A DNA stretch of 64,000 nucleotides from NCBI RefSeq assembly GCF_030065545.1, contig NZ_JASJNC010000002.1, forward strand, positions 248,001-312,000. The letters are read 5' to 3'. Under the pieces are notes generated by a model that was not told the DNA's origin, did no database searches, and was given only the letters and a program-made list of their open reading frames with translations. A program made the position numbers and the translations under genes. The DNA comes from Marinicella marina. GTDB lineage: Bacteria; Pseudomonadota; Gammaproteobacteria; Xanthomonadales; Marinicellaceae. This document shows positions 1 through 64,000 of this stretch, in pieces (position 1 is the stretch's first letter; each line of letters starts with the position of its first letter).

Positions 1-1599
1 GCTTTGTATCGCTTAGACAACGGTTTTGTTACTGATGCACAAACGGGTCAGCATTACAACGACAGGGACAACACATCCATGCGTTTTCTGCTTAATTCAC
101 AGTTAACAGACAAGTTATCACTGGACTTTTCGTTGGACTACACTGATCAGGAAAATGCCTTGACGCTGGGGCGTTCAGAGGCACCATTGATTGCTTTGGA
201 CTTTGCAGACTTAAGCAGCCCAGTATTGTTGAATCTACCCTCATCAGATGAATACGATTTTACTGGCAGGACGTCATTCACCGATGATGAAAACCAAGAA
301 TTGAGACACATGGGAGCCAGTTTTACCTTGAACTACAACCTCAATGATTTCTGGGACCTTAAATCAATCACAGCATACCGAGATTTAGATTCGGATTCAT
401 TCATTGATATTGATGCGACTGAACTGGAGTTGGGCGATGTTTTTGTTGGTGTAGACCAGCAGCAAGTCAGTCAAGAGCTGCAGTTTTTGTTCAATAGCGA
501 CAGTGGATTCAATGCTGTTTTAGGTATGTTTTACATGCAAGAGGATGTGCCATCAATGCAAGAGGCTTATGCTGATGACTTTTTGTTATTTGGCGGTGTT
601 CCGCTGGATTTCCTGCGCACCATTGATGATGATTTGGAAACCACCAGCTATGCATTTTTTGCTCAAGGTAACTGGACTTTGAGTGACCGCTGGGGTTTGA
701 CTGCTGGCATCAGGTACAGCAAAGATGAAAAAGACTACAAGCGCACCACCAGCACATTCTCAACGGCAGGTCCATTTTTAGAGGGTACCTTTGCTTTCGC
801 TGACTCCGACAGTTGGGACAGTGTGACGCCAATGGTGAGTATTGATTACCAAATCAATGATTCCAATATGCTCTATGCCAGTGCTTCAAAAGGTTTTAAA
901 TCAGGTGGTTTCAATGGCAGGGCCAACGCAGAATCTGACGTCAGTTCATTTGACCCAGAGACAGTATGGACTTATGAATTAGGTGGAAAGTCGCAGTTTT
1001 TAGATAATCGGTTGCGCTTGAACTACGCGATATTCACTTCTGACTATGAAGACTTTCAAGCCCGAGTGGCTGAGGATATCTCAAGTTTTCCAGTCATCAA
1101 TGCGGCTGAGCTAGATATATCAGGTGCTGAACTTGAACTGACATGGCTGTTGAGTGCATCAACCACTGTTTATAGCTCAATAGGTTACTTGGACTCGGAT
1201 TATAAGAAGTTTTTTGATTTCAGGCAGCCAGATTTGGATCGCTCTGATGATGTGCCACCGTTTTCTCCTGATTGGACTTTCAGAATAGGTATGAATCACG
1301 CCGTTTACTTGGATGGCGGTGCTGCCATTCGCTTTGGCTTGAATGGCAATTACACTGGGGACATGTATTTGTCTGTTGATAATCAAGAAGCCTTGACCCA
1401 AGATGATTACTGGTTATTCAATGCCTATGCCATATATGACTTTGCCAACCCAGCTTGGTCAATAACCATTGGTGGCAAGAACCTGACTGATGAAGTATAC
1501 AAAATTGATGCCCAAGAGTTCTCCAGTGTAGCCAATATTCAAACCGCTTATTATGGTGATCCAAGAACTTGGTATGCTGCATTGAACTACAGGTTTTAA
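1..1599 (+). CDS. TonB-dependent receptor, C-terminal part (5' end outside window)
   Basis: The reading frame is open to the left edge, so only the last 532 or so codons are visible. The protein is a run of amphipathic beta strands typical of an outer-membrane TonB-dependent barrel. It has the frequent receptor motif SKGFKSGGFNGR (about residue 297), alternating aromatic strands, and a final strand ending LNYRF, whose terminal Phe is the classic BAM recognition residue. The plug domain and TonB box lie outside the window, so the ligand cannot be read directly. It sits 64 bp upstream of a 3-hydroxybutyrate-oligomer hydrolase on the same strand, so it may import hydroxyalkanoate oligomers; this is inferred from position only. 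The family call is firm, the substrate is not. Confidence 0.9.
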   Translation, partial: ALYRLDNGFVTDAQTGQHYNDRDNTSMRFLLNSQLTDKLSLDFSLDYTDQENALTLGRSEAPLIALDFADLSSPVLLNLPSSDEYDFTGRTSFTDDENQELRHMGASFTLNYNLNDFWDLKSITAYRDLDSDSFIDIDATELELGDVFVGVDQQQVSQELQFLFNSDSGFNAVLGMFYMQEDVPSMQEAYADDFLLFGGVPLDFLRTIDDDLETTSYAFFAQGNWTLSDRWGLTAGIRYSKDEKDYKRTTSTFSTAGPFLEGTFAFADSDSWDSVTPMVSIDYQINDSNMLYASASKGFKSGGFNGRANAESDVSSFDPETVWTYELGGKSQFLDNRLRLNYAIFTSDYEDFQARVAEDISSFPVINAAELDISGAELELTWLLSASTTVYSSIGYLDSDYKKFFDFRQPDLDRSDDVPPFSPDWTFRIGMNHAVYLDGGAAIRFGLNGNYTGDMYLSVDNQEALTQDDYWLFNAYAIYDFANPAWSITIGGKNLTDEVYKIDAQEFSSVANIQTAYYGDPRTWYAALNYRF

Positions 1600-1618
1600 T
1601 GAATCACACTTTTAAAAT

Positions 1619-1643
1619 AACGCTGAAAATATAATTCAGCGTT
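1619..1643 (+). terminator. Intergenic hairpin after the TonB receptor
   Basis: There is a perfect 9-bp stem (AACGCTGAA / TTCAGCGTT) around a 7-nt loop, in the gap between the receptor and the lipoprotein hydrolase. It is not followed by a proper T tract. It could therefore be a weak terminator, an attenuator or an mRNA-stabilising hairpin that lowers expression of the downstream genes relative to the receptor. Confidence 0.4.
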
Positions 1644-1663
1644 GTGATTATTTGAGGAAAGCC

Positions 1664-3595
1664 GTGAAAAATTACATGTTGCTGATACTGGTGTTGAGCG
1701 CTTTGATGGCCTGTGCTTTTGATAAACAAAAGCACCAACGCCATCAGCTTAACCAGCCCTACCTGAAAAAAGTCTATTATGATGGCACCACTGATGACCT
1801 GTTAACAGCCGGTCTCGGTTTATCGGGTTTGCGAGGACCGGCACCTGAGATATCAGCAACACCCACTGCAAAAGCCTTGCGACAAGCCAGTTATTACCAC
1901 CAATTCAGGGCGTTGAATGACCTCACAGCAGCTGGTGGATATGGTCGATTGTACGGAATGAAAGAGAATCAAAAGCCCATTGCGGGTTTTGAATACTGGT
2001 CACAACGCAAGCTGCAAGCCGGCCCATTGCATACCGTTGTGGTACAAATCCCAGATCATTTGAATCGTGAACATCCTTGTTTGGTGGTGGCGCCATCAAG
2101 TGGTTCAAGAAATGTTTTGGGTGCTGTGGGAACCAGCGGTGCTTGGGCGTTGCTGCAAGGATGTGCTGTGGTATACACCGACAAAGGCAGCGGTACTGAA
2201 ATTGCTTTGATTGGTGACCAAGCTTATCAAATAGATGGAGTGGTCAAATTAAGGACTGGTGATCAGACCGGTCTGCTATCAGCGCGAAAGTTACAGCCGG
2301 CCAGTGACCTACATGTGATACAAACCCATGCCTATTCTCAGGCACACCCAGAACAGTTCTGGGGCGAATTTGTTTTAGATGCTGCTCAATACGCTCTGCA
2401 ACTCCTCAAAGCGGAACGTGAGTTAGCTCGAAAGCAGGTTCATGTCGTCGCCGCCAGTCTCTCCAATGGCGGCGGTGCGGTGTTGCGAGCAGCAGAAAAA
2501 GATCTGGTGGGTATCATTGATGCGGTCGTGGCGGGTGAACCTCAAGTCAATTTGCAACACACATACATTTTGCAACAACATAAAAAAAATGAGACCATCG
2601 TAAGTAAACCGCTATTAAAGATAGCCAATATGATGAGTCTGATGGAGCCATGTGCTGCGCTGGATTCGTCTTTGATGGATGCGCCCTTCAAAGCCAACAC
2701 ACTGATGATTCAGGCGCTGCTTATCAATCGCTGTCAGGCGCTTGTTGCTGCAGGGTTGATAGCAGGTAAAGATGTGAGTGAACAAGCTGCTGCAGCTTTG
2801 CAGAAAATCCTAGCTATGCACATCGAACCTGCGGCGTTGCAATTGTCTCAAATCAATACTTTGGTAGGTATGTGGTCAGCCATCAATCACACCTACAGCA
2901 ACAGTTACCTTCAAAAAACGGCGCAGGATAACCTGTGTCAATCAGCAATGAGTGCCTTTACATCAACGGGTGAGCCTAGGCCATTAACTGTCACTGAGGT
3001 CAACAACATGTTCGCCCTTTCCAATGGCATAGCACCCAGTAACGGTGTTGAATTGGCTCACACCAATGCTGAAAATGAAGTTCAATCGAGGATGATATTG
3101 GCAGCAGATTTTGGTTTGTCATCACAGCTTTGTTTTGCTGATTTAAGGCATACCTCAGCGATGCAGACGGCTCTGCAAAAAATCATGGCCCAGCCGCATA
3201 AAAATAAACTGCCTACCATCATTTTACATGGACAAGATGATGGAACAGTGGCAGTCAATCACACCAGCAGGGCTTATTATCACCGCAACCAAAGTGCTGA
3301 CCATCAAAACACCAGCCTGAAATATTATGAGATTCAAAACGCCCAGCATTTTGATGCTTTTTTGGCGTATCCTGGGTTCAAAGAAAAATATGTGCCCATG
3401 CACCCCTATTTTGAACAGGCCATGGAAATGATGCTGAACCACTTACGCCATGGCAGTTCACTGCCACCAAGCCAAGTAATACCTACTCAACCAAGGGGCC
3501 AAAACAATGACCTAGAAGCGCTCCATGTGCCGGTCATTCGGCAACAAGCTGAAAAAACCATCACATTAAGTAACAACCAATTGGTGATTCAATGA
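1664..3595 (+). CDS. 3-hydroxybutyrate oligomer hydrolase, lipoprotein
   Basis: This resembles the D-(-)-3-hydroxybutyrate oligomer hydrolase family (3HBOH), which cleaves short PHB oligomers to 3-hydroxybutyrate. The length (643 aa) fits the family. A serine-hydrolase nucleophile motif lies at about residue 265 (ASLSNGGGA), and a C-terminal segment with HGQDDGTV and NAQHFDAF could supply the Asp and His of the triad. The GTG at 1664 is preferred over an upstream in-frame TTG because a TGAGG Shine-Dalgarno lies 6 nt before it. That gives an N-terminus with a lipoprotein signal ending LMAC, so the enzyme is probably anchored at the cell surface or in the periplasm. Its stop overlaps the dehydrogenase start (ATGA), which indicates translational coupling. 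The downstream dehydrogenase and GntP permease strongly support the assignment. Confidence 0.85.
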   Translation: MKNYMLLILVLSALMACAFDKQKHQRHQLNQPYLKKVYYDGTTDDLLTAGLGLSGLRGPAPEISATPTAKALRQASYYHQFRALNDLTAAGGYGRLYGMKENQKPIAGFEYWSQRKLQAGPLHTVVVQIPDHLNREHPCLVVAPSSGSRNVLGAVGTSGAWALLQGCAVVYTDKGSGTEIALIGDQAYQIDGVVKLRTGDQTGLLSARKLQPASDLHVIQTHAYSQAHPEQFWGEFVLDAAQYALQLLKAERELARKQVHVVAASLSNGGGAVLRAAEKDLVGIIDAVVAGEPQVNLQHTYILQQHKKNETIVSKPLLKIANMMSLMEPCAALDSSLMDAPFKANTLMIQALLINRCQALVAAGLIAGKDVSEQAAAALQKILAMHIEPAALQLSQINTLVGMWSAINHTYSNSYLQKTAQDNLCQSAMSAFTSTGEPRPLTVTEVNNMFALSNGIAPSNGVELAHTNAENEVQSRMILAADFGLSSQLCFADLRHTSAMQTALQKIMAQPHKNKLPTIILHGQDDGTVAVNHTSRAYYHRNQSADHQNTSLKYYEIQNAQHFDAFLAYPGFKEKYVPMHPYFEQAMEMMLNHLRHGSSLPPSQVIPTQPRGQNNDLEALHVPVIRQQAEKTITLSNNQLVIQ

Positions 3596-4353
3596 GGAAA
3601 AAAATATTCATCACAGGTGCCAGCAGTGGTATAGGCAAGGGCATAGCGAAACATTTGGCTGAAAAGAATCATGTCATTATCAGTGATTGTGATGGCGATA
3701 AAATCAAGGCGGCTCAAGCCGATTTACGGGCACAAGGTCATCGAGTTGAGGCTCAAGTTTTTGATGTAACCAGTGAATCAGATCTGGCATCGCTGCAACA
3801 ACAGGCCCAAAGCCAAGGCATTGATGTTTTGATTAACAACGCTGGTATGCAATATGTCAGTAAAATTGAGGATTTTCCGCCACAAAAATGGCAGCAGCTG
3901 ATTGACATCATGTTGGTTGGACCAGCCATGACCACGCAGGCTGTTTTACCAGCCATGAAAGCAAAGAATTTTGGCCGCATCATCAACATTGGATCAGTTC
4001 ACTCGTTGGTGGCATCTGCCTATAAAAGTGCCTATGTTGCGGCCAAGCATGGTTTGATTGGCTTAGCAAAAACAGTGGCCTTGGAGGTTGCTGCACACGA
4101 CATCACCATCAACACTGTTTGTCCAGGCTACGTTGACACCGATATGGTGCGAGATCAAATCAAACAACAGGCTGCTGTTCATCAAATTTCTGAATCGGAG
4201 GTCATTGAAAAAATCATGCTCAAAAACATGCCAAAAAAAACATTCATCGAAATTGTAGAGCTGGCAGGAACAGTGGAGTTTCTGATAGGACCTTTTGCCA
4301 AAAACATCACGGCCCAAGCCATTACTTTAGATGGTGGTTGGACAGCGCATTGA
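3592..4353 (+). CDS. bdhA: 3-hydroxybutyrate dehydrogenase (SDR family)
   Basis: This is a short-chain dehydrogenase of 253 aa that would oxidise 3-hydroxybutyrate to acetoacetate with NAD+. Visible features are the nucleotide-binding TGASSGIGKG motif at residues 7-16, NNAG near 83-86, and the catalytic Tyr-x3-Lys in SAYVAAKHG at about residue 145. The C-terminal TLDGGWTAH ending matches bacterial D-3-hydroxybutyrate dehydrogenases. It is translationally coupled to the oligomer hydrolase by an ATGA overlap and followed by a GntP permease, so the operon liberates, imports and oxidises 3-hydroxybutyrate. No acetoacetyl-CoA synthetase or transferase is next to it. Another SDR specificity is possible from sequence alone, but the context makes it unlikely. 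Confidence 0.88.
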   Translation: MRKKIFITGASSGIGKGIAKHLAEKNHVIISDCDGDKIKAAQADLRAQGHRVEAQVFDVTSESDLASLQQQAQSQGIDVLINNAGMQYVSKIEDFPPQKWQQLIDIMLVGPAMTTQAVLPAMKAKNFGRIINIGSVHSLVASAYKSAYVAAKHGLIGLAKTVALEVAAHDITINTVCPGYVDTDMVRDQIKQQAAVHQISESEVIEKIMLKNMPKKTFIEIVELAGTVEFLIGPFAKNITAQAITLDGGWTAH

Positions 4354-4439
4354 CTCTCAACAAAAGCCATGTTCATCAGCAGTTGCAAATTGAACCAATG
4401 AATTAAATGAAATACTAACCCAACTAAAAGAGGATAATT

Positions 4440-5819
4440 ATGGAAGGTGTGATAGGCATACTGCTGTCATTGGCGCTGCTGATGTATCTGGCATATCGTG
4501 GTATCAGTGTGATTATATTGGCACCTGTATTGGCCATGTTGGCTGTTGTGCTGGCGGGTGAAGGTGGACAAATGCTTGGCATCTACACGCAAATATTCAT
4601 GACTAAAATGGGTTCATTTGCAATCAAGTACTTCCCTATTTTCTTACTGGGAGCCATCTTCGGCAAACTGATGGAAGACTCCGGTTCTGCCAAAGTCATC
4701 GCCAAATCCATCATCAATACCTTGGGCATCAAACACGCCAGTTTGGCCATAGTTTTGGCTTGTGGTTTATTGACTTATGGTGGTGTGTCGGCATTTGTGG
4801 TGGCTTTCGCCGTGTACCCATTGGCAGCGGCGTTGTTCAGAGAAGCCAATTTACCCAAACGCTTTATACCGGCGACCATTGCATTGGGTGCGTTTACTTT
4901 TACCATGACTTGTTTGCCTGGCACATCACAAATTCATAACATCATTCCAGTCAGTTATTTTGGGACGGACATGTATGCTGCCCCCCTGGTGGGCTTGTGT
5001 GCCGGATTGGCCATGATGCTGGGCGGTTTGTGGTGGATCAATCGACGCATAACAACCCATGAAAATGAAGGCTACGGTGAAAACCACAGCAATGAGCCGT
5101 TACTGACAGAAGAACGCAACTTGCCCAGCTTGTTGGTTGCTCTGTTACCAATCATTGCGGTTGTTGCAGCTAATTTTATTTTCCAGAAGTTATTGATTCC
5201 GTCTTGGGATACCAGCTACTTGGCTGCCGAAAAATTCGGTAACATGGACGTTAATAAAGTCAAATCAATATGGTCCATGATCATGGCATTGATTTTGGCA
5301 ATCGCCACCGTGGTCATGTTTAATTGGTCCAAGTTCACCGATGTCAATGGCACCATGACCAAAGGTGCTATGGGCTCTATGTTGCCCACTTTCAACACGG
5401 CATCTGAGGTCGGGTATGGCGGCACGATTGCATCTTTGGGTGCCTTCTTAATTGTCAAACAAGCGGTTATTAATATATCACCAGAGAACCCTTTGGTCTC
5501 AGAGGTGGTGGCAGTCAATGTGTTGGCAGGAATCACTGGGTCAGCTTCAGGTGGCTTGACCATCGCGTTAGAAGCTTTGGGGTCAACATATGCTCAATTG
5601 GCAGAGCAATTCAACATCAATCCTGAATGGATGCACCGTTTGGCTTCCATGGCATCCGGTGGTTTTGATTCGTTGCCACACAATGGGGCGGTGATTACAT
5701 TGTTGACCATCTGTGGTTTGTCACATAGGCAGTCCTATAAAGACATTTTTATGGTCTCATTGGTAATCCCTGTCACCGTAACCGCCATAACAGTGGCAGT
5801 TTTAAGCCTGCTTATTTAA
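4440..5819 (+). CDS. GntP-family permease, probable 3-hydroxybutyrate uptake
   Basis: This is an integral inner-membrane protein of 459 aa with about 12 hydrophobic segments and the overall pattern of the GntP gluconate:H+ symporter family. The pattern includes conserved stretches such as GLLTYGGVSAFVVAF near residue 115 and a Gly-rich GITGSASGGLTIALEALG region near 362. An AGAGGAT-type ribosome site precedes the ATG. It follows bdhA by 86 bp on the same strand. Close relatives in other bacteria that sit beside bdh genes are D-beta-hydroxybutyrate permeases, so 3-hydroxybutyrate is the inferred substrate. Other hydroxy acids cannot be excluded. Confidence 0.85.
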   Translation: MEGVIGILLSLALLMYLAYRGISVIILAPVLAMLAVVLAGEGGQMLGIYTQIFMTKMGSFAIKYFPIFLLGAIFGKLMEDSGSAKVIAKSIINTLGIKHASLAIVLACGLLTYGGVSAFVVAFAVYPLAAALFREANLPKRFIPATIALGAFTFTMTCLPGTSQIHNIIPVSYFGTDMYAAPLVGLCAGLAMMLGGLWWINRRITTHENEGYGENHSNEPLLTEERNLPSLLVALLPIIAVVAANFIFQKLLIPSWDTSYLAAEKFGNMDVNKVKSIWSMIMALILAIATVVMFNWSKFTDVNGTMTKGAMGSMLPTFNTASEVGYGGTIASLGAFLIVKQAVINISPENPLVSEVVAVNVLAGITGSASGGLTIALEALGSTYAQLAEQFNINPEWMHRLASMASGGFDSLPHNGAVITLLTICGLSHRQSYKDIFMVSLVIPVTVTAITVAVLSLLI

Positions 5820-5853
5820 ACCACTGAATCAACTCAAACATCGGGTCTGCGAA

Positions 5854-6657
5854 TCAGATGACTTTCAGGTGGTTCGACTTTTTCAAACCGATAAAATCAA
5901 ATAAATCGGTATCACTGAGGTGTGATGGCACCACATTGCACATGGCTTTGGCGATGTTCTCGACCCGGCCAGGATTGATTAAATCCCACTGCAGCAACAT
6001 GTGCTTAATGGCTTGGCGTTGTAAGTTCTCTTGTGAGCCACAAAGGTTACAGGGGATGATTGGGTAGTCTTTCAATTCGGCATAGGCAATCAGGTCCTTT
6101 TCACGGATGTATGCCATTGGCCTGATGACCACATGTTGGCCATCGTCACTGAGTAGTTTGGGTGGCATGGCTTTCAGCTTGGCCCCAAAAAACATGTTCA
6201 AAAACAAAGTCTCTACCAAATCATCCTGGTGGTGTCCCAAGGCCAGTTTATTACAGCCCAATTCATCAGCAACACGATATAAAATGGCTCTGCGCAAACG
6301 CGAACACAAACCACAAGTGGTTTTGCCCTCAGGAATGACTTCTTTAACAATAGAATAGGTGTCCTCTTCGATGATCTTATAGTCAATATCAATTGCCTTT
6401 AAATAGTCCGGCAAAACATGGGTTGGAAAGCCGGGTTGCTTTTGGTCTAAATTAACTGCAATCAAATCTAAATCAAACGGCGCTTTCTTTTTGATCAGCT
6501 GCAGCAGCGACAACATGGCATAGGAGTCCTTGCCACCGGATAAGCACACCATGATGCGGTCACCAGCTTCTATCAAACCAAAATCGCCGGATGCTTTGGC
6601 CATTTGGCGACGCAGTTTGTTTTCTAATTGATTGAAAGATTGATTTTGAATGGCCAT
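5854..6657 (-). CDS. ttcA: tRNA 2-thiocytidine(32) synthetase TtcA
   Basis: This is a cytoplasmic ATP-dependent, iron-sulfur tRNA thiolase that makes 2-thiocytidine at position 32. The 267-aa protein has the PP-loop motif [12 protein letters not shown] at about residues 38-49, the CGLC motif near 115, and a third conserved cysteine region CNLCGS near 205, together matching TtcA cluster ligands. The [13 protein letters not shown] segment is also typical. It is a single gene that ends tail to tail with the GntP gene, and its start faces the small YdcH-like gene across a 76-bp gap. Confidence 0.95.
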
Positions 6658-6733
6658 GCTTGAAGTATTTTCGACAAATGTGGTGAACGATAGGGTAAAA
6701 TTTTAAGGTAATCAACTATTTTTTACTATATAG

Positions 6734-6937
6734 ATGTCTCTCAGCCAAAATGAAATCATTCAAAGAATTGCAGATCTACAGAATGAACACAGTGAATTGG
6801 ACGAAATCATTGCTGTGTTGATTAAAACTGGCGAGGTAGATGAGTTAAAAATTAAACGCTTGAAAAAACGCAAATTATTGATCAAAGACATGATGATTTG
6901 TTATGAAAACATGTTGATACCTGATATTGATGCTTGA
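6734..6937 (+). CDS. YdcH/DUF465-like small helical protein
   Basis: This 67-aa, highly charged protein is predicted to be almost entirely helical, with two Lys/Glu-rich segments separated by TGEVDELKIKRLKKRKL. The spacing and the K-x-L-K-K-x-K-L core resemble the small YdcH (DUF465) family, whose biochemical role is unknown. It has no signal peptide, so it should be cytoplasmic. It is divergent from ttcA and lies 49 bp upstream of a secreted TraB-like protein. The start lacks a strong Shine-Dalgarno. The family match is by pattern and moderately certain. Confidence 0.65.
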   Translation: MSLSQNEIIQRIADLQNEHSELDEIIAVLIKTGEVDELKIKRLKKRKLLIKDMMICYENMLIPDIDA

Positions 6938-6986
6938 GATTTTGTCCCCACATACTAAAAACACCCATACAGAAGCACCCACATAT

Positions 6987-7844
6987 ATGCATAAGTTGAT
7001 TAAACTACCACTGTTGTTTTTTATCCTTGTTTTGGCTAACACTGCCACATTGGCTTTTCAGGTTGACTCATCAGAACAAAAATACACCCGCATCCTCGAC
7101 CGCGATGGAGTCAAATCCTTTCAGGTCGCAATGGTCAGATATGCACCACGCACAGGCGGTGAGCGTTATGTTGATTTGGTTGGTGCGGTTCACATCGCCG
7201 ATGAAACATATTACCAAAACCTCAATGAAATGTTTAAAAACTATGATGCCGTGTTGTATGAGGCCATCATGCCAGAGGGGGCTTCAATTCCGGTGGGTGG
7301 ACCGACAGAAAAAAGTGGACTTTCTGGGTTGCAAAGCGGCATTGCCGATTTTATGGGTTTGTCTTTTCAAATGAATGAAGTTGATTATTCAAGCAAACAC
7401 TTTCTGCATGCAGACATGACCCCCACTGAGTTCCAACAAAGCATGGAAAATAAGGGTGAATCATTTTTTGGTATTGTTTTCAAAATGATGCGGGCAGACT
7501 ATGCCAACCAACTGACCGGCAATTCACCCATCAATAATTTCGACTTAATGAAGGCCATGATGGCCACAGACAGAGAAAATGAATTCAGAAAAATTTTGGC
7601 CACGGTGTTACTGGACATGGACATGTTAAAAACATTGGAAGGCTCAGAAGGGTCAACCATCATCAGCGAACGCAACAACAAGGCACTGAAAGTCTTAAGC
7701 ATTGCGTTGCAAGATGATGGTAACAAATCCTTCGCAATCTTTTATGGCGCCGGTCACTTACCTGACTTCCATGAAAAACTCATCGCTGATTTTGATATGG
7801 TGCCAGTATCCACCCAGTGGCTTGATGCCTGGTCATTCCAGTAA
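6987..7844 (+). CDS. TraB/TIKI-like putative metalloprotease, secreted
   Basis: I choose the ATG at 6987, not the upstream in-frame starts, because it begins with a clean signal peptide (MHKLIKLPLLFFILVLANTATLAF). The mature protein has the family hallmarks. The first GxxH-type motif, VGAVHIADE near residue 53, is followed by a conserved acidic YEAIMP segment, and a second motif, GAGHLPDF, lies near residue 259. TraB/GumN/TIKI relatives are metal-dependent proteases or regulators. The exact role here is unknown. The length, 285 aa, is close to the bacterial GumN-like proteins. Its stop abuts the stop of the convergent DUF1501 gene with no base between. Confidence 0.7.
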   Translation: MHKLIKLPLLFFILVLANTATLAFQVDSSEQKYTRILDRDGVKSFQVAMVRYAPRTGGERYVDLVGAVHIADETYYQNLNEMFKNYDAVLYEAIMPEGASIPVGGPTEKSGLSGLQSGIADFMGLSFQMNEVDYSSKHFLHADMTPTEFQQSMENKGESFFGIVFKMMRADYANQLTGNSPINNFDLMKAMMATDRENEFRKILATVLLDMDMLKTLEGSEGSTIISERNNKALKVLSIALQDDGNKSFAIFYGAGHLPDFHEKLIADFDMVPVSTQWLDAWSFQ

Positions 7845-9170
7845 TCAATCAAAACCAGAGGCAAACAGCGGATCGTAGTTTTCCTCATAGACTGGACTCA
7901 AATCTGCGCCATTAACCACACCCAAAGGTGAATAATCATCGTAACCGGGGAAAATATAGCCCAGGAAACGGTTGCGTTGGCGTTTGATCAAAACCTCACT
8001 GACTACATCTCGATAATCAACAGTGGCATTGACATCGTCACCTTCAAATAACTGCTCGGGAGCCAATCCAGGAAATTGGCCATGGAAGCCGCCATTGACA
8101 TTGTCACCAATAATAAACATGGGGTTGGCGTAGCCATGATCGGTGCTGCTGGCGCTGTTTTCGTAAGCACGACGCCCAAATTCAGACTGTACCATAATGG
8201 TGAATCGACCATTGTGTGAGGCAGTTAAATCTTGGTACAAAGCATACAGCCCGGCCGACAACTCACTGGTCAGGTCCGCAAATTGTCCTTCAGTTCCAGT
8301 TCCTTGTCCGACGTGTGTATCCCAGCCACCAGTCGGCACATAAGCCACCTCAAGGTCAACATCGCTTTTATACAGTTGTGCCACCATGCGCAATTGTTCT
8401 CCAAGGAAGCCTTCAGGGTAACTGGCACTATTTCCAGGAACATAGTTAGCCCAATCAATGGCTTGAATGATGTCTGATGCTTTAAGGATTTGGTGGTTAA
8501 CCAGCTGTTCCAATGAAACTGGATTTTCTGTAATTTCTTGTAAAATATCCTGCATGGTGTCGCCCCAGGTCCAATGCCCGTCAGTCAAAGCAAAATCACC
8601 CGGGTTACTTAAAACCAATGCGGTGGGGTCGCCTAAAACAGCATCTGTATTGTCGTAGGATGGCACTATGGATGGCATAACGGCATCATTTGGGGTATGT
8701 AACGAAGAGTTAAAGTATCTGGTCAGCCAGCCTGTGCCCAAGGAATTGCTACCCTGAAAACCCAGCTCTAAAAACCGAGTAGCCTCAAAATGTGAACGGT
8801 TGGCCTCAACCAGTCCGGTGGCATGCACAATCGCCATTTTATTACTGTTAAATAAATTGGCCAAACCAGTGGCAGAAGGGTGCATGCCAAAAGCATTTTG
8901 ACCATTCAGTGGCAAAGACACGTTATTAGGGATATGTAAAGAAGGGCGCAATACATTGCTGTATTGGTTGTAATCATTGCCTGATCTTGGTGGTACCATG
9001 TTCAAGCCATCCATGCCGCCATTCAAAAACACATAGACCAACAGATCTCTGCCATTCCCAGAACCGCCTTTAAGCAGCTGATTGGCAAATCCCAGTTGCA
9101 TACCACCCAGGCCAGCCACACTGACTAAGCCTGAACCTTTGAGAAAATTTCTGCGATTTATTTTTTTCAT
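7845..9170 (-). CDS. DUF1501 protein, Tat-exported, with C-terminal GFD tail
   Basis: This 441-aa protein starts with a twin-arginine signal, INRRNFLKGSG, followed by a hydrophobic stretch. It continues with the DUF1501 core (YVFLNGGMDGLNMVPP near residue 46, HFEATRFLELG near 125, GGWDTHVGQGTG near 281, and FGRRAYENSASSTDHGY near 334). DUF1501 proteins have a sulfatase/phosphatase-like fold and are usually encoded with DUF1800 proteins, as here (10 bp gap). The function is not established. It ends DPLFASGFD, one of five exported proteins in the window with this kind of tail. Export by Tat suggests it folds, probably around a metal, before crossing the membrane. Confidence 0.88.
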   Translation of the reverse strand: MKKINRRNFLKGSGLVSVAGLGGMQLGFANQLLKGGSGNGRDLLVYVFLNGGMDGLNMVPPRSGNDYNQYSNVLRPSLHIPNNVSLPLNGQNAFGMHPSATGLANLFNSNKMAIVHATGLVEANRSHFEATRFLELGFQGSNSLGTGWLTRYFNSSLHTPNDAVMPSIVPSYDNTDAVLGDPTALVLSNPGDFALTDGHWTWGDTMQDILQEITENPVSLEQLVNHQILKASDIIQAIDWANYVPGNSASYPEGFLGEQLRMVAQLYKSDVDLEVAYVPTGGWDTHVGQGTGTEGQFADLTSELSAGLYALYQDLTASHNGRFTIMVQSEFGRRAYENSASSTDHGYANPMFIIGDNVNGGFHGQFPGLAPEQLFEGDDVNATVDYRDVVSEVLIKRQRNRFLGYIFPGYDDYSPLGVVNGADLSPVYEENYDPLFASGFD

Positions 9171-9180
9171 GATGATCTCC

Positions 9181-10986
9181 TCAACGGTAGCTGAATTCAG
9201 CGGTTAAAAATAGGGTTGAAACCACAGACACCAGCCTTTCGCTGTTGTAACTGGGCCAATCATTGTGAAAAATATCGATGGCTGTGTCACGATCAGTCGG
9301 TATGGGTACATCTGGCGCGACGTCCATATATGACATGAATTTAGCCAATTTATCTTGGGTGTTTACATCCGGGGGATGGCCACAGGCCCTTTCATACCAG
9401 AAGTTCACAAGGTTGTTGGCAGTTCTATCGGCTTCTGCAGGTATGCCTTCGGCAGTGATGGCCAGGATGTTATTGAACGAGGCGTCGTTGTTGTTACCGT
9501 CCCTGAAGCGACAAATCCACTGGATGAATTTCCAAGTCGACATATTACTGGAGGCGCCCAGCCAGTGAGATTTTGTATCAGGATAACCATTGGGTGAAGT
9601 CCAACCGAAGGGTGGTTGGCCTGAGTTTCTGAAACCCCAATAATGCCAGCTGGAATATTCTTCATTGGGATTAAAAGCAAAACTATATTCAATCTGACGC
9701 ATGGCCGCGATGGTTTTTTCAAAAGGGCGTTTGATTTTTTCACCCCAGGTGTTGAGAAACTCAGTGGATTTTAACAACACTTCCATGGCCTGTTTGATCT
9801 GGTCACTGGCTTGCCAATTTTGTTGTAAGGTGTTGGCCACTTGGTCGACAATGCTTTGTGGTGGCTCATCAGCAATGAACCGACGACAAAGTTTATAAGC
9901 CAAAAACTGTGCAGTGGCAGGATGTTCTGCCAGCATGTCTAAAATGTCATTAACGTCTTTTTCTGGGTCATTACTGTCATACAGAAAGTCAGTGCCCATG
10001 ACACGCTTGACTCCTTGGTCATGCCAGTCAGGTCTGAACAAAAAAGTACCTGTTGGTGCTTGGCTTAAATCAACCGGATCACCAGGCGCAGGATACAAAT
10101 ATTGATAGTCTTGCCAACTGGCACCACTGAAAGACCAACCAGTCAAAGCCCGAGCCAGTTCCACCACATCCTCTTCCACATAGCCCACACGACGGCCTTG
10201 GTTATCAGTAGGTACGTCTTGCCAGGGTAGATGGCCGTAGTAGTTTTTTGCGCCAATGGTGTGTAATTCCAATAATTCACGGGCAAAATTTTCATTGGGC
10301 GCTGACTGTTCATTAACACCGTTGCCCAGATAGGACAGCATGCAATTTGAACGGGTCACTTGATACATCATGTTGCGAAAGTTGCCTAAGGCCTCAGGGC
10401 GGATGACATCACGGTCATAATGCACAAACATGGGTTGAATGTTGTCTCCTTCGAGGTAAACATTGAAGTGATTGTGCCAAAAATCTGTCATCGTCTCGAA
10501 CAACTGTCTGTTGCTGTTGATGGCACGGATAAAAGCAGCATAAGAGGTTTCACGACCCGGCCTGATATGTACATCCCAGGGAATTTCAGCACCATTTGGA
10601 AGGTGCACGTGTTCTTGGAAAAACTGTTGTTGGGTTTTGTTTAACGTTTCAAAGCCTTGCATCAACATGTTATCAGTCGTGGTGTCTGATATGTTCTGTG
10701 GATCGAGTTGTTCATCTATGTAGGCTAAAATTCGATCGGTCTCGGTGTTACCAGGTAATGATTCGATGTGGTTGATGTCGGCCCGTGATGGTCCAAATGC
10801 CATCTTACTTAACACCCTGTGGGTCAGATTAGGCGTATCTATTGTGCCGCCCAATACTGTGGGCGTTTGTGCCAAGTTCTGTGCAGAATTTTTCGGTTTT
10901 GTGCGTGGTTTCTTTAACGGTGATTGACTCTTTTCAGCTGATGGAATGGCATCTCGTGGATGGTATTTTTTAGCAAAAATGTTCAT
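9181..10986 (-). CDS. DUF1800 protein, partner of DUF1501
   Basis: I choose the ATG at 10986 because a GAGAGG Shine-Dalgarno precedes it by about 7 nt; the longer in-frame extension upstream has no such site. The resulting 601-aa protein shows the DUF1800 pattern: HRVLSKMAFGPSRADI near residue 53, FWHNHFNVYLE near 160, ENFARELLELHTIG near 230, and an ALTGWSFSG segment near 275. There is no obvious signal peptide. The first 45 residues are a Lys/Pro-rich low-complexity leader. It is co-transcribed with the Tat-exported DUF1501 gene, so it might be co-exported with its partner or act inside the cell. The molecular function of the family is unknown. Confidence 0.87.
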   Translation of the reverse strand: MNIFAKKYHPRDAIPSAEKSQSPLKKPRTKPKNSAQNLAQTPTVLGGTIDTPNLTHRVLSKMAFGPSRADINHIESLPGNTETDRILAYIDEQLDPQNISDTTTDNMLMQGFETLNKTQQQFFQEHVHLPNGAEIPWDVHIRPGRETSYAAFIRAINSNRQLFETMTDFWHNHFNVYLEGDNIQPMFVHYDRDVIRPEALGNFRNMMYQVTRSNCMLSYLGNGVNEQSAPNENFARELLELHTIGAKNYYGHLPWQDVPTDNQGRRVGYVEEDVVELARALTGWSFSGASWQDYQYLYPAPGDPVDLSQAPTGTFLFRPDWHDQGVKRVMGTDFLYDSNDPEKDVNDILDMLAEHPATAQFLAYKLCRRFIADEPPQSIVDQVANTLQQNWQASDQIKQAMEVLLKSTEFLNTWGEKIKRPFEKTIAAMRQIEYSFAFNPNEEYSSWHYWGFRNSGQPPFGWTSPNGYPDTKSHWLGASSNMSTWKFIQWICRFRDGNNNDASFNNILAITAEGIPAEADRTANNLVNFWYERACGHPPDVNTQDKLAKFMSYMDVAPDVPIPTDRDTAIDIFHNDWPSYNSERLVSVVSTLFLTAEFSYR

Positions 10987-11151
10987 GTGTTTACCTCTCT
11001 TTTGCTTAGAATAAATCAAGCTTAAGAGAATAATTGCGATATTGCTCACACTAAAAGTAAAAAATACCACAGAATGTGTGCCATTTAGCAAAATCTTAAC
11101 CCTTGCAGTGGGCATAATTAACGTTGAAGCACTTTTTATTCAATTCAAACC

Positions 11152-11841
11152 ATGAAACTACCATTTAACAAGACCCAAATCATCTGCATGCTGTTGCTGT
11201 GCACTTCGGTGCTCAATGCCACCACCCATGTGGTTACCGTCAGAGACAATTCATTCAGTCCGGTTACGGTGGTGATTGAGGCAGGTGACACGGTCCGCTG
11301 GGTCAATGAGGGCCCTGGTGCTCACAATGTTTATTCTGTGGGTAATTTCAGGTGTGCCAATGGTTGTGAGGCCAATGGTGGTAATGGCGATCCTTCCAAC
11401 GCAGCTTGGGTGGCAGAAGTGGTTTTCAGGAACCCAGGTACGTTTCCCTACGAATGCCAACCTCACGTTCAATTTGGCATGGTTGGCACCGTGGTGGTAC
11501 AAGCGCCAAACACAGGAGTCACGCATCAAGTTGAAACTGGACTGGAGAATGAATTCACACCGAATGAATTAACCATCACGGCTGGCGATGTGGTTTTTTT
11601 CAGTAACCAAGGCGGTGTGCACAATATAGAAACTGCTGATGGCAGTTTAACTTGTGCCGAAGGCTGCGAGGGGGATGGCCAAATAGTCAACACCGATCCC
11701 ACCGGTTTTCAATGGGAGTTTTATCTGCGTTTTGATGAGGTTGCTAGCGTGCCATACTTTTGTGCCAACCCAGCTCATACCGAACAAACTGGGTTGATCA
11801 ATGTGATTTCAGATGTGTTATTCAGTAACGGCTTTCAATAA
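11152..11841 (+). CDS. Secreted double-cupredoxin protein with C-terminal GFQ tail
   Basis: This is a 229-aa exported blue-copper-type protein. After a signal peptide (about residues 1-23) there are two plastocyanin-like domains. Domain 1 (about 24-120) has a full type-1 copper set: His in GAHNV, then C-x2-H-x4-M in YECQPHVQFGM. Domain 2 (about 121-220) keeps His in GVHNI and a Cys and His in FCANPAHTEQTGL, but the spacing is longer and Leu replaces the axial Met, so copper binding there may be altered or lost. Extra Cys pairs (RCANGCE, TCAEGCE) suggest a disulfide in each domain. It is divergent from the DUF1800/DUF1501 operon and ends DVLFSNGFQ, a tail shared with DUF1501. An electron-transfer role is inferred. 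Confidence 0.85.
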   Translation: MKLPFNKTQIICMLLLCTSVLNATTHVVTVRDNSFSPVTVVIEAGDTVRWVNEGPGAHNVYSVGNFRCANGCEANGGNGDPSNAAWVAEVVFRNPGTFPYECQPHVQFGMVGTVVVQAPNTGVTHQVETGLENEFTPNELTITAGDVVFFSNQGGVHNIETADGSLTCAEGCEGDGQIVNTDPTGFQWEFYLRFDEVASVPYFCANPAHTEQTGLINVISDVLFSNGFQ

Positions 11842-11909
11842 GCACGTCATTGAGGTGGTGATTGTGTTTTGGGGTTGTTAAAATAAGGTATTTGACCGAC
11901 TGATAACCC

Positions 11910-12755
11910 ATGACTGAATTCACTGGATCTGATAGTTACGTCGCTACAGACGATTTACAACTGGCCGTCAATGCGGCTGTGACCCTACAACGACCTTTGC
12001 TGATTAAGGGTGAACCGGGTACTGGTAAAACCATGTTGGCCGAAGAAGTGGCCGCCGCCATGGGCATGAAACTCATCAGTTGGCACATCAAATCAACCAC
12101 CAAAGCCCAACAAGGTTTGTATGAATACGACGCGGTGTCCCGGTTGCGAGATTCACAACTCGGCGATGATAAAGTCCATGACATCAAAAATTACATCAAA
12201 CAAGGCATGTTGTGGCAGGCTTTCACTGCCGATGAACAAGTGGTGTTGTTAATCGATGAGATAGACAAAGCCGACATTGAGTTTCCTAATGATTTATTGG
12301 TTGAACTGGATAAGATGCAATTCAGCGTGTATGAAACGGGTGAAACCATTGAAGCCAAGCACCGTCCAATCATTATCATCACCAGTAACAATGAAAAAGA
12401 ATTGCCAGATGCGTTTCTGCGTCGTTGTTTTTTCCATTATATTAATTTCCCTGACAAAAAGACCATGCAGGAAATCATCAAAGTGCACCACCCAGACTTA
12501 AAAAAAGGGCTGTTGAATTCGGCTTTGGAAGTGTTTTTTGAAGTGCGTGAGGTGCCTGGTTTGAAAAAGAAGCCTTCGACTTCTGAGTTGATTGATTGGA
12601 TCAAGTTATTGGTGGCAGATGACATCCCACTGGAAGCCCTTCAAAACAAAAGCATCAAGGAGGCCATTCCGCCGCTGTATGGTGCATTATTGAAGAACGA
12701 ACAAGATGTTGAAATGCTGCAGAAACTGGCATTCATGATGCGCCGCAACGGTTAA
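11910..12755 (+). CDS. MoxR-type AAA+ ATPase
   Basis: This is a 281-aa MoxR-family AAA+ ATPase. It has a Walker A motif GEPGTGKTML near residue 36, a Walker B LLIDEIDKAD near 113, and a sensor region ITSNNEKELPDAFLRRC near 152. Such ATPases act as chaperones that insert metals or remodel partners, always together with a von Willebrand A protein. The VWA gene follows 9 bp downstream. No substrate enzyme (such as CO dehydrogenase or methanol dehydrogenase) is adjacent, so the client is unknown. Confidence 0.9.
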   Translation: MTEFTGSDSYVATDDLQLAVNAAVTLQRPLLIKGEPGTGKTMLAEEVAAAMGMKLISWHIKSTTKAQQGLYEYDAVSRLRDSQLGDDKVHDIKNYIKQGMLWQAFTADEQVVLLIDEIDKADIEFPNDLLVELDKMQFSVYETGETIEAKHRPIIIITSNNEKELPDAFLRRCFFHYINFPDKKTMQEIIKVHHPDLKKGLLNSALEVFFEVREVPGLKKKPSTSELIDWIKLLVADDIPLEALQNKSIKEAIPPLYGALLKNEQDVEMLQKLAFMMRRNG

Positions 12756-12764
12756 ATAACAGCG

Positions 12765-13940
12765 ATGCTGATTGATTTTTTCTACACCCTGAAAAAAGCC
12801 CAACTACCGGTGACGGTGAAGGAGCTCTTGGTGTTGTTAGACGCACTTGAAAAACAGGTGGTATTTGCCTCTATTGATGATTTTTATCAGCTGGCCAAAT
12901 TATGCATGATCAAGGATGAAAAATATTATGACCGCTTTGATTTGGCCTTTGGTCATTATTTTCATGACCTGGAGATGATTGAGGATTTTGAATCATTTTT
13001 GATTCCGCATGATTGGTTGCAACCCGATTGGGAAAAAAGCTTAAGCGAGGAAGAAAAAGCCCAGATAGAAGCTTTGGGCGGTTTTGACAAGTTGATGGAA
13101 ACTTTAAAAAAGCGCCTCGAGGAACAACAGAAAAAACACCAAGGCGGTAACAAGTGGATTGGTACTGGCGGTACATCGCCTTTTGGTCATGGTGGTTACA
13201 ACCCAGAAGGTGTGCGCATCGGTGGAGAAGGTCGGCACAATCGCGCCACCAAAGTCTGGGAAAAGCGTCAATTCAAAAACCTCGATGGACAAGCAGAATT
13301 AAATACCCGGTCAATGAAAATGGCTTTGCGTAAGTTGAGAAAGTTTGCGCGCACGGGTGCTGCCGATGAACTCGATTTATCTGGGACCATAAAATCCACT
13401 GCCGAGAATGCAGGTTTGTTGGACTTAAAGATGCGCCCAGAACGCCACAACGCGGTTAAATTGTTGGTGTTTTTTGATGTCGGTGGTTCGATGGATTACC
13501 ACGTACAAAAATGTGAAGAATTGTTTTCAGCGGTTAAGTCTGAGTTCAAGCATTTGGAGTACTATTATTTTCATAACTGCATTTATGAGAAATTGTGGAA
13601 TGATAACGACAGGCGTTGGCAAGAAAATTTAAACACATGGGACATCATCAATACCTATGGTAACGATTATCATGTCATGATAGTTGGTGATGCTTCGATG
13701 TCGCCCTATGAAATTTCCGAACCATATGGCAGTGTTGAACACATGAATGATGAATCAGGAATCACCTGGATGCAACGAATAACCGATCAATGGTCGAATA
13801 TAGTTTGGTTAAACCCAATTCCAGAGGAATACTGGTCCTATACGCACTCAACTGAGATGATAAAAAAATTAGTCGAAAACAGGATGTACCCGTTAAACCT
13901 GGATGGTTTACAGGCTGCCATTAATACATTGGCGAAATAA
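12765..13940 (+). CDS. VWA-domain protein (CoxE-like), MoxR partner
   Basis: This 391-aa soluble protein has a C-terminal von Willebrand A-type domain with a MIDAS-like motif, FFDVGGSMDYH, near residue 237 (D-x-G-x-S). An N-terminal helical region (about 1-130) is followed by a Gly-rich linker near 125-150. This is the layout of CoxE-like VWA partners of MoxR ATPases. It follows the MoxR gene by 9 bp, so the two proteins probably form one chaperone complex. There is no signal peptide. What they act on cannot be told from this window. Confidence 0.85.
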   Translation: MLIDFFYTLKKAQLPVTVKELLVLLDALEKQVVFASIDDFYQLAKLCMIKDEKYYDRFDLAFGHYFHDLEMIEDFESFLIPHDWLQPDWEKSLSEEEKAQIEALGGFDKLMETLKKRLEEQQKKHQGGNKWIGTGGTSPFGHGGYNPEGVRIGGEGRHNRATKVWEKRQFKNLDGQAELNTRSMKMALRKLRKFARTGAADELDLSGTIKSTAENAGLLDLKMRPERHNAVKLLVFFDVGGSMDYHVQKCEELFSAVKSEFKHLEYYYFHNCIYEKLWNDNDRRWQENLNTWDIINTYGNDYHVMIVGDASMSPYEISEPYGSVEHMNDESGITWMQRITDQWSNIVWLNPIPEEYWSYTHSTEMIKKLVENRMYPLNLDGLQAAINTLAK

Positions 13941-13953
13941 AACAGAGGAAATT

Positions 13954-14448
13954 ATGACAATTACAACTTTAAATATCGCCATTTTGACGGTCAGTGATAC
14001 CCGCACTGAAGAAACCGATACATCCGGATTGACCCTGAAAAACTGTGCTGAAGCGGGCGGTCATGTTGTGGTTGAGAAAATGATTGTTAAAGATGACCTG
14101 TTTCATATCAGGGCAGTGGTTTCAGCCTGGATTCACCAGGCTGATGTCAATGTCATTCTGATCACTGGTGGTACTGGCTTTGCATCAAGAGATGTAACGC
14201 CTGATGCCATTGAACCTTTGCTGGTGCAAAAAATTCCTGGATTTGGAGAATTGTTCAGACAGGTTTCCTATGATGAAATTGGAAATTCAACGATACAATC
14301 CAGAGCGACAGCAGGCATTGCTAATCGAACATTTGTCGCGGCATTACCTGGTTCAACAGGTGCTTGTAAAACAGCATGGAAAAATATTTTGTCTGATCAA
14401 TTAGACAGCAATCATAAGCCTTGTAACTTTGTCCAGTTGATTAATTAA
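13954..14448 (+). CDS. moaB: Molybdenum cofactor biosynthesis protein MoaB
   Basis: The ATG at 13954 has a strong GAGGAA site 6 nt upstream and is preferred over the longer frame that overlaps the VWA gene. The 164-aa protein is a MoaB/Mog-fold molybdopterin adenylyltransferase or its MoaB paralogue. It has ITGGTGFASRDVTPDA near residue 68, and LPGSTGACKTAW near 132, both typical of molybdopterin-binding sites. It lies 13 bp after the VWA gene. No other moa genes are nearby, so the link between the MoxR/VWA pair and a molybdoenzyme is a suggestion only. Confidence 0.88.
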   Translation: MTITTLNIAILTVSDTRTEETDTSGLTLKNCAEAGGHVVVEKMIVKDDLFHIRAVVSAWIHQADVNVILITGGTGFASRDVTPDAIEPLLVQKIPGFGELFRQVSYDEIGNSTIQSRATAGIANRTFVAALPGSTGACKTAWKNILSDQLDSNHKPCNFVQLIN

Positions 14449-14758
14449 CCTTGCAGTTTTTTGCTTAAACATAGTCCATAACTTGTTTTTGTCTTCTGGT
14501 GTTTCATTCATCTAGAATCAAATTTTAATCTCTTTTATTCATCAAAATTAGATAAGCATCAGCTGCATTTTCTTAAACTGAACTAGACACATTGTAGATG
14601 GCCATTTTCATTGAATAAAATAGTCTCAATCAAGAAAACGAGCTTATTAAATAATAAGATTATAGTGACCATCAACACATTGACTTCAGCTATAAAATAA
14701 ACCAATATTATATGTAAATTAAATACTTTGTACTTTCAATCCACATTATGAGAAAAAA
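14449..14758. other. AT-rich gap with no recognisable gene
   Basis: These 310 bp between moaB and a small secreted protein are clearly more AT-rich than the surroundings. I find no ORF with a ribosome site, no tRNA and no convincing terminator hairpin. It may hold the promoter of the downstream small gene. Confidence 0.6.
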
Positions 14759-15043
14759 ATGAAAAAGTTATTATTAGGAATGCTGATTTTTTGTAGCTTA
14801 TTGGTTAACGAGCCCTCTCAATCAAAAACAGACCCCAATGGCTGCACATCAATGGGTGTACCTTTTGACATCGAAATAGGATATTCAATTGGTTCAACTG
14901 GTAGTTTTTATTTGGATGCTCAGGGTTTTTATAAATTAACTGTTAGGTTTCAGACTTATTCAATCTGTCAACCTTCTGGTTTGGCTGTTTTGATAGGTTC
15001 TTATAGTCAAATAACAATGGAAGGAGGAGATGGATGGCCTTAG
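14759..15043 (+). CDS. Small secreted protein of unknown function
   Basis: This is a 94-aa protein with a signal peptide (MKKLLLGMLIFCSLLVNEPSQS) followed by a mature part of about 70 residues rich in Gly, Ser and Tyr. Two cysteines (NGCTS and SICQPSG) could form one disulfide. I do not recognise the family. An A-rich GAGAAAAAA stretch precedes the ATG. The gene and its upstream gap are AT-rich compared with neighbours, which suggests a recent or foreign arrival. It is monocistronic and faces the ion-channel gene. It could also be a truncated version of a longer secreted protein. Confidence 0.55.
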   Translation: MKKLLLGMLIFCSLLVNEPSQSKTDPNGCTSMGVPFDIEIGYSIGSTGSFYLDAQGFYKLTVRFQTYSICQPSGLAVLIGSYSQITMEGGDGWP

Positions 15044-15122
15044 GTCATCTAAATCCTTTTTAAGATATTCAGTAAATAAAAAATGGAAAATAGTAAATCT
15101 GGTCGCTTCAACTCAATCATTT

Positions 15123-15926
15123 TTATTGCTTGGCTTTTAGTAATGCTTTGATTTCATCCAACTCAGCTTGAATTTCATCCAATTGAGTCAACTTTTCCTC
15201 GCTGTTATCCAATAAAATCTGGCGATCATGTGCTGCATTCTCTTTTTCAAGCACGCTGACCACAATACCAATGACCATGTTTAAAAAGGCAAAAGCTGTA
15301 AAAAATATAAAAGATAAATAGAAAGACCAACTCAAGGGGTAGGTGCCCATGGTTTCATACATCACATCGGTCCAGTCTTCAAAAGTCATGACTCTGAATA
15401 AAGTCAACATGCTGGTGGCTATGTCGCCCCACAAAACTGGGTTGATTTGATTGAAAAAGAAGCTGCCCACTGCGCCGTATATATAAAATATGATGAACAT
15501 CAACAGCATCACATAAGATAATTGAGGCATGGCTTTGATCAACGAGTTAATCAAAATCCGCAACTCGGGCACAATCGATACCATCCTCAACACCCTGAAT
15601 ACACGTACCAAACGCCCAATCAGCGCCATTTCAGAGTCCTCAATCGGAATCAGACTGACCACCACAATCAAAGTGTCAAAAATGTTCCAGCCGCTTTTGA
15701 AGAAATTCTTTTTATCGTCAGAGGCGATGAATCGAATGGTTATTTCAACCAAAAAAAACAAGGTCACTGCAATATCGGCATAGGACAAGGCAATGACAAA
15801 AGGCTGGGGTAAATGGTAAGTCTTGGCCCCAATAAGTAATGCAGAAAGGATGATGACGGTCACCACCGACCATTCGAAGATCTTGTTGTCGTGTATTTTC
15901 TTGAGTGTGGCTTTCATAAAATTCAA
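15123..15926 (-). CDS. Voltage-gated-type cation channel (single-domain ion transport protein)
   Basis: This is a 267-aa inner-membrane channel with six predicted transmembrane helices. The S4 voltage sensor has arginines every third residue (GRLVRVFRVLRMV near residue 105). A pore loop between S5 and S6 carries the selectivity-filter sequence VMTFEDWTD near residue 180. The C-terminal 35 residues form a coiled coil (DEIQAELDEIKALLK), as in tetrameric NaChBac-type channels. The filter TFEDW differs from the TLESW of well-studied bacterial sodium channels and carries an extra acidic residue, so selectivity is uncertain. It is a single gene with no obvious partner. Confidence 0.88.
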   Translation of the reverse strand: MNFMKATLKKIHDNKIFEWSVVTVIILSALLIGAKTYHLPQPFVIALSYADIAVTLFFLVEITIRFIASDDKKNFFKSGWNIFDTLIVVVSLIPIEDSEMALIGRLVRVFRVLRMVSIVPELRILINSLIKAMPQLSYVMLLMFIIFYIYGAVGSFFFNQINPVLWGDIATSMLTLFRVMTFEDWTDVMYETMGTYPLSWSFYLSFIFFTAFAFLNMVIGIVVSVLEKENAAHDRQILLDNSEEKLTQLDEIQAELDEIKALLKAKQ

Positions 15927-15995
15927 TGTGGCTTGGCAAACCCTGACTTTATGAGGGCAAACAGGTGAAATTACAATTGTTAATGCGTCACAAAA

Positions 15996-16022
15996 AAGGC
16001 CAGTTGTTTGAAAACTGGCCTT
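15996..16022 (-). terminator. Rho-independent terminator of the metallo-hydrolase gene
   Basis: A perfect 10-bp stem (AAGGCCAGTT / AACTGGCCTT) with a 7-nt loop is followed, on the minus strand, by a run of T residues. It lies 22 bp past the stop of the metallo-beta-lactamase-fold gene and insulates the channel gene downstream. Confidence 0.85.
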
Positions 16023-16044
16023 TATCGGTGTGATTAATTACCAA

Positions 16045-16983
16045 TCAGTGACTGTGGTCGTGTCCGCCATGGCTGTGCCCTTTGACAGCATCATTATATA
16101 GTTGAGTGGTCATGCGCTCAGTGGTGATGAAACCCCAATTCCAACCTTCATGGTATTTTTCCAGTGGATTGGCTGCAACTACTTCTTCCAGTGATTTACC
16201 GTCTTTGACGTGCTTGGCGATGATTGCTTTGGCATCTATCAACATATCAACAGCCGACTGCAGTTCTTTTTTGTTAGACAGTGGGCCATGGCCTGGGATG
16301 ATGGTGGTTTCATCGTTAGACATGCTGATCATGGTCATTTGGGCGTTGATATAACCATCAACTGAGCCACCTGAGTCCAGGTCAATATAAGGAAATAGGC
16401 CATTGAAAAATGTATCACCGGCATGGATCACATTGGCAGCAGTAAAATGAATCACAGCATCACCATCGGTGTGGGCTTTGGGTACATGGATGGCTTTGGC
16501 CGGTTGGCCATTGAAGTGAAAGCTCATTTCTTCAGAGAAGGTCAATACCGGTAAAGCGGCTTTAGGTGCAGGTACCATGCCGTCTTCGCCTTGAACACCT
16601 TTGGTGACCAAGTGTTTGCGTAGGTTGTCATGAGCCACAATGTGGGTACCACCTTCACCCAAAGTGGCGTTGTTTCCGATGTGATCGCCATGCACGTGGG
16701 TATTTATCAGGAAGTCAATTGGTTGGTCAGTGATGGACGCTATGGCCTCATTCATGATGTCCAAGAAAGGAGGCATTGAATCATCAATCAAAACCACACC
16801 ATCATCCCCCACCAATAATCCTAAATTGCCACCGGTGAAACCACCTTCGCCAGCCAGCATGTAGATGCCATCACCTACTTCGGTACTTTTGAAACTGACT
16901 TTGGGTTCATCTTTGGCAACACTGATCCCACTGAAAAACATTGCGGTGGATAGCAATGTACTTTTAAAATATTTTACTCTCAT
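16045..16983 (-). CDS. Metallo-beta-lactamase-fold hydrolase with His-rich tail, exported
   Basis: I choose the ATG at 16983 because an AGGAC site lies upstream and the protein then starts with a signal-like segment (MRVKYFKSTLLSTAMFFSGISVA). The mature part is a metallo-beta-lactamase fold with the zinc motif THVHGDHIG near residue 95, a second ligand region HAGDTFFN near 180, and PGHGPLSN near 225. The C-terminus ends in a His-rich tail (GHSHGGHDHSH) that may load or buffer zinc. It resembles periplasmic hydrolases annotated as MBL-fold or quinoprotein-relay enzymes rather than true beta-lactamases. The substrate is unknown. It has its own terminator and is divergent from a GNAT gene. Confidence 0.85.
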   Translation of the reverse strand: MRVKYFKSTLLSTAMFFSGISVAKDEPKVSFKSTEVGDGIYMLAGEGGFTGGNLGLLVGDDGVVLIDDSMPPFLDIMNEAIASITDQPIDFLINTHVHGDHIGNNATLGEGGTHIVAHDNLRKHLVTKGVQGEDGMVPAPKAALPVLTFSEEMSFHFNGQPAKAIHVPKAHTDGDAVIHFTAANVIHAGDTFFNGLFPYIDLDSGGSVDGYINAQMTMISMSNDETTIIPGHGPLSNKKELQSAVDMLIDAKAIIAKHVKDGKSLEEVVAANPLEKYHEGWNWGFITTERMTTQLYNDAVKGHSHGGHDHSH

Positions 16984-17089
16984 GAATATGTCCTGTCTTA
17001 AGTTGTTTGGTATTTGAGACAGCAACAAAAAGTGAATTCATTAAAAGTCTCATTTATAATCATCATATGTTCAATGTAATTGAAGTTCA

Positions 17090-17542
17090 ATGATGAATAT
17101 CAGAAAAGCAACTCAAAAAGATTTGAAGCAACTAAGTCAACTGTTTGATGGATACCGTCAGTTTTATCAACAAGCAACTGATTTAGACGGCGCACGTGAC
17201 TTTATTCAACTTCGCATGGAAAATAATCAGTCGGTTATTTTTGTGGCGGAACAACAGGATAAACTGCTTGGTTTCACTCAACTGTTTCCGAGTTATTCAT
17301 CGGTCAGTCTGCAGTGCTTGTGGATTCTGAATGATCTATTTGTCGCAGCAACTGCCAGAGAACAAGGGGTGGCAGAAGCATTGATGCATGCCGCCAGGGA
17401 TTTCGCTGAGTCCACACACAGCAAAGGCATCATCCTAGAGACCGATTGGGACAACGTACAAGCACAAAAGCTGTATGATAAATTGGGCTACCAAAAGCAA
17501 GAAAGTACCTACCATTATTTTTTACCAAGCCAAGTCGGTTAA
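17090..17542 (+). CDS. GNAT-family N-acetyltransferase
   Basis: This 150-aa protein matches the GNAT fold. The acetyl-CoA-binding region is DLFVAATAREQGVAEALM near residue 81 (R/Q-x-x-G-x-A/G core), and the C-terminal GYQKQESTYHYF strand is typical of the family. Two ATG codons stand in tandem at the start. The substrate cannot be predicted. The gene stands alone between two minus-strand genes. Confidence 0.85.
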   Translation: MMNIRKATQKDLKQLSQLFDGYRQFYQQATDLDGARDFIQLRMENNQSVIFVAEQQDKLLGFTQLFPSYSSVSLQCLWILNDLFVAATAREQGVAEALMHAARDFAESTHSKGIILETDWDNVQAQKLYDKLGYQKQESTYHYFLPSQVG

Positions 17543-17611
17543 AGTTCAGCTGCGCAGACTGCTTCAATCATTCGGCGTTCAACATTTGACTGGGCACTCC
17601 CATTGCTGGGG

Positions 17612-18835
17612 TCAGACAGGATCGAACAATTGGTGCACGTGTTCAAAGGGGCCGGTTACTTCATAGGTAATACCCAAGTTACCATTTTTTGAAGGGCCTC
17701 GTTGGGAATTGAAGTACATGCGTTTGCCATCCGCGGTAAAAGCCACACCGGTGATTTCAGACTTGTCTTGGTTTTCAATTTGTAACAACGGCGCGGCAAC
17801 CCCATCTTCTGAGAGCAATACAATTTGCATGTCACCACCGTCCTCACACACATACAAAATGCCGTTGTTATCAACAGTGATGTTATCCACGCCGGAAAGT
17901 ACGGGGTAGGGTGTGGTGGCCAGATCATAAATGACTTTGATGGTTTGGTTGTCTAAATCCACTGACCAAATGCGGTTGTCTCCTTTGGTAGAAAAATACA
18001 CGAAACCAGCAAAATACCACAAGCCTTCGCCGCCATTGAAAATGGTCGATGCCGGTACTTGGTGGCGGGTTTCTTGTTGTGGTTTTACTGGGTTGGGTTG
18101 GGGCACATCGTGCCAAGTGAGTTTGGCATCGCCCTTGAAAACATCGCCTTGTACTTCAGCCACTTGTAATTGGCCGCCTTCGTAACTGGGATAATTGGGT
18201 AAGACAGTGCGGTAAAAGCGGCCATCCTTTTCATCTTCAGTCAGGTAAATGGCTCGGTTGATTGGGTCAACCGCACAGGCTTCGTGTTCAAACGAGCCCA
18301 AACAATCAACCGGCTTGGCTGAATTGTTACCATACGGGTCACACTCCCAAACCTTGCCATAGGGTACTTCTTCAGCTGACAACCAGGTGTTCCATGGGGT
18401 TTTACCGCCAGCGCAGTTATATAAGGTATGGTCTAAAATTCGGTAGGCATCGATGACTTCGCCTTGGACATTGAACTTCAGCGCACCCACACCACCGGTT
18501 TTACTTTCTTCGTTACAGGCATAAATCCAACCGCCTAAATTGTTACGGCTGAAATCTTGATAAACAGCGCCACCATCAGGTTTTTCGTGCCAAAGATAAT
18601 TTGAGTTTTTAGTGGGTGCTGCGCCTTCTACCGCGACAATCCTTGATTTGAAACCATAGGGCAGGCGCATGCCATTTTCGTCGGCAGGCATCAAATGCAT
18701 GATGCTTGCATCAGTTTTCTTTTTGGCCGCCGCGATTTTTGGCAGGGCCAAGGTCAAAGCGGATATCTTCAGGGCGTTGGTGACAAAACTTCTTCGATCA
18801 GGCATGGCATTGTAGGTATTGTTTTTAGGGGTCAC
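17612..18835 (-). CDS. PhoX-like (DUF839) protein, Tat-exported
   Basis: The protein is a beta-propeller-type DUF839/PhoX-family protein of 407 aa if it starts at GTG 18835, or 397 aa from ATG 18805; neither has a good ribosome site. Either start keeps the twin-arginine signal PDRRSFVTNALKISAL. Recognisable stretches are GSFEHEACAVDP near residue 178, GEGLWYFAGFVYFSTKGD near 267, and VCEDGGDMQI near 328. PhoX enzymes are calcium/iron phosphatases, but many DUF839 proteins have no shown activity, so phosphatase function is only possible. It is a single gene between the convergent GNAT and hemW. Confidence 0.75.
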   Translation of the reverse strand: MTPKNNTYNAMPDRRSFVTNALKISALTLALPKIAAAKKKTDASIMHLMPADENGMRLPYGFKSRIVAVEGAAPTKNSNYLWHEKPDGGAVYQDFSRNNLGGWIYACNEESKTGGVGALKFNVQGEVIDAYRILDHTLYNCAGGKTPWNTWLSAEEVPYGKVWECDPYGNNSAKPVDCLGSFEHEACAVDPINRAIYLTEDEKDGRFYRTVLPNYPSYEGGQLQVAEVQGDVFKGDAKLTWHDVPQPNPVKPQQETRHQVPASTIFNGGEGLWYFAGFVYFSTKGDNRIWSVDLDNQTIKVIYDLATTPYPVLSGVDNITVDNNGILYVCEDGGDMQIVLLSEDGVAAPLLQIENQDKSEITGVAFTADGKRMYFNSQRGPSKNGNLGITYEVTGPFEHVHQLFDPV

Positions 18836-18879
18836 ATTTTACTGAAGTTTTGTGAAAAGCCCATTAAAAGCGCTGATTT

Positions 18880-20037
18880 TTAAATGAATTTTTGTAGTAT
18901 TTCATCACTCATCAGAAAGCCAGCGGGTGTCAGTTCAAACTTTGCGTCATCCAGTTGGTACCATTCAGCCGGAACCTCTCTAAGAAAACAATCCTTCAGT
19001 GCCTGTGGGTCCAGCCCAGTGACGCGGCGGTACTTGTCCCAAGTGAAAGCCTGTTTCAGCCGCAGTGAATTCAATAAAAACTCAAAAGGCAAAGTTTTTT
19101 CATCCAAGATGCGGGTGTCAACAATGCGTTTATCACTGGCAGCATGTTTGAGATAACTTTGTGGGTGTTTTTGTTTGATTTGGCGTTGAATGCTACTGTC
19201 ATGGCCCATGGTGATTTTGCTGTGAGCACCTGCACCGATGCCTAAATAATCACCGAATTGCCAATAATTCAGGTTGTGTTCGCTGCGCTGCTTGTCTTTG
19301 GCATAAGCCGAGACTTCATACTGCTCAAAACCATGGGCCGACAGTATTTCCTGGCCTTGCAAGAACATCTCGTATTGCAATTCCATGTCTGGCAGATGCG
19401 CTGGTGTTTTGTGCGCAAACAAAGTATTGGGTTCAATGGTCAATTGGTAATAAGAAACGTGAGTGGGTTCTAACTCAAGCAGTCGCAACAAATCATCCTC
19501 GGCCGCTTTCAAGGTCTGTAGCGGCAGGCCAAACATCATGTCTAAATTGAAATTTTCATAGCCTGCTGCCACCGCGGCTTTGACCGCTTCTTTGGCTTGG
19601 CTGCTGTTATGGATTCGGCCCAAACTAAGTAACTGTTTATCATCTAACGATTGAATGCCAAAGGACAGGCGGTTGATGCCGGCGGCTAAGTAACCGTCAA
19701 AGGCATCAAACTCTTGGCTGCCAGGGTTGGCTTCCATAGTCACTTCAGCATCGGGGCGCAGGGGCAATAAAGCACGAATTTGTTGCATCAATTGTTGCAT
19801 GGCTTTGGCTGAAAACAAGCTGGGTGTACCACCACCCATGAAAATGGTATTCACCGGGCGACCCCAAACTTGCGGCAAGTCTTGTTGCAAGTCTTGTATG
19901 AGGGCTTGTATGTAATCACCTTCTGGTAAGTTGTTTTGTTGCCCATGCTTCATGGCATGTGAATTAAAATCACAATAAGGGCACTTTTTAACACACCATG
20001 GAAAGTGGATATAGAGACTGAGTTTGGGAGGAATCAT
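18880..20037 (-). CDS. hemW: Radical SAM heme chaperone HemW
   Basis: This 385-aa cytoplasmic radical-SAM protein has the cluster motif HFPWCVKKCPYCDF near residue 11 (C-x3-C-x2-C). The GGGTPSLF motif lies near 68 and YYQLTIEPNTLF near 196. It has the HemW-type C-terminal domain and lacks the extra N-terminal region of true oxygen-independent coproporphyrinogen oxidase HemN. Many genomes mislabel it as that enzyme. It overlaps rdgB by 4 bp in an rph-rdgB-hemW operon. Confidence 0.92.
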   Translation of the reverse strand: MIPPKLSLYIHFPWCVKKCPYCDFNSHAMKHGQQNNLPEGDYIQALIQDLQQDLPQVWGRPVNTIFMGGGTPSLFSAKAMQQLMQQIRALLPLRPDAEVTMEANPGSQEFDAFDGYLAAGINRLSFGIQSLDDKQLLSLGRIHNSSQAKEAVKAAVAAGYENFNLDMMFGLPLQTLKAAEDDLLRLLELEPTHVSYYQLTIEPNTLFAHKTPAHLPDMELQYEMFLQGQEILSAHGFEQYEVSAYAKDKQRSEHNLNYWQFGDYLGIGAGAHSKITMGHDSSIQRQIKQKHPQSYLKHAASDKRIVDTRILDEKTLPFEFLLNSLRLKQAFTWDKYRRVTGLDPQALKDCFLREVPAEWYQLDDAKFELTPAGFLMSDEILQKFI

Positions 20038-20639
20038 GCCTGTAATGTAGCAGCCAGCAAAGGTTCAATTTGTTGAATGGCTTGTGCGCGGTGAGAAACT
20101 TGTTGTTTGATGGATTTTGGTAGTTCGGCGGCTGTACACTGGTGTGATGCCAGGTAAAAGATGGGGTCATAGCCAAAACCACCGCCACCCAATGCCTCAT
20201 TGGCAATACTGCCTTGCCAGATGCCTTTGGCAATGATGGGATCAGGATCTTGGTGGTGACGCATGTATACCAAACAACAGAAAAAATGCGCGGAGCGATT
20301 TTCAATGCCGCGCATGTTTTCAAGCAACAGGTTCAGGTTATCCAAATCACTGGCGCCTGTGCCGGCGTAACGTGCCGAATAAACACCCGGTTGGCCGTTC
20401 AGTGCTGGTACGATCAGGCCTGAATCATCGGCCAAAGCCGGCAAGCCACTGAGTCTGCTGGCATGGCGTGCTTTGATGGTGGCGTTCTCAACAAAAGTGG
20501 TGCCGGTCTCTGCCACCTCATACTCCGCGGTTTTGGGTTGCGCTGATAATTCGAGGTTTAAATTTTCAAAGGCGTCTTTGAACTCTTTGAGTTTGCCGAC
20601 ATTACCACTGGCCAGTATGATTTTTTTTGTTTGATTCAT
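20034..20639 (-). CDS. rdgB: XTP/dITP pyrophosphatase RdgB
   Basis: This 201-aa house-cleaning nucleotidase hydrolyses non-canonical purine triphosphates (dITP, XTP). It has the N-terminal substrate loop LASGNVGKLKEF, the metal site ALADDSGLIVPAL near residue 69, and GGFGYDPIFY near 150. It starts one base after the rph stop and overlaps hemW by 4 bp, the usual rph-rdgB-hemW order in Gammaproteobacteria. Confidence 0.95.
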   Translation of the reverse strand: MNQTKKIILASGNVGKLKEFKDAFENLNLELSAQPKTAEYEVAETGTTFVENATIKARHASRLSGLPALADDSGLIVPALNGQPGVYSARYAGTGASDLDNLNLLLENMRGIENRSAHFFCCLVYMRHHQDPDPIIAKGIWQGSIANEALGGGGFGYDPIFYLASHQCTAAELPKSIKQQVSHRAQAIQQIEPLLAATLQA

Positions 20640-21356
20640 TTATTCATTCAATGCGGTTTGTTGAGCCACAATCAATTCGTTGATGCCCTTTTCTGCCAAA
20701 TCAAGCAGCGAGTTCAGTTCATCGCGTCGAAACGCGTGGCCTTCTGCCGTGCCTTGTACTTCAATGAAGTGTCCACCATCGTTCATCACCACATTCATGT
20801 CTGTCTCGGCATTAGAATCCTCTGGGTAATCCAAATCCAACACCGGCTGGTCATTGTAAATACCCACTGAGACGGCGGCGATGGCGCCATGAATGGGGTT
20901 CTTTTTTAAATGGCCAGATTTAAGCATCGAGTCGACTGCATCGCACATCGCCACATAAGCACCGGTGATGGATGCTGTGCGGGTGCCGCCATCGGCCTGT
21001 ATCACATCACAATCTACCGTGATGATGCGTTCACCCAATGCTTTTAAATCAACCACAGCACGCAATGACCGTGCAATCAGCCTTTGTATTTCCAAAGTCC
21101 GACCGCCTTGTTTACCACGGGCTGCTTCGCGACCCATCCTTGAATGGGTAGAGCGTGGTAACATGCCGTATTCTGCGGTCACCCAGCCTTGACCTTTGCC
21201 CCGCAGCCAACCGGGCACTTTGTCTTCTATGCTGGCATTGCACAAGACTTTGGTGTTGCCACAAGAAATCATCACCGAGCCCTCGGCGTGCATGGTGAAG
21301 TTGCGTTCGATTGAAATGCGGCGCATTTCGTCGTTGTTGCGTTTGGATGGTCGCAT
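20640..21356 (-). CDS. rph: Ribonuclease PH
   Basis: This 238-aa phosphorolytic 3'-5' exoribonuclease trims tRNA 3' ends. It shows the family sequence from [18 protein letters not shown] to the catalytic region [18 protein letters not shown] near residue 115. The length is full for the family, so there is no truncating frameshift as in E. coli K-12. It is the first gene of rph-rdgB-hemW. Confidence 0.96.
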
Positions 21357-21606
21357 AAGTACCTGATGGTTTTAAAAATGGTATTTTAACAGTTCACTCA
21401 TTGAAGTTTTTGTTTATTGGTGGATTCCATGACACAAAAAAATGTCGGTTCCAATGGCTTATCTGGGCTTGGCTTGACCTTTGATGGTCGGAAATGAGTT
21501 TAGATGAAATGTGATGCCGTGCCGCTTTCTCAGAACCACATTGGCAAAAAGGTGATTAATTGATTTCTTTTTGCTAAGATAATTACTTTAAAAATTTGAG
21601 CATGTT

Positions 21607-22011
21607 ATGTTTTTTGTATTTGTTTTAACTCTGATTGTTCTGGGCACTTTGGCGGCTTCTGATCGCATCATGAAAATGGCTCCAGCCACCAAAGACTTAA
21701 TCACGTTCTTGAAACAGTCAGAGGGATGGATAGGGATCGTTTCGGTCTTCTTGGGTGGCTTTTGGGTATTCCGCGTTTTGTGGTACATCAAATACTTTAA
21801 CTTCGGCTTTTTCTTGGCCCTGATTGGTGCTGTGACCATGTTTTTATTGGGTGTGTTGTATTCACAAACCCTGTTGCGTCAATGGTCAAGTAAAAACAGT
21901 GGCGCCACCGATGCGTTGAACAAGGTGGTTGATAAAGCCGCACCAATCAAAGAAACGCTGGGTCTGGTGGCGTTGATAGTGGCGATATTACTGATTGTCA
22001 GAAGTATCTAA
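21607..22011 (+). CDS. Small integral membrane protein of unknown function
   Basis: This 134-aa protein has four likely transmembrane segments: residues about 1-17, 41-60, 66-87, and 113-132. A charged loop between the third and fourth holds RQWSSKNSGATDALNKVVDKA. I do not recognise the family. It is followed 40 bp later by a TPR protein with a signal sequence, and the two could be one transcription unit. No enzymatic motif is visible. Confidence 0.65.
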   Translation: MFFVFVLTLIVLGTLAASDRIMKMAPATKDLITFLKQSEGWIGIVSVFLGGFWVFRVLWYIKYFNFGFFLALIGAVTMFLLGVLYSQTLLRQWSSKNSGATDALNKVVDKAAPIKETLGLVALIVAILLIVRSI

Positions 22012-22051
22012 GTAAAAATATCACTGAATTCACGCAGGTCGATTAGAAAAG

Positions 22052-22753
22052 ATGAAACTTCAGCTATGGAGTTTCTTGGTGAACACCAGCAAATTTTTAC
22101 TGCTGGTGTTGCTTTTCAGCAATCCGGCATGGGCTTGTCTGAACAAAATATACCCCATCGACATGGATGGTTTGTTGGCTGAAAACAAAGAAAAAGAATT
22201 AAGATATATAAAAGGAATAAACAATGCTGTTGATCTAATTATCGCAGGTCAAAGTCAAAAAGCCATTGAAGTTTTAACTGCATTAGAGAAGGACAGTCCG
22301 GGTCGTTATGAAACAGCAAGTAATTTGGGAACAGCCTATGAGTTAGATGGCCTACTCGATGATGCTTTGATTTGGATAAAAAAGGGTATCAAGATAAATC
22401 CTGATTCACATGATGGTACCGAGTGGCTACATTATGAGATTATAAAAGCAAAACAAAACTTAAGATTAAATTCAGATTGGCTCAATGACAATTCAATTAT
22501 TGATTTAAATGCTGTAGATTCTGGCAAGGCAATGAATGGGTTGGTCTATCAGCTGGGTGAAAGAACAAAGTTTGTCAGTCCACCCAACTCTATTGTTGCT
22601 GATCTTTTTTATTTAATGGGACTGATTCATCACAATGAGGAAAACTTGTTTTTGCGAGACAAGGCTTTCAAGCAATCACTGAAATATAGCCAATTAAGAG
22701 AAGAAAAAATTAAACTAATAAAAAGAAAAGAAATGTTGCGATTACAGCTTTAG
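22052..22753 (+). CDS. Exported TPR-repeat protein
   Basis: This 233-aa protein has an N-terminal signal segment ending NPAWAC; the Cys directly after a possible cleavage site makes a lipoprotein possible but the lipobox is poor. The mature part contains a TPR-like helix-turn-helix array around residues 60-130 (ASNLGTAYELDGLLDDAL; IKKGIKINPDSHD), followed by a Lys-rich helical C-terminus. Such repeats mediate protein contacts in the envelope. It lies just after the small membrane protein and before a strong bidirectional terminator. Its partner is unknown. Confidence 0.65.
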   Translation: MKLQLWSFLVNTSKFLLLVLLFSNPAWACLNKIYPIDMDGLLAENKEKELRYIKGINNAVDLIIAGQSQKAIEVLTALEKDSPGRYETASNLGTAYELDGLLDDALIWIKKGIKINPDSHDGTEWLHYEIIKAKQNLRLNSDWLNDNSIIDLNAVDSGKAMNGLVYQLGERTKFVSPPNSIVADLFYLMGLIHHNEENLFLRDKAFKQSLKYSQLREEKIKLIKRKEMLRLQL

Positions 22754-22818
22754 CAACCCAATGCGTTGTTATTCATTGTCAGAAGTATCTGATAAACTCT
22801 GTTGAATTTTGAACACTG

Positions 22819-22846
22819 AAAAAACCTGCTTTATAGTGGGTTTTTT
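22819..22846. terminator. Bidirectional terminator between convergent genes
   Basis: A hairpin with A-rich left arm (AAAAAACC) and T-rich right arm (GGTTTTTT), extended by G-U pairs, separates the TPR gene (plus) from the small minus-strand gene at 22862. T runs follow on both strands, so it can serve both. Confidence 0.75.
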
Positions 22847-22861
22847 TGCGCTTGATTTCTT

Positions 22862-23062
22862 TCAATGACTGTTTGCATCAAATCCTTTGGCTTTTCTTAA
22901 ATCCTTGATTTGATTCAAAGTCTCTTGATACGCTTTTGATTGGTTGCCTGTGGAAAAACTCAATGCCACCAACTTTCTTTGTAAATTTTTAATGGCGGCA
23001 TTTTTTTCAGGGTTGATATCAATGGTTTTGTGTAGCTTGGGTGATTCTATGATGTGGGTCAT
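22862..23062 (-). CDS. Small helical protein, paralogue of the one at 28417
   Basis: This 66-aa, charged, probably cytoplasmic protein has two predicted helices (about 20-35 and 42-60) around a short SFSTGNQ turn. The central pattern LQRKLVALSF-x(n)-QIKDLRKAKG parallels LQKEMVRLSF-x(n)-KINYLRDYL in the small protein encoded at 28417-28635, so the two appear to be paralogues. Function is unknown. The N-terminus is different and carries a stretch IESPKLHKTIDINPEKN. Its coding status rests largely on that similarity and on the shared terminator. Confidence 0.6.
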   Translation of the reverse strand: MTHIIESPKLHKTIDINPEKNAAIKNLQRKLVALSFSTGNQSKAYQETLNQIKDLRKAKGFDANSH

Positions 23063-23236
23063 GTTATGAGTCTCATGTTAATTAATGGATAGATGAATCA
23101 GCAGTCTGAACATGAGTCCATATTAATTGCAACATGTCACAAATCAATCACAAAACAGTGAATTTACCGTAACAACATCAGGCTCCAAACCTGAATCAAT
23201 ATTTTCAAAAGCCCCAATCTCAGTGAATAAAGGATT

Positions 23237-24502
23237 TCACTGCCAAGCTTCAATCACCGCTTTGAAATGACTTAAGAAGTCATTGGTTTGATAGGCATCC
23301 AAGGCACGGTGGTCGATGGTTAGGCTGATATAGCACATGGGCTTGATCACCATCATGTCTTGGCCGTTGTGCTCTTCAACCACCACCCTTTTTTCCATTT
23401 TACCCAAACCCAGAATGGCTGACTGGGGTTGGTTAATGATGATTGGCGTGGCAACCAAGGAGCCCGATACACCATGGTTCGAAATGGTGAAGGTGCCGCC
23501 TTGGACTTCTTTCTGGCTGAGCTGATTATTCCTGGCTTTATCAGTCAATCGAGTCAACTCAGCAGCGATTTGCATCAGGTTCATGTTTTGCGCTTGTTGA
23601 ATCACTGGCACGATCAAACCATCATCACCCAGCGCGGTACCAAAGCCTAAGTTAACATGTTTGAAGACTTCTAAGCCATGCTCATGGAATTGCGAGTTGA
23701 TTTTGGGCTGGTGTTTGATGGCTTGGACCGCAGCTGCAACAAAATAGGCGGTAAAAGTCAGTTTCACGCCTTGGTCTGCAAATGCTTGTTTGTGTGACTT
23801 GCGGTGTTTGATGATGGCACTCAAATCTAAGTCAAACACTGAAGTCACGTGCGGTGCAGTTTGTACACTGTGTTGCATATGCTCCGCGATGATTTTGCGC
23901 ATTTGCGTGTGTGGAATGATTTCACTGCCAGCTGCCGTGGGTTCAACCTGTGCTGCCAGTGCGGGTGCCGCAGTGGCGTGATCATTTGGGCTGGTCGCCA
24001 GGTATGCCTTGATGTCACGTGAGGTGATGCGGTGGTTTTTACCACTGCCTTGGATTTGATTGAGGTCGATGTTGTGTTGTTGGCTCAAACGCCGAACTGC
24101 TGGGCTTATGAAGGTAGAAGGAGGATTGGGTAACCCAGCAGTCGGGTCCTTACGAGGTAAATCGATTGAAACATTATTTGGAGTTGTTTCGGCCCTGTCT
24201 TCTAAATTTGTATCAGTTTTTATTTCGTTCGAGGGGTTGGACACGCCTGTTTCATCAATAGTTCCCAATATTTTATTTTCTTCTGCCGGTTCACCTTCTA
24301 ACACCAATTTTTCATGTAATACACCATCTACGGGAGCCACCACTTCCATCATTACTTTGTCCGTTTCTAATTCAATGATGGGCTCATCTTTAACCACTTG
24401 CTCACCGGTTCTTTTGAGCCATTGGGCGACGGTGGCTTGGGTGCCTTCGGTTTGATCGGCTGAAAGTTTGATGTCAACCAATTTCATTTCTTTATCACTC
24501 AT
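23237..24502 (-). CDS. Dihydrolipoamide acyltransferase, E2 of a 2-oxoacid dehydrogenase
   Basis: This 421-aa E2 component has three parts in order: one lipoyl domain with the modified Lys in ELETDKVMMEV near residue 49; a peripheral subunit-binding domain, FISPAVRRLSQQHNIDLNQI near 130; and a C-terminal catalytic acyltransferase domain with DHRALDAY near 397. The usual H-x3-D-G motif reads D-A here. It overlaps the upstream E1 gene by 4 bp. The E1 fusion and the Lrp-type regulator suggest a branched-chain 2-oxoacid dehydrogenase rather than the pyruvate or 2-oxoglutarate complex. No E3 gene is nearby. Confidence 0.87.
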   Translation of the reverse strand: MSDKEMKLVDIKLSADQTEGTQATVAQWLKRTGEQVVKDEPIIELETDKVMMEVVAPVDGVLHEKLVLEGEPAEENKILGTIDETGVSNPSNEIKTDTNLEDRAETTPNNVSIDLPRKDPTAGLPNPPSTFISPAVRRLSQQHNIDLNQIQGSGKNHRITSRDIKAYLATSPNDHATAAPALAAQVEPTAAGSEIIPHTQMRKIIAEHMQHSVQTAPHVTSVFDLDLSAIIKHRKSHKQAFADQGVKLTFTAYFVAAAVQAIKHQPKINSQFHEHGLEVFKHVNLGFGTALGDDGLIVPVIQQAQNMNLMQIAAELTRLTDKARNNQLSQKEVQGGTFTISNHGVSGSLVATPIIINQPQSAILGLGKMEKRVVVEEHNGQDMMVIKPMCYISLTIDHRALDAYQTNDFLSHFKAVIEAWQ

Positions 24503-26610
24503 ACTTGATCCAATTCAATGATACGTGCTGCAATGCTGTCAGGGTTAGGCAGGGCATGCTCCATCAAACGTGGATCATGTGGGTTACCGATGTCGGCTGT
24601 TGCCAGTCGCTCGATCGGTGCATCCAAATAAAAGAAGGCTTCTTTGGCCAATACCGCCGCAATTTCAGCGCCAAAACCAGCCGATATGTTGTCCTCATGC
24701 ACAATCAAGCAACGCCCTGTTCTTTTCACTGATTCTAACACCATCTCTTTGTCCCATGGGCGCAAGGTGCGTAAGTCAATTAAATCTGCATCGACACCCG
24801 TTTTTTCAATGGCGCTTTGACACATATGAACCATGCCGCCCCAGCTTACCACTGTCAGACGATCACCATTGAGTATCTTTTTACCTTGGCCAAAAGGAAT
24901 TATATATTGGTCACCCGGGTAAGGTCTGCGCGCCCACATGTGGTCAAGCATTTTGCGGTGTTCAAAAAAGATGCTGGGGTTGTTGTTGCGTAGGGCATAG
25001 CGCAGTAAGCCCACAGCATCCTCTGCATTTGAGGGCATGGCCACTTGCCAACCAATGGCGTGTACCCACTTGACTTCGGCGCATTGTGAGTGCCAAGGAT
25101 CACCACATCCAAAGTAACCACCTGCCATGCGCACCACCATGGGTGCTGCAAAACGGTTGTTGGTGCGCCAACGCATGGAGCCTGTTTCGTTCAATTGTTC
25201 TTCAGCTGGGTCGGCATATTTTCTGAATTGAATTTCAGGCACCGGTAACAATCCTGCCAAAGACAAACCAATAGACCGACCTATGATGCCTTCTTCAGAC
25301 AAACTGGTATCGAAAACTTGGGCTTCCCCATGTTTTTCTTGTAGTCCCAGTGTTACTGCATGAACACCCCCTTTGGCCCCCACATCTTCACCAAATACCA
25401 ACATTTTGTTGTTGTGAGTGAGTTCAAAATCTAAAGTTTTTCGAATGGCAGTGACCATGTTGATGCGGCCACCTTCAGCAATGACTTCAGTTGATGATGG
25501 TGGGAAGGTGGGGTTGTCTATATGTATGCCGCCTTGGGCTTGAAGTACAGGTTGGCCTGTATCATCCTGCTCTTCAAAAGCATGCTGCTCCACTTCAGTG
25601 GGCTCAGCGAAAGCTTGTTGGTCCACTTTTTGGTAGCTCGCATAACAATGGTCTTTCGCTTCTTGAGTCATCTTGTCCCACTCATTGGCGGTCAGGTGGT
25701 TGTTATCAATGAGGAATTTTTTTAATTTGGGTAAGGGGTCATGTTGTTTTTCAAACTCAATGCGATCATCGCTTTTGTAACTTTGGGTGTCCTGCGCCGA
25801 GTGGCCATTCAAGCGTGGCACGGTCAGTCGCAGTAATACCGGCTTGCGTTCTTTCCTGATGTGCTCGTTGGCTTGGCTGATCAATGCTGCAGCTTCTTGG
25901 GGGTTGGTGCCATCACCTGAAAGTATTTTTATGCCACGAAATGAGGCCAGGTTTTTGACAATGTTACCGCCTGGGGTTTGAAAGTGTGAGGGTACTGATA
26001 TGCCATAGCCGTTGTCTTCGATATAAAACAGCATCGGTAATTCCAAAGTGGTGGCCATGGTTAATGATGACCAAAAACCATTGGTGGCGACCGAGCCATC
26101 ACCTCCGAGTACCAAGCCCATCGCCTCATCCCATTCTGTATCATTCAAATGTTCACGGTGGTATTCAACCGCTTGGGCCCAACCGGCCACCGGTGTGTAT
26201 TGTGCGCCAACACCGCCAGACATGGGTAAAACGCAGGGACCATCATGATTAGGCTGGTTAAACACCACGCCAATGTCACGACCGTTTGAGAAACCACCTT
26301 GTTTCATCATGGTGGCTTGTAAAAACTGCTCAACGGGTAAGCCTAAAGATAACAACAGAGGTCTTGAGCGGTAATAGCCTGAGACCGCATCTTTCTTGCG
26401 GTTCAGTATCTGTCCCAACATGATTTGGGCCATATCATGTCCGCGGGCTGAAAATTGATACAAAACCTTTTTTTGTTTAACCAAGTCAAATTCTTCTAGG
26501 TCGTCCAACGCCCTAGATATGAGCACATCTTTGGCAATTTTTAACCAATCAAAAGTGTGTTCGGTGTTATCGGTGCTGGGCGAATCATCTTGGTTTTTAA
26601 ACAGCTGCAT
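24499..26610 (-). CDS. 2-oxoacid dehydrogenase E1, alpha-beta fusion
   Basis: This 703-aa polypeptide (from ATG 26610; an in-frame TTG lies 4 codons upstream) fuses both E1 subunits. The alpha half (about 1-350) contains the thiamine-diphosphate segment LGGDGSVATNGF near residue 176 and IEDNGYGISVPSHF near 202. The beta half (about 375-703) contains VFGEDVGAKGG near 395, followed by FRKYADPAEEQL near 455 and DLRTLRPWD near 608. The product would decarboxylate branched-chain or related 2-oxoacids and reductively acylate the E2 encoded next. Fused E1 enzymes occur in several bacterial groups. It is divergently transcribed from an Lrp-type regulator, as in bkd operons. Confidence 0.88.
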   Translation of the reverse strand: MQLFKNQDDSPSTDNTEHTFDWLKIAKDVLISRALDDLEEFDLVKQKKVLYQFSARGHDMAQIMLGQILNRKKDAVSGYYRSRPLLLSLGLPVEQFLQATMMKQGGFSNGRDIGVVFNQPNHDGPCVLPMSGGVGAQYTPVAGWAQAVEYHREHLNDTEWDEAMGLVLGGDGSVATNGFWSSLTMATTLELPMLFYIEDNGYGISVPSHFQTPGGNIVKNLASFRGIKILSGDGTNPQEAAALISQANEHIRKERKPVLLRLTVPRLNGHSAQDTQSYKSDDRIEFEKQHDPLPKLKKFLIDNNHLTANEWDKMTQEAKDHCYASYQKVDQQAFAEPTEVEQHAFEEQDDTGQPVLQAQGGIHIDNPTFPPSSTEVIAEGGRINMVTAIRKTLDFELTHNNKMLVFGEDVGAKGGVHAVTLGLQEKHGEAQVFDTSLSEEGIIGRSIGLSLAGLLPVPEIQFRKYADPAEEQLNETGSMRWRTNNRFAAPMVVRMAGGYFGCGDPWHSQCAEVKWVHAIGWQVAMPSNAEDAVGLLRYALRNNNPSIFFEHRKMLDHMWARRPYPGDQYIIPFGQGKKILNGDRLTVVSWGGMVHMCQSAIEKTGVDADLIDLRTLRPWDKEMVLESVKRTGRCLIVHEDNISAGFGAEIAAVLAKEAFFYLDAPIERLATADIGNPHDPRLMEHALPNPDSIAARIIELDQV

Positions 26611-26651
26611 GGTGAGACTCAATTTCAGGGGTGGATATTATCTTCTATTCA

Positions 26652-26683
26652 GCGCGAAATGTGTTTTCGATATATGCGCGAAA
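26652..26683. promoter_or_regulatory. Candidate operator in the E1 / Lrp-regulator divergent region
   Basis: The 134-bp gap contains two direct GCGCGAAA repeats 24 bp apart (26652 and 26676). Between and within them lies a perfect palindrome, CGAAA-tgtgt-TTTCG, at 26655-26669. The spacing is near two helical turns and the gap is AT-rich, as expected for Lrp-family binding. It is a candidate site only. Confidence 0.45.
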
Positions 26684-26744
26684 AATGTCTTATAAGCATA
26701 AATATTTCTTGAAAATATCAATTAATAAAATTAAATTGTTCTGT

Positions 26745-27209
26745 ATGGATTCATATGATAAAAAGATTTTAAAGGCATTGCAACGCAACGGCCGCATCAC
26801 TAACAAGGAATTGGCCGCACAGGTATCGCTGTCACAAGCGCCCTGTTGGCGCCGGGTTGATGCTTTAGAGAAGCAGGGGTTGATAAAAGGCTACACCGCC
26901 ATAGTTGATCAGGACATGCTGGGTTTGAATATCACAGCTTTCGCTCAAATATCTTTGGAAAATCACCACCCAGAGACGGTGCAACAGTTTGATCAGGGCA
27001 TACAACAATGGCCAGAAATTTTGGAATGTCATGCCACCAGTGGTGAATCAGATTACTTATTAAAAATTGTGGCCAGTGACATGAATGCATACAACCAACT
27101 AATCTATGAAAAAATCCTGCGACTGCCCTCGATCCGATCCATCAACACCAGCTTTTCCATGCAACAGAAAAAGCGCACTTCGCATTTGCCGATTGTTGAA
27201 ACTGGGTGA
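26745..27209 (+). CDS. Lrp/AsnC-family regulator, probable bkd operon activator
   Basis: I choose the ATG at 26745 because the typical Lrp start MDSYDKKILKALQRNGR follows; upstream in-frame codons encode an atypical extension. The 154-aa protein has an N-terminal winged helix (NGRITNKELAAQVSLSQAPCWRRVDALEKQGLI, about 14-46, with the recognition helix near 27-36). The C-terminal RAM effector domain has the CHATSGESDYLLKIV core near 100. It is divergent from the E1/E2 operon, as BkdR is from bkd genes. Branched-chain amino acids are the likely effectors by analogy. Confidence 0.88.
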   Translation: MDSYDKKILKALQRNGRITNKELAAQVSLSQAPCWRRVDALEKQGLIKGYTAIVDQDMLGLNITAFAQISLENHHPETVQQFDQGIQQWPEILECHATSGESDYLLKIVASDMNAYNQLIYEKILRLPSIRSINTSFSMQQKKRTSHLPIVETG

Positions 27210-27213
27210 AGCG

Positions 27214-27245
27214 CAGTTGCTGGGCAACGCTGTTAATTTTTCTCG
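27214..27245 (+). terminator. Weak terminator after the Lrp gene
   Basis: An imperfect hairpin (CAGTTGC / GCAA-CGCTG with a 2-nt bulge) followed by TTAATTTTT lies just before the convergent M23 peptidase stop. It is weak but well placed. Confidence 0.35.
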
Positions 27246-27250
27246 TTGAA

Positions 27251-28165
27251 TCAAATGGGCCCGACACTGGGCTCTTTGATTTCACCGCTTTTGTGACGCA
27301 ACATGAAAGGCACGGATTCTAACTTGAGACCCGTATTCATTTGCACCACAAAATGCAGATGGGGGCCGGTTGAAAAGCCAGTGTTGCCAGACTCGGCAAT
27401 CTTTTGTTGTTTTTCAACGCGTTGGCCGCGAGCGACAATCACTGATTCGAGTTTCAAGTGTGCATAGACTGCCATTGAGCCATCATCATGCAAGATGCGA
27501 ATGTAATTACCGCGTTGCAGGTTTTTGGCCTCGGCACCACTGTCATAGAAATCCTCAGCAATGTCCATCACGGTTCCAGCACGTGCCGCCAACACCGGTG
27601 TTCCCTCAGGCATAGCAATATCAAGTGCATGTAAGTTTTGTTCACCAGAATGACTGAAAGCGCCATTCCAACCTTGGGTGATGGTGAAGTGTTTATTGCC
27701 GGGGAAAGGCAAGGCATAGGCATATTCATCGTCATGGGTGGTGAATGGGTCGCCCAAAGAAGATGATATGTTGTATTGGAAAGACCATGCCATGTATTTG
27801 TGTTTGGGCTTAACTGTCGCCAAGTAGAATTCGCTGTTGGCTGGAACCACATATGTCGCTGGCCATTGAGGCTCAATCACCACATTTTTTCGGCTGACCA
27901 CATCCATCAACACTTCAATCGGTCCATGGTAGCGATTGATGGCATAGAAGATGGGAGTTTCTTTGGTGCCGCGGTTAATGACCTTCAGTTCATACGCACT
28001 GTCTTCAGGCCGCACTTGCCAGCTTTCAAAATCATCGGTATCCATAGGTGGCTTGTCCGAGTAATGGGTGATGCCATTTTCATCGGTGTGTTTGTAGTAT
28101 TTCTTTGCCAGTACATCGGTCCCAAAGCCCAATGCCACGGCTAAAATTATGGTGAGTAATTTCAT
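27251..28165 (-). CDS. M23 (LytM) peptidoglycan endopeptidase with DUF4124
   Basis: This 304-aa exported protein starts with a signal peptide (residues 1-20) and a DUF4124-like segment (YYKHTDENGITHYSDKPP, about 23-40). A beta-rich middle region leads to a C-terminal M23 domain with zinc ligands in HALDIAMPEG near residue 178 and HLHFVVQM near 271. The third ligand may be in the HSGEQNLH segment. The active site appears intact, so it probably cleaves peptide cross-links or acts in wall remodelling. It is monocistronic and diverges from a small-protein gene across a 251-bp region. Confidence 0.88.
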   Translation of the reverse strand: MKLLTIILAVALGFGTDVLAKKYYKHTDENGITHYSDKPPMDTDDFESWQVRPEDSAYELKVINRGTKETPIFYAINRYHGPIEVLMDVVSRKNVVIEPQWPATYVVPANSEFYLATVKPKHKYMAWSFQYNISSSLGDPFTTHDDEYAYALPFPGNKHFTITQGWNGAFSHSGEQNLHALDIAMPEGTPVLAARAGTVMDIAEDFYDSGAEAKNLQRGNYIRILHDDGSMAVYAHLKLESVIVARGQRVEKQQKIAESGNTGFSTGPHLHFVVQMNTGLKLESVPFMLRHKSGEIKEPSVGPI

Positions 28166-28304
28166 GATTTAAATGTAGCAAATTTATCTCTGAACAACAA
28201 GCGCACACAGTTAAGTTGAGGTCATTGTTTTGCAGCAAAACAAGTATTCAGTTTTTTGAAAATGTTAACCCCATCACATTAATGTACATTCCTACACAAA
28301 TAGT

Positions 28305-28333
28305 TTGAGCGTTTCACACGAATCACTTATATT
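28305..28333 (+). promoter_or_regulatory. Sigma-70-type promoter of the small gene at 28417
   Basis: TTGAGC (28305-28310) and TATATT (28328-28333) are separated by exactly 17 bp. Transcription would start near 28340, leaving a leader of about 75 nt that contains a hairpin. This is a sequence-pattern call. Confidence 0.5.
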
Positions 28334-28360
28334 CGTTGTTAACGTGTGATGTGCAAAAGC

Positions 28361-28385
28361 GCGTGTAGTGAAAAATCACACACGC
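28361..28385 (+). other. Leader hairpin upstream of the small gene at 28417
   Basis: GCGTGT-A-GTGA and TCACACACGC pair as a 10-bp stem with a single bulged A and a 4-nt A-rich loop. It lies between the predicted start of transcription and the GAGGAA ribosome site. No T tract follows. It may stabilise the mRNA or bind a regulator. Confidence 0.45.
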
Positions 28386-28416
28386 ATAAAACATAAACTA
28401 TGTAAGCGAGGAACTT

Positions 28417-28635
28417 ATGTTTGGTACATCAATAGCACAACAATCAATTGCGAGTATACGCAACAAAAAACTGAATCTAGGCGGTAATTCTGAAATCCAA
28501 GAAACCATCAAAGCACTACAGAAAGAAATGGTGCGCCTGTCTTTCCAACCCAACAGCAAAGCAGAAATCGAAGAAGTAATGATAAAGATTAATTACTTGA
28601 GGGATTACCTGCGACAATCAAAACAGCCGCAATAA
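28417..28635 (+). CDS. Small helical protein, paralogue of the one at 22862
   Basis: This 72-aa protein has a strong ribosome site (GCGAGGAA, about 6 nt before the ATG), a good upstream promoter and a structured leader, so it is probably well expressed. The core IKALQKEMVRLSFQPN followed by KINYLRDYLR is arranged like NLQRKLVALSF...QIKDLRKAKG in the protein at 22862-23062. Two amphipathic helices around an SFQPNSK turn are predicted. There is no signal peptide. I do not recognise a named family. A tRNA-Leu gene lies just downstream on the other strand. Confidence 0.7.
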   Translation: MFGTSIAQQSIASIRNKKLNLGGNSEIQETIKALQKEMVRLSFQPNSKAEIEEVMIKINYLRDYLRQSKQPQ

Positions 28636-28654
28636 CAATAAGTACATCATATGA

Positions 28655-28741
28655 TGGTGCCCAGGAGAGGACTTGAACCTCCACGGCCTTGCGGCCACCA
28701 GCACCTGAAGCTGGCGTGTCTACCAATTCCACCACCTGGGC
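28655..28741 (-). tRNA. tRNA-Leu (CAG)
   Basis: The minus strand folds as an 87-nt class II tRNA with encoded CCA. The acceptor stem is GCCCAGG/CCTGGGC, the D-arm region begins TGGTGGAATTGGTAGAC, and the anticodon arm is CCAGC-TTCAGGT-GCTGG with anticodon CAG. A long variable arm (TGGCCGCAAGGCCG) is present, and the T-arm contains GGTTCAAGTCC. It reads CUG leucine codons. It is a lone tRNA with no sign of an integrated element at its 3' end. Confidence 0.97.
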
Positions 28742-28834
28742 AGGGGTGTGATGATTGAATCAATCAACAGGTGGTGTATTCTACTTGATTGGTGCTATGA
28801 AAAAAAGTGGTAAGGTTAATCTTCGAATGAAATT

Positions 28835-29581
28835 TCAAGGGCTTTCATGTGGCCATAATTTCATTATGGCACGGATCAAACGTCTGGCTGGGGCAATCCA
28901 AACTGGCAGTACGTCATCAGGAAAATGATCTGACAAGTTCATTTTAACTTCATGCTCAAGTATCAACCAGTCCAATAAAGGGTGGCCTTGCCCAGCAAAT
29001 TCCCAATCAATGATTCTTAACGAGTCGTCACCAAGTAGGTTGCCCAGGTTCAAATCAGAATGATAGAGGCTGTTGTTGGCCCGCCAAAAACCCAAAAAAT
29101 CGAGTTTTTGAATGTTCTCAAGTATATCAATGGTCGTTCTTTCAGGAATTTTTTTGATGTTTTTCAAATACAGCCTCAAGCGATGATCCAACCGGCTCGG
29201 CAAATACTCATAATCTATGGCATGGTATTTGTTCATGGCTTGTTTCAACTGATTCAGTTTGTCATGGTTTTTAAGATCGCTGCGTTGCCAAGTGGGTTGG
29301 TCGATGTATTCAGTGATTAAATGGCCTGCATCAGGGTCGTTTTCAATCACATTTGGACCAATGTCTAAAGGTTTGATTTTTTCCAGAATACGATGCTCTT
29401 CTTGTCGAGAAATTCCCATGGCGGCTCGATTGAATCGAACAATCCATAGTCCTGCAGATGTGGTTACTTTGAAAATATAATTGCTGCTGCCCGAGTGGAT
29501 TGGCTCCCAGTGCTTTAATCCAGCGGCTTTGATGGTGTGGATAGATTCAAGTTGGTGTTGCCAATGTTCTTTGTTGGGCAT
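28835..29581 (-). CDS. Phosphotransferase, probable thiamine kinase
   Basis: This 248-aa APH/choline-kinase-fold protein starts most plausibly at ATG 29581, with GGAG 8 nt upstream; other in-frame starts exist. It has an N-terminal SNYIFKVTT nucleotide loop near residue 30, a catalytic HSDLNLGNLL motif near 167, and a metal site IIDWEFAGQGHPLLDW near 183. It is the last gene of the TPP-riboswitch operon and overlaps the transporter gene by about 35 bp. The operon points to thiamine as the phosphate acceptor (ThiK-like), trapping imported vitamin as thiamine phosphate. The specificity is inferred from context. Confidence 0.78.
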   Translation of the reverse strand: MPNKEHWQHQLESIHTIKAAGLKHWEPIHSGSSNYIFKVTTSAGLWIVRFNRAAMGISRQEEHRILEKIKPLDIGPNVIENDPDAGHLITEYIDQPTWQRSDLKNHDKLNQLKQAMNKYHAIDYEYLPSRLDHRLRLYLKNIKKIPERTTIDILENIQKLDFLGFWRANNSLYHSDLNLGNLLGDDSLRIIDWEFAGQGHPLLDWLILEHEVKMNLSDHFPDDVLPVWIAPARRLIRAIMKLWPHESP

Positions 29582-30164
29582 ACTCATGACTCCACTTGAT
29601 GTAGCCAATGATGGTTAAAATCACATACAACACAAACATGGCTGCGGTTAAAAACAGTTCTTTTTGGGTGAAAATATATACCGATGTTACATTAATAACC
29701 AACCAATAATGCCAATTTTGTAGTACTTTATGTGCCACCATGATGGTTGCCAACACCGCAAAACAGGTGGTAAAGGCATCAAGGTAAGGTATAGATGCAC
29801 CCAGTTTTTGCATGCTGTAACCCAATATAGGGACTAAGGATCCTGTGAGTAATATCAATGTTATGTGTTTTTGCCATGACCAACTGGTGATTGACCGTTG
29901 TTGGTTTAAATGGCCGTTGCGCCATTGATACCAGCCATACACAGCCATGATCAAGTAGTACACGTTCAATAAAGACTCTGAGAGCAAAGACACACTGTGA
30001 AACAGATAGATGTATATGGCCGTGCTGATAAATGCAAACAACCAGCACCAGATATTTTCTTTGATGGCCAAAACCAAATACATGATGGCAGCCAAAACGG
30101 CAATGACCTCAAGCCCCGATTGTGCCTGCCAAGCCGTTAAGATTTGGACCCAAATATCATGCAT
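29547..30164 (-). CDS. PnuC-family transporter, probable thiamine uptake (PnuT)
   Basis: This 205-aa inner-membrane protein has about seven transmembrane segments and PnuC-family motifs: WLFAFISTAIYIYLFH near residue 42, YGWYQWRNG near 75, and the C-terminal NWHYWLVINVTSVYIF near 145. The ATG at 30164 overlaps the stop of the upstream gene by 8 bp. PnuC relatives move nicotinamide riboside or, when riboswitch-controlled, thiamine. The latter (PnuT) fits because the operon leader is a TPP riboswitch. Transport would be driven by the following kinase. Confidence 0.85.
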   Translation of the reverse strand: MHDIWVQILTAWQAQSGLEVIAVLAAIMYLVLAIKENIWCWLFAFISTAIYIYLFHSVSLLSESLLNVYYLIMAVYGWYQWRNGHLNQQRSITSWSWQKHITLILLTGSLVPILGYSMQKLGASIPYLDAFTTCFAVLATIMVAHKVLQNWHYWLVINVTSVYIFTQKELFLTAAMFVLYVILTIIGYIKWSHEYAQQRTLATPT

Positions 30165-30411
30165 CCGGGGACAGGTCTCCATTCAGAACTTTCATCACGA
30201 AAGCCGCTTTGGGCGTGTTTGAATGGGTGCGCTGCATTTCTTTATTGAGGATTTCAAACACCCGGCTGTAATCACCAAAGACCTGCGTACTCATGGTGTT
30301 GCCTATGACCTTTAACTCATCATAGGCATTGAGTCGATCGATGAAGTCTTGTATCGGTGGAATGTAGTTTTGATCCAATGGATACAAGGTGATTTCAAGG
30401 GAAACTTGCAT
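30157..30411 (-). CDS. Thiamine-binding protein (YkoF/DUF77-like)
   Basis: This 84-aa soluble protein matches the small thiamine-binding (Thiamine_BP, DUF77/MTH1187/YkoF-like) family in its alternating beta-alpha pattern: MQVSLEITLYPL, then a helix IQDFIDRLNAY, then LKVIGNTMSTQVFGDY and a helix EILNKEM. Its place between the TonB receptor and PnuC in a TPP-controlled operon agrees well. It has no signal peptide and may hold or sense thiamine in the cytoplasm. Its stop overlaps the PnuC start. Confidence 0.78.
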   Translation of the reverse strand: MQVSLEITLYPLDQNYIPPIQDFIDRLNAYDELKVIGNTMSTQVFGDYSRVFEILNKEMQRTHSNTPKAAFVMKVLNGDLSPDA

Positions 30412-30425
30412 GGTTATGGCCTCGT

Positions 30426-32528
30426 TTAAAAGTCAAAATGAGCAGTCACACCAAAATGCTGCGGGTCGCCCAAGTGTTGGTACAGTTTATCTTCAAAGTT
30501 AGGTGGTTCCAAGCCAAAGAAGAAACCGCGCACGGCATACTCATCATCAGTTACATTTCTGCCCCAAGCATAAACCGCCCAATTATCAGCTTGGTAACCC
30601 AGTTTTAAGTTCAACAAGTTCCTGCTGGGGGCAATCTGATCATGTGAGTCGGAAAAATAAAACTCATCGGCGCCATTCAAGTCAGCCCGAGCAAACCAGC
30701 CCGTATCACCCTGGTAAGTTAAGCCTATGTTATAAGTGTAATCAGGTGCATGCGCTTGCTCACGACCCGTCAAGTCCACATCAGTGGTGACGTAGTCAGA
30801 GAAGGTGGCGTCCAACAGTCCCAGCGCCCCATGGAAGGTCCAATTACGATTGATTTGGTACTGCCAGTCCATTTCTAAACCCAAGTTTTCCCCTTCTGCC
30901 GCATTGCCAGTGAAAAATACAAAAGTCAAAGGGTCAGTCGGGTCTTCTTGCACGGAAGTACTGACTTGCATGTCACGACGTTCTGAATAAAACGCACTGA
31001 TGTTCAAATTCAGTCGATAATCCAACAAAAGTGATTTCAGGCCCACTTCATAGTTGATTAAATATTCAGGGTCATAGGCACGTCTGGATTCTGGCAGTGA
31101 AATACTGAGGTTAAAGCCGCCGGCTTTATAGCCCCTGGAAATGGTGGCATAGATATTTTGTTGTGCATTGAGGCTGTGATTCATTGACAGTTGGCCGCCC
31201 CACATGTCATCGGTGGGTGATAAGTTCAAGCCATTGCTGTCAACATAGTCGCTGCTGCGTTGTTCAAACCTCAAGCCAGTGGTTAATACAGTGTTCTCAT
31301 TCAACTGGCTATCTAGTTGTCCGAACACAGCCCAATTGGTGGCTTCAAAGTTACTGTTAATCTGGCGAAATACTTCATCATTAAAAAACTCGTCAATCTG
31401 ATTGTCTTCATCCAGCTCTGCCAGGTAAACACCCACCAGCCAGTCAGTTGATTGGTTGAAGATGGCTGCATCAGGTTTTGACAGTAGCCTGAATTCTTGG
31501 GTGAAATTACTGCGTTCACGGTCATTGTTCGAGGTGTAGTCATAGGGTGCAAACTCACCCCAATAATCATCATTGCCCCAGTCACCATCAAAGAAATACT
31601 GTATGTCTGAATCGGTGTATGCAGTGATACTGACCAAATCAAAAGCGTTGGCTGCGGTGAATTGGTGTTTCATGCTGAAACCCACAGAACGTTGGTCATC
31701 AATACCTAAATCATCTGAATGGGTGGTGAAGGTGTTTTCGGGGTTCCATTTGTCAAAGCCGTTGTTGATGTCAACCAACAGCAGATTCAAATTCATTTGC
31801 CAGGCATCACTGACATCGAAGCGCAACTTGGCACGGCTCATGAATTCATCTTTACCATCAGTATCGTCTGTGTTGAAAAAATCATTGTAGCGAAAGCCAT
31901 CGCTGTTGTATTGGTGAATGGCGAAGCGATAAGCGGCGCGCTCAGAATCACCGCCATTTGTACTTCCTAGGGCTCCAGTGGCACTGAAGCCTGCCGCATA
32001 AGTGCCATTATCCCCCAGTGTGGTTTCAAGGTGGTAAGCCTGATCAAAACTGGGGTCTTGACTGCGCACATAGATCAAACCAGCCAACGCGTTGGCGCCG
32101 TAGCGCGTACCCTGAGGACCACGCAATACTTCGATTTGTTGTAGATCAAATAAAGTCGCGGCACCACCGATGGCAGTAAAATCCATGTCATCAATGATGA
32201 AGCCGACTGAAGGGTTGGGTGCGCCTTCATATTGTGAGCGTTCACCAATACCACGAATCTGAAAGTAGCGGGGACGACTGGTTGAACCAGCCCAATTGAT
32301 GTTAGGGATCAAGCCCATCACATCTTCGAAATGCTGCACCCCGGCTTGGGACAAAGTTGTCTCATCCAGTACAGTCAGACTGGTGGCCACGTCACGGCTG
32401 GTGGTGTCATCGCGCAAATCAGCGGTAACGGTTAAATCGGTGAGTTGTTCGGTGTCGGTATTGTCTTGTGCCATCAACGAACAAGACAAAGTCAGCAAAC
32501 AGGCTGTGTGTGTGAATTTTTTTAACAT
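30426..32528 (-). CDS. TonB-dependent receptor for thiamine or a precursor
   Basis: This 700-aa outer-membrane receptor starts at ATG 32528 with a GAGAGA ribosome site. A signal peptide (MLKKFTHTACLLTLSCSLMA) is followed by a TonB-box-like LTDLTVTA stretch, a plug domain (DVATSLTVLDETTL; VEVLRGPQG-type motif IEVLRGPQGTRYG near residue 135) and a 22-strand barrel, ending FGVTAHFDF with terminal Phe. A TPP riboswitch and a Shine-Dalgarno hairpin lie just upstream, so import is shut off when thiamine diphosphate is abundant. It heads an operon with a thiamine-binding protein, a PnuC transporter and a kinase. Confidence 0.92.
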   Translation of the reverse strand: MLKKFTHTACLLTLSCSLMAQDNTDTEQLTDLTVTADLRDDTTSRDVATSLTVLDETTLSQAGVQHFEDVMGLIPNINWAGSTSRPRYFQIRGIGERSQYEGAPNPSVGFIIDDMDFTAIGGAATLFDLQQIEVLRGPQGTRYGANALAGLIYVRSQDPSFDQAYHLETTLGDNGTYAAGFSATGALGSTNGGDSERAAYRFAIHQYNSDGFRYNDFFNTDDTDGKDEFMSRAKLRFDVSDAWQMNLNLLLVDINNGFDKWNPENTFTTHSDDLGIDDQRSVGFSMKHQFTAANAFDLVSITAYTDSDIQYFFDGDWGNDDYWGEFAPYDYTSNNDRERSNFTQEFRLLSKPDAAIFNQSTDWLVGVYLAELDEDNQIDEFFNDEVFRQINSNFEATNWAVFGQLDSQLNENTVLTTGLRFEQRSSDYVDSNGLNLSPTDDMWGGQLSMNHSLNAQQNIYATISRGYKAGGFNLSISLPESRRAYDPEYLINYEVGLKSLLLDYRLNLNISAFYSERRDMQVSTSVQEDPTDPLTFVFFTGNAAEGENLGLEMDWQYQINRNWTFHGALGLLDATFSDYVTTDVDLTGREQAHAPDYTYNIGLTYQGDTGWFARADLNGADEFYFSDSHDQIAPSRNLLNLKLGYQADNWAVYAWGRNVTDDEYAVRGFFFGLEPPNFEDKLYQHLGDPQHFGVTAHFDF

Positions 32529-32529
32529 A

Positions 32530-32558
32530 GGATCTCTCAATTAGGTTATCAGAGACCC
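32530..32558 (-). promoter_or_regulatory. Shine-Dalgarno-sequestering hairpin under riboswitch control
   Basis: Read on the minus strand, GGGTCTCT and AGAGATCC pair as an 8-bp stem (one G-U) with a 13-nt loop. The right arm contains the GAGAGA ribosome site of the receptor, ending 2 nt before its ATG. It lies directly after the TPP aptamer, so ligand binding is likely to free or block this stem and control translation. Confidence 0.7.
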
Positions 32559-32574
32559 GGTTTTGGCGTGTGGT

Positions 32575-32680
32575 TTGTGCTACCCATTCCTACGCCGGTA
32601 TTAACCGGATCAGGTTCAAAGGGTTTGTCATATATTTTTTGACATCTCAGGCTGATTGTTCAGCCACCCCTCGGATGATG
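32575..32680 (-). promoter_or_regulatory. TPP (THI-box) riboswitch
   Basis: On the minus strand the conserved aptamer parts occur in order: a GGGGTGG start with CTGAGA (32645-32650), ACCCTTTGAACCTGAT (32609-32624), and CCGGTTAATACCGGCGTAGG (32589-32608). These are the pyrimidine- and pyrophosphate-binding parts of the THI element. It precedes the TonB receptor and by extension controls the whole thiamine operon. Confidence 0.96.
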
Positions 32681-32764
32681 GGCATTCTAACAAACTTATG
32701 TTGATAGTGAAATAAAAACGCTGCTAAGAATGAACTATTGATTATGTTCTTGTTCAAAATGAGC

Positions 32765-33328
32765 ATGAAAAAAGTTTTGTTGATGATCACATTCTGTTTG
32801 GGGTTTGATGTGCAAGCACAATTAAATATTGATGCGAAAGTTGCTGCCATTCAATACAATCAAATCTCCTCTGCAGAGTTCAGCCAATTAATGAATGCAT
32901 TTGAATTTTATATCGATGATTACCGCGATATGTTTCATGATGATTGAGAGTCGATTAAAAGTGGTTTGTTATTTGAGTATGTGACAACCACTAGCTACGC
33001 TGATATGCATTTTTCTTGGTCTTTGTTTCGCCATCCATTGGAGGGGAAAATTTGCATCAAGCGAGGTGATTTTCAACAACAAAAATTTCTCAGTGGTATG
33101 GATGCACAGATAATATACAGAATCAGTATGCGATCAAGTTGGCACGAACTGCCATGGATGGCACAAGTGAAGTTGCGTTTTGATCAATATAGAAATTTAT
33201 TTTGTAATTTGGCCACTTTTTATAAAGATTCTGAAGTCGAGGGAGTTTTTATTGAATTTAACATTTGTGGCCATCAAAAGATGAGGCGGGGAACGCGTTT
33301 AGGTGGTGCTGTGTTGATGGCCGCGTGA
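32765..33328 (+). pseudogene. Small exported protein interrupted by one in-frame TGA
   Basis: The frame starts with a signal peptide (MKKVLLMITFCLGFDVQAQ) and runs 60 codons to a TGA at 32945-32947. It then continues open in the same frame for another 127 codons, with plausible protein composition (residues such as YADMHFSWSLFRHPLEGK and WHELPWMAQVKLRFDQY). No ribosome site or credible start follows the TGA. The simplest reading is one gene of about 187 codons with a nonsense mutation. Readthrough or sequencing error are alternatives. I do not recognise the family. Confidence 0.55.
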
Positions 33329-33534
33329 TTTACAGAATGAACTCCAATTCAGCAATTTCAAGAAAGCCATGAACGCTTCAGCAGGGGAAGTTATTTCTGA
33401 TAACAAGAAAAGTAAATCGAAACCTACGATTCTGATAAATAAATTGGTCAAAACTCAGGCAGCACAATCGGCGCCAGGATTGTGAGTCTAGCAGGCCGAT
33501 ATTTCAAGTACTGTTGGTTGTGGTGGTATCTGAT
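33329..33534. other. Short gap with a weak 38-codon ORF only
   Basis: A 38-codon frame at 33369-33485 on the plus strand encodes a Lys-rich peptide with an A-rich upstream stretch. It has no convincing ribosome site and no homologue I recognise, so I treat the gap as non-coding. Confidence 0.4.
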
Positions 33535-33753
33535 CTATGGCTTGATTTGGGTGCGATTGACCACTGCATGTGAACCGCTGATTTCTTTGATCATTTTTTC
33601 AGCCAACTGACTGTTTTGCGCAAAGTGAGTTTCACCTTTCAGCACAATTTCATCACCATTGAATACGGCTTGTAGGTTTTGATTCAATATGACGTTGGCC
33701 AGTCCTAATCGGTGGTTGATGCTTTCCTTGATTTTATCTTGTATGTTGTTCAT
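33535..33753 (-). CDS. Small BON-domain-like protein
   Basis: This 72-aa protein fits a single BON domain: an N-terminal helix, then a strand QAVFNGDEIVLKGE, a helix SQLAEKMIKEI and a final strand AVVNRTQIKP. BON domains bind phospholipids and often occur in envelope stress proteins. There is no signal peptide, so it would be cytoplasmic or peripheral, which is unusual for BON proteins. It is a single gene opposite the SulP transporter. Confidence 0.65.
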   Translation of the reverse strand: MNNIQDKIKESINHRLGLANVILNQNLQAVFNGDEIVLKGETHFAQNSQLAEKMIKEISGSHAVVNRTQIKP

Positions 33754-33947
33754 GGGTCGTTCTGCTGTAGGTGAAGTTGTTATTTGCTGTAGTGTATTCT
33801 ATGGTTAAGGAGGTGAAATTGTTGTTGATAAGCCGTGACCGTGTCGTTGCTTTGACAAAATAAAAGTTGCAAAACCATCAAATTGTGAAAAATCTAAGGC
33901 TGGTCACTGAGCCTTTAAATTTGTAAAATGCCAGCTCAATCATTTGA

Positions 33948-35603
33948 ATGCCATCCATGAAAATACTCAACGACATCAGGTTTGACAACATCAAAGGCGA
34001 TGTTTTTGGCGGCTTGACTGCGGCCATTGTCTCGTTGCCTTTGGCCTTGGCTTTTGGTGTGGCATCTGGCGCAGGTCCGGTTGCTGGCCTGTATGGTGCG
34101 GTCTTGGTGGGTCTGTTGGCGGCTTTATTTGGTGGCACATCTACCCTGATTTCTGAACCCACTGGACCGATGACGGTGGTGATGACAGCCGTTCTCACAT
34201 CAATGATGGCAGCCAATCCCGATAATGGCATGGCCATGGCATTTACTGTGGTGATGATTGCTGGGGTATTCCAAATCACTTTGGGTGCCTTGAAGCTGGG
34301 TAAATACATCACTCTGATGCCTTACAGTGTGATTTCTGGTTTTATGTCGGGTATCGGCGTAATTCTTATCTTGCTGCAACTGGCACCCTTTATGGGACAG
34401 GCCACGCCGCCCGGTGGGGTGAGTGCCACTTTATTTGCTTTGCCTGAGTTGTGGCAAAACATAGAGCCAGTTGAGACCATCTTAGGCTGTTTGACGCTGG
34501 CGGTGTTGTTTTTGGTGCCGAAAAAATGGGCCAACTTTCTACCACCACCTTTGTTGGCATTGGTGGTGGGTACCTTGGTTTCGATTTGGTTTTTTACCGA
34601 TACTGAGATCAGGCGCATCGGTGAAATTCCTTTGGGCTTGCCGTCTTTGATCATACCGACATTCACTGCCGATCAAATCACTTCGATGGTCTTGGATGGG
34701 ATTGTTCTGGGCACACTAGGCTGTATTGATGCCTTGTTAACCGCCATGATTTCCGACAGCTTGACGCGCCAAGAACACAAGTCGGATAAGGAATTGGTCG
34801 GGCAGGGTGTGGGAAATTTAGTTTCTGGTTTATTTGGTGGTTTACCTGGAGCCGGTGCCACCATGGGTACAGTGGTTAACATCCAAAGTGGCGCCAAAAC
34901 GGCTTTATCTGGCGTGGTCCGTGCTTTGATACTGTTGGTGGTGATATTTGGTGCCGCCAAGCTAACCGCCAATATTCCACTGGCAGTGTTGGCCGGTATT
35001 GCCATCAAAGTGGGTATCAACATACTTGATTGGAGTTTCGTCAAGCGCGCTCACCGGGTGAATTGGGAAGCTGCTGGCATCATGTATGGGGTGATGTTTC
35101 TGACTATATTTGTTGATTTGATAGTGGCGGTGGGTTTGGGCGTTTTTATTGCCAACATCATTACCATCGAACAACTCAGTGCACTGCAAGCCAAAAACGT
35201 CAAATCAATCAGTGATTCTGATGATCATATCAGCATGAATGACGACGAAAAGTCTGTATTGAGAGCGGTCAATGATAAAATCTTAGTGATGTATCTGAGT
35301 GGGCCAATGATTTTTGGTGTATCCAAAGCGATTGCTAGAGAGCATCGCGCCATTGAAAACTATGAATCTGTACTGTTAGATTTATCTGATGTGCCACACA
35401 TGGACACCACGGTATCATTGGCGATTGAAAATGTCATCAAACAAGCGGTCGAACTGAATAAACAGGTTTACATGGTCAAGCCAGGTAAGCACGCTTTTGC
35501 GACATTGGAAAAGCTAGCGGTTTTTGAAATGATGCCTTTGAACCACGTAAAATCCAGCCGGAAAGAAGCTTTAGAATTAGCTAAAAATGATTTACTCATT
35601 TAA
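33948..35603 (+). CDS. SulP-family anion transporter with STAS domain
   Basis: This 551-aa inner-membrane transporter has about 12-14 membrane segments: the SulP opening FGGLTAAIVSLPLALAFG near residue 20, and SEPTGPMTVVMTAV near 65. A C-terminal STAS domain (about 440-545) has VLLDLSDVPHMDTTVSLAIE near 480. SulP proteins move sulfate, bicarbonate or other anions with Na+ or H+. No carbonic anhydrase or sulfur gene is adjacent, so the substrate is open. An in-frame ATG three codons later is a possible alternative start. Confidence 0.92.
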   Translation: MPSMKILNDIRFDNIKGDVFGGLTAAIVSLPLALAFGVASGAGPVAGLYGAVLVGLLAALFGGTSTLISEPTGPMTVVMTAVLTSMMAANPDNGMAMAFTVVMIAGVFQITLGALKLGKYITLMPYSVISGFMSGIGVILILLQLAPFMGQATPPGGVSATLFALPELWQNIEPVETILGCLTLAVLFLVPKKWANFLPPPLLALVVGTLVSIWFFTDTEIRRIGEIPLGLPSLIIPTFTADQITSMVLDGIVLGTLGCIDALLTAMISDSLTRQEHKSDKELVGQGVGNLVSGLFGGLPGAGATMGTVVNIQSGAKTALSGVVRALILLVVIFGAAKLTANIPLAVLAGIAIKVGINILDWSFVKRAHRVNWEAAGIMYGVMFLTIFVDLIVAVGLGVFIANIITIEQLSALQAKNVKSISDSDDHISMNDDEKSVLRAVNDKILVMYLSGPMIFGVSKAIAREHRAIENYESVLLDLSDVPHMDTTVSLAIENVIKQAVELNKQVYMVKPGKHAFATLEKLAVFEMMPLNHVKSSRKEALELAKNDLLI

Positions 35604-35726
35604 CATTCAATCTGCTATTTGTTTGATCGCCATCTATTGATCGTTGATTGGCAGGAGGTTTTGGGTAAAACAAGGATTTAGTTATGTGTTATTGTATTGG
35701 CCAAAATAACAGTAAAGGTGGAATTC

Positions 35727-38654
35727 ATGATTAAATTTATCTCAGGGTTAGCAGTAAAAACTTTGTTTTTTACAGTGCTTCTTTTCAGTCATACCAGTCA
35801 AGCTGCTATTAAAATGACGCCGACACCACTGGAGGGTTTGGATTACAACAAGGCTTTACTGACAGGTGATTACGATGATTCCATCCCCACACCCGAGTCA
35901 ATCCTCGGCTTTGCAGTGGGTCAGCGAACTGCCACGCCAGAACAAATAGCAGAGGCAGTTAATCAATGGCATAAAGCCAGCCCGAAAATGCAACTCATTG
36001 AATATGCGCGATCACATGAGAACCGGCCGCTGTATTACGCTTTGATTTCTACCCCAAATAATTTAGCCAGAGTTGATGAGGTCAAAGCGGACTTGGCTAA
36101 ATTAGCTGATCCAAAAGGACTCAGTGCCACTGATGCCGATGAAATCATCGCAAGATTACCAGCAGTTTCATGGATGGCCTATTCGATACATGGTAATGAA
36201 TCATCTGGTTCGGATGCGGCACTGGCTGCTATCTATCATTTGATTGCTTCTGAAGCAGATGACATCAAAGAACTGTTGCAGCAAAGTATTGTTATCATCG
36301 ACCCATCGATGAATCCAGATGGCCGAGCTCGTTTTACCAAAGGCCTGCAACAAGCCCGAGGCATTGCACCTAATGTCGATAACCAATCTTTGTTGCATTC
36401 TGGTACTTGGCCTTATGGCAGGACCAATCATTATTTATTTGACTTAAATCGTGACTTCATTTTAGGGGTGCACCCAGAAACCATTGGTCGCGTGAAGGCC
36501 ATCAATCAATGGTACCCTCAATTGATGATTGATGGCCATGAAATGGGTTCACAAAGTACTTATTTATTTTCACCTTCAAGAGAGCCGATTAATAAAAACA
36601 TGTCTGCGGCGACAAAAAAGTGGGGCAACATTTTTGCCGATGATCAAGCGGCATCATTTGACGATGAAAATTGGCCATACTTTACTGGAGAATGGTTTGA
36701 AAACTTGTACCCAGGTTACTCCAGCTATGCTGAGTTTCGAGGCAGTGTTCATATCTTGTATGAACAAGCACGCATAGCTGAGGATGGCGTTCGCCAAGCC
36801 AATGGCAGAATTGTTACTTACCAAGAGTCTGTGCATCACCAATTGGTCAGCACCATCACCAATTTAAAAACCCTGGCCAAACATTCAAAAGAGATGTATC
36901 GAGACTTCCTGAAAGATCGAAGAAAAAGCATTTCATCTGACAGTGTATATGCCAATACCACCTTTGCCTTACCGCCTAATAAAAACAGCCAACGCATGCA
37001 AGGGTTTATTGATTTGATGGAATTACAAGGTTTTGAGTTGTTTACTTTATCGAAGGAAACTACTTTTTCTGATGCCAGCAATCAACTCGGTGATAAGGTC
37101 AAGGCCAAGCTGCCTAAGGGCTCGCTGATCATCAGAAACAGACAGCCAGAGGCTCGGTTACTGGCAGCCATCTTGGAGTTTGATGTGAAATTGGATGATA
37201 AAGTGCTGGTTGAAGAGCGACAAAATGTGCTGCGAGACGGCGGCAGCATCATGTATGACACCACTGCTTGGAACCTAACCATGATGCATGGCCTTGAGGC
37301 TTACACCATCAATGATTTTGTTGACACCAATATAGCGCCCTACCAAGCACCCGAGCAACCAGTTGCCTTGATCAACAAACCCAATGCCATTGCCTATGTC
37401 ATTGATGGCGCCGATGATGCCTCAGTGGGTGCTGCTGCTCAAATCATGGAACAAGGCGTTAAGGTCAGAATTTTGGATAAAGCAACTGCTTTAGATGGTC
37501 ATCAATTTTCCAGAGGTTCAGTGGTTATTAACCGCTACGATAACGAGTTTTTCAAAGGCGATTTAACATCAATCATTGAGGCTACGGCGACTAAGATGGC
37601 AGTGAGTGCTGTGGCCATCAACAGTGGTCTAGGCAAAGGGGATTTGCCTGATATTGGTGGTTCTCATTTTCGTTTACTTGAAAAACCAGAAATTGCCATA
37701 CTGTCACATGGCAGTGTCAATTTTTATGACTTCGGCACGATTTGGCACAGCATAGATTCGAATTTAGGCATCAGGCATTCACACCTTGATTTCAATACTT
37801 TTAATTTCAATGACCTCAGGCGCTATAACACTTTGGTTATTCCTGATATGTTTTATGGCAAGCTGGATAAGAATAAAGTGGCTGCGCTAAAAACATGGGT
37901 TGAAGCGGGTGGTACATTGATTGCCATTGATGGGTCCATCAGCAGCATCACAGATGTGGCCGCCAAACTCAGCGGTGTGCGCCAAATCGGTGATACTTTT
38001 AAAGACATCACCAAATATGACCAAGCCCTACAAAGGGAATGGCTGGCGCAACAAGATGAATACCCAGAAGTCAAAAAAGCCTGGTCCAATGAAGTGACCG
38101 ATGAAATCAATTACCCATGGCATACAAAAGACAAACCAGTTGCTGAATCCTTGCTTAAAAAACAAGATGATTGGTTGCGGGAATTTGCGCCATCTGGGGC
38201 GATTGTCGCTGCCCGTACTGATGAAAAGCATTGGTTAACTTTTGGTGCGCCACCCGTTCTTCCGGTTCTGGTATCAAACAACCCAGTATTGATGTCTGAT
38301 GGTTCAGCCGATGCCGTAGTAAGAATGGGCGTCTATGAAAAAATGTCTCAATCAGATTGGAATAAGGTCAAAGCATCTTTTAAAGATCAACCGGTCATTC
38401 GCAAAGCAGGTTGGTCAACTTTACCCGATGAATACCGGCTGAAACTGCGCATGAGTGGTTTACTGTGGCCAGAAGCGAGTCAAAGAATAGCGAATTCAGC
38501 CTATTTAACCCGTGAAGCCAAAGGCAATGGTCAAATCATCTTGTTTGCCAGCCAACCCGTTTTCAGGGGTTCCACCAAAAGCACCAATAGATTGCTGCTC
38601 AATGCGCTGGTTTATGGTTCTGGATTGGGCACCAATGTGACCATTAAAAATTAG
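35727..38654 (+). CDS. Secreted M14-family zinc carboxypeptidase
   Basis: I choose the ATG at 35727 because AGGTGG lies upstream and a signal peptide (MIKFISGLAVKTLFFTVLLFSHTSQA) follows. The 975-aa enzyme has an N-terminal M14 domain with the zinc pair in SIHGNESSGSDAA near residue 156 (H-x2-E) and a substrate-binding region DPSMNPDGRARF near 192. A conserved histidine in DGHEMGSQ near 270 is also visible. The C-terminal part holds a class I glutamine-amidotransferase-like fold (VIPDMFYGKL; AGGTLIAIDGS near 725). Such proteins are large exopeptidases of peptide-using marine bacteria. It has its own terminator. Confidence 0.9.
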   Translation: MIKFISGLAVKTLFFTVLLFSHTSQAAIKMTPTPLEGLDYNKALLTGDYDDSIPTPESILGFAVGQRTATPEQIAEAVNQWHKASPKMQLIEYARSHENRPLYYALISTPNNLARVDEVKADLAKLADPKGLSATDADEIIARLPAVSWMAYSIHGNESSGSDAALAAIYHLIASEADDIKELLQQSIVIIDPSMNPDGRARFTKGLQQARGIAPNVDNQSLLHSGTWPYGRTNHYLFDLNRDFILGVHPETIGRVKAINQWYPQLMIDGHEMGSQSTYLFSPSREPINKNMSAATKKWGNIFADDQAASFDDENWPYFTGEWFENLYPGYSSYAEFRGSVHILYEQARIAEDGVRQANGRIVTYQESVHHQLVSTITNLKTLAKHSKEMYRDFLKDRRKSISSDSVYANTTFALPPNKNSQRMQGFIDLMELQGFELFTLSKETTFSDASNQLGDKVKAKLPKGSLIIRNRQPEARLLAAILEFDVKLDDKVLVEERQNVLRDGGSIMYDTTAWNLTMMHGLEAYTINDFVDTNIAPYQAPEQPVALINKPNAIAYVIDGADDASVGAAAQIMEQGVKVRILDKATALDGHQFSRGSVVINRYDNEFFKGDLTSIIEATATKMAVSAVAINSGLGKGDLPDIGGSHFRLLEKPEIAILSHGSVNFYDFGTIWHSIDSNLGIRHSHLDFNTFNFNDLRRYNTLVIPDMFYGKLDKNKVAALKTWVEAGGTLIAIDGSISSITDVAAKLSGVRQIGDTFKDITKYDQALQREWLAQQDEYPEVKKAWSNEVTDEINYPWHTKDKPVAESLLKKQDDWLREFAPSGAIVAARTDEKHWLTFGAPPVLPVLVSNNPVLMSDGSADAVVRMGVYEKMSQSDWNKVKASFKDQPVIRKAGWSTLPDEYRLKLRMSGLLWPEASQRIANSAYLTREAKGNGQIILFASQPVFRGSTKSTNRLLLNALVYGSGLGTNVTIKN

Positions 38655-38684
38655 GCTTTATTAAGTAAACCAAGCCCAACTGTA

Positions 38685-38711
38685 AAAGTGGTCATGTGCT
38701 GTGACCACTTT
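38685..38711 (+). terminator. Terminator of the M14 peptidase gene
   Basis: A perfect 10-bp stem (AAAGTGGTCA / TGACCACTTT) with a 7-nt loop is followed by GATTTT, 30 bp after the stop. It also separates the convergent exporter gene. Confidence 0.8.
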
Positions 38712-38751
38712 GATTTTAGCTGCTGATTTTATTGGTCTGATGTGTGTTGAA

Positions 38752-39240
38752 CTATTTAAAAATAACCGCGCTGACGGCGTAAAAGATGGCCATACAACCG
38801 GAGAACAGCGAGCTGATTAAGAAACGTTGTTTCATAGGCACTTTGTTTTGAATCAAATAATTAACCACCACCGACACTGGCATGCCATAGACAAACGATT
38901 GCCACGCTGTTCCAAGCACCCCCCAAGTAATGGCCTGCTGATTCAGTAGGTATATAAAACACATGTGGCGGGCAATCCACAACGGGTTGAAATAGGCCAC
39001 TGTCATCAGGGTTTTGTACCAGTTGCCCATGGTGTGGCTCATTTTTTGGCTTTTGGCTTGAATCCAAGCAAAATAGCTGGGAATTTCAACCGCGTAAACG
39101 CTGGTGCCAATCAGGCTCATACCGACCAGGCGCAACCAGCTGAATTCACCGAGTATCAGCGCCGCTATGGTATCAAAGACACCAAAGGTGATGGCACCTT
39201 TGAGGCTTTCGGTGCGACTGAATAAAAATTTAAATGCCAT
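38752..39240 (-). CDS. Integral membrane protein, AlaE-like L-alanine exporter candidate
   Basis: This 162-aa inner-membrane protein (from ATG 39240; an in-frame TTG 10 codons upstream is less likely) has four hydrophobic segments. The order and spacing, FDTIAALILGEFSWLRLVG near residue 21 then YFNPLWIARH near 84 and VVVNYLIQNKVPMKQRF near 130, resemble the AlaE family of alanine exporters (about 150 aa, four segments). The match is by pattern and not strong. It is a single gene. Confidence 0.5.
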   Translation of the reverse strand: MAFKFLFSRTESLKGAITFGVFDTIAALILGEFSWLRLVGMSLIGTSVYAVEIPSYFAWIQAKSQKMSHTMGNWYKTLMTVAYFNPLWIARHMCFIYLLNQQAITWGVLGTAWQSFVYGMPVSVVVNYLIQNKVPMKQRFLISSLFSGCMAIFYAVSAVIFK

Positions 39241-39336
39241 GCTTTTTAAGTTGCTTGCTGCGTGAATCAAAAACCAGCAAGGTTACCCAAAATAGCCAAA
39301 AAATGATAGCTGTAATTCAATAAATGAATGCGTTAA

Positions 39337-40581
39337 TCAATCATCATAATCAAAGTCAGCACGAAAGATTATGTCCAAATTCAATTCTACCGAACCGCTT
39401 TCACAAAACGCGCCATCAGGTCTGAACGCGCCACGCTGGTCATACTCAAGGACATCATTGGTGGCAGAAATACAGGCGCTGAGGGGCACCATGTCAACAG
39501 CAGGACTGTTCACTGCGGGTAAAAAAGTGTCAGTGAAACCGCCATTATTAGTCAAGCTGGCTAGCAGGGCATCGGTCATTTCAAGATCACCCACAGCGGA
39601 GAATTCACAACTGGCATCACTGACGATGTTGTAACCAGATGATGTGGGTTTGTCACCGGCTTGACAGTTATCAATGAAGCCGCCATCAGGTGTCCAAAGA
39701 ATCGAGCTTTGGATGTCCAACACATCGCTGCCATCGAAACTGAAATGTGACAGGTTTTGACCTGATTCAGAAACAAAAGTACTGAAACGGATTTTTGCAC
39801 CACCATTGGTTGTTCTGATGCCGCCGCCCTCATTGTTGGTGACGGTTGAATTGGTCATCGACATGAAACCTTGTTCAATTTCAATGGCTTTACCACCGTT
39901 GTCATTGCCAGTGAAAGTAGATGCGGTAATGAACATCTCACAGCGGGAACAGAAAATAGCGGGTCCCCAGATGTTGGTGAAGCCCAAATCCTCGGTGAAG
40001 TTATCTTTAAACACGGTGTTGTGGATATTAATGTCTGCTCCTAAGGTAGCGAATAATCCACCACCGGTGTTGGCACTGTTGTTGGTGATGATGACTTGAT
40101 CGGTGAATAACTGCGTGCTCACATCATTGACTTTAATGGCACCACCGCCATTGTTATCCGCGGTGGCTGCTCTGCCGCCGGTGAGGGTCAGGTTTTTTAA
40201 GCTGAGACTGCGGCCATTGAACACTTCGAAAATGCGGTTGTTGCCATTGGCATTGATCACCGTTTCTGGGCCTGAACCAATGATGGTGATGTAGCCGGTT
40301 GTTACATCAAGGTCGCCTGCTGCAGCCGTGTCATCATCACCCAACAGGGTTAATTCATGGATGTTGGGCCCCAGCTCGATGGTGTGCAAGCCGCCCAGCG
40401 CATTGGCTTCCATGATGGCCGCACGCAAACTACAAAAGCCAAAACCGATGGGTATTTCACAAATGCCATCACCAGGGTTGTTATCAACTTCGTCACTCAG
40501 CACAATCACTTGAAAGGTTAAGGCCGTCGTTTGTTGTAACCACAACAGCATCAGAAGGGACAATATCAATTTAGATTTCAT
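39337..40581 (-). CDS. CSLREA-type secreted beta-helix protein with FDYDD tail
   Basis: This 414-aa secreted protein starts at ATG 40581 with a signal peptide (MKSKLILSLLMLLWLQQTTAL). A CSLREA-like motif (FCSLRAAIMEANA) lies near residue 51. A right-handed parallel beta-helix follows, rich in Asn/Gly repeats (LTLTGGRAATADNNGGG; TNNSANTGGG; STVTNNEGG). The C-terminus is DIIFRADFDYDD, a variant of the D-x-x-F-x-x-[GD]-F-[DQ] tail seen on other exported proteins in the window. The role may be adhesion or surface display. No catalytic motif is visible. Confidence 0.8.
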   Translation of the reverse strand: MKSKLILSLLMLLWLQQTTALTFQVIVLSDEVDNNPGDGICEIPIGFGFCSLRAAIMEANALGGLHTIELGPNIHELTLLGDDDTAAAGDLDVTTGYITIIGSGPETVINANGNNRIFEVFNGRSLSLKNLTLTGGRAATADNNGGGAIKVNDVSTQLFTDQVIITNNSANTGGGLFATLGADINIHNTVFKDNFTEDLGFTNIWGPAIFCSRCEMFITASTFTGNDNGGKAIEIEQGFMSMTNSTVTNNEGGGIRTTNGGAKIRFSTFVSESGQNLSHFSFDGSDVLDIQSSILWTPDGGFIDNCQAGDKPTSSGYNIVSDASCEFSAVGDLEMTDALLASLTNNGGFTDTFLPAVNSPAVDMVPLSACISATNDVLEYDQRGAFRPDGAFCESGSVELNLDIIFRADFDYDD

Positions 40582-40669
40582 GGTTTTTCTCACTCTTTGG
40601 ATATGACTTATTACGTCAAAGTGCAGGAAATCATGACATTTTATAATGATTTTTTTTGAGGTAAAAAAA

Positions 40670-40697
40670 AGCACCCAACTGCATTCAATTGGGTGCT
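40670..40697 (-). terminator. Terminator of the S9 peptidase gene
   Basis: AGCACCCAA / TTGGGTGCT forms a 9-bp stem, 10-nt loop, followed on the minus strand by eight T residues. It lies 33 bp after the peptidase stop. Confidence 0.9.
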
Positions 40698-40730
40698 CAA
40701 AGTGCTTAACTTGGGATAAGTTGAATGTCG

Positions 40731-42653
40731 TTACAGTGTTTCTTCCAACCAGCGGAAAAATTCACGCTGCCAAACGATGCCGTTTTGTGGGTTCAATACC
40801 CAATGGTTTTCCTCTGGGAAATACAACAAGCGACTCTTCAGTCCCAATAATTTAGCGGCTTGGAAGGCTTGGATGCCTTGTCCAATTGGTACCCGATAAT
40901 CTTTGCCGCCATGAATCACCAACATCGGCGTGTCCCAGTTGGCGACGAAGTTACTGGGGTTGAATTCGGCGTAGCCTTTTTGCGCGGCTGCGTTGTCTTG
41001 GTCCCAATATGGGCCGCCTAAATCATGGTTAACAAAAAACAATTCTTCGGTGGTGCCATACATGCTGCGAAAATCAAACACCCCATCATGTGAGATGAAT
41101 GTTTTGAAGCGTTTTTCGTGGTGGCCAGCCAGATAGAACACTGAGTAACCACCGAAGCTGGCACCAATGGCGCCCAGGCGGTCTTTATCAACATAGGACT
41201 CTTTGGCCACATCATCAATCGCATCCAGGTAATCTTGCATCGCGCCGCCACCCCAGTCTTTGCTGATGGCTTCATTCCAGGCCACACCATGACCTGGCAT
41301 GCCACGGCGATTCGGTGCCACAATAATGTACCCCTGCGAAGCCATCAACTGGAAGTTCCAGCGGAACGAATAGAATTGTGACAAGGGTGATTGAGGCCCG
41401 CCTTGGGCATACAGCAAAGTGGGGTACTTTTTGTCGGCATCAAAACCGGGTGGATAAATTACCCAAACCAACATTTCCTGACCATCTTGGGTGGTGACCA
41501 TGCGTTTTTTAACTGTAGGTAAATCAAGGTCAGCGTACATGGCTGTGTTGACTTCGGTCAATGCAGTCATTTGCTTGTCCTCAAGGTCAAAGCGATAGAT
41601 TTCTTTGGCGGCATTCATGCTGTTTCGCGTGATAATTAACTGACCATCGACTTCACCGACTATGCCATTGACGTCATATTGGCCACTGGTTAATTGCATC
41701 ACGGTGGGTAAATTTCTGCTGCTTACAGGCAGGTTCACCTGAAACAATTGAATGGTGCCTTGCGTGGGGGCGACAAAATAAATTTTCTCGCCATCCAAGC
41801 TCCATTTGAAGCTCCCTACCGTGCCGTTCCAGTGCGCCGTCAGGTTAATGAATTCCTTGCCTTGCATGATCATGATGTCATTTTTATCGGCTTCATAACC
41901 CGGCGTGTCCATGCGCAAGAAGGCCAGCTGGCCAGTTGATGAGAACGCCGGGCTTTTATCATAACCTGGGTTATCTGCGGTTAAGTTAGTGGTTTTTTTG
42001 CTGGCCAGGTTGTAGCGATAGATGTCGGTGTTGGTGCTGGTGACGTACGCGGTGCCCTGCAGTTTCTTACTCACATAGTAGATGTTTTCGCTTTCAGGGC
42101 CCCAGATATAGTCCTCATCACCACCAAAAGGTTTCAGTGGCGTGTTGAATGGCTGGTCGGCCATGATATCAATCTTATTTTCGGTTTTCAGGTCTTGGTA
42201 AAAAACGTGGTTGTAACTGCCATCATTCCAAGTGTCCCAATGGCGGTAATCCAGATCATCAAAGACATAGGCATTGGCCGCATCCAATGAATCATGGATG
42301 TCACTGGCGAGCACTTTTTCTAAAGTAACCGTTTCATGCAGCAGTCGCTTGCTGCCATCGGGTGATAAATTTTTATCAACAACCACACCTTGGTAGTTCT
42401 CTAATAGTTGGGTGCTGCCATCTGCGATTGAGACCTGGTAGACCTTGTTGTCAAAATCGTTGTTTTCCACACTCGGAATGGTGACTTTGTAAATGACATG
42501 CGTTTTGGCCTGATTGAGGCCCAAAGGACTGACTCGTTTGACCTCCCACAGTTTTTCAGGCGTCATCACCTCACTGGCAAAAGCTTGATTATTAGCTGAT
42601 AATCCCAACAGTGCCAGGGCACTGATTGTCAGCCATGTTTTTACTTGCATCAT
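40731..42653 (-). CDS. S9 prolyl-oligopeptidase-family peptidase, exported
   Basis: This 640-aa secreted serine peptidase starts at ATG 42653 (GAGGG upstream) with a signal peptide ending NQAFA. An N-terminal seven-bladed beta-propeller (about 30-360) is followed by an alpha/beta-hydrolase domain with the nucleophile in GASFGGYSVFY near residue 497. The catalytic Asp is in HGGKDYRVP near 580, and the His is in EENHW near 615. It belongs to the DPP IV/acylaminoacyl-peptidase branch and probably trims peptides in the periplasm or outside the cell. It has its own terminator. Confidence 0.92.
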   Translation of the reverse strand: MMQVKTWLTISALALLGLSANNQAFASEVMTPEKLWEVKRVSPLGLNQAKTHVIYKVTIPSVENNDFDNKVYQVSIADGSTQLLENYQGVVVDKNLSPDGSKRLLHETVTLEKVLASDIHDSLDAANAYVFDDLDYRHWDTWNDGSYNHVFYQDLKTENKIDIMADQPFNTPLKPFGGDEDYIWGPESENIYYVSKKLQGTAYVTSTNTDIYRYNLASKKTTNLTADNPGYDKSPAFSSTGQLAFLRMDTPGYEADKNDIMIMQGKEFINLTAHWNGTVGSFKWSLDGEKIYFVAPTQGTIQLFQVNLPVSSRNLPTVMQLTSGQYDVNGIVGEVDGQLIITRNSMNAAKEIYRFDLEDKQMTALTEVNTAMYADLDLPTVKKRMVTTQDGQEMLVWVIYPPGFDADKKYPTLLYAQGGPQSPLSQFYSFRWNFQLMASQGYIIVAPNRRGMPGHGVAWNEAISKDWGGGAMQDYLDAIDDVAKESYVDKDRLGAIGASFGGYSVFYLAGHHEKRFKTFISHDGVFDFRSMYGTTEELFFVNHDLGGPYWDQDNAAAQKGYAEFNPSNFVANWDTPMLVIHGGKDYRVPIGQGIQAFQAAKLLGLKSRLLYFPEENHWVLNPQNGIVWQREFFRWLEETL

Positions 42654-42852
42654 TAAAACCCTCATCAATAAATAAACAAGCAGATAGGGTACAAGATTTA
42701 CAGTGAAAAAGACATGGGTTTAGTTGCCATAATAATGATGTAAGATGGCTGCTGTTGAAGTGTAAGGCACTTGAAAGCAAAGAGGGTTCATTGGTTGAAA
42801 TAAAACGCAATCATATGGTAGTCTGTATATTTGATCTAATTCTTACCACTTA

Positions 42853-44592
42853 ATGATTTTATTCCGCTTATCAAAACTAATTCTAGGCTTGAGCTTATCA
42901 GTATTTCCAATCATTTCGCACGCTGTTGGGGCTTGTGATCCCGGTGAAATAGAAACGCCTGCCAGCTTTTCAGGAGTTATCGAACCAGCAACAGCAAGAG
43001 ATCTCAATCCTGATCCTGATATTTTAGAAGTGTACTTGACGGCGCGACCTGCAACCTGGGATTTTGGCTTGGGAAATGAGGTAGACGTCTGGACTTACAA
43101 TGGGGTGATTCCAGGGCCCACGTTACAAGCAAAAGTGGGTGATACACTGATTGTTAATTTCTGTAATGGTTTACCAGACGAGTCAACCATACATTGGCAT
43201 GGCTTAGAAACCCCGGCGAATATGGATGGCTCTAACATTTCTCAAGGTACAGTGCCTCCAGGTGGTACGTTCCGTTATGAAATCCCTCTATTTCATTCAG
43301 GTACCTTTTGGTACCACCCACATTTTCAGACCCATCGTCAAGTAGAGAAAGGCCTATACGGTGTATTAGTAGTCCGAGATCCCGATCAGGATAAAGCTTT
43401 GGGTATTCCTGAGAAAGAACACATCATGGTTTTGGATGACGTTTTGATTGATGAGAACAATCAAATCACTGAACCTTTTTTAGGCGATAAAAAAGCCATT
43501 GCTCTAGAAAAGCTCAACGGTCGTGAGGGTAATGTTTTACTGGTTAACGGTGTGAGTCAACCACAGATGACATTTTCACGTTCTGAACCGCACCGCATTC
43601 GGATGGTCAATGCAGCCAATTCACGTTTTATGCGAACCACATTACAAATTCATGACTTTATCAGGATAGGTGGTGACCAAGGGTTACTGGAAGAGGCACA
43701 AGTTCTCAGTTCAATTCCATCTAATAATACAGTCAATCAAAATGATGCTGTGAATAGGCACTTAACCATCATTCCCGATAATGGCGTGTTACTAACCCCG
43801 GGTGAGCGTGCTGATATTGTTTTTAATCCATTGCCTTATGATGCCACTTTTGAGTTGCGATGGCATGACACAGTCAGAGGACGGCATGATGTTGAGTTTC
43901 TTCCAGACGGCACCATAGACCTAACCCATGGAATTCGTGACGGTGATAATCCCAATAAGATTTTTGGTACAGTGCAATTTACAGGGGCGGAATTGAAAAC
44001 CCCATTTGTGGCACCATCACCGCTCAGGATCATTCCCAGAATTGATGTGACAGATGCGCCTACTCTGCCACTGGTTATGGGGCATACCTTGCCCGATTGG
44101 GATACCGGCGATGTTAAATTTTTTGTCCAAGCCATGGGTATGCCGTTTCCAATGCTAACACCTGATGATGTGCATACTGTTGTTGCTAATCGTACCTATG
44201 TATGGGAAGTGAAAAACCTCACCGAAGGTCGACATAATTTTCATACCCATGGATTTCGCTTTCAACACATTGAAACTGAATATAAGGATTTGGACTTTCC
44301 AGATGATCCAGCGCTTAATTTTACAGAACCTGCGGCATTCATAGAAGATAAGGACACCATCATGCTTGAACCTCGTCCTGGTTTAATCCGTGGCAGGAGT
44401 TTTTCACTGACTCGCCTTGCCGTGAATTTCAGTGACAGCGGCAGAGAAAAACAAATAGATGCATTTGGCAAAATGCCAGAAGGTGATGAATCAGGAGGTT
44501 GGTTGGCTCATTGCCATATTTTGGAACATTCAGCCAGCGGCATGATGACCTTTTTTCAGGTTGATGATCCGTTTCGTAATGGGTTTGATTAG
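42853..44592 (+). CDS. Multicopper oxidase, exported, with C-terminal GFD tail
   Basis: This 579-aa secreted oxidase has a signal peptide ending ISHAVG. All four copper motifs are present: IHWHGLETP near residue 116, FWYHPHFQTHRQ near 152, NFHTHGFRFQH near 465, and the type-1 C-x-H set LAHCHILEHSASGMM near 557. It would oxidise phenols, metals or bilirubin-like substrates using oxygen. The last residues are VDDPFRNGFD, the same tail as in the DUF1501 protein. The ribosome site is weak. It is a single gene. Confidence 0.93.
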   Translation: MILFRLSKLILGLSLSVFPIISHAVGACDPGEIETPASFSGVIEPATARDLNPDPDILEVYLTARPATWDFGLGNEVDVWTYNGVIPGPTLQAKVGDTLIVNFCNGLPDESTIHWHGLETPANMDGSNISQGTVPPGGTFRYEIPLFHSGTFWYHPHFQTHRQVEKGLYGVLVVRDPDQDKALGIPEKEHIMVLDDVLIDENNQITEPFLGDKKAIALEKLNGREGNVLLVNGVSQPQMTFSRSEPHRIRMVNAANSRFMRTTLQIHDFIRIGGDQGLLEEAQVLSSIPSNNTVNQNDAVNRHLTIIPDNGVLLTPGERADIVFNPLPYDATFELRWHDTVRGRHDVEFLPDGTIDLTHGIRDGDNPNKIFGTVQFTGAELKTPFVAPSPLRIIPRIDVTDAPTLPLVMGHTLPDWDTGDVKFFVQAMGMPFPMLTPDDVHTVVANRTYVWEVKNLTEGRHNFHTHGFRFQHIETEYKDLDFPDDPALNFTEPAAFIEDKDTIMLEPRPGLIRGRSFSLTRLAVNFSDSGREKQIDAFGKMPEGDESGGWLAHCHILEHSASGMMTFFQVDDPFRNGFD

Positions 44593-44609
44593 AGCTTGCT
44601 GAGGAAAAA

Positions 44610-44640
44610 TTCCGATCCTTGGACAACCCAAGGTTCGGAA
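44610..44640 (-). terminator. Terminator of the IPTL-CTERM gene
   Basis: A 13-bp inverted repeat with one central mismatch (TTCCGATCCTTGG / CCAAGGTTCGGAA) is followed on the minus strand by TTTTT. It lies 10 bp after the IPTL-CTERM stop and may also stop transcription from the multicopper oxidase. Confidence 0.78.
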
Positions 44641-44649
44641 CATGTTAAA

Positions 44650-45198
44650 TTATGACTGGCGTCGCAATCTAGGTGACACCATCAATAACATCAATACAGC
44701 CAAAAGAATCAAAGCCCATTGAGTCAAAGTTGGAGCAGGAACTGGAGGTGTTACCGGACCTGAGCCACTGCCACTCACACCCAGCGTGTAATTCACAGTT
44801 GCTGAGCCGAAGAAAGAGTCAACTTGAATAACAAATTGTCCTGTTGTGGGTGCAATGAAATTCAGCGTGTTGTTGGTGGTTCCACCACCACTGTCAGCAA
44901 AGAAATAATCAACACCATTCAAATCACCAACTTGTGCGTTGTTGTCAGTGACATCAAATACCCACAAGATTGATTCTACGTCTGAAGTCAGAGTAATAGT
45001 AACCGTATCACCGGCATCGGCATCAAAAGTGTACCAAGGGTGCGCCGAGGCAGTACCACCTGTATCAGTATATGTATCAGTATAAGTACCATCACCATTA
45101 CCGTTTAATGATGTGATGCTGTCACCCGGGCCATCGCCAGCGACAGCACTGCCAACCAGTCCGCAGACCATTGCGATTGAAAGAAGTAGTTTTTTCAT
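44650..45198 (-). CDS. IPTL-CTERM sorted surface protein
   Basis: This 182-aa exported protein has a signal peptide (MKKLLLSIAMVCGLVGSAVA), a beta-rich DVTDNN/DTYTDT-type middle region with the FDADAGDTVTITL pattern of secreted pre-peptidase-like domains, and a Gly/Pro-rich linker. The C-terminus has the three-part sorting signal: PTLTQWALI, a hydrophobic helix, and a basic end SPRLRRQS. That is the IPTL-CTERM pattern, processed by an exosortase of the XrtH type in other bacteria. No exosortase is in the window, so it must be elsewhere. The function of the mature domain is unknown. Confidence 0.88.
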   Translation of the reverse strand: MKKLLLSIAMVCGLVGSAVAGDGPGDSITSLNGNGDGTYTDTYTDTGGTASAHPWYTFDADAGDTVTITLTSDVESILWVFDVTDNNAQVGDLNGVDYFFADSGGGTTNNTLNFIAPTTGQFVIQVDSFFGSATVNYTLGVSGSGSGPVTPPVPAPTLTQWALILLAVLMLLMVSPRLRRQS

Positions 45199-45338
45199 TG
45201 AATTATTAAGAAAATGTTAAGAACATTTATAGTAAACCAACCACCAGTTATTGTCAACGAATCGAAATGTTGTTAGTTTTATAAAGAAACTGGGTGATTT
45301 TAATGTATAACTTTGGTTATCAAGAGACGTGATTTTAA

Positions 45339-45797
45339 CTATTTTTCATTGGCCTTCTGCCAGTTTTGCAATTCAATCAAATTACCTTCAGGGTCTCTGA
45401 CGTATAGAAACGACAGCACGCCGAGGCCAGGTACAGTTTTGGTGGTTAAATCACCTTGTTTCTCGCCACCGCCAGCCAGCACCGCCGTAATTACCTCAAT
45501 GATGTCATCCACTTCAAAAGCCAGGTGACCTATGCCGCGTTGATTGGGTTGTACCGGTGATTGGGGGAGGGTTTGGCTGTATTGGTAGATTTCTAAGGTA
45601 GGCCCATTTTCACCATGCCCATGTAGGCGTAAATGAACCCCTTGAAGCGCAGCATTTTTGATGCCTGTTCCTTGGTCCAGCCATTCACCACTTTGGTTGC
45701 GTTCTGGTGGTACTGGTTCACAAGCGAAAATATCAATATAAAACCGAGCCAACTTGCGCCAATCATGACTGATTAAGTTGGTGTGCGCATACCTCAA
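45339..45797 (-). CDS. VOC-family protein (glyoxalase-like)
   Basis: This 152-aa soluble protein is one vicinal-oxygen-chelate domain. Potential metal ligands lie in [13 protein letters not shown] at the start, near HLAFEVDDI in the middle and in [12 protein letters not shown] near the C-terminus. It resembles lactoylglutathione-lyase/bleomycin-resistance relatives. The specific activity is unknown. It overlaps lipA by 4 bp as the last gene of a very long array. Confidence 0.85.
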
Positions 45798-46810
45798 GAA
45801 TTGACCACACCAGCCTCATGCGCTTGCACATCAGCATGATAAGAACTTCTGACCAACGGACCTGCAGCAATGTGTTTGAAGCCTAGGGTGTAACCATATT
45901 CCTCGATAGCCTTGAATTCTTCAGGCGTCCAATAATTCAGTACTGGGTGGTGACCTTGAGTGGGTTGCAAGTATTGTCCGATGGTGATCATTTCCACATC
46001 GTGATCGGCCAAGTGCTGCAATGTTTCTTGGACCTGCTCAAAGGTTTCACCCAAGCCGACCATGATGCCGGATTTGGTGGGGATATCAGGGTGTTGGGCT
46101 TTGAATTTTTGTAACAAATCCAATGACCACTGATAATCAGCTCCAGGGCGCACCGACTTATACAGCGCGTAGACGGTTTCCAAGTTGTGGTTGAACACAT
46201 CTGGTGGGCTGACAGCCAATATCTCCAAGGCTTTGTCCATGCGACCTTTGCCACGGAAGTCTGGGGTCAGAATTTCAATTTGAATTTCTGGGTTTTTGGC
46301 GCGAACCGCAGCGATACAGTCAACAAAATGCTGCGCGCCACCGTCTTTCAAATCATCGCGGTCAACCGAGGTGATGACCACATATTTCAAGCCCATGTCA
46401 GCGATGGTTTGTGCCAAGTTCTCAGCCTCTTGGGCATCCGGCGCTAAGGGGCGACCATGGGCCACATCGCAAAAAGAACAACGACGTGTACACACTTCAC
46501 CCAATATCATGAAGGTAGCGGTGCCTTTGCCAAAACATTCGTGGATGTTTGGACAAGAAGCTTCTTCACAAACAGTGACCAATGAATTGTTGCGCAATTT
46601 GCTTTTTAATTTTTGTACGGCATTGCCGGTTGGAATGCGCACACGAATCCAGTCAGGCTTGCGCAGTCGCGGCGCGCTGGTATCAAAACCTGCCCGGTTG
46701 CGGTTGGTTTTGTTTTCACCCAACTCTTTGGCGCCAGCCACTTTGCGGGCCAATTTGTCGGCACTGGCCTGATCAGGCATTTCAATGTTCAATGGTATCT
46801 TATTGGTCAT
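45794..46810 (-). CDS. lipA: Lipoyl synthase LipA
   Basis: This 338-aa radical-SAM enzyme inserts sulfur into octanoyl groups to make lipoate. Both cluster motifs are present: the auxiliary-cluster cysteines in [12 protein letters not shown] (C-x4-C-x5-C) near residue 81 and the radical-SAM CTRRCSFC near 107. The C-terminal RSSYHADV segment, with its conserved Ser, is also intact. It follows lipB by 12 bp. The E2 protein at 23 kb is a likely client. Confidence 0.97.
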
Positions 46811-46822
46811 GTTAGTTCTCGT

Positions 46823-47464
46823 TCAAGCGGCTTTAACGTGTTGAGCCGTGAATTTCAGTTGGTCACAAAAAGCTTCTAAAAGCTGTGTTTCAACCGCTTT
46901 TATTTCAACCCCTTTGGCCAAATCAGCCAATTGTATGACTTCCAATCCTGAAAAGCCACAAGGATTGATTCTTTGGAAGGGTTCTAAATCCATATCAATG
47001 TTAAAAGCCAGACCGTGAAACGAGCAGGCTTTGCGTATGCGTAAACCCAATGAGGCAATTTTAGCACCATCGACATAAACGCCGGGTGCATTGTCTTTGC
47101 GGGCAGCTGTGATGCCGTAATGGCCAACGGTATCTATGATGGCTTGTTCAATACCGTGCACCAGTGATTTCACCCCGATGCCGTGTCGTCGCAAGTCAAT
47201 CATTGGATAGGCCACAATCTGTCCAGGCCCATGATAAGTCACTTGACCACCGCGATCGACCTGAATCACTGGGATGTCACCAGCTGCTAGAACATGTTCT
47301 GGTTTTCCAGCCAAGCCTTGGGTGAATACCGGTGGGTGTTCCACCAGCCACAACTCATCGTATGTGTCCGGTCCACGTTCGTCGGTGAACTTTTGCATGT
47401 CACGCCACACCGGTTCATAGTCACAGCGGCCAAGGTGTTTGACATTGATGGGTGGTGCTGTCAT
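46823..47464 (-). CDS. lipB: Octanoyltransferase LipB
   Basis: This 213-aa enzyme transfers octanoate from acyl-carrier protein to lipoyl domains. It has the family motif [16 protein letters not shown] near residue 69 and the catalytic Lys/Cys pair in [17 protein letters not shown] near 131. It lies between ybeD and lipA in the usual order. Confidence 0.97.
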
Positions 47465-47468
47465 CGGT

Positions 47469-47750
47469 TCACAACGTCCACATCACGTCTTTGATGGCTC
47501 TGATGTCTTTGTATATGGCAATCAAATGGTCTTTGGATTGGGCATATACCAATACAGTCACTGAACGGTATTTGCCGGTTGAACTGGTTTTGGTGTTGAC
47601 TGAGTTACGAGATACCTCAGGTGCATGTTGTTTAATCGTCTCAACCACATCCAGCTCAAAGTCATCGTGGTTGGGACCCATGGCTTTGACTGGGTATTCG
47701 GTTGGAAATTCAAAGCCTTTGCCTTCAAGTTCATCTAGATTTTGCATCAT
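47469..47750 (-). CDS. ybeD: YbeD-like DUF493 protein
   Basis: This 93-aa protein matches the DUF493/YbeD family: [14 protein letters not shown] near residue 14 and [12 protein letters not shown] near 58, with an ACT-like fold. It starts at ATG 47750, overlapping the dacA stop by 4 bp. The role is unknown, but it is conserved between dacA and lipB in Gammaproteobacteria. Confidence 0.92.
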
Positions 47751-48913
47751 TCGTCGTCTCCAAATGACTTGAACCACAAACCAATGCCATCCATGCTGCG
47801 CGACCACCAACCAGCTTGCTCAGCAGCTTGCAGCGCCACCAATGGCTTTTGCATGAATGACTCGCCATTCAAAGTGATGTTCAGTGTGCCCAACTGGGCG
47901 CCTTTTTGAATCGGCGCAGTCAATAAGCCCGGGATGTCTGCATTGGCATCTAATTGGTCGTAGCTGCCTTTGGGAATGGTGATGAATAAATCATTGGCCA
48001 AGCCCAAAGCAATGTCCTCTTCCTGACCTTTCCACAGTTCAGGTCGAACGCGTTCATCACCGGCATTATAAAGTTTATGGGTTTCAAAAAATCTGAAGCC
48101 GTAATTAATCAATTTTTGGGTTTCATCGGCGCGGGCTTTTTCAGATTCAGTACCCATAATGACATTGATCAAGCGCATGCCATTGCGCATGGCCGAGGTG
48201 GCCAAACAGTACCCAGCCGCTTCGGTATGACCTGTTTTGAAACCGTCAACAGTTGGGTCGCGATAAAGTAAGGTGTTGCGGTTGTGCTGCTTGATTTTGT
48301 TGAAGGTGAACTCTTTTTCCGCATAGAAATGGTACAAGTCCGGGAAGTCGGTGATCAAAGCCCGACCCAAAATAGCCACATCATGGGCAGTCACCAGATG
48401 GCCCTCAGCAGGCAAACCAGTGGCATTAAGGAAGTTCGAGTTACTCATACCTAGTTTGTTGGCGTGTTGGTTCATCATACTGGCAAAGACTTCTTCACTG
48501 CCAGCAATGTGTTCAGCCAGCGCGACACAGGCATCATTGCCTGATTGGATGATCATGCCGCGGATCAGGTCTTCTACCACCACTTGTTTATCAACCTCTA
48601 TGAACATTTTGGAACCGCCGGTGCGCCATGCCTTCTCACTGACAGTGATCATATCAGCTAAATCCAAGTTACCTGATTTGATTTCTGAGAACACCACATA
48701 GGCCGTCATCATTTTGGTGATGCTGGCTGGTTCAACTTGCAGGTGCGGGTTATCTGATGCCAGCACATGTCCACTGTGGTAATCCATCAAAATATAACTA
48801 CTGGCATTGACCTTGGGTGGTTGTGGGGTGGTACTGAGTGTGTTGGGAGTTTGTGCCGTGCTTAAACTGGTAATTAACAGCAAGAGCAATAATAGGGTTG
48901 TTTTGTTTTTCAT
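47747..48913 (-). CDS. dacA: D-alanyl-D-alanine carboxypeptidase DacA (PBP5/6 type)
   Basis: This 388-aa periplasmic penicillin-binding protein trims the terminal D-Ala of stem peptides. A signal peptide (residues 1-20) precedes the nucleophile motif SITKMM near 63, SGNDACVALAEH near 125, and KTGHTEAAGY near 227. A C-terminal amphipathic helix (GWWSRSMDGIGLWFKSF) should anchor it to the inner-membrane face. It sits between rlpA and ybeD. Confidence 0.96.
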   Translation of the reverse strand: MKNKTTLLLLLLLITSLSTAQTPNTLSTTPQPPKVNASSYILMDYHSGHVLASDNPHLQVEPASITKMMTAYVVFSEIKSGNLDLADMITVSEKAWRTGGSKMFIEVDKQVVVEDLIRGMIIQSGNDACVALAEHIAGSEEVFASMMNQHANKLGMSNSNFLNATGLPAEGHLVTAHDVAILGRALITDFPDLYHFYAEKEFTFNKIKQHNRNTLLYRDPTVDGFKTGHTEAAGYCLATSAMRNGMRLINVIMGTESEKARADETQKLINYGFRFFETHKLYNAGDERVRPELWKGQEEDIALGLANDLFITIPKGSYDQLDANADIPGLLTAPIQKGAQLGTLNITLNGESFMQKPLVALQAAEQAGWWSRSMDGIGLWFKSFGDDE

Positions 48914-48918
48914 TGAGT

Positions 48919-49674
48919 TTACTCGGTGATCACTTTGGCATTAGGAATGCCGTTGGATGTTACTTGGTTCATCAATTGGTTGACTTTGTTTTCGGACTGT
49001 ATGGGTCCAATTCTCACGCGATGCAAGGCACCGCTTGAGGTTGATAATATGGTGACAAAGGTTTCAATTCCAAGTATTTGACTGACCTTTCTTGCTAAAT
49101 TATAGGCTGAGTTTTTATCTGAAAAAGCACCCAGCTGCAGGTAAGTCAAACCTTGTTTGATGGGTACATTAACCAGGTCTTTGGGTGAGTTCACCACGCG
49201 GATATGCACATCAGCAATGCCATCGTTGATAAAATCAAGGGCTTTGGCAGCGGCGTAGGACAAATCGATGATTCGATCACCAATGAATGGGCCTCGGTCA
49301 TTGACACGAACGATGACTTTCTTGTCATTTTTTAGGTTGGTGACCTCGACATAACTTGGTAATGGCAGGGTTTTGTGTGCTGCAGTCAATTTGTACATGT
49401 CAAAAACTTCTTGATTGGAAGTTTGCCTGCCATGGAATTTTTTGCCGTACCATGAGGCTTGGCCCGTTTCTGTGTAGCCGCTGGTTTGGGCCATCACTTG
49501 GTACACTTTGCCATGCACTCGATAGGGGCTGTGATTGCCATAACGACTCAACGGCTCGGCCTTGGGCACCCAAGGTTTAATTTTATCGGTGTCAATATCG
49601 CGGTAGCGGTCTTTTTTTCCGCAACCAACCATGACCAAACAGCTCAGCAGCATTACAATGAGGTATCTGTTCAT
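48919..49674 (-). CDS. rlpA: Septal-ring RlpA lipoprotein with SPOR domain
   Basis: This 251-aa outer-membrane lipoprotein has a signal peptide ending MVGC and a double-psi beta-barrel (GQASWYGKKFHGRQTSNQE near residue 67; VNDRGPFIGDRIIDLS near 115). A C-terminal SPOR domain (about 175-250) binds denuded glycan strands. The start could also be the ATG at 49680. RlpA is a lytic transglycosylase in some species. It lies between mltB and dacA. Confidence 0.93.
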   Translation of the reverse strand: MNRYLIVMLLSCLVMVGCGKKDRYRDIDTDKIKPWVPKAEPLSRYGNHSPYRVHGKVYQVMAQTSGYTETGQASWYGKKFHGRQTSNQEVFDMYKLTAAHKTLPLPSYVEVTNLKNDKKVIVRVNDRGPFIGDRIIDLSYAAAKALDFINDGIADVHIRVVNSPKDLVNVPIKQGLTYLQLGAFSDKNSAYNLARKVSQILGIETFVTILSTSSGALHRVRIGPIQSENKVNQLMNQVTSNGIPNAKVITE

Positions 49675-49676
49675 GA

Positions 49677-50618
49677 TCATTCCGCTGCCGCTTTGGCTTG
49701 TTTCAAGGCTTCTGATAACTGAAAAACTGCGCTGACATACATGTGTGAATGGTTGTAGCGTGAGATGACATAAAAATTCTGATGACCCTGCCAATAAGCT
49801 TTCGAACCATCGGCCATATCCAACTCAAGCACGGTGTATTTTTGTTGTGTTTTGTGGTCGATTAGGTGCGGTTTTAATTGGTTGTATTTCATTGCTGTGC
49901 TGGGTTTCTCAATCAGATTCAATATTTTGCCACCAGTTTGCCATTTATGGGCTTTGAGGTAATTGGCCACACTGGCAATGGCATCTTGCGGGTTGTTGAG
50001 TAAATCAATCTTGTTATCGTTTTCAAAATCAACAGCGTAGGCGCGGTAGCTGGAAGGCATGAATTGACCGAATCCCATGGCTCCGGCATAGGAACCTTTG
50101 GCCGCCAATGGGTCAATATGACTCTCTTCGGCCAAAGCCAAGAACTGTTTCAATTCTTTGGTGAAAAATTTGGAACGTTTGGGGTAATCAAAAGCCAATG
50201 TGTACAGCGCATCGAGGACTTTGTGCGTGCCCATGATGCGGCCATAAAAAGTCTCTACACCAATGATGGCAACAATGATTTCAGCTGGCACACCAGATTC
50301 AGCGGAGACTTGATCCAATACTGCTTGGTGTTTTTGCCAGAAGGCCACGCCTTCTTGGGTGCGTTTGTCGGTGAGGAATATGTTGCGGTACTCATGCCAT
50401 TTAAGGACTTTTTCTGCTGGTCTGTTCATGGCATCAATGATGCTTTGTTGGTGGTTGGCTTGGCTGATGATGCTGCGAACCCATTGTGGATCGAGGTTTT
50501 TTTCTGCGGCAGTTGCATCAATGAAGGCGTCAACCGTTTTCAAGTCAACCTGGGCTTGGGCCGTCAAGCCAGTGATAAGCATGGCCAGAATGGTAAGTGT
50601 GTTTAGTTTAGTTTTCAT
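49677..50618 (-). CDS. mltB: Membrane-bound lytic transglycosylase B
   Basis: This 313-aa periplasmic murein hydrolase (signal peptide, residues 1-22) has the catalytic Glu in IIGVETFYGRI near residue 112, and the GAMGFGQFMPSSYR substrate motif near 174. There is no lipobox, so it is soluble or loosely bound. It overlaps rodA by 4 bp. Confidence 0.95.
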   Translation of the reverse strand: MKTKLNTLTILAMLITGLTAQAQVDLKTVDAFIDATAAEKNLDPQWVRSIISQANHQQSIIDAMNRPAEKVLKWHEYRNIFLTDKRTQEGVAFWQKHQAVLDQVSAESGVPAEIIVAIIGVETFYGRIMGTHKVLDALYTLAFDYPKRSKFFTKELKQFLALAEESHIDPLAAKGSYAGAMGFGQFMPSSYRAYAVDFENDNKIDLLNNPQDAIASVANYLKAHKWQTGGKILNLIEKPSTAMKYNQLKPHLIDHKTQQKYTVLELDMADGSKAYWQGHQNFYVISRYNHSHMYVSAVFQLSEALKQAKAAAE

Positions 50619-51691
50619 TGTTGGATTAATTTTTTATGTGAGTGAACAGATGTAATGATACCAAAGGATGCCAATAAAGTAAGCACCGATGTACCGCCGT
50701 AGCTGACCAATGGCAGTGGGACACCCACCACCGGCAAAACGCCAGAAATCATGCCAGCATTGATGGTTATATAGACAAAGAAAATCAAGGTTAGTGCCCC
50801 ACAAAGCAAACGATTGTAGGTGGTTTTTGCTTGTTGTGCGATGTACAAGCAGCGCATGATGATCAGGGTATAGAGTAAAAACAGCAACAGCACCCCAAAA
50901 AAGCCAAATTCCTCTGAGAGTACCGAGAGGATAAAATCAGTTGAATGTTCAGGCAAAAAGTCCAGTTGGGTCTGGCTGCCCTCAGTCCATCCCTTGCCCC
51001 AAAAGCCACCTGAACCAATGGCTATTTTGGATTGGATGATGTTCCAGCCATAGTTTAGTGGATCAGATTCTGGGTTCAAAAACATCAACACCCTTTGTCT
51101 TTGGTACTCATGTAAAAACTGCCACAGCACCGGCAACGACAAAGCGCCAACTAACAGCCCGCTGAATATGAATTTCCAAGAAATCCCCGCCAGAAACACC
51201 ACAAACAAGCCGCTGGCAGCAACCAAAATAGCAGTGCCCAAATCAGGTTGTTTGTAGATCAAACCGGCACAAATACCAATGGCCACAGCAGCTGCCAATA
51301 AATAGCGCCAATTGGGTGGTAGTGCAGTGTGGCGAAAAATCCATGCAACCATCATCGGCAATGAAATTTTACATAACTCCGATGGTTGTATGCTGATACC
51401 CAAATCCAGCCAGCGCTGCGCACCTTTGACTGTGATGCCAAAGAAAAATACCGCAATCAACAACAACACAGAACCAGCATAAATCAATGGCGTGAATTGT
51501 TCAAACCGCTCTGGACGGAATTGGGTAACCAGGTAAAGACCGAATAAACCCAAGGCTATCCTCACGGCTTGGCGTTCAACCACCACTATACCACCTGCGC
51601 TGTAGAGCACAACCAGCCCATAGCCCAACAACAACAGCAACAAGGTTAGTAACACAGGATCTGGCATGTAAGTGAAAAAGCGTTTATTCAT
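50615..51691 (-). CDS. rodA: Peptidoglycan glycosyltransferase RodA
   Basis: This 358-aa SEDS-family membrane protein has about 10 transmembrane segments. Visible landmarks are DLGISIQPSELCKI near residue 94, the large periplasmic loop with a GKGWTEGSQTQLDFLPEHSTDFI stretch near 233, and PVVGVPLPLVSYGGTS near 315. It polymerises glycan strands with PBP2 in cell elongation. It overlaps mrdA by 8 bp. Confidence 0.97.
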   Translation of the reverse strand: MNKRFFTYMPDPVLLTLLLLLLGYGLVVLYSAGGIVVVERQAVRIALGLFGLYLVTQFRPERFEQFTPLIYAGSVLLLIAVFFFGITVKGAQRWLDLGISIQPSELCKISLPMMVAWIFRHTALPPNWRYLLAAAVAIGICAGLIYKQPDLGTAILVAASGLFVVFLAGISWKFIFSGLLVGALSLPVLWQFLHEYQRQRVLMFLNPESDPLNYGWNIIQSKIAIGSGGFWGKGWTEGSQTQLDFLPEHSTDFILSVLSEEFGFFGVLLLFLLYTLIIMRCLYIAQQAKTTYNRLLCGALTLIFFVYITINAGMISGVLPVVGVPLPLVSYGGTSVLTLLASFGIITSVHSHKKLIQQ

Positions 51692-53513
51692 CGGAGACAG
51701 CCTTCAGATCTTGGCGTTCTTGCATGAATGAATCGATGATGCTTTTGGCAATCGGTGCTGCTGCTTTGGTGCCACTGGCGCCGTGCTCTGCCACCACGAC
51801 CACAGCAATTTCAGGTTGTTCAATCGGCGCAAATGCAATGAACAAAGCATGGTTCCGAAGGTGTTTTGGCAATTCATCATTCTTTTTGTAAATGTCTTCT
51901 TCGCTTTTACCAAAAACTTGTGAGGTACCACTTTTGCCTGCAATCAAATAGTCTTTTGCTCGGATTGCCCTGGCTGTGCCGTTGGGTGCGTTGATAACTG
52001 CAGTCATGCCATCATGCACCACTTGCCAATGCTGGGGTTTGAGATCAAAGGGCAAGGGTTTTTTAACGTAGGGTCTTTTGACCAAGTGTAATGGGTTGAC
52101 TTGTCCCTTTGATGCCAGAGTTGTTAGTGCTTGTGCCATTTGCACCGGTGTGATGACAAAATACCCTTGTCCGATGCCGGTGATGACGGTCTCTCCAGGG
52201 AACCAAATCATGTCACGATTGGCTCTTTTCCATGTCCTGGAAGGCAGGATGCCACGTTTTTCCCCAGCTATGTCAATGCCAGTTAATTGACCAAACTTGA
52301 ATGGCTGCAGAAAATCATGAATTTTATCGATGCCCAGCCGATAAGCCAAGTCGTAAAAAAACACATTAACTGACTCAGCCAATGAGTTTACCAGATCTAC
52401 TTTTCCATGTCCCCCTTGTTTCCAGTCATGGTAAGGTCTGTCTTGGTTAGGAATCTTGTAAGAGCCGCTTGAAATCATGGTGGATTCTGGCGTAATCAGT
52501 TGGTGGTACAAACCTGCCAAGGCGATGTATGGCTTGATGGTCGAGCCCGGTTCGTAGCCACCTTTAATGCTGCGATCGAACAAAGGTTTATCTGGTGATT
52601 GGGCCAATTTATCGTAATTCACTTGACTGATACCATTGATGAATTCATTGGTGTCGTAACCTGGCTTTGAAACCATCGCCAGAATTTCTCCGGTGTTAGG
52701 ATTGACTGCAATGGCTGCGCCGGTTTCTTCACCAAATGCTCGATAGGCTGCTTTTTGAAGTTGCATATCAATGGTTAAGTTGAGGTGAGTGCCATTGGTT
52801 GGAGGCGTAGATATTTTTTCGGACAGTTGTTTGCCTTGTGCGTTGATTTCTGTCACCAGCTGGCCAGGCGTGCCATGTAACTGTTGTTCGTAATATTTTT
52901 CCAGACCAGTTTTACCAAAGTAATCATCCTTGGCATAAATGCTGTGATCTTGCCGCGCAAACTCTGCCTCACTGATCTTGCCAACAAAACCAATCAAGTG
53001 TGACAGTTCCATGGGATAGAGGTACTTTCTGATCAGGTATGGCTCAATATTAAATCCTGGGAATTGATGTTTTTGTACCACAAAGCGCGAGACTTCGTGC
53101 TCTGTCAGTTTTGATTTTATGGTGATGGGTTTGAAAACTGGGTTGTATTTGAGTTGTGCTTGGATGGCTACAATGTCTTCATCATCCAATGACACCAGTT
53201 GTTTAAGTTGCTGCAGCTTGACCTCCAGCGCTTGGCTTTTTTCTGGCACCACTTGTAAGCGATAAGTGGTGATGTTTTCAGCCAACAACAAGCCGTTTCT
53301 GTCGTAGATCAGACCGCGTGTCGGATTGATTCTGGAAAATTTGATTTTGTTTTGTTCGGCTTGTTTGGTGTAGTTATCGTGTTGAATGACCTGCAAGTAA
53401 AAGTAACGACTCAGTAGCAAAGTAAACACCACCATGATCATGATCAGTGCAACAATGATACGCTCCGTGAACAGCTTTTTTTCTTGGAAGGGTTGTTTGA
53501 GTTGTCGTCCCAT
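51684..53513 (-). CDS. mrdA: Penicillin-binding protein 2
   Basis: This 609-aa transpeptidase has a single N-terminal membrane anchor (about 20-42), a pedestal domain (NPTRGLIYDRNGLLLAEN near 58), and a transpeptidase domain. The nucleophile is in GSTIKPYIALA near residue 320. SVN follows near 378, and the KSGTSQVFG motif lies near 538. It pairs with RodA in elongation. It begins one base after the mreD stop. Confidence 0.97.
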   Translation of the reverse strand: MGRQLKQPFQEKKLFTERIIVALIMIMVVFTLLLSRYFYLQVIQHDNYTKQAEQNKIKFSRINPTRGLIYDRNGLLLAENITTYRLQVVPEKSQALEVKLQQLKQLVSLDDEDIVAIQAQLKYNPVFKPITIKSKLTEHEVSRFVVQKHQFPGFNIEPYLIRKYLYPMELSHLIGFVGKISEAEFARQDHSIYAKDDYFGKTGLEKYYEQQLHGTPGQLVTEINAQGKQLSEKISTPPTNGTHLNLTIDMQLQKAAYRAFGEETGAAIAVNPNTGEILAMVSKPGYDTNEFINGISQVNYDKLAQSPDKPLFDRSIKGGYEPGSTIKPYIALAGLYHQLITPESTMISSGSYKIPNQDRPYHDWKQGGHGKVDLVNSLAESVNVFFYDLAYRLGIDKIHDFLQPFKFGQLTGIDIAGEKRGILPSRTWKRANRDMIWFPGETVITGIGQGYFVITPVQMAQALTTLASKGQVNPLHLVKRPYVKKPLPFDLKPQHWQVVHDGMTAVINAPNGTARAIRAKDYLIAGKSGTSQVFGKSEEDIYKKNDELPKHLRNHALFIAFAPIEQPEIAVVVVAEHGASGTKAAAPIAKSIIDSFMQERQDLKAVSDE

Positions 53514-54005
53514 TTAACTCAGCCTCATTGAGGTTTGGGTACGGTCCATCAAATACTTGAGCCAAGGCCAAATCAGTGCAGCTGTCAACAAGGGCAATAA
53601 ATCAATCAATTCAGGTTGGTAGCGATAGCTGACCCAGTCGATGGCTGCTCGAATCACGATGTCGTTGAACAACCAAACCAAAACCATCATCAACAACTGC
53701 CAAAAAGAAGTCATGCGTAATTTCTTCGCTGACTTGGTCACCAAAAATGACAAGGCCACCAGCGACATGCCGTGCTTACCTAATAAGGCGCCCATCAAAA
53801 CATCGAGCAACAAACCATAAGCAAACGCCACGTACATCACGCGACTGTTGGCTGCATTCAAGGACCAATAGGCAATCATCATCGCTGCCCAATGGGGTTG
53901 TAACAATGCCAGTGTTGGCGACCATGGCAAGAGGGTCAATAACACCCCTCCTAGCATCGATAAGTGCATAAATGTCGTGTTGTTGCTGGACCTCTTAGCC
54001 ATCAT
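53514..54005 (-). CDS. mreD: Rod-shape protein MreD
   Basis: This 163-aa membrane protein with five to six segments matches MreD in length and position. The ATG at 54005 (AAGG upstream) overlaps the end of mreC by 11 bp, so the longer in-frame extension is not needed. It is a scaffold component of the elongasome. Confidence 0.9.
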   Translation of the reverse strand: MMAKRSSNNTTFMHLSMLGGVLLTLLPWSPTLALLQPHWAAMMIAYWSLNAANSRVMYVAFAYGLLLDVLMGALLGKHGMSLVALSFLVTKSAKKLRMTSFWQLLMMVLVWLFNDIVIRAAIDWVSYRYQPELIDLLPLLTAALIWPWLKYLMDRTQTSMRLS

Positions 54006-54936
54006 TGTTGCCTTCTGAGTTGGTTTGATTGGCTGTGGTTGATGCTGTTCCAGCTTCAATCAACTGATCATTTACAGTGGCATCTTGTGGTGATGATGCA
54101 TCAATGACTGCAACTTGATCAGGCCAAACCAAAAATACTTCAGTTAAGCGGTTTAGTTGAGCAAAGGGGATGGCTTTGGCTGTTTTGAAGGTGCGTTCTG
54201 GGCTGACTGATACGTCATCCACCTCTGCCAACTGTAAGCCACGAGGAAAACGACCACCAAAACCCGAGGTGACCAACACATCGCCGCTTTCGATGTTGGC
54301 ACTGGTGGGTATTTCAGCCAAAAAAACATGATCGCCACGGCCATAAGCGATGGTACGCAAACCGGTCCGCAAGACTTCAACTGGAATGGCATGGCTGGTG
54401 TCTGTGATTAAGATGATGTGGGCAAAATCACGTCCCAGAACATCCACTTGTCCGATAACTCCAGCTAAATTCAACACAGCTTGGCCCACAAACAGCCCAT
54501 CTGAACTGCCTTGGTCAATGATGATTTGTTGTTTGTTTTGGGTTTGTGTGATGTTTGAAACGAATGCTACGCTGGTGGTTAACGGTGAGTTTTGACTGGC
54601 ATTCAGTAGTTCACGTAAGCGTTGATTTTCAGCTGAAAGAGAAATGTTTTGTTGTACTTTAAGTTCAGCATCCAATAGCCGTTCTTTTAAATCGTTATTT
54701 TCCTCAATCAATCGCGCTTGTCTGGATACAGCAATTTCAGCAATTTGGTAAAGCTCTTGTGGCCACTCCACAATTTTAATCAAGGGGATGGCAGCCAAGG
54801 ACAAGGTGTCACGGATGGGTTGAGCCACACGGTTGTTTTTATCCGAAATCATCAGCACCAAGCAGATGAATTCCAACATCAAAAATTTAAACAGGGGTGA
54901 ACGAGTTATCTTCTGGTTACTTTGTAAGTTATCCAT
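53995..54936 (-). CDS. mreC: Rod-shape protein MreC
   Basis: This 313-aa periplasmic scaffold has one N-terminal membrane segment (about 13-33), a coiled coil (NNDLKERLLDAELKVQQ near 80) and two beta domains with DQGSSDGLFVGQAVLN near 140 and VLVTSGFGGRFPRGLQLAEV near 217. It is coupled to mreD. Confidence 0.95.
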   Translation of the reverse strand: MDNLQSNQKITRSPLFKFLMLEFICLVLMISDKNNRVAQPIRDTLSLAAIPLIKIVEWPQELYQIAEIAVSRQARLIEENNDLKERLLDAELKVQQNISLSAENQRLRELLNASQNSPLTTSVAFVSNITQTQNKQQIIIDQGSSDGLFVGQAVLNLAGVIGQVDVLGRDFAHIILITDTSHAIPVEVLRTGLRTIAYGRGDHVFLAEIPTSANIESGDVLVTSGFGGRFPRGLQLAEVDDVSVSPERTFKTAKAIPFAQLNRLTEVFLVWPDQVAVIDASSPQDATVNDQLIEAGTASTTANQTNSEGNNDG

Positions 54937-54960
54937 TGAAAATAATCAAACCACAAGCTA

Positions 54961-56064
<1,104 letters not shown>

Positions 56065-56069
56065 TTACT

Positions 56070-56098
56070 TTGCTGTAAGCCAATCTGCGAATTATATA
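56070..56098 (+). promoter_or_regulatory. Candidate promoter of gatCAB
   Basis: TTGCTG and TATATA are separated by 17 bp. If used, the start of transcription would be only about 10 bp before the gatC ATG, giving a nearly leaderless mRNA. No ribosome site precedes that ATG, which agrees. It is a pattern call only. Confidence 0.35.
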
Positions 56099-56115
56099 TG
56101 AATCCGGCTAGTTAA

Positions 56116-56403
56116 ATGTCAATTAATCGTAAAGAATTAGAAGAAATTGCCACCTTGGCACAATTGGATATTCCTGAGCAGCAGCTCGGAGAAATTACTG
56201 CATCATTGAATCAGGTGATGGCCATGATCGAACACATCAATGAGGCCGACACAGCGGCTGTAAAACCGATGGGTACACCGCATGAAGCACAACAACTGAT
56301 CAGACCCGATGCGGTTACCGACTGCAGCCACAAGAAAGACCTGTTGGCATTGTCGGCACATGCCGATGAAGACCATTATTTGGTCCCCAAGGTCATCGAG
56401 TGA
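56116..56403 (+). CDS. gatC: Aspartyl/glutamyl-tRNA amidotransferase subunit C
   Basis: This 95-aa subunit stabilises GatA. It has the usual opening (NRKELEEIATLAQLDIPE) and the middle HINEADTAAVKPMGTP region near residue 38. It is first in gatCAB. Confidence 0.95.
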   Translation: MSINRKELEEIATLAQLDIPEQQLGEITASLNQVMAMIEHINEADTAAVKPMGTPHEAQQLIRPDAVTDCSHKKDLLALSAHADEDHYLVPKVIE

Positions 56404-56424
56404 GTTTATTGAGGAATTCAAACC

Positions 56425-57870
56425 ATGATTAATTTGAGTATCAGAGCCCTCTCTGAGTTGTTGCAACAAAAACAAATCAGCATCCAAGAACTCTGTGGTG
56501 TCTATCACGACCGCTGCCAGTCTTTTAATGTCAACACCAATGCGTTGATTTCAATCTGTGCAGAGCTCAGTGCTGCTGAACTGCTGCAAGCCCAACAACA
56601 ATTGGATGCCGGTGAGTTATTGGCTGGTGTGCCATTGGTCCACAAGGATTTGTTTTGTACCCAGGGTATAAAAACCACTTGTGGCTCCAATATGTTGGCG
56701 GATTTTAAGCCGCCTTATGATGCCACCGCAGTCACTCAGTTGGCTGCTGCAGGTATGGTCAATTTGGGCAAAGCCAACATGGATGAGTTTGCCATGGGTT
56801 CATCCAATGAGCATTCGGCATTTGGCGTGGTTAAAAATCCATGGGATTCGCAACGGGTACCCGGTGGCTCATCGGGTGGTTCTGCAGCCGCAGTGGCTGC
56901 ACGCATGGTGCCAGTGGCTACTGGCACTGATACCGGTGGCTCAATCAGGCAGCCTGCTGCTTTTTGCGGCATCACCGGCATCAAGCCCAGTTATGGCAGG
57001 GTTTCCAGACATGGTATGGTGGCTTTTGCATCCTCCCTTGATCAAGCGGGCGTGCTGGCAGTCTCAGCCGATGATTGTGGTTTGGTGTTGTCACAAATGT
57101 GCGGTCACGATCCCTTGGATTCCACTTCATTAAAAACCTCAACGTGGCAATGGGACAAGCCTAAAGACAGCAACATGCAAGGCTTGCGGGTAGGTGTCCC
57201 CCATGCTTGGATCGATGCGCTACAAGATGAGGGCATCAAAAATAAAACCACCGAGGCCATCGAGTATTTCAAACAACAAGGCGCCAGTATTATTGACATA
57301 GAGCTGCCTCACGCCGATTTGGCGGTATCCGCCTATTATGTGCTGGCACCAGCTGAATGTTCGTCTAATTTGTCACGTTTTGATGGGGTGCGTTTTGGTC
57401 ATCAAACCAACGCGGCTGAAAATTTAGAAGCCCTTTATCGAAAAAGTCGCAGCGAAGGTTTTGGCGAGGAAGTCAAAAAACGCATCATGATTGGGGCGTG
57501 GGCACTATCGGCTGGTTATTATGATGCCTATTACCTCAAAGCACAAAAGGTCAGAAGGCTAATCAGTGAGGATTTCAATAAGGCGTTTGAATCGGTTGAT
57601 GTGATTGCCTCTCCGGTCTCGCCAGAATTGCCGTTTAAGTTGGGCGAAAAAGCCGATGGCGTTAGTATGTACGAGGCTGATAAATTCACCATCCCAGCAT
57701 CGCTGGCGGGTTTGCCTTGTCTGTCTATGCCAATTGGTTTCACTGCGGGGCTGCCTGTGGGTTTGCAATTGATTGGTAGGTACTTCGATGAGCAGAATAT
57801 TTTGGCTTTGGCCGATAAATACCAACTAGACCACGACCACCACATGCAAATTCCGGAGGCATTCTTATGA
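56425..57870 (+). CDS. gatA: Aspartyl/glutamyl-tRNA amidotransferase subunit A
   Basis: This 481-aa amidase supplies ammonia for transamidation of mischarged tRNAs. The Ser-cisSer-Lys triad is visible: Lys in VPLVHKDLF near residue 75, and the serines in GGSSGGSAAAVAARM near 149 and DTGGSIRQPAAFCG near 172. It overlaps gatB by 4 bp. It implies that Asn-tRNA or Gln-tRNA, or both, are made indirectly in this organism. Confidence 0.97.
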   Translation: MINLSIRALSELLQQKQISIQELCGVYHDRCQSFNVNTNALISICAELSAAELLQAQQQLDAGELLAGVPLVHKDLFCTQGIKTTCGSNMLADFKPPYDATAVTQLAAAGMVNLGKANMDEFAMGSSNEHSAFGVVKNPWDSQRVPGGSSGGSAAAVAARMVPVATGTDTGGSIRQPAAFCGITGIKPSYGRVSRHGMVAFASSLDQAGVLAVSADDCGLVLSQMCGHDPLDSTSLKTSTWQWDKPKDSNMQGLRVGVPHAWIDALQDEGIKNKTTEAIEYFKQQGASIIDIELPHADLAVSAYYVLAPAECSSNLSRFDGVRFGHQTNAAENLEALYRKSRSEGFGEEVKKRIMIGAWALSAGYYDAYYLKAQKVRRLISEDFNKAFESVDVIASPVSPELPFKLGEKADGVSMYEADKFTIPASLAGLPCLSMPIGFTAGLPVGLQLIGRYFDEQNILALADKYQLDHDHHMQIPEAFL

Positions 57871-59312
57871 GTATCTGGGACCGCTGGGAAATGGTCATAG
57901 GATTGGAAATCCATGTGCGCTTGGCCACGAACAGTAAATTGTTTTCAGGCATGAAAGCCAGTTATGGTGCATCGCCAAACTCTCAAGTCAGTTTTTTGGA
58001 TGCAGGCCTGCCGGGGACTTTGCCGGTGATCAATCAAAAGGCCCTGGAATACGCCATCAGATTTGGTTTGGCTGTCGATGCAGAGATACCACCAGTAACG
58101 GTGTTTGCGAGGAAAAACTATTTTTATCCTGATTTACCCAAAGGTTACCAAATCAGTCAGATGGATGATCCGATCGTTGGTAAAGGTCACATTGTGATCA
58201 AAACCGATGAAGGTGAAAAAACCGTGGAAATCACTCGAGCCCACTTGGAAGAAGATGCCGGTAAATCAATCCATGATAAATACGACCGCTACTCGGCCAT
58301 AGACTTGAATCGAGCAGGTACCCCATTGATCGAAGTTGTTTCTGAACCACAAATGTCGAATGCCAAAGAGGCGGTGGCATACATGCGGGAAATCTATACC
58401 CGGGTTACCCATTTAGGTATATGTGATGGTAACTTACAAGAAGGTTCGTTTCGCTGTGATGCCAATGTTTCAGTGCGACCTAAAGGACAAAAAGAACTGG
58501 GTACGCGAGCCGAAATTAAAAACCTCAATTCATTCAGGTTTATTGAAAAAGCCATCAATCATGAGGCCAAACGACAAATTAAACTGTTAGAGGCGGGTGA
58601 GAAAATAATTCAAGAAACGCGGCTGTATGATGCAGATAAAGATCAAACGCGGTCCATGCGCAGCAAAGAAAACGCCAATGATTACCGCTATTTTCCCGAT
58701 CCAGATCAACTGCCCATAGCCATCACTGATGCGATGATTGAGGCACAACGTGAACATTTGCCAGAGTTTCCAGAACAAAAAATTCAACGTTATATCAATG
58801 TGCTGAAAGTCAAAGCTGATGATGCAGCAATCATCGCCAATGACATCCAAATGGCTGCTTTTTTTGAGGCCGCAGATGCCCAATCCAAAGCAGATGCAGA
58901 TTTAAACGCCAAATTTTTGTTGGGTGAGTTCAGCGCTTTACTCAATGCAAAGGGTGAAAGCATAACCACATCGAAAATAGATGTGGTATCGTATGCCGGT
59001 CTGTTGGATGTAGTGGCAGCAGGTGGCATTTCGAGAAAAGTGGCCAAAACAGTGCTCGAGGACATGTGGGACAGTGGTGAGGCAGCTGCTGCCATCATCA
59101 AGGCCAAAGGCTTAGGACAAATTTCAGATTCATCGGCTTTGAATGAATTAATCAATCAAGTGATTGCCGATAACCCCAGTCAAGTTGCCGATTATCGTGC
59201 TGGTAATGAAAAAATGTTCAACTATTTCATTGGACAAATCATGAAAAAAACCAAGGGCCAGGCCAACCCGGTCCAAACCAAACAATTGTTAGAGGAATTA
59301 TTAAATGAGTAG
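57867..59312 (+). CDS. gatB: Aspartyl/glutamyl-tRNA amidotransferase subunit B
   Basis: This 481-aa kinase-transamidase subunit activates the mischarged residue with ATP. It begins with the conserved EMVIGLEIHVRL and contains FYPDLPKGYQISQ near residue 90 and a C-terminal YqeY-like tail domain (about 330-481). It overlaps the next gene by 8 bp. Confidence 0.97.
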   Translation: MSIWDRWEMVIGLEIHVRLATNSKLFSGMKASYGASPNSQVSFLDAGLPGTLPVINQKALEYAIRFGLAVDAEIPPVTVFARKNYFYPDLPKGYQISQMDDPIVGKGHIVIKTDEGEKTVEITRAHLEEDAGKSIHDKYDRYSAIDLNRAGTPLIEVVSEPQMSNAKEAVAYMREIYTRVTHLGICDGNLQEGSFRCDANVSVRPKGQKELGTRAEIKNLNSFRFIEKAINHEAKRQIKLLEAGEKIIQETRLYDADKDQTRSMRSKENANDYRYFPDPDQLPIAITDAMIEAQREHLPEFPEQKIQRYINVLKVKADDAAIIANDIQMAAFFEAADAQSKADADLNAKFLLGEFSALLNAKGESITTSKIDVVSYAGLLDVVAAGGISRKVAKTVLEDMWDSGEAAAAIIKAKGLGQISDSSALNELINQVIADNPSQVADYRAGNEKMFNYFIGQIMKKTKGQANPVQTKQLLEELLNE

Positions 59313-60240
59313 AGCGTTAATTTGTGGGTCTTTGGCCTTCGATAACATCATGGTCTTTGAAGATGAGTTTGCCAAGCACATCTTGCCTGAACAAATCCAC
59401 AAACTGAACATTTCGTTTATGGTTCCCACTTTGAGCCGTGTATTTGGTGGCGTGGCAGGTAACATTGCTTATAATTTAAAGATGATCGGTGGTAAGCCAG
59501 TCCCTATGGGGGTGGTGGGTAGTGATTTTGATGTTTATTACCAGCGTTTGAAAGGCTTGGGAATTTCGCTTGAAGCAGTGAAAACCAAAGAAGGGCATTT
59601 CACGCCACAAGCCTATATCACCACCGATATGAAAAACAACCAAATCACGGCATTCCATCCGGGCGCCATGAATTTTTCACATGAGAACCATGTCAAGGAT
59701 TATGAAGACATCGAAATTGGCATTGTGGGACCAGACGGCCGTGATGGCATGATACAGCATGCGCAGGAATTTGCTGATTTAAATATCCCTTTCATTTTTG
59801 ATCCAGGTCAGGCCATGCCTTTGTTCGATGGTGATGATTTGAGACAGTTTATTGACCAAGCCACTTGGATGGCGGTGAATGATTATGAATACGAGCTGGT
59901 GCACGATCGCACTGGTATGGATGCCAAAGAAATTTCCAGTCACTTGGATGCATTGATTGTGACCCGTGGTGAGAAAGGTTCTGAGATTTACGCCGATGGT
60001 ACCATGTATCACATACCAGTGGTTAAAGCCGAAAAAGTGGTCGACCCAACGGGATGTGGTGATGCCTATCGTGCTGGCTTGTTGTATGGTCTGACCAGTG
60101 GTCTGGACTTTCAAACCACAGGTCGCATTGCGTCACTATTGGGCAGCATCAAAATAGCCACTGCAGGCACGCAAAACCATTACATTTCGAAAAAAGACTT
60201 CAGACAAAAATTCTTAGATGAGTTTGGTTACGCTTTTTAA
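59305..60240 (+). CDS. PfkB-family kinase, adenosine-kinase-like
   Basis: This 311-aa ribokinase-fold enzyme has an N-terminal GGVAGNIAYNLKMIGG substrate-binding motif near residue 48. The C-terminal signature VDPTGCGDAYRAG near 248 has Cys in place of the usual Ala (GAGD), with the catalytic Asp present. It resembles adenosine kinase-like and sugar kinase proteins. The substrate is not determined. It is the last gene of the gatCAB operon before a strong terminator. Confidence 0.85.
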   Translation: MSRALICGSLAFDNIMVFEDEFAKHILPEQIHKLNISFMVPTLSRVFGGVAGNIAYNLKMIGGKPVPMGVVGSDFDVYYQRLKGLGISLEAVKTKEGHFTPQAYITTDMKNNQITAFHPGAMNFSHENHVKDYEDIEIGIVGPDGRDGMIQHAQEFADLNIPFIFDPGQAMPLFDGDDLRQFIDQATWMAVNDYEYELVHDRTGMDAKEISSHLDALIVTRGEKGSEIYADGTMYHIPVVKAEKVVDPTGCGDAYRAGLLYGLTSGLDFQTTGRIASLLGSIKIATAGTQNHYISKKDFRQKFLDEFGYAF

Positions 60241-60263
60241 ACATCAACTTTCATGAAGAAATA

Positions 60264-60296
60264 AAAGCCTGCGCTGTTGTGTGGGCTTTTTTTTTG
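60264..60296 (+). terminator. Terminator of the gatCAB-kinase operon
   Basis: An 11-bp stem with wobble pairs (AAAGCCTGCGC / GTGTGGGCTTT) around a TGTT loop is followed by an unbroken T run to about 60296. Confidence 0.92.
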
Positions 60297-60376
60297 GCCA
60301 AAGGGCAGCATGAAATTTCTTGAGTAAATTTCATTTTTTTGAAACAATAGAGGCAGTTTAAAAATTATATATCATC

Positions 60377-60853
60377 ATGATTGATCGAGATGGTTTCAGG
60401 CCCAATGTGGGCATCATCTTGCTCGACAATGAAGGTCAAGTGTTTTGGGCCAAGCGAACCAGAGGCAATGGTTGGCAGTTTCCACAGGGGGGTGTCAATA
60501 AAGACGAATCCCCGGAAGAGGCCATGTTCAGGGAATTATATGAAGAAGTGGGGTTGAAACCTCACCACGTGGATGTATTGGGCTCAACGCCTGGTTGGTT
60601 GAAATATCACCTGCCTAAAAAATTCCACAAACGAGACTCAGATCCATCATTTGTTGGGCAAAAGCAAGTCTATTACTTGCTCAAGTTATTAGAAGACGAA
60701 TCCAAAGTGGATTTTAACAAGACCCCCAAGCCCGAGTTTGAAGACTATCGATGGGTCAATTTCTGGTACCCGGCTGAAAATGTCATACATTTCAAAAAAG
60801 GTGTATACAAGCGGGCCCTGAAACACCTAGAGTTTCTTACCAAGAACCTATGA
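60377..60853 (+). CDS. rppH: RNA pyrophosphohydrolase RppH
   Basis: This 158-aa Nudix enzyme starts mRNA decay by removing pyrophosphate from 5' ends. It begins MIDRDGFRPNVGIIL and has the Nudix box GGVNKDESPEEAMFRELYEE near residue 37, matching RppH. The stop overlaps the next gene by ATGA. Confidence 0.95.
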   Translation: MIDRDGFRPNVGIILLDNEGQVFWAKRTRGNGWQFPQGGVNKDESPEEAMFRELYEEVGLKPHHVDVLGSTPGWLKYHLPKKFHKRDSDPSFVGQKQVYYLLKLLEDESKVDFNKTPKPEFEDYRWVNFWYPAENVIHFKKGVYKRALKHLEFLTKNL

Positions 60854-61737
60854 GTATTGCGGTCATTATCACAGACCGCAATACCGATGAATTGTGCCAG
60901 CTGCTGGCATCTCAATTACCTGAGGTGCAGATCCAACAATGGCCAGATATTCCCCACCCTGAAACCGTTGAATTGGCAGTTTTATGGGACCACCCTGCAG
61001 GCATCACTCAGCACATGCCCAAGCTCAAAGCAGTCATTTCTATGGGTGCCGGTATGGATCACATCGAACAAGATCAACATGTATCTGGTCATATCAAACA
61101 AGCGCGTATAGTCACACCGGCTTTACAACAAAACATGGCACAGTATGTGTTGCAACACGTCTTGGCTTTTCACCGCCATGGGCAAGCGTACCGCATCCAG
61201 CAGTCAAATCAACAATGGCAAGTCCTTGAAAAAAATCAACCGATGCCTGTGATTGGGTTTTTGGGTTTGGGTGCTCTGGGTGCATTTGTGGCCGATAGGT
61301 GTGTCGATTTGGGCTTTAAAACAATCGCTTGGACACAACAACAAAAACACCCTGAACATCCATGTTTTCATGGTGCTGAGGGTTTGCAAAAAGTTTGTGA
61401 GGGCAGTGATTACTTGGTTGTTTTACTACCTTTAAATCCACAAACCAAACACATCATCAACCGCGAGTTGCTCTCTTGGTGTGGTCAAAACCTGGTGTTA
61501 ATTAATGTGGCCCGTGGTGCTCATGTCGATGAGGCTGCGCTGTTACAGATACTGGATTCAGGCGGCATTAAAGCCGCCGTATTGGACGTGTTTCAGCAGG
61601 AACCGCTGCCAGCTGAACACCCCTTTTGGCAGCACCCCAAGATCACCATTACCCCACATTCATCATCACGTTCTGATGTCATGCAGACTGCCCAGCAAGT
61701 GGTGGGCTATTATCGTGGCCTGATGAAACAATCCTGA
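60850..61737 (+). CDS. ghrA: D-2-hydroxyacid dehydrogenase, GhrA-like
   Basis: This 295-aa NAD(P)H-dependent reductase has the Rossmann motif GFLGLGALGAFV near residue 136, the catalytic Arg in NVARGAHVDE near 219, Glu in FQQEPLPAEHPF near 248, and His in ITPHSSSRS near 270. The layout matches glyoxylate/hydroxypyruvate reductase A. It is coupled to rppH by a 4-bp overlap. The substrate preference is not visible in the sequence. Confidence 0.85.
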   Translation: MSIAVIITDRNTDELCQLLASQLPEVQIQQWPDIPHPETVELAVLWDHPAGITQHMPKLKAVISMGAGMDHIEQDQHVSGHIKQARIVTPALQQNMAQYVLQHVLAFHRHGQAYRIQQSNQQWQVLEKNQPMPVIGFLGLGALGAFVADRCVDLGFKTIAWTQQQKHPEHPCFHGAEGLQKVCEGSDYLVVLLPLNPQTKHIINRELLSWCGQNLVLINVARGAHVDEAALLQILDSGGIKAAVLDVFQQEPLPAEHPFWQHPKITITPHSSSRSDVMQTAQQVVGYYRGLMKQS

Positions 61738-61811
61738 CCCTATCAAGCGAATCATTGAATGACTCAAATCCGACAATCACTTTTTTGCTTTGAATTCTTT
61801 GGTTTCTATTT

Positions 61812-61826
61812 CATACTATTAGTATG
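61812..61826. promoter_or_regulatory. Palindrome covering the LRR-gene start codon
   Basis: CATACT-att-AGTATG is a perfect 15-bp palindrome whose right arm includes the ATG of the LRR gene. It could be an operator or a weak mRNA hairpin that hides the start codon. There is no Shine-Dalgarno nearby. Confidence 0.4.
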
Positions 61827-62957
61827 AATAAAGCCAACATAGAGATACTTCTGGGCTTGTTGATTTGCTTGTTGATGCCATGTGCTCATGCTGACCTCGA
61901 TTTCAATACAGTTTGCCTGCAACCGGGGATGAATTCACCCATCCTTGAATGCAATGCACTGGTCAACCTGTACAACATCACTGATGGTGATAATTGGATC
62001 AACAACAGCAATTGGGGCAACGCCGATGTCGACAGTTGGTTTGGGGTTTCTGCTTTTGGGCCCGTTGAAAAATTTGTTTGGTTTTTGGATTTAAACGATA
62101 ATAATTTGAATGGCATCATACCCAGCAACATCGGTGACTTGACTCAGTTGGTGTCATTGAATCTGAGTAACAATGATTTATTCAGTTTCATTCCATCAAG
62201 TATTGGTGATTTGGCTTCATTGGAATTTTTATTACTGGGCAACAATCAATTGACGGGAACAATACCCAATGAACTGTCAAGCTTAACTGCCTTGAGGATT
62301 CTTCAGCTACAAAACAATCAGCTCTCAGGTGAAATCATGCCCTACGTAACGGCAATGACTGATTTGACTGATTTGTGGATTGATGACAATGATTTCGCAG
62401 AAACCATCCCTGCAGAGATAGCACAAATGGTGTCTTTGGAATATTTTTCAGCCCAGAATGTCGGCTTCACTGGATTTTTACCCAATGAAATTACTGAACT
62501 ACAAGCTTTGGAATTTTTATTGTTACCGGGTAATGACCTCAGCGGTAAACTGCCGCATTGCATCGGACGCATGAGTGGTTTGAAACAGCTTGACCTGAGT
62601 AACAATCAGCTCAGTGGCCGCCTACCAGTTTCTTGGGGCGCGCTGAATGGTTTTGAATTCATTGGCCTGACCAACAATCAACTTTCAGGTGAAATACCTG
62701 ATTCTTGGTCACAAATGACGGCACTTTTCGGCTTTTATTTGAACCAAAATCGATTGACTGGCATGGTGCCTGTTGGTTTTGGCAACATGAATGCCATGAA
62801 CCAATTTTACCTCGATGGCAATGACATGTCAGGCAGTGTGATTCCTGCAGCCATCGATGCTTGGTACCAACAAATCCCCAACAGAAGTATTCAATTCCAA
62901 GGCTTCACCGATGAAGTTTTTTATGCTGATTTTGACGGTGATTGTGTGGTTCAGTGA
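61824..62957 (+). CDS. Secreted leucine-rich-repeat protein with C-terminal FDG tail
   Basis: This 377-aa exported protein has a signal peptide (to about residue 23), then a short cap region with NALVNLYNITDGDNWINNS, and about ten LRRs of the plant-like type (L-x-x-L-x-L-x-x-N-x-L-x-G-x-I-P), for example LVSLNLSNNDLFSFIPS near residue 108. The final repeats are followed by a C-terminal segment ending DEVFYADFDGDCVVQ, which contains the window's recurring tail in a variant form. It is probably a surface or secreted binding protein. The convergent lipoprotein gene overlaps its 3' end by 7 bp. Confidence 0.87.
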   Translation: MNKANIEILLGLLICLLMPCAHADLDFNTVCLQPGMNSPILECNALVNLYNITDGDNWINNSNWGNADVDSWFGVSAFGPVEKFVWFLDLNDNNLNGIIPSNIGDLTQLVSLNLSNNDLFSFIPSSIGDLASLEFLLLGNNQLTGTIPNELSSLTALRILQLQNNQLSGEIMPYVTAMTDLTDLWIDDNDFAETIPAEIAQMVSLEYFSAQNVGFTGFLPNEITELQALEFLLLPGNDLSGKLPHCIGRMSGLKQLDLSNNQLSGRLPVSWGALNGFEFIGLTNNQLSGEIPDSWSQMTALFGFYLNQNRLTGMVPVGFGNMNAMNQFYLDGNDMSGSVIPAAIDAWYQQIPNRSIQFQGFTDEVFYADFDGDCVVQ

Positions 62958-63733
62958 GCGCTTGGAAAACCCAGTAATAGGTCCACCAATGGTTGATCTG
63001 TAGACCATGAGCTGGAGTGGTTTTTCCACAGAATCTGTCCGCTGCCGCGATGAATCCAAAAAGCACTGGCTTGCCGCTGACTGCTCAGGTCTAAACCCAC
63101 ATGGGCATAATCAGCCTGGCTGGCAATGGCACCTGTCAGCAATAAAGTCCCCAGTTGTTTCATCACGCCCGGTGCTGATTGGTTGATGTGTAGGTAGAAA
63201 ATAGCCGCGTCATCTGGAAGCTGCATGCTTTGAAAATGATAGCCCATTTGCATGCCGCTCAGACTCAATGGGTCGGCTGCATGATGCCGGCGTTGTGCCA
63301 AGTATTTCACCATGATGGTTAAGAATTCTTGGTGTTGTGCTTGTTGTTCTACAGTGACGTTTTGTTGCGCCAACAGGTAAGGCGGGTAAAGCAGCTTTTC
63401 TTGTGCTTGGTCCTGAATATAATGCTCAACTGCAAACTCAGGATCAATTAACAGGCCGCTACTGAGCAGGTATGCGCTGACTGCAGGATAACCATTGTTA
63501 GCCAAAAACTGTTTGGTTTGGAGGAAGGTATCATCCAGTATTCTTTGGTGATAAAAACTATCAAAATCCCAGTACTTCCCGACATCATCGCCCAGATTCA
63601 GGTAATCAATCACTACCACTACTTGATTGATTGGGTAGGTTTCGGGTGCAGGGTGTTGATAGGTAAAACTGCCTTTGGGCTGGCAAGCAGCCAGCCCAAA
63701 ACAACACACCAAGTAAAGCCACACTCTGCTCAT
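62951..63733 (-). CDS. Lipoprotein of unknown function
   Basis: This 260-aa protein has a clear lipoprotein signal (MSRVWLYLVCCFGLAAC) and a mature domain with no motif I recognise. Notable stretches are NQVVVVIDYLNLGDDVGKYW near the N-terminus, a long alpha-helical region around VTVEQQAQHQEFLTIMVKYL, and a C-terminal beta-rich part. Its start overlaps the upstream amidohydrolase stop by ATGA. It overlaps the LRR gene by 7 bp at its 3' end. Confidence 0.7.
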   Translation of the reverse strand: MSRVWLYLVCCFGLAACQPKGSFTYQHPAPETYPINQVVVVIDYLNLGDDVGKYWDFDSFYHQRILDDTFLQTKQFLANNGYPAVSAYLLSSGLLIDPEFAVEHYIQDQAQEKLLYPPYLLAQQNVTVEQQAQHQEFLTIMVKYLAQRRHHAADPLSLSGMQMGYHFQSMQLPDDAAIFYLHINQSAPGVMKQLGTLLLTGAIASQADYAHVGLDLSSQRQASAFWIHRGSGQILWKNHSSSWSTDQPLVDLLLGFPSAH

Positions 63734-64000
63734 TGTTTGTGTACTTTGCCCCCTTTCATCACAAAGTCCACGTCTTGTAATTCTTTGATGTCATCCAACG
63801 GTGAGCCATCGGTGGCAATGATGTCAGCCAATTTACCCACTTCTAATGTGCCTAATTGTGCCGACATACCGATCAAGTCAGCCGCATTGATGGTGGCTGT
63901 GACGATGATTTCATCATTTGGCATGCCTGCCTCACTCATCAGTAACGCTTCATTGGCGTTGGTGCCATGCACTGAAATACCGCTGTCGGTGCCATAAGCA
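63730..64000 (-). CDS. Amidohydrolase family protein, C-terminal part (5' end outside window)
   Basis: The frame is open to the right edge. The visible part has YGTDSGIS with the metal-binding Asp of the amidohydrolase fold, then HGTNANEALLM, ATINAADLIGM and the family's C-terminal ADIIATDGSPLDDI and DVDFVMKGGKVHK segments. It resembles imidazolonepropionase-like secreted amidohydrolases. The substrate is not readable. It is the upstream partner of the lipoprotein gene. Confidence 0.88.
   Translation of the reverse strand, partial: AYGTDSGISVHGTNANEALLMSEAGMPNDEIIVTATINAADLIGMSAQLGTLEVGKLADIIATDGSPLDDIKELQDVDFVMKGGKVHKQ

What the first reader, a model, noticed from the sequence alone, without database searches (positions are those of the whole stretch)
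7845..11841. Shared C-terminal nonapeptide tail on unrelated exported proteins
Seen in sequence: the DUF1501 protein ends DPLFASGFD, the adjacent double cupredoxin ends DVLFSNGFQ and the multicopper oxidase at 42853-44592 ends DDPFRNGFD. The CSLREA beta-helix protein (39337-40581) ends DIIFRADFD plus three residues, and the LRR protein (61824-62957) ends DEVFYADFD plus six. All align without gaps as D-x-x-F-x-x-[GD]-F-[DQ]. Five different folds share nothing else. Such a tail is not IPTL-CTERM, PEP-CTERM or GlyGly-CTERM, and has no hydrophobic helix or basic end. Inference: it may be a secretion, sorting or maturation signal recognised by a dedicated machine, possibly a type II-like exporter. 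This is the best candidate here for an undescribed system.
Basis: partly seen in the sequence, partly recalled or inferred. Interest (0 to 1): 0.78.

Follow-up and report, generated by a model that had tools for sequence, protein, structure and literature searches.

The report
Shared nine-residue tail on exported proteins
Many unrelated exported proteins of this marine bacterium and its relatives end in nearly the same nine residues, a tag that no database model we searched describes and that tends to occur in genomes with one particular kind of secretion machine, so it may be a simple address label for protein export.

Summary
The tail is real. All five six-frame matches to D..F..[GD]F[DEQ] in the window lie 0-6 residues before the stop of an exported protein. 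In a 679-kb sample of the genome (a Marinicella relative), 21 of 546 genes carry it at the C-terminus; 1000 permuted motifs gave a mean of 0.05, maximum 2. The usual form is D-[LVI]-[IL]-F-x-[NDS]-G-F-[EDQ]. It is not a mobile DNA element, and no NCBIfam or Pfam model was seen to cover it. Of 370 Gammaproteobacteria only two, both of this order, had more than one match; other classes were not searched. It is mostly C-terminal, but also sits just after signal peptides and in linkers. Across 397 genomes of the order it goes with one of two type II secretion systems ("T2SS-A"): 77 of 83 tail-bearing genomes against 26 of 314 others; two of the six misses carry another T2SS-A gene. Best reading: a linear sorting or secretion tag for proteins exported by T2SS-A. 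Co-distribution is shown; recognition and transport are inferred. Exceptions in both directions remain.

The parts
7845..9170 (-). DUF1501 protein with Tat signal; ends DPLFASGFD (tail 7848-7874)
   Evidence: three named Marinicella orthologues end DPLFASGFE, DPIFASGFD and, one residue shorter, DPIFASGF; other genera of the family end DRIFNSGFE or DNIYASGFE
7848..7874 (-). tail DPLFASGFD
11152..11841 (+). double cupredoxin with signal peptide; ends DVLFSNGFQ (tail 11812-11838)
   Evidence: orthologue tails DLLFRSSFE, DVLFASDFE, DVLFSHGFD, QNVFSDSFE; AlphaFold2 gives residues 224-229 pLDDT below 50, after the last cupredoxin strand
11812..11838 (+). tail DVLFSNGFQ
42853..44592 (+). multicopper oxidase with signal peptide; ends DDPFRNGFD (tail 44563-44589)
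44563..44589 (+). tail DDPFRNGFD
39337..40581 (-). CSLREA beta-helix protein with choice-of-anchor Q domain (NF041518, residues 368-431 of the 445-residue ORF, above cut-off) directly before the tail DIIFRADFD + YDD
39349..39375 (-). tail DIIFRADFD
61824..62957 (+). leucine-rich-repeat protein with signal peptide; ends DEVFYADFD + GDCVVQ (tail 62910-62936)
62910..62936 (+). tail DEVFYADFD

Best explanation
The nonapeptide D-[LVI]-[IL]-F-x-[NDS]-G-F-[EDQ] is a linear sorting tag of Lysobacterales. Shown: it sits on proteins that look exported, usually as the last residues, sometimes just after the signal peptide or in a linker, and is under amino-acid-level selection. Inferred: after the protein folds in the periplasm the exposed tag docks, perhaps as an induced strand, on the periplasmic face of the type II secretion system called T2SS-A here (GspC with its PDZ domain, or the N-domains of its secretin GspD), which then carries the protein across the outer membrane.
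For: C-terminal enrichment about 390-fold over permuted motifs, with no clearly cytoplasmic carrier among 21. Tail outside the confidently modelled fold in the cupredoxin. Mean pairwise DNA identity 0.29 before, 0.27 after and 0.68 in the tail (38 tails). Within the class, restricted to the order (370 genomes). Co-occurrence with T2SS-A: 77 of 83 genomes with at least 3 tail matches, 26 of 314 others; the same picture at thresholds 1 and 5 (88 of 103 against 15 of 294; 73 of 78 against 30 of 319) and with an earlier, narrower profile (61 of 65 against 42 of 332); by genus 29 of 32 against 7 of 63. Two of the six misses (G014 whole, G024 partial) have type-A GspE. None of 38 genomes with a secretin of intermediate score reaches 3 tail matches. 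G018, of the window's own family, and G025 have neither tails nor a T2SS secretin over the cut-off. Tailless G031, G036 and G052 have only the other T2SS. 6 of 43 tailed proteins match a choice-of-anchor Q domain. Precedent: an exposed 9-residue loop of PelI is a T2SS signal that binds GspC and GspD (PMC7949064, passages).
Against: 26 of 314 tail-poor genomes have T2SS-A, so it is not sufficient. G449 and G473 (97-98% complete; 7 and 4 matches) have tails but no type-A GspD or GspE; G009 and G440 (25 and 24 matches) have none either, though fragmented, and G015 (outside the 397) likewise. The GspC-A PDZ domain is as common without tails (18 of 19) as in the mostly tail-bearing set (21 of 21). 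Few T2SS-A loci have a tailed gene nearby (4 of 21 stretches). The profile used contains tails from some of the genomes tested. Genomes are related, so p-values overstate independence. No binding or secretion data.
Confidence: 0.55

Rival explanations
1. The tail acts after export: proteins leave through the T2SS by other signals, and the tag holds them on the cell surface or in the matrix by binding an unidentified surface partner (in role like GlyGly-CTERM).
For: Tails directly follow a choice-of-anchor Q domain in some carriers. In Vibrio cholerae the GlyGly-CTERM works together with a separate T2SS signal (PMC13393428, passages). It explains T2SS co-occurrence without T2SS recognition.
Against: No hydrophobic or basic part; the position is flexible (after the signal peptide, linker). 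No receptor or peptidase was looked for, so none is excluded.
Confidence: 0.22
2. T2SS-A is a bystander: tail and T2SS-A are both old in the order and were lost in the same lineages, while a different unidentified machine reads the tail.
For: Exceptions in both directions; G449 and G473 have tails without T2SS-A; related genomes are not independent.
Against: Co-occurrence holds across families: outside the two families f1 and f12, 22 of 25 tail-bearing genera have T2SS-A and 5 T2SS-A genera lack tails. In family f2 all three genomes with 3 or more matches (G468, G560, G694) have T2SS-A.
Confidence: 0.15
3. The tail is a functional ligand-binding peptide (calcium, glycan or matrix) unrelated to export.
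For: Acidic and aromatic residues; linker positions between domains in a few proteins.
Against: Carriers share no activity (oxidase, M11 peptidase, endonuclease I, LRR, beta-helix); strong preference for the very end (55 of 117 C-terminal tails at distance 0); order restriction and link to T2SS-A unexplained.
Confidence: 0.06
4. Sequence relic: the end is a truncated first strand of a larger domain (one protein has IFADGFETGDTSAW), or spread as mobile DNA.
For: L157 holds the longer form beside the short one.
Against: Flanking DNA is no more alike than chance and most codons vary; tails persist in orthologues; of the 28 non-C-terminal cases listed only L157 continues in that way.
Confidence: 0.02

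Closest known systems
GlyGly-CTERM / rhombosortase (TIGR03501; Haft and Varghese 2011, PMC3237569, passages)
   Same: Short C-terminal region shared by otherwise unrelated exported proteins, many per genome; works with type II secretion in Vibrio cholerae (PMC13393428, passages).
   Different: No Gly-rich motif, no membrane helix, no basic end; not matched by the NCBIfam models; also found just after signal peptides and in linkers.
IPTL-CTERM, PEP-CTERM and other exosortase tags
   Same: C-terminal sorting tags on many proteins; an IPTL-CTERM protein is in this window (44650-45198).
   Different: Motif, helix and basic end are absent here.
T2SS recognition loop of PelI/Pel3 (PMC7949064, passages)
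   Same: Short exposed flexible segment (9 residues in PelI) on a folded periplasmic protein, binding GspC and GspD.
   Different: Described for one protein family and as part of a composite signal; here one linear motif recurs on many unrelated proteins.
Type IX secretion C-terminal domains (recalled, no call)
   Same: Shared C-terminal export signal on diverse proteins.
   Different: Those are folded domains of some 70-100 residues in Bacteroidota (recalled); here nine residues, in Lysobacterales.

Membership tests
GlyGly-CTERM, PEP-CTERM, IPTL-CTERM, MYXO-CTERM class | motif, then membrane helix, then basic residues at the C-terminus | tested here: not met
   In C-terminal cases the motif ends the protein or is followed by at most 14 residues, too few for a membrane helix.
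GlyGly-CTERM, PEP-CTERM, IPTL-CTERM, MYXO-CTERM class | match to a curated model of such a tag | tested here: not met
   No NCBIfam or Pfam model over the tail of the five window proteins. In 43 tailed proteins no tag model leads the tallies, where a shared one would (the 10 rarest of 35 families are not shown in each).
C-terminal protein sorting tag in the broad sense | recurs at the C-termini of many unrelated exported proteins of one genome, and not of cytoplasmic ones | tested here: met
   21 of 546 genes in a sample; none clearly cytoplasmic, seven judged by eye.
C-terminal protein sorting tag in the broad sense | co-distribution with its processing or export machine | tested here: inconclusive
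   Strong with T2SS-A but with exceptions in both directions; no peptidase or receptor searched for.
Substrate of a type II secretion system | Sec or Tat signal and folding in the periplasm | tested here: inconclusive
   Signal-peptide heuristic and Tat model support export; folding in the periplasm is inferred from the kinds of domain.
Substrate of a type II secretion system | secretion lost in a T2SS mutant | not testable with these tools
   Needs an experiment.

The most novel reading that the evidence does not exclude
The tail is the first transferable linear address label for type II secretion: a nine-residue motif that by itself marks folded proteins of any kind for one T2SS, read at either end or in a linker, in a whole order of bacteria.
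Probability: 0.35. Interest if true: 0.93.

Novelty: new variant of a known kind. Interest (0 to 1): 0.82.

Why it matters
[quoted passage not shown] A recurrent nine-residue motif tied to one T2SS type would give a testable linear signal, would predict on the order of 80-110 exported proteins in this genome (77 profile matches; 21 per 679 kb scaled to 3.46 Mb), and could offer a short tag for secreting proteins of choice.

Tried and rejected
PDZ loss as the switch: all 21 GspC-A proteins of the first set (19 from tail-bearing genomes; G050 with 0 matches and G461 with 1 are the others) match a Pfam PDZ model at E<=0.01, and so do 18 of 19 from tail-poor T2SS-A genomes. The 19 come from 20 stretches, covering 20 of the 26 such genomes; no GspC was found in G506, whose stretch ends early, and that of G639 is short. 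So the PDZ does not explain tailless T2SS-A genomes.

Linkage of tailed genes to the T2SS-A locus: striking in the own genome (a tailed gene at each end of the fetched 20 kb), on one side in G016, but only 4 of 21 stretches show any tailed gene; dropped as evidence.

M36 peptidase relatives: one search listed matches to models named for the myxosortase and rhombosortase tags (2 and 1 of 43 proteins). The one looked at (L094) scores 64.5 bits against a cut-off of 1500 and matches only a stretch far along the model (positions 996-1168 of 1604); it is not shown to be such a peptidase. Dropped as evidence.

Mobile DNA or gene conversion: rejected (one caveat: the second F is TTT in 36 of 38). Chance: rejected. 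A known tag: rejected.

Structures: the DUF1501 model is unusable (mean pLDDT 28 with four sequences); the cupredoxin model is usable for its core only (mean 68).

Literature: seven searches listed no description of this tail in the held open-access library. The 18 papers holding one of six exact heptapeptide strings are off-topic by title. Subscription journals were not covered.

Not done: a search outside the class; a tree-aware test; a search for a receptor or peptidase.
Full report
WHAT WAS CHECKED. The window is C12:248001-312000 of a 3.46-Mb genome (99.75% complete); named relatives found with the cupredoxin are three Marinicella loci and one Lysobacterales MAG. All five tails are as described, and they are the only six-frame matches to D..F..[GD]F[DEQ] in 64 kb.

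ENRICHMENT. I took 40 stretches of the own genome, 679 kb with the window. A simple gene caller gave 546 genes of at least 100 residues; 21 have the motif within 12 residues of the stop and 1 has it elsewhere. 1000 permuted motifs gave a mean of 0.054 and a maximum of 2; 200 rounds of shuffled C-termini a mean of 0.055 and a maximum of 1. None of the 21 has a predicted membrane helix beyond residue 60. A crude export test passes 14 of 21, against 95 of 525 other genes; the other seven, judged by eye, are one Tat protein, three cut by an end of a stretch or contig and three with a hydrophobic N-terminus after a later start. The window had been chosen for its tails; without it 16 remain. A ten-column profile of 22 tails finds 77 places in the whole genome at E<=10.

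CONSENSUS AND POSITION. In 158 loci fetched around profile matches (five places occur twice, four of the own genome and one of G029; three single hits from outside the order are included), 117 matches are within 15 residues of the stop (55 at distance 0), 9 near the start of the frame, 19 internal and 13 could not be placed. The C-terminal tails read D(109 of 117)-[LVPI]-I(104)-F(116)-[AKR]-[NDS]-G(112)-F(117)-[EDQ]. These were selected by the profile, so the consensus leans towards it. Seven of the nine near the start stand, by eye, directly behind a signal peptide (L132, L136, L140, L152, L156, L160, L232), and so does L157, counted as internal. One protein family carries two copies in a row at its end (L082, L111-L113, L129); the first copies of that family are among the 19 internal ones. 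So the motif is an exposed linear element with a strong preference for the end.

SELECTION. For 38 tails of the own genome mean pairwise DNA identity is 0.29 in the 30 bases before, 0.68 in the tail and 0.27 in the 30 bases after the stop; D, G and the first F use their synonymous codons, while the second F is TTT in 36 of 38. Orthologues keep the tail while its letters change within the pattern, with small departures: DUF1501 in other genera of the family ends DRIFNSGFE or DNIYASGFE, in M. meishanensis one residue short, DPIFASGF; the cupredoxin ends DLLFRSSFE in one Marinicella and QNVFSDSFE in the Lysobacterales MAG at 48% overall identity. In the cupredoxin model the last six residues fall below pLDDT 50, after the last strand.

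DISTRIBUTION. In 370 Gammaproteobacteria drawn evenly (at least 90% completeness asked for), only the own genome and G035 of the same order have more than one match at E<=0.1; three others have one each, fewer than the E-values would predict. Other classes were not searched. Within the order a 40-row profile at E<=0.1 finds a match in 79 of 397 genomes. A 44-row profile at E<=0.5, with about 25 candidates scored per genome, finds one in 103 of 397 and three or more in 83. The 44-row profile includes tails from nine genomes where the narrower one was weak (G030, G059, G449, G468, G482, G489, G501, G514, G560); these are also in the test set.

THE EXPORTER. A search for the T2SS secretin in 61 relatives showed two kinds. 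In a tree of 25 rows they fall into two clades with full support. Type A is that of own contig C19, an operon gspC-D-E-F whose GspC has a PDZ domain. Type B is that of own contig C12, a cluster with gspE-F, pseudopilins, K, L, M and D; no PDZ was found in the ten ORFs of it that I scanned. I call B Xps-like from recall of gene order; this was not tested. A more distant secretin (G053, which I take to be Xcs-like, from recall) falls on the side of A; A without it is supported at 82/83 only. A type-A profile over the same 397 genomes gives 141 matches at E<=1e-80: 102 below 1e-150, plus one fragment, G004, counted as type A, and 38 of intermediate score. Tail-bearing (3 or more) and type A: 77; tail without A: 6; A without tail: 26; neither: 288 (odds ratio 142). 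At thresholds 1 and 5 it is 88, 15, 15, 279 and 73, 5, 30, 289. With the earlier 40-row profile (3 or more) it is 61, 4, 42, 290. By genus it is 29, 3, 7 and 56 of 95. I then looked for type-A GspE in the misses: G014 has it whole and G024 in part; G009, G440, G449 and G473 do not, nor does G015, a tail-bearing genome outside the 397. This recheck covered the misses and some controls (G018, G025, G031, G052, G435, G441, none of them type A), not all genomes, so a corrected 79 of 83 is one-sided. G009 and G440 are fragmented assemblies; G449 and G473 look like true exceptions with few tails. Related genomes are not independent, so the odds ratio matters more than the p-value. Tail and T2SS-A also go together within families: in f2 the three genomes with 3 or more matches all have T2SS-A, in f12 the four tail-bearing genera have it, and in f8 the two richest (G489, G501) do while G449 and G473 do not.

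ROLE. The tail stands where other lineages put sorting tags. Of 43 tailed proteins of the own genome (those with a readable C-terminus in hand, not all 77 places), 6 match a choice-of-anchor Q domain at E<=0.01; in the two looked at singly the match is above the curated cut-off and lies just before the tail (window 39337-40581; L096). Other carriers include cupredoxin, multicopper oxidase, LRR, beta-helix, endonuclease I, lactonase, sorbosone dehydrogenase, M11 peptidase, FG-GAP and cadherin-like proteins. A weak match to M36 peptidase models was checked and dropped.

MECHANISM. Shown: a motif on exported-looking proteins, selected at the amino-acid level, flexible in position, that goes with T2SS-A. 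Inferred: T2SS-A reads it. The known case nearest in mechanism is the exposed 9-residue loop of PelI that binds GspC and GspD (PMC7949064, passages). In V. [quoted passage not shown] euvesicatoria has a single helix in place of a PDZ fold (PMC11981180, passages). But PDZ models match 18 of 19 GspC-A from tail-poor genomes as well as 21 of 21 from the other set, so the reading surface is not identified. A surface-retention role after export fits almost as well.

NOVELTY. No NCBIfam or Pfam model was seen over the tail, and seven literature searches listed no description (open-access library only). As a sorting tag it is a new variant; as a linear T2SS signal it would be categorically new.

Noticed in passing
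44650-45198: An IPTL-CTERM protein (TIGR04174 just above cut-off) lies beside the tailed multicopper oxidase, so the genome appears to hold two different C-terminal tag classes side by side.
   Followed up: no
7845-11115: DUF1800 and DUF1501 genes stand as a pair on the same strand, yet only DUF1501 has the tail; the pair seems to recur in relatives (not tested). Do untailed partners travel with tailed ones?
   Followed up: no
L171:427-19276 (own genome C19): The fetched T2SS-A stretch has a tailed gene at each end; a Ser/Thr kinase with TPR repeats and an ECF sigma factor run divergently, two genes upstream of gspC.
   Followed up: partly
L171 and L249: The T2SS-A locus holds gspC, D, E and F, with an ABC ATPase gene (FtsE in L249) directly after gspF, but no pseudopilin was seen in the ORFs scanned; where its GspG-M come from is unclear.
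   Followed up: partly
L082, L111, L112, L113, L129: One protein family ends in two tails in a row followed by a short Pro/Cys segment ending CP(S/A/V)F.
   Followed up: no
L157: Right after the signal peptide the protein has DLIFSDGFEPFDFASIFADGFETGDTSAW: the short motif and a longer relative, a hint at the origin of the tail.
   Followed up: no
L013 and L033 (ends of contigs C7 and C12): Two nearly identical tailed gene ends sit at contig ends, perhaps a recent duplication that broke the assembly.
   Followed up: no
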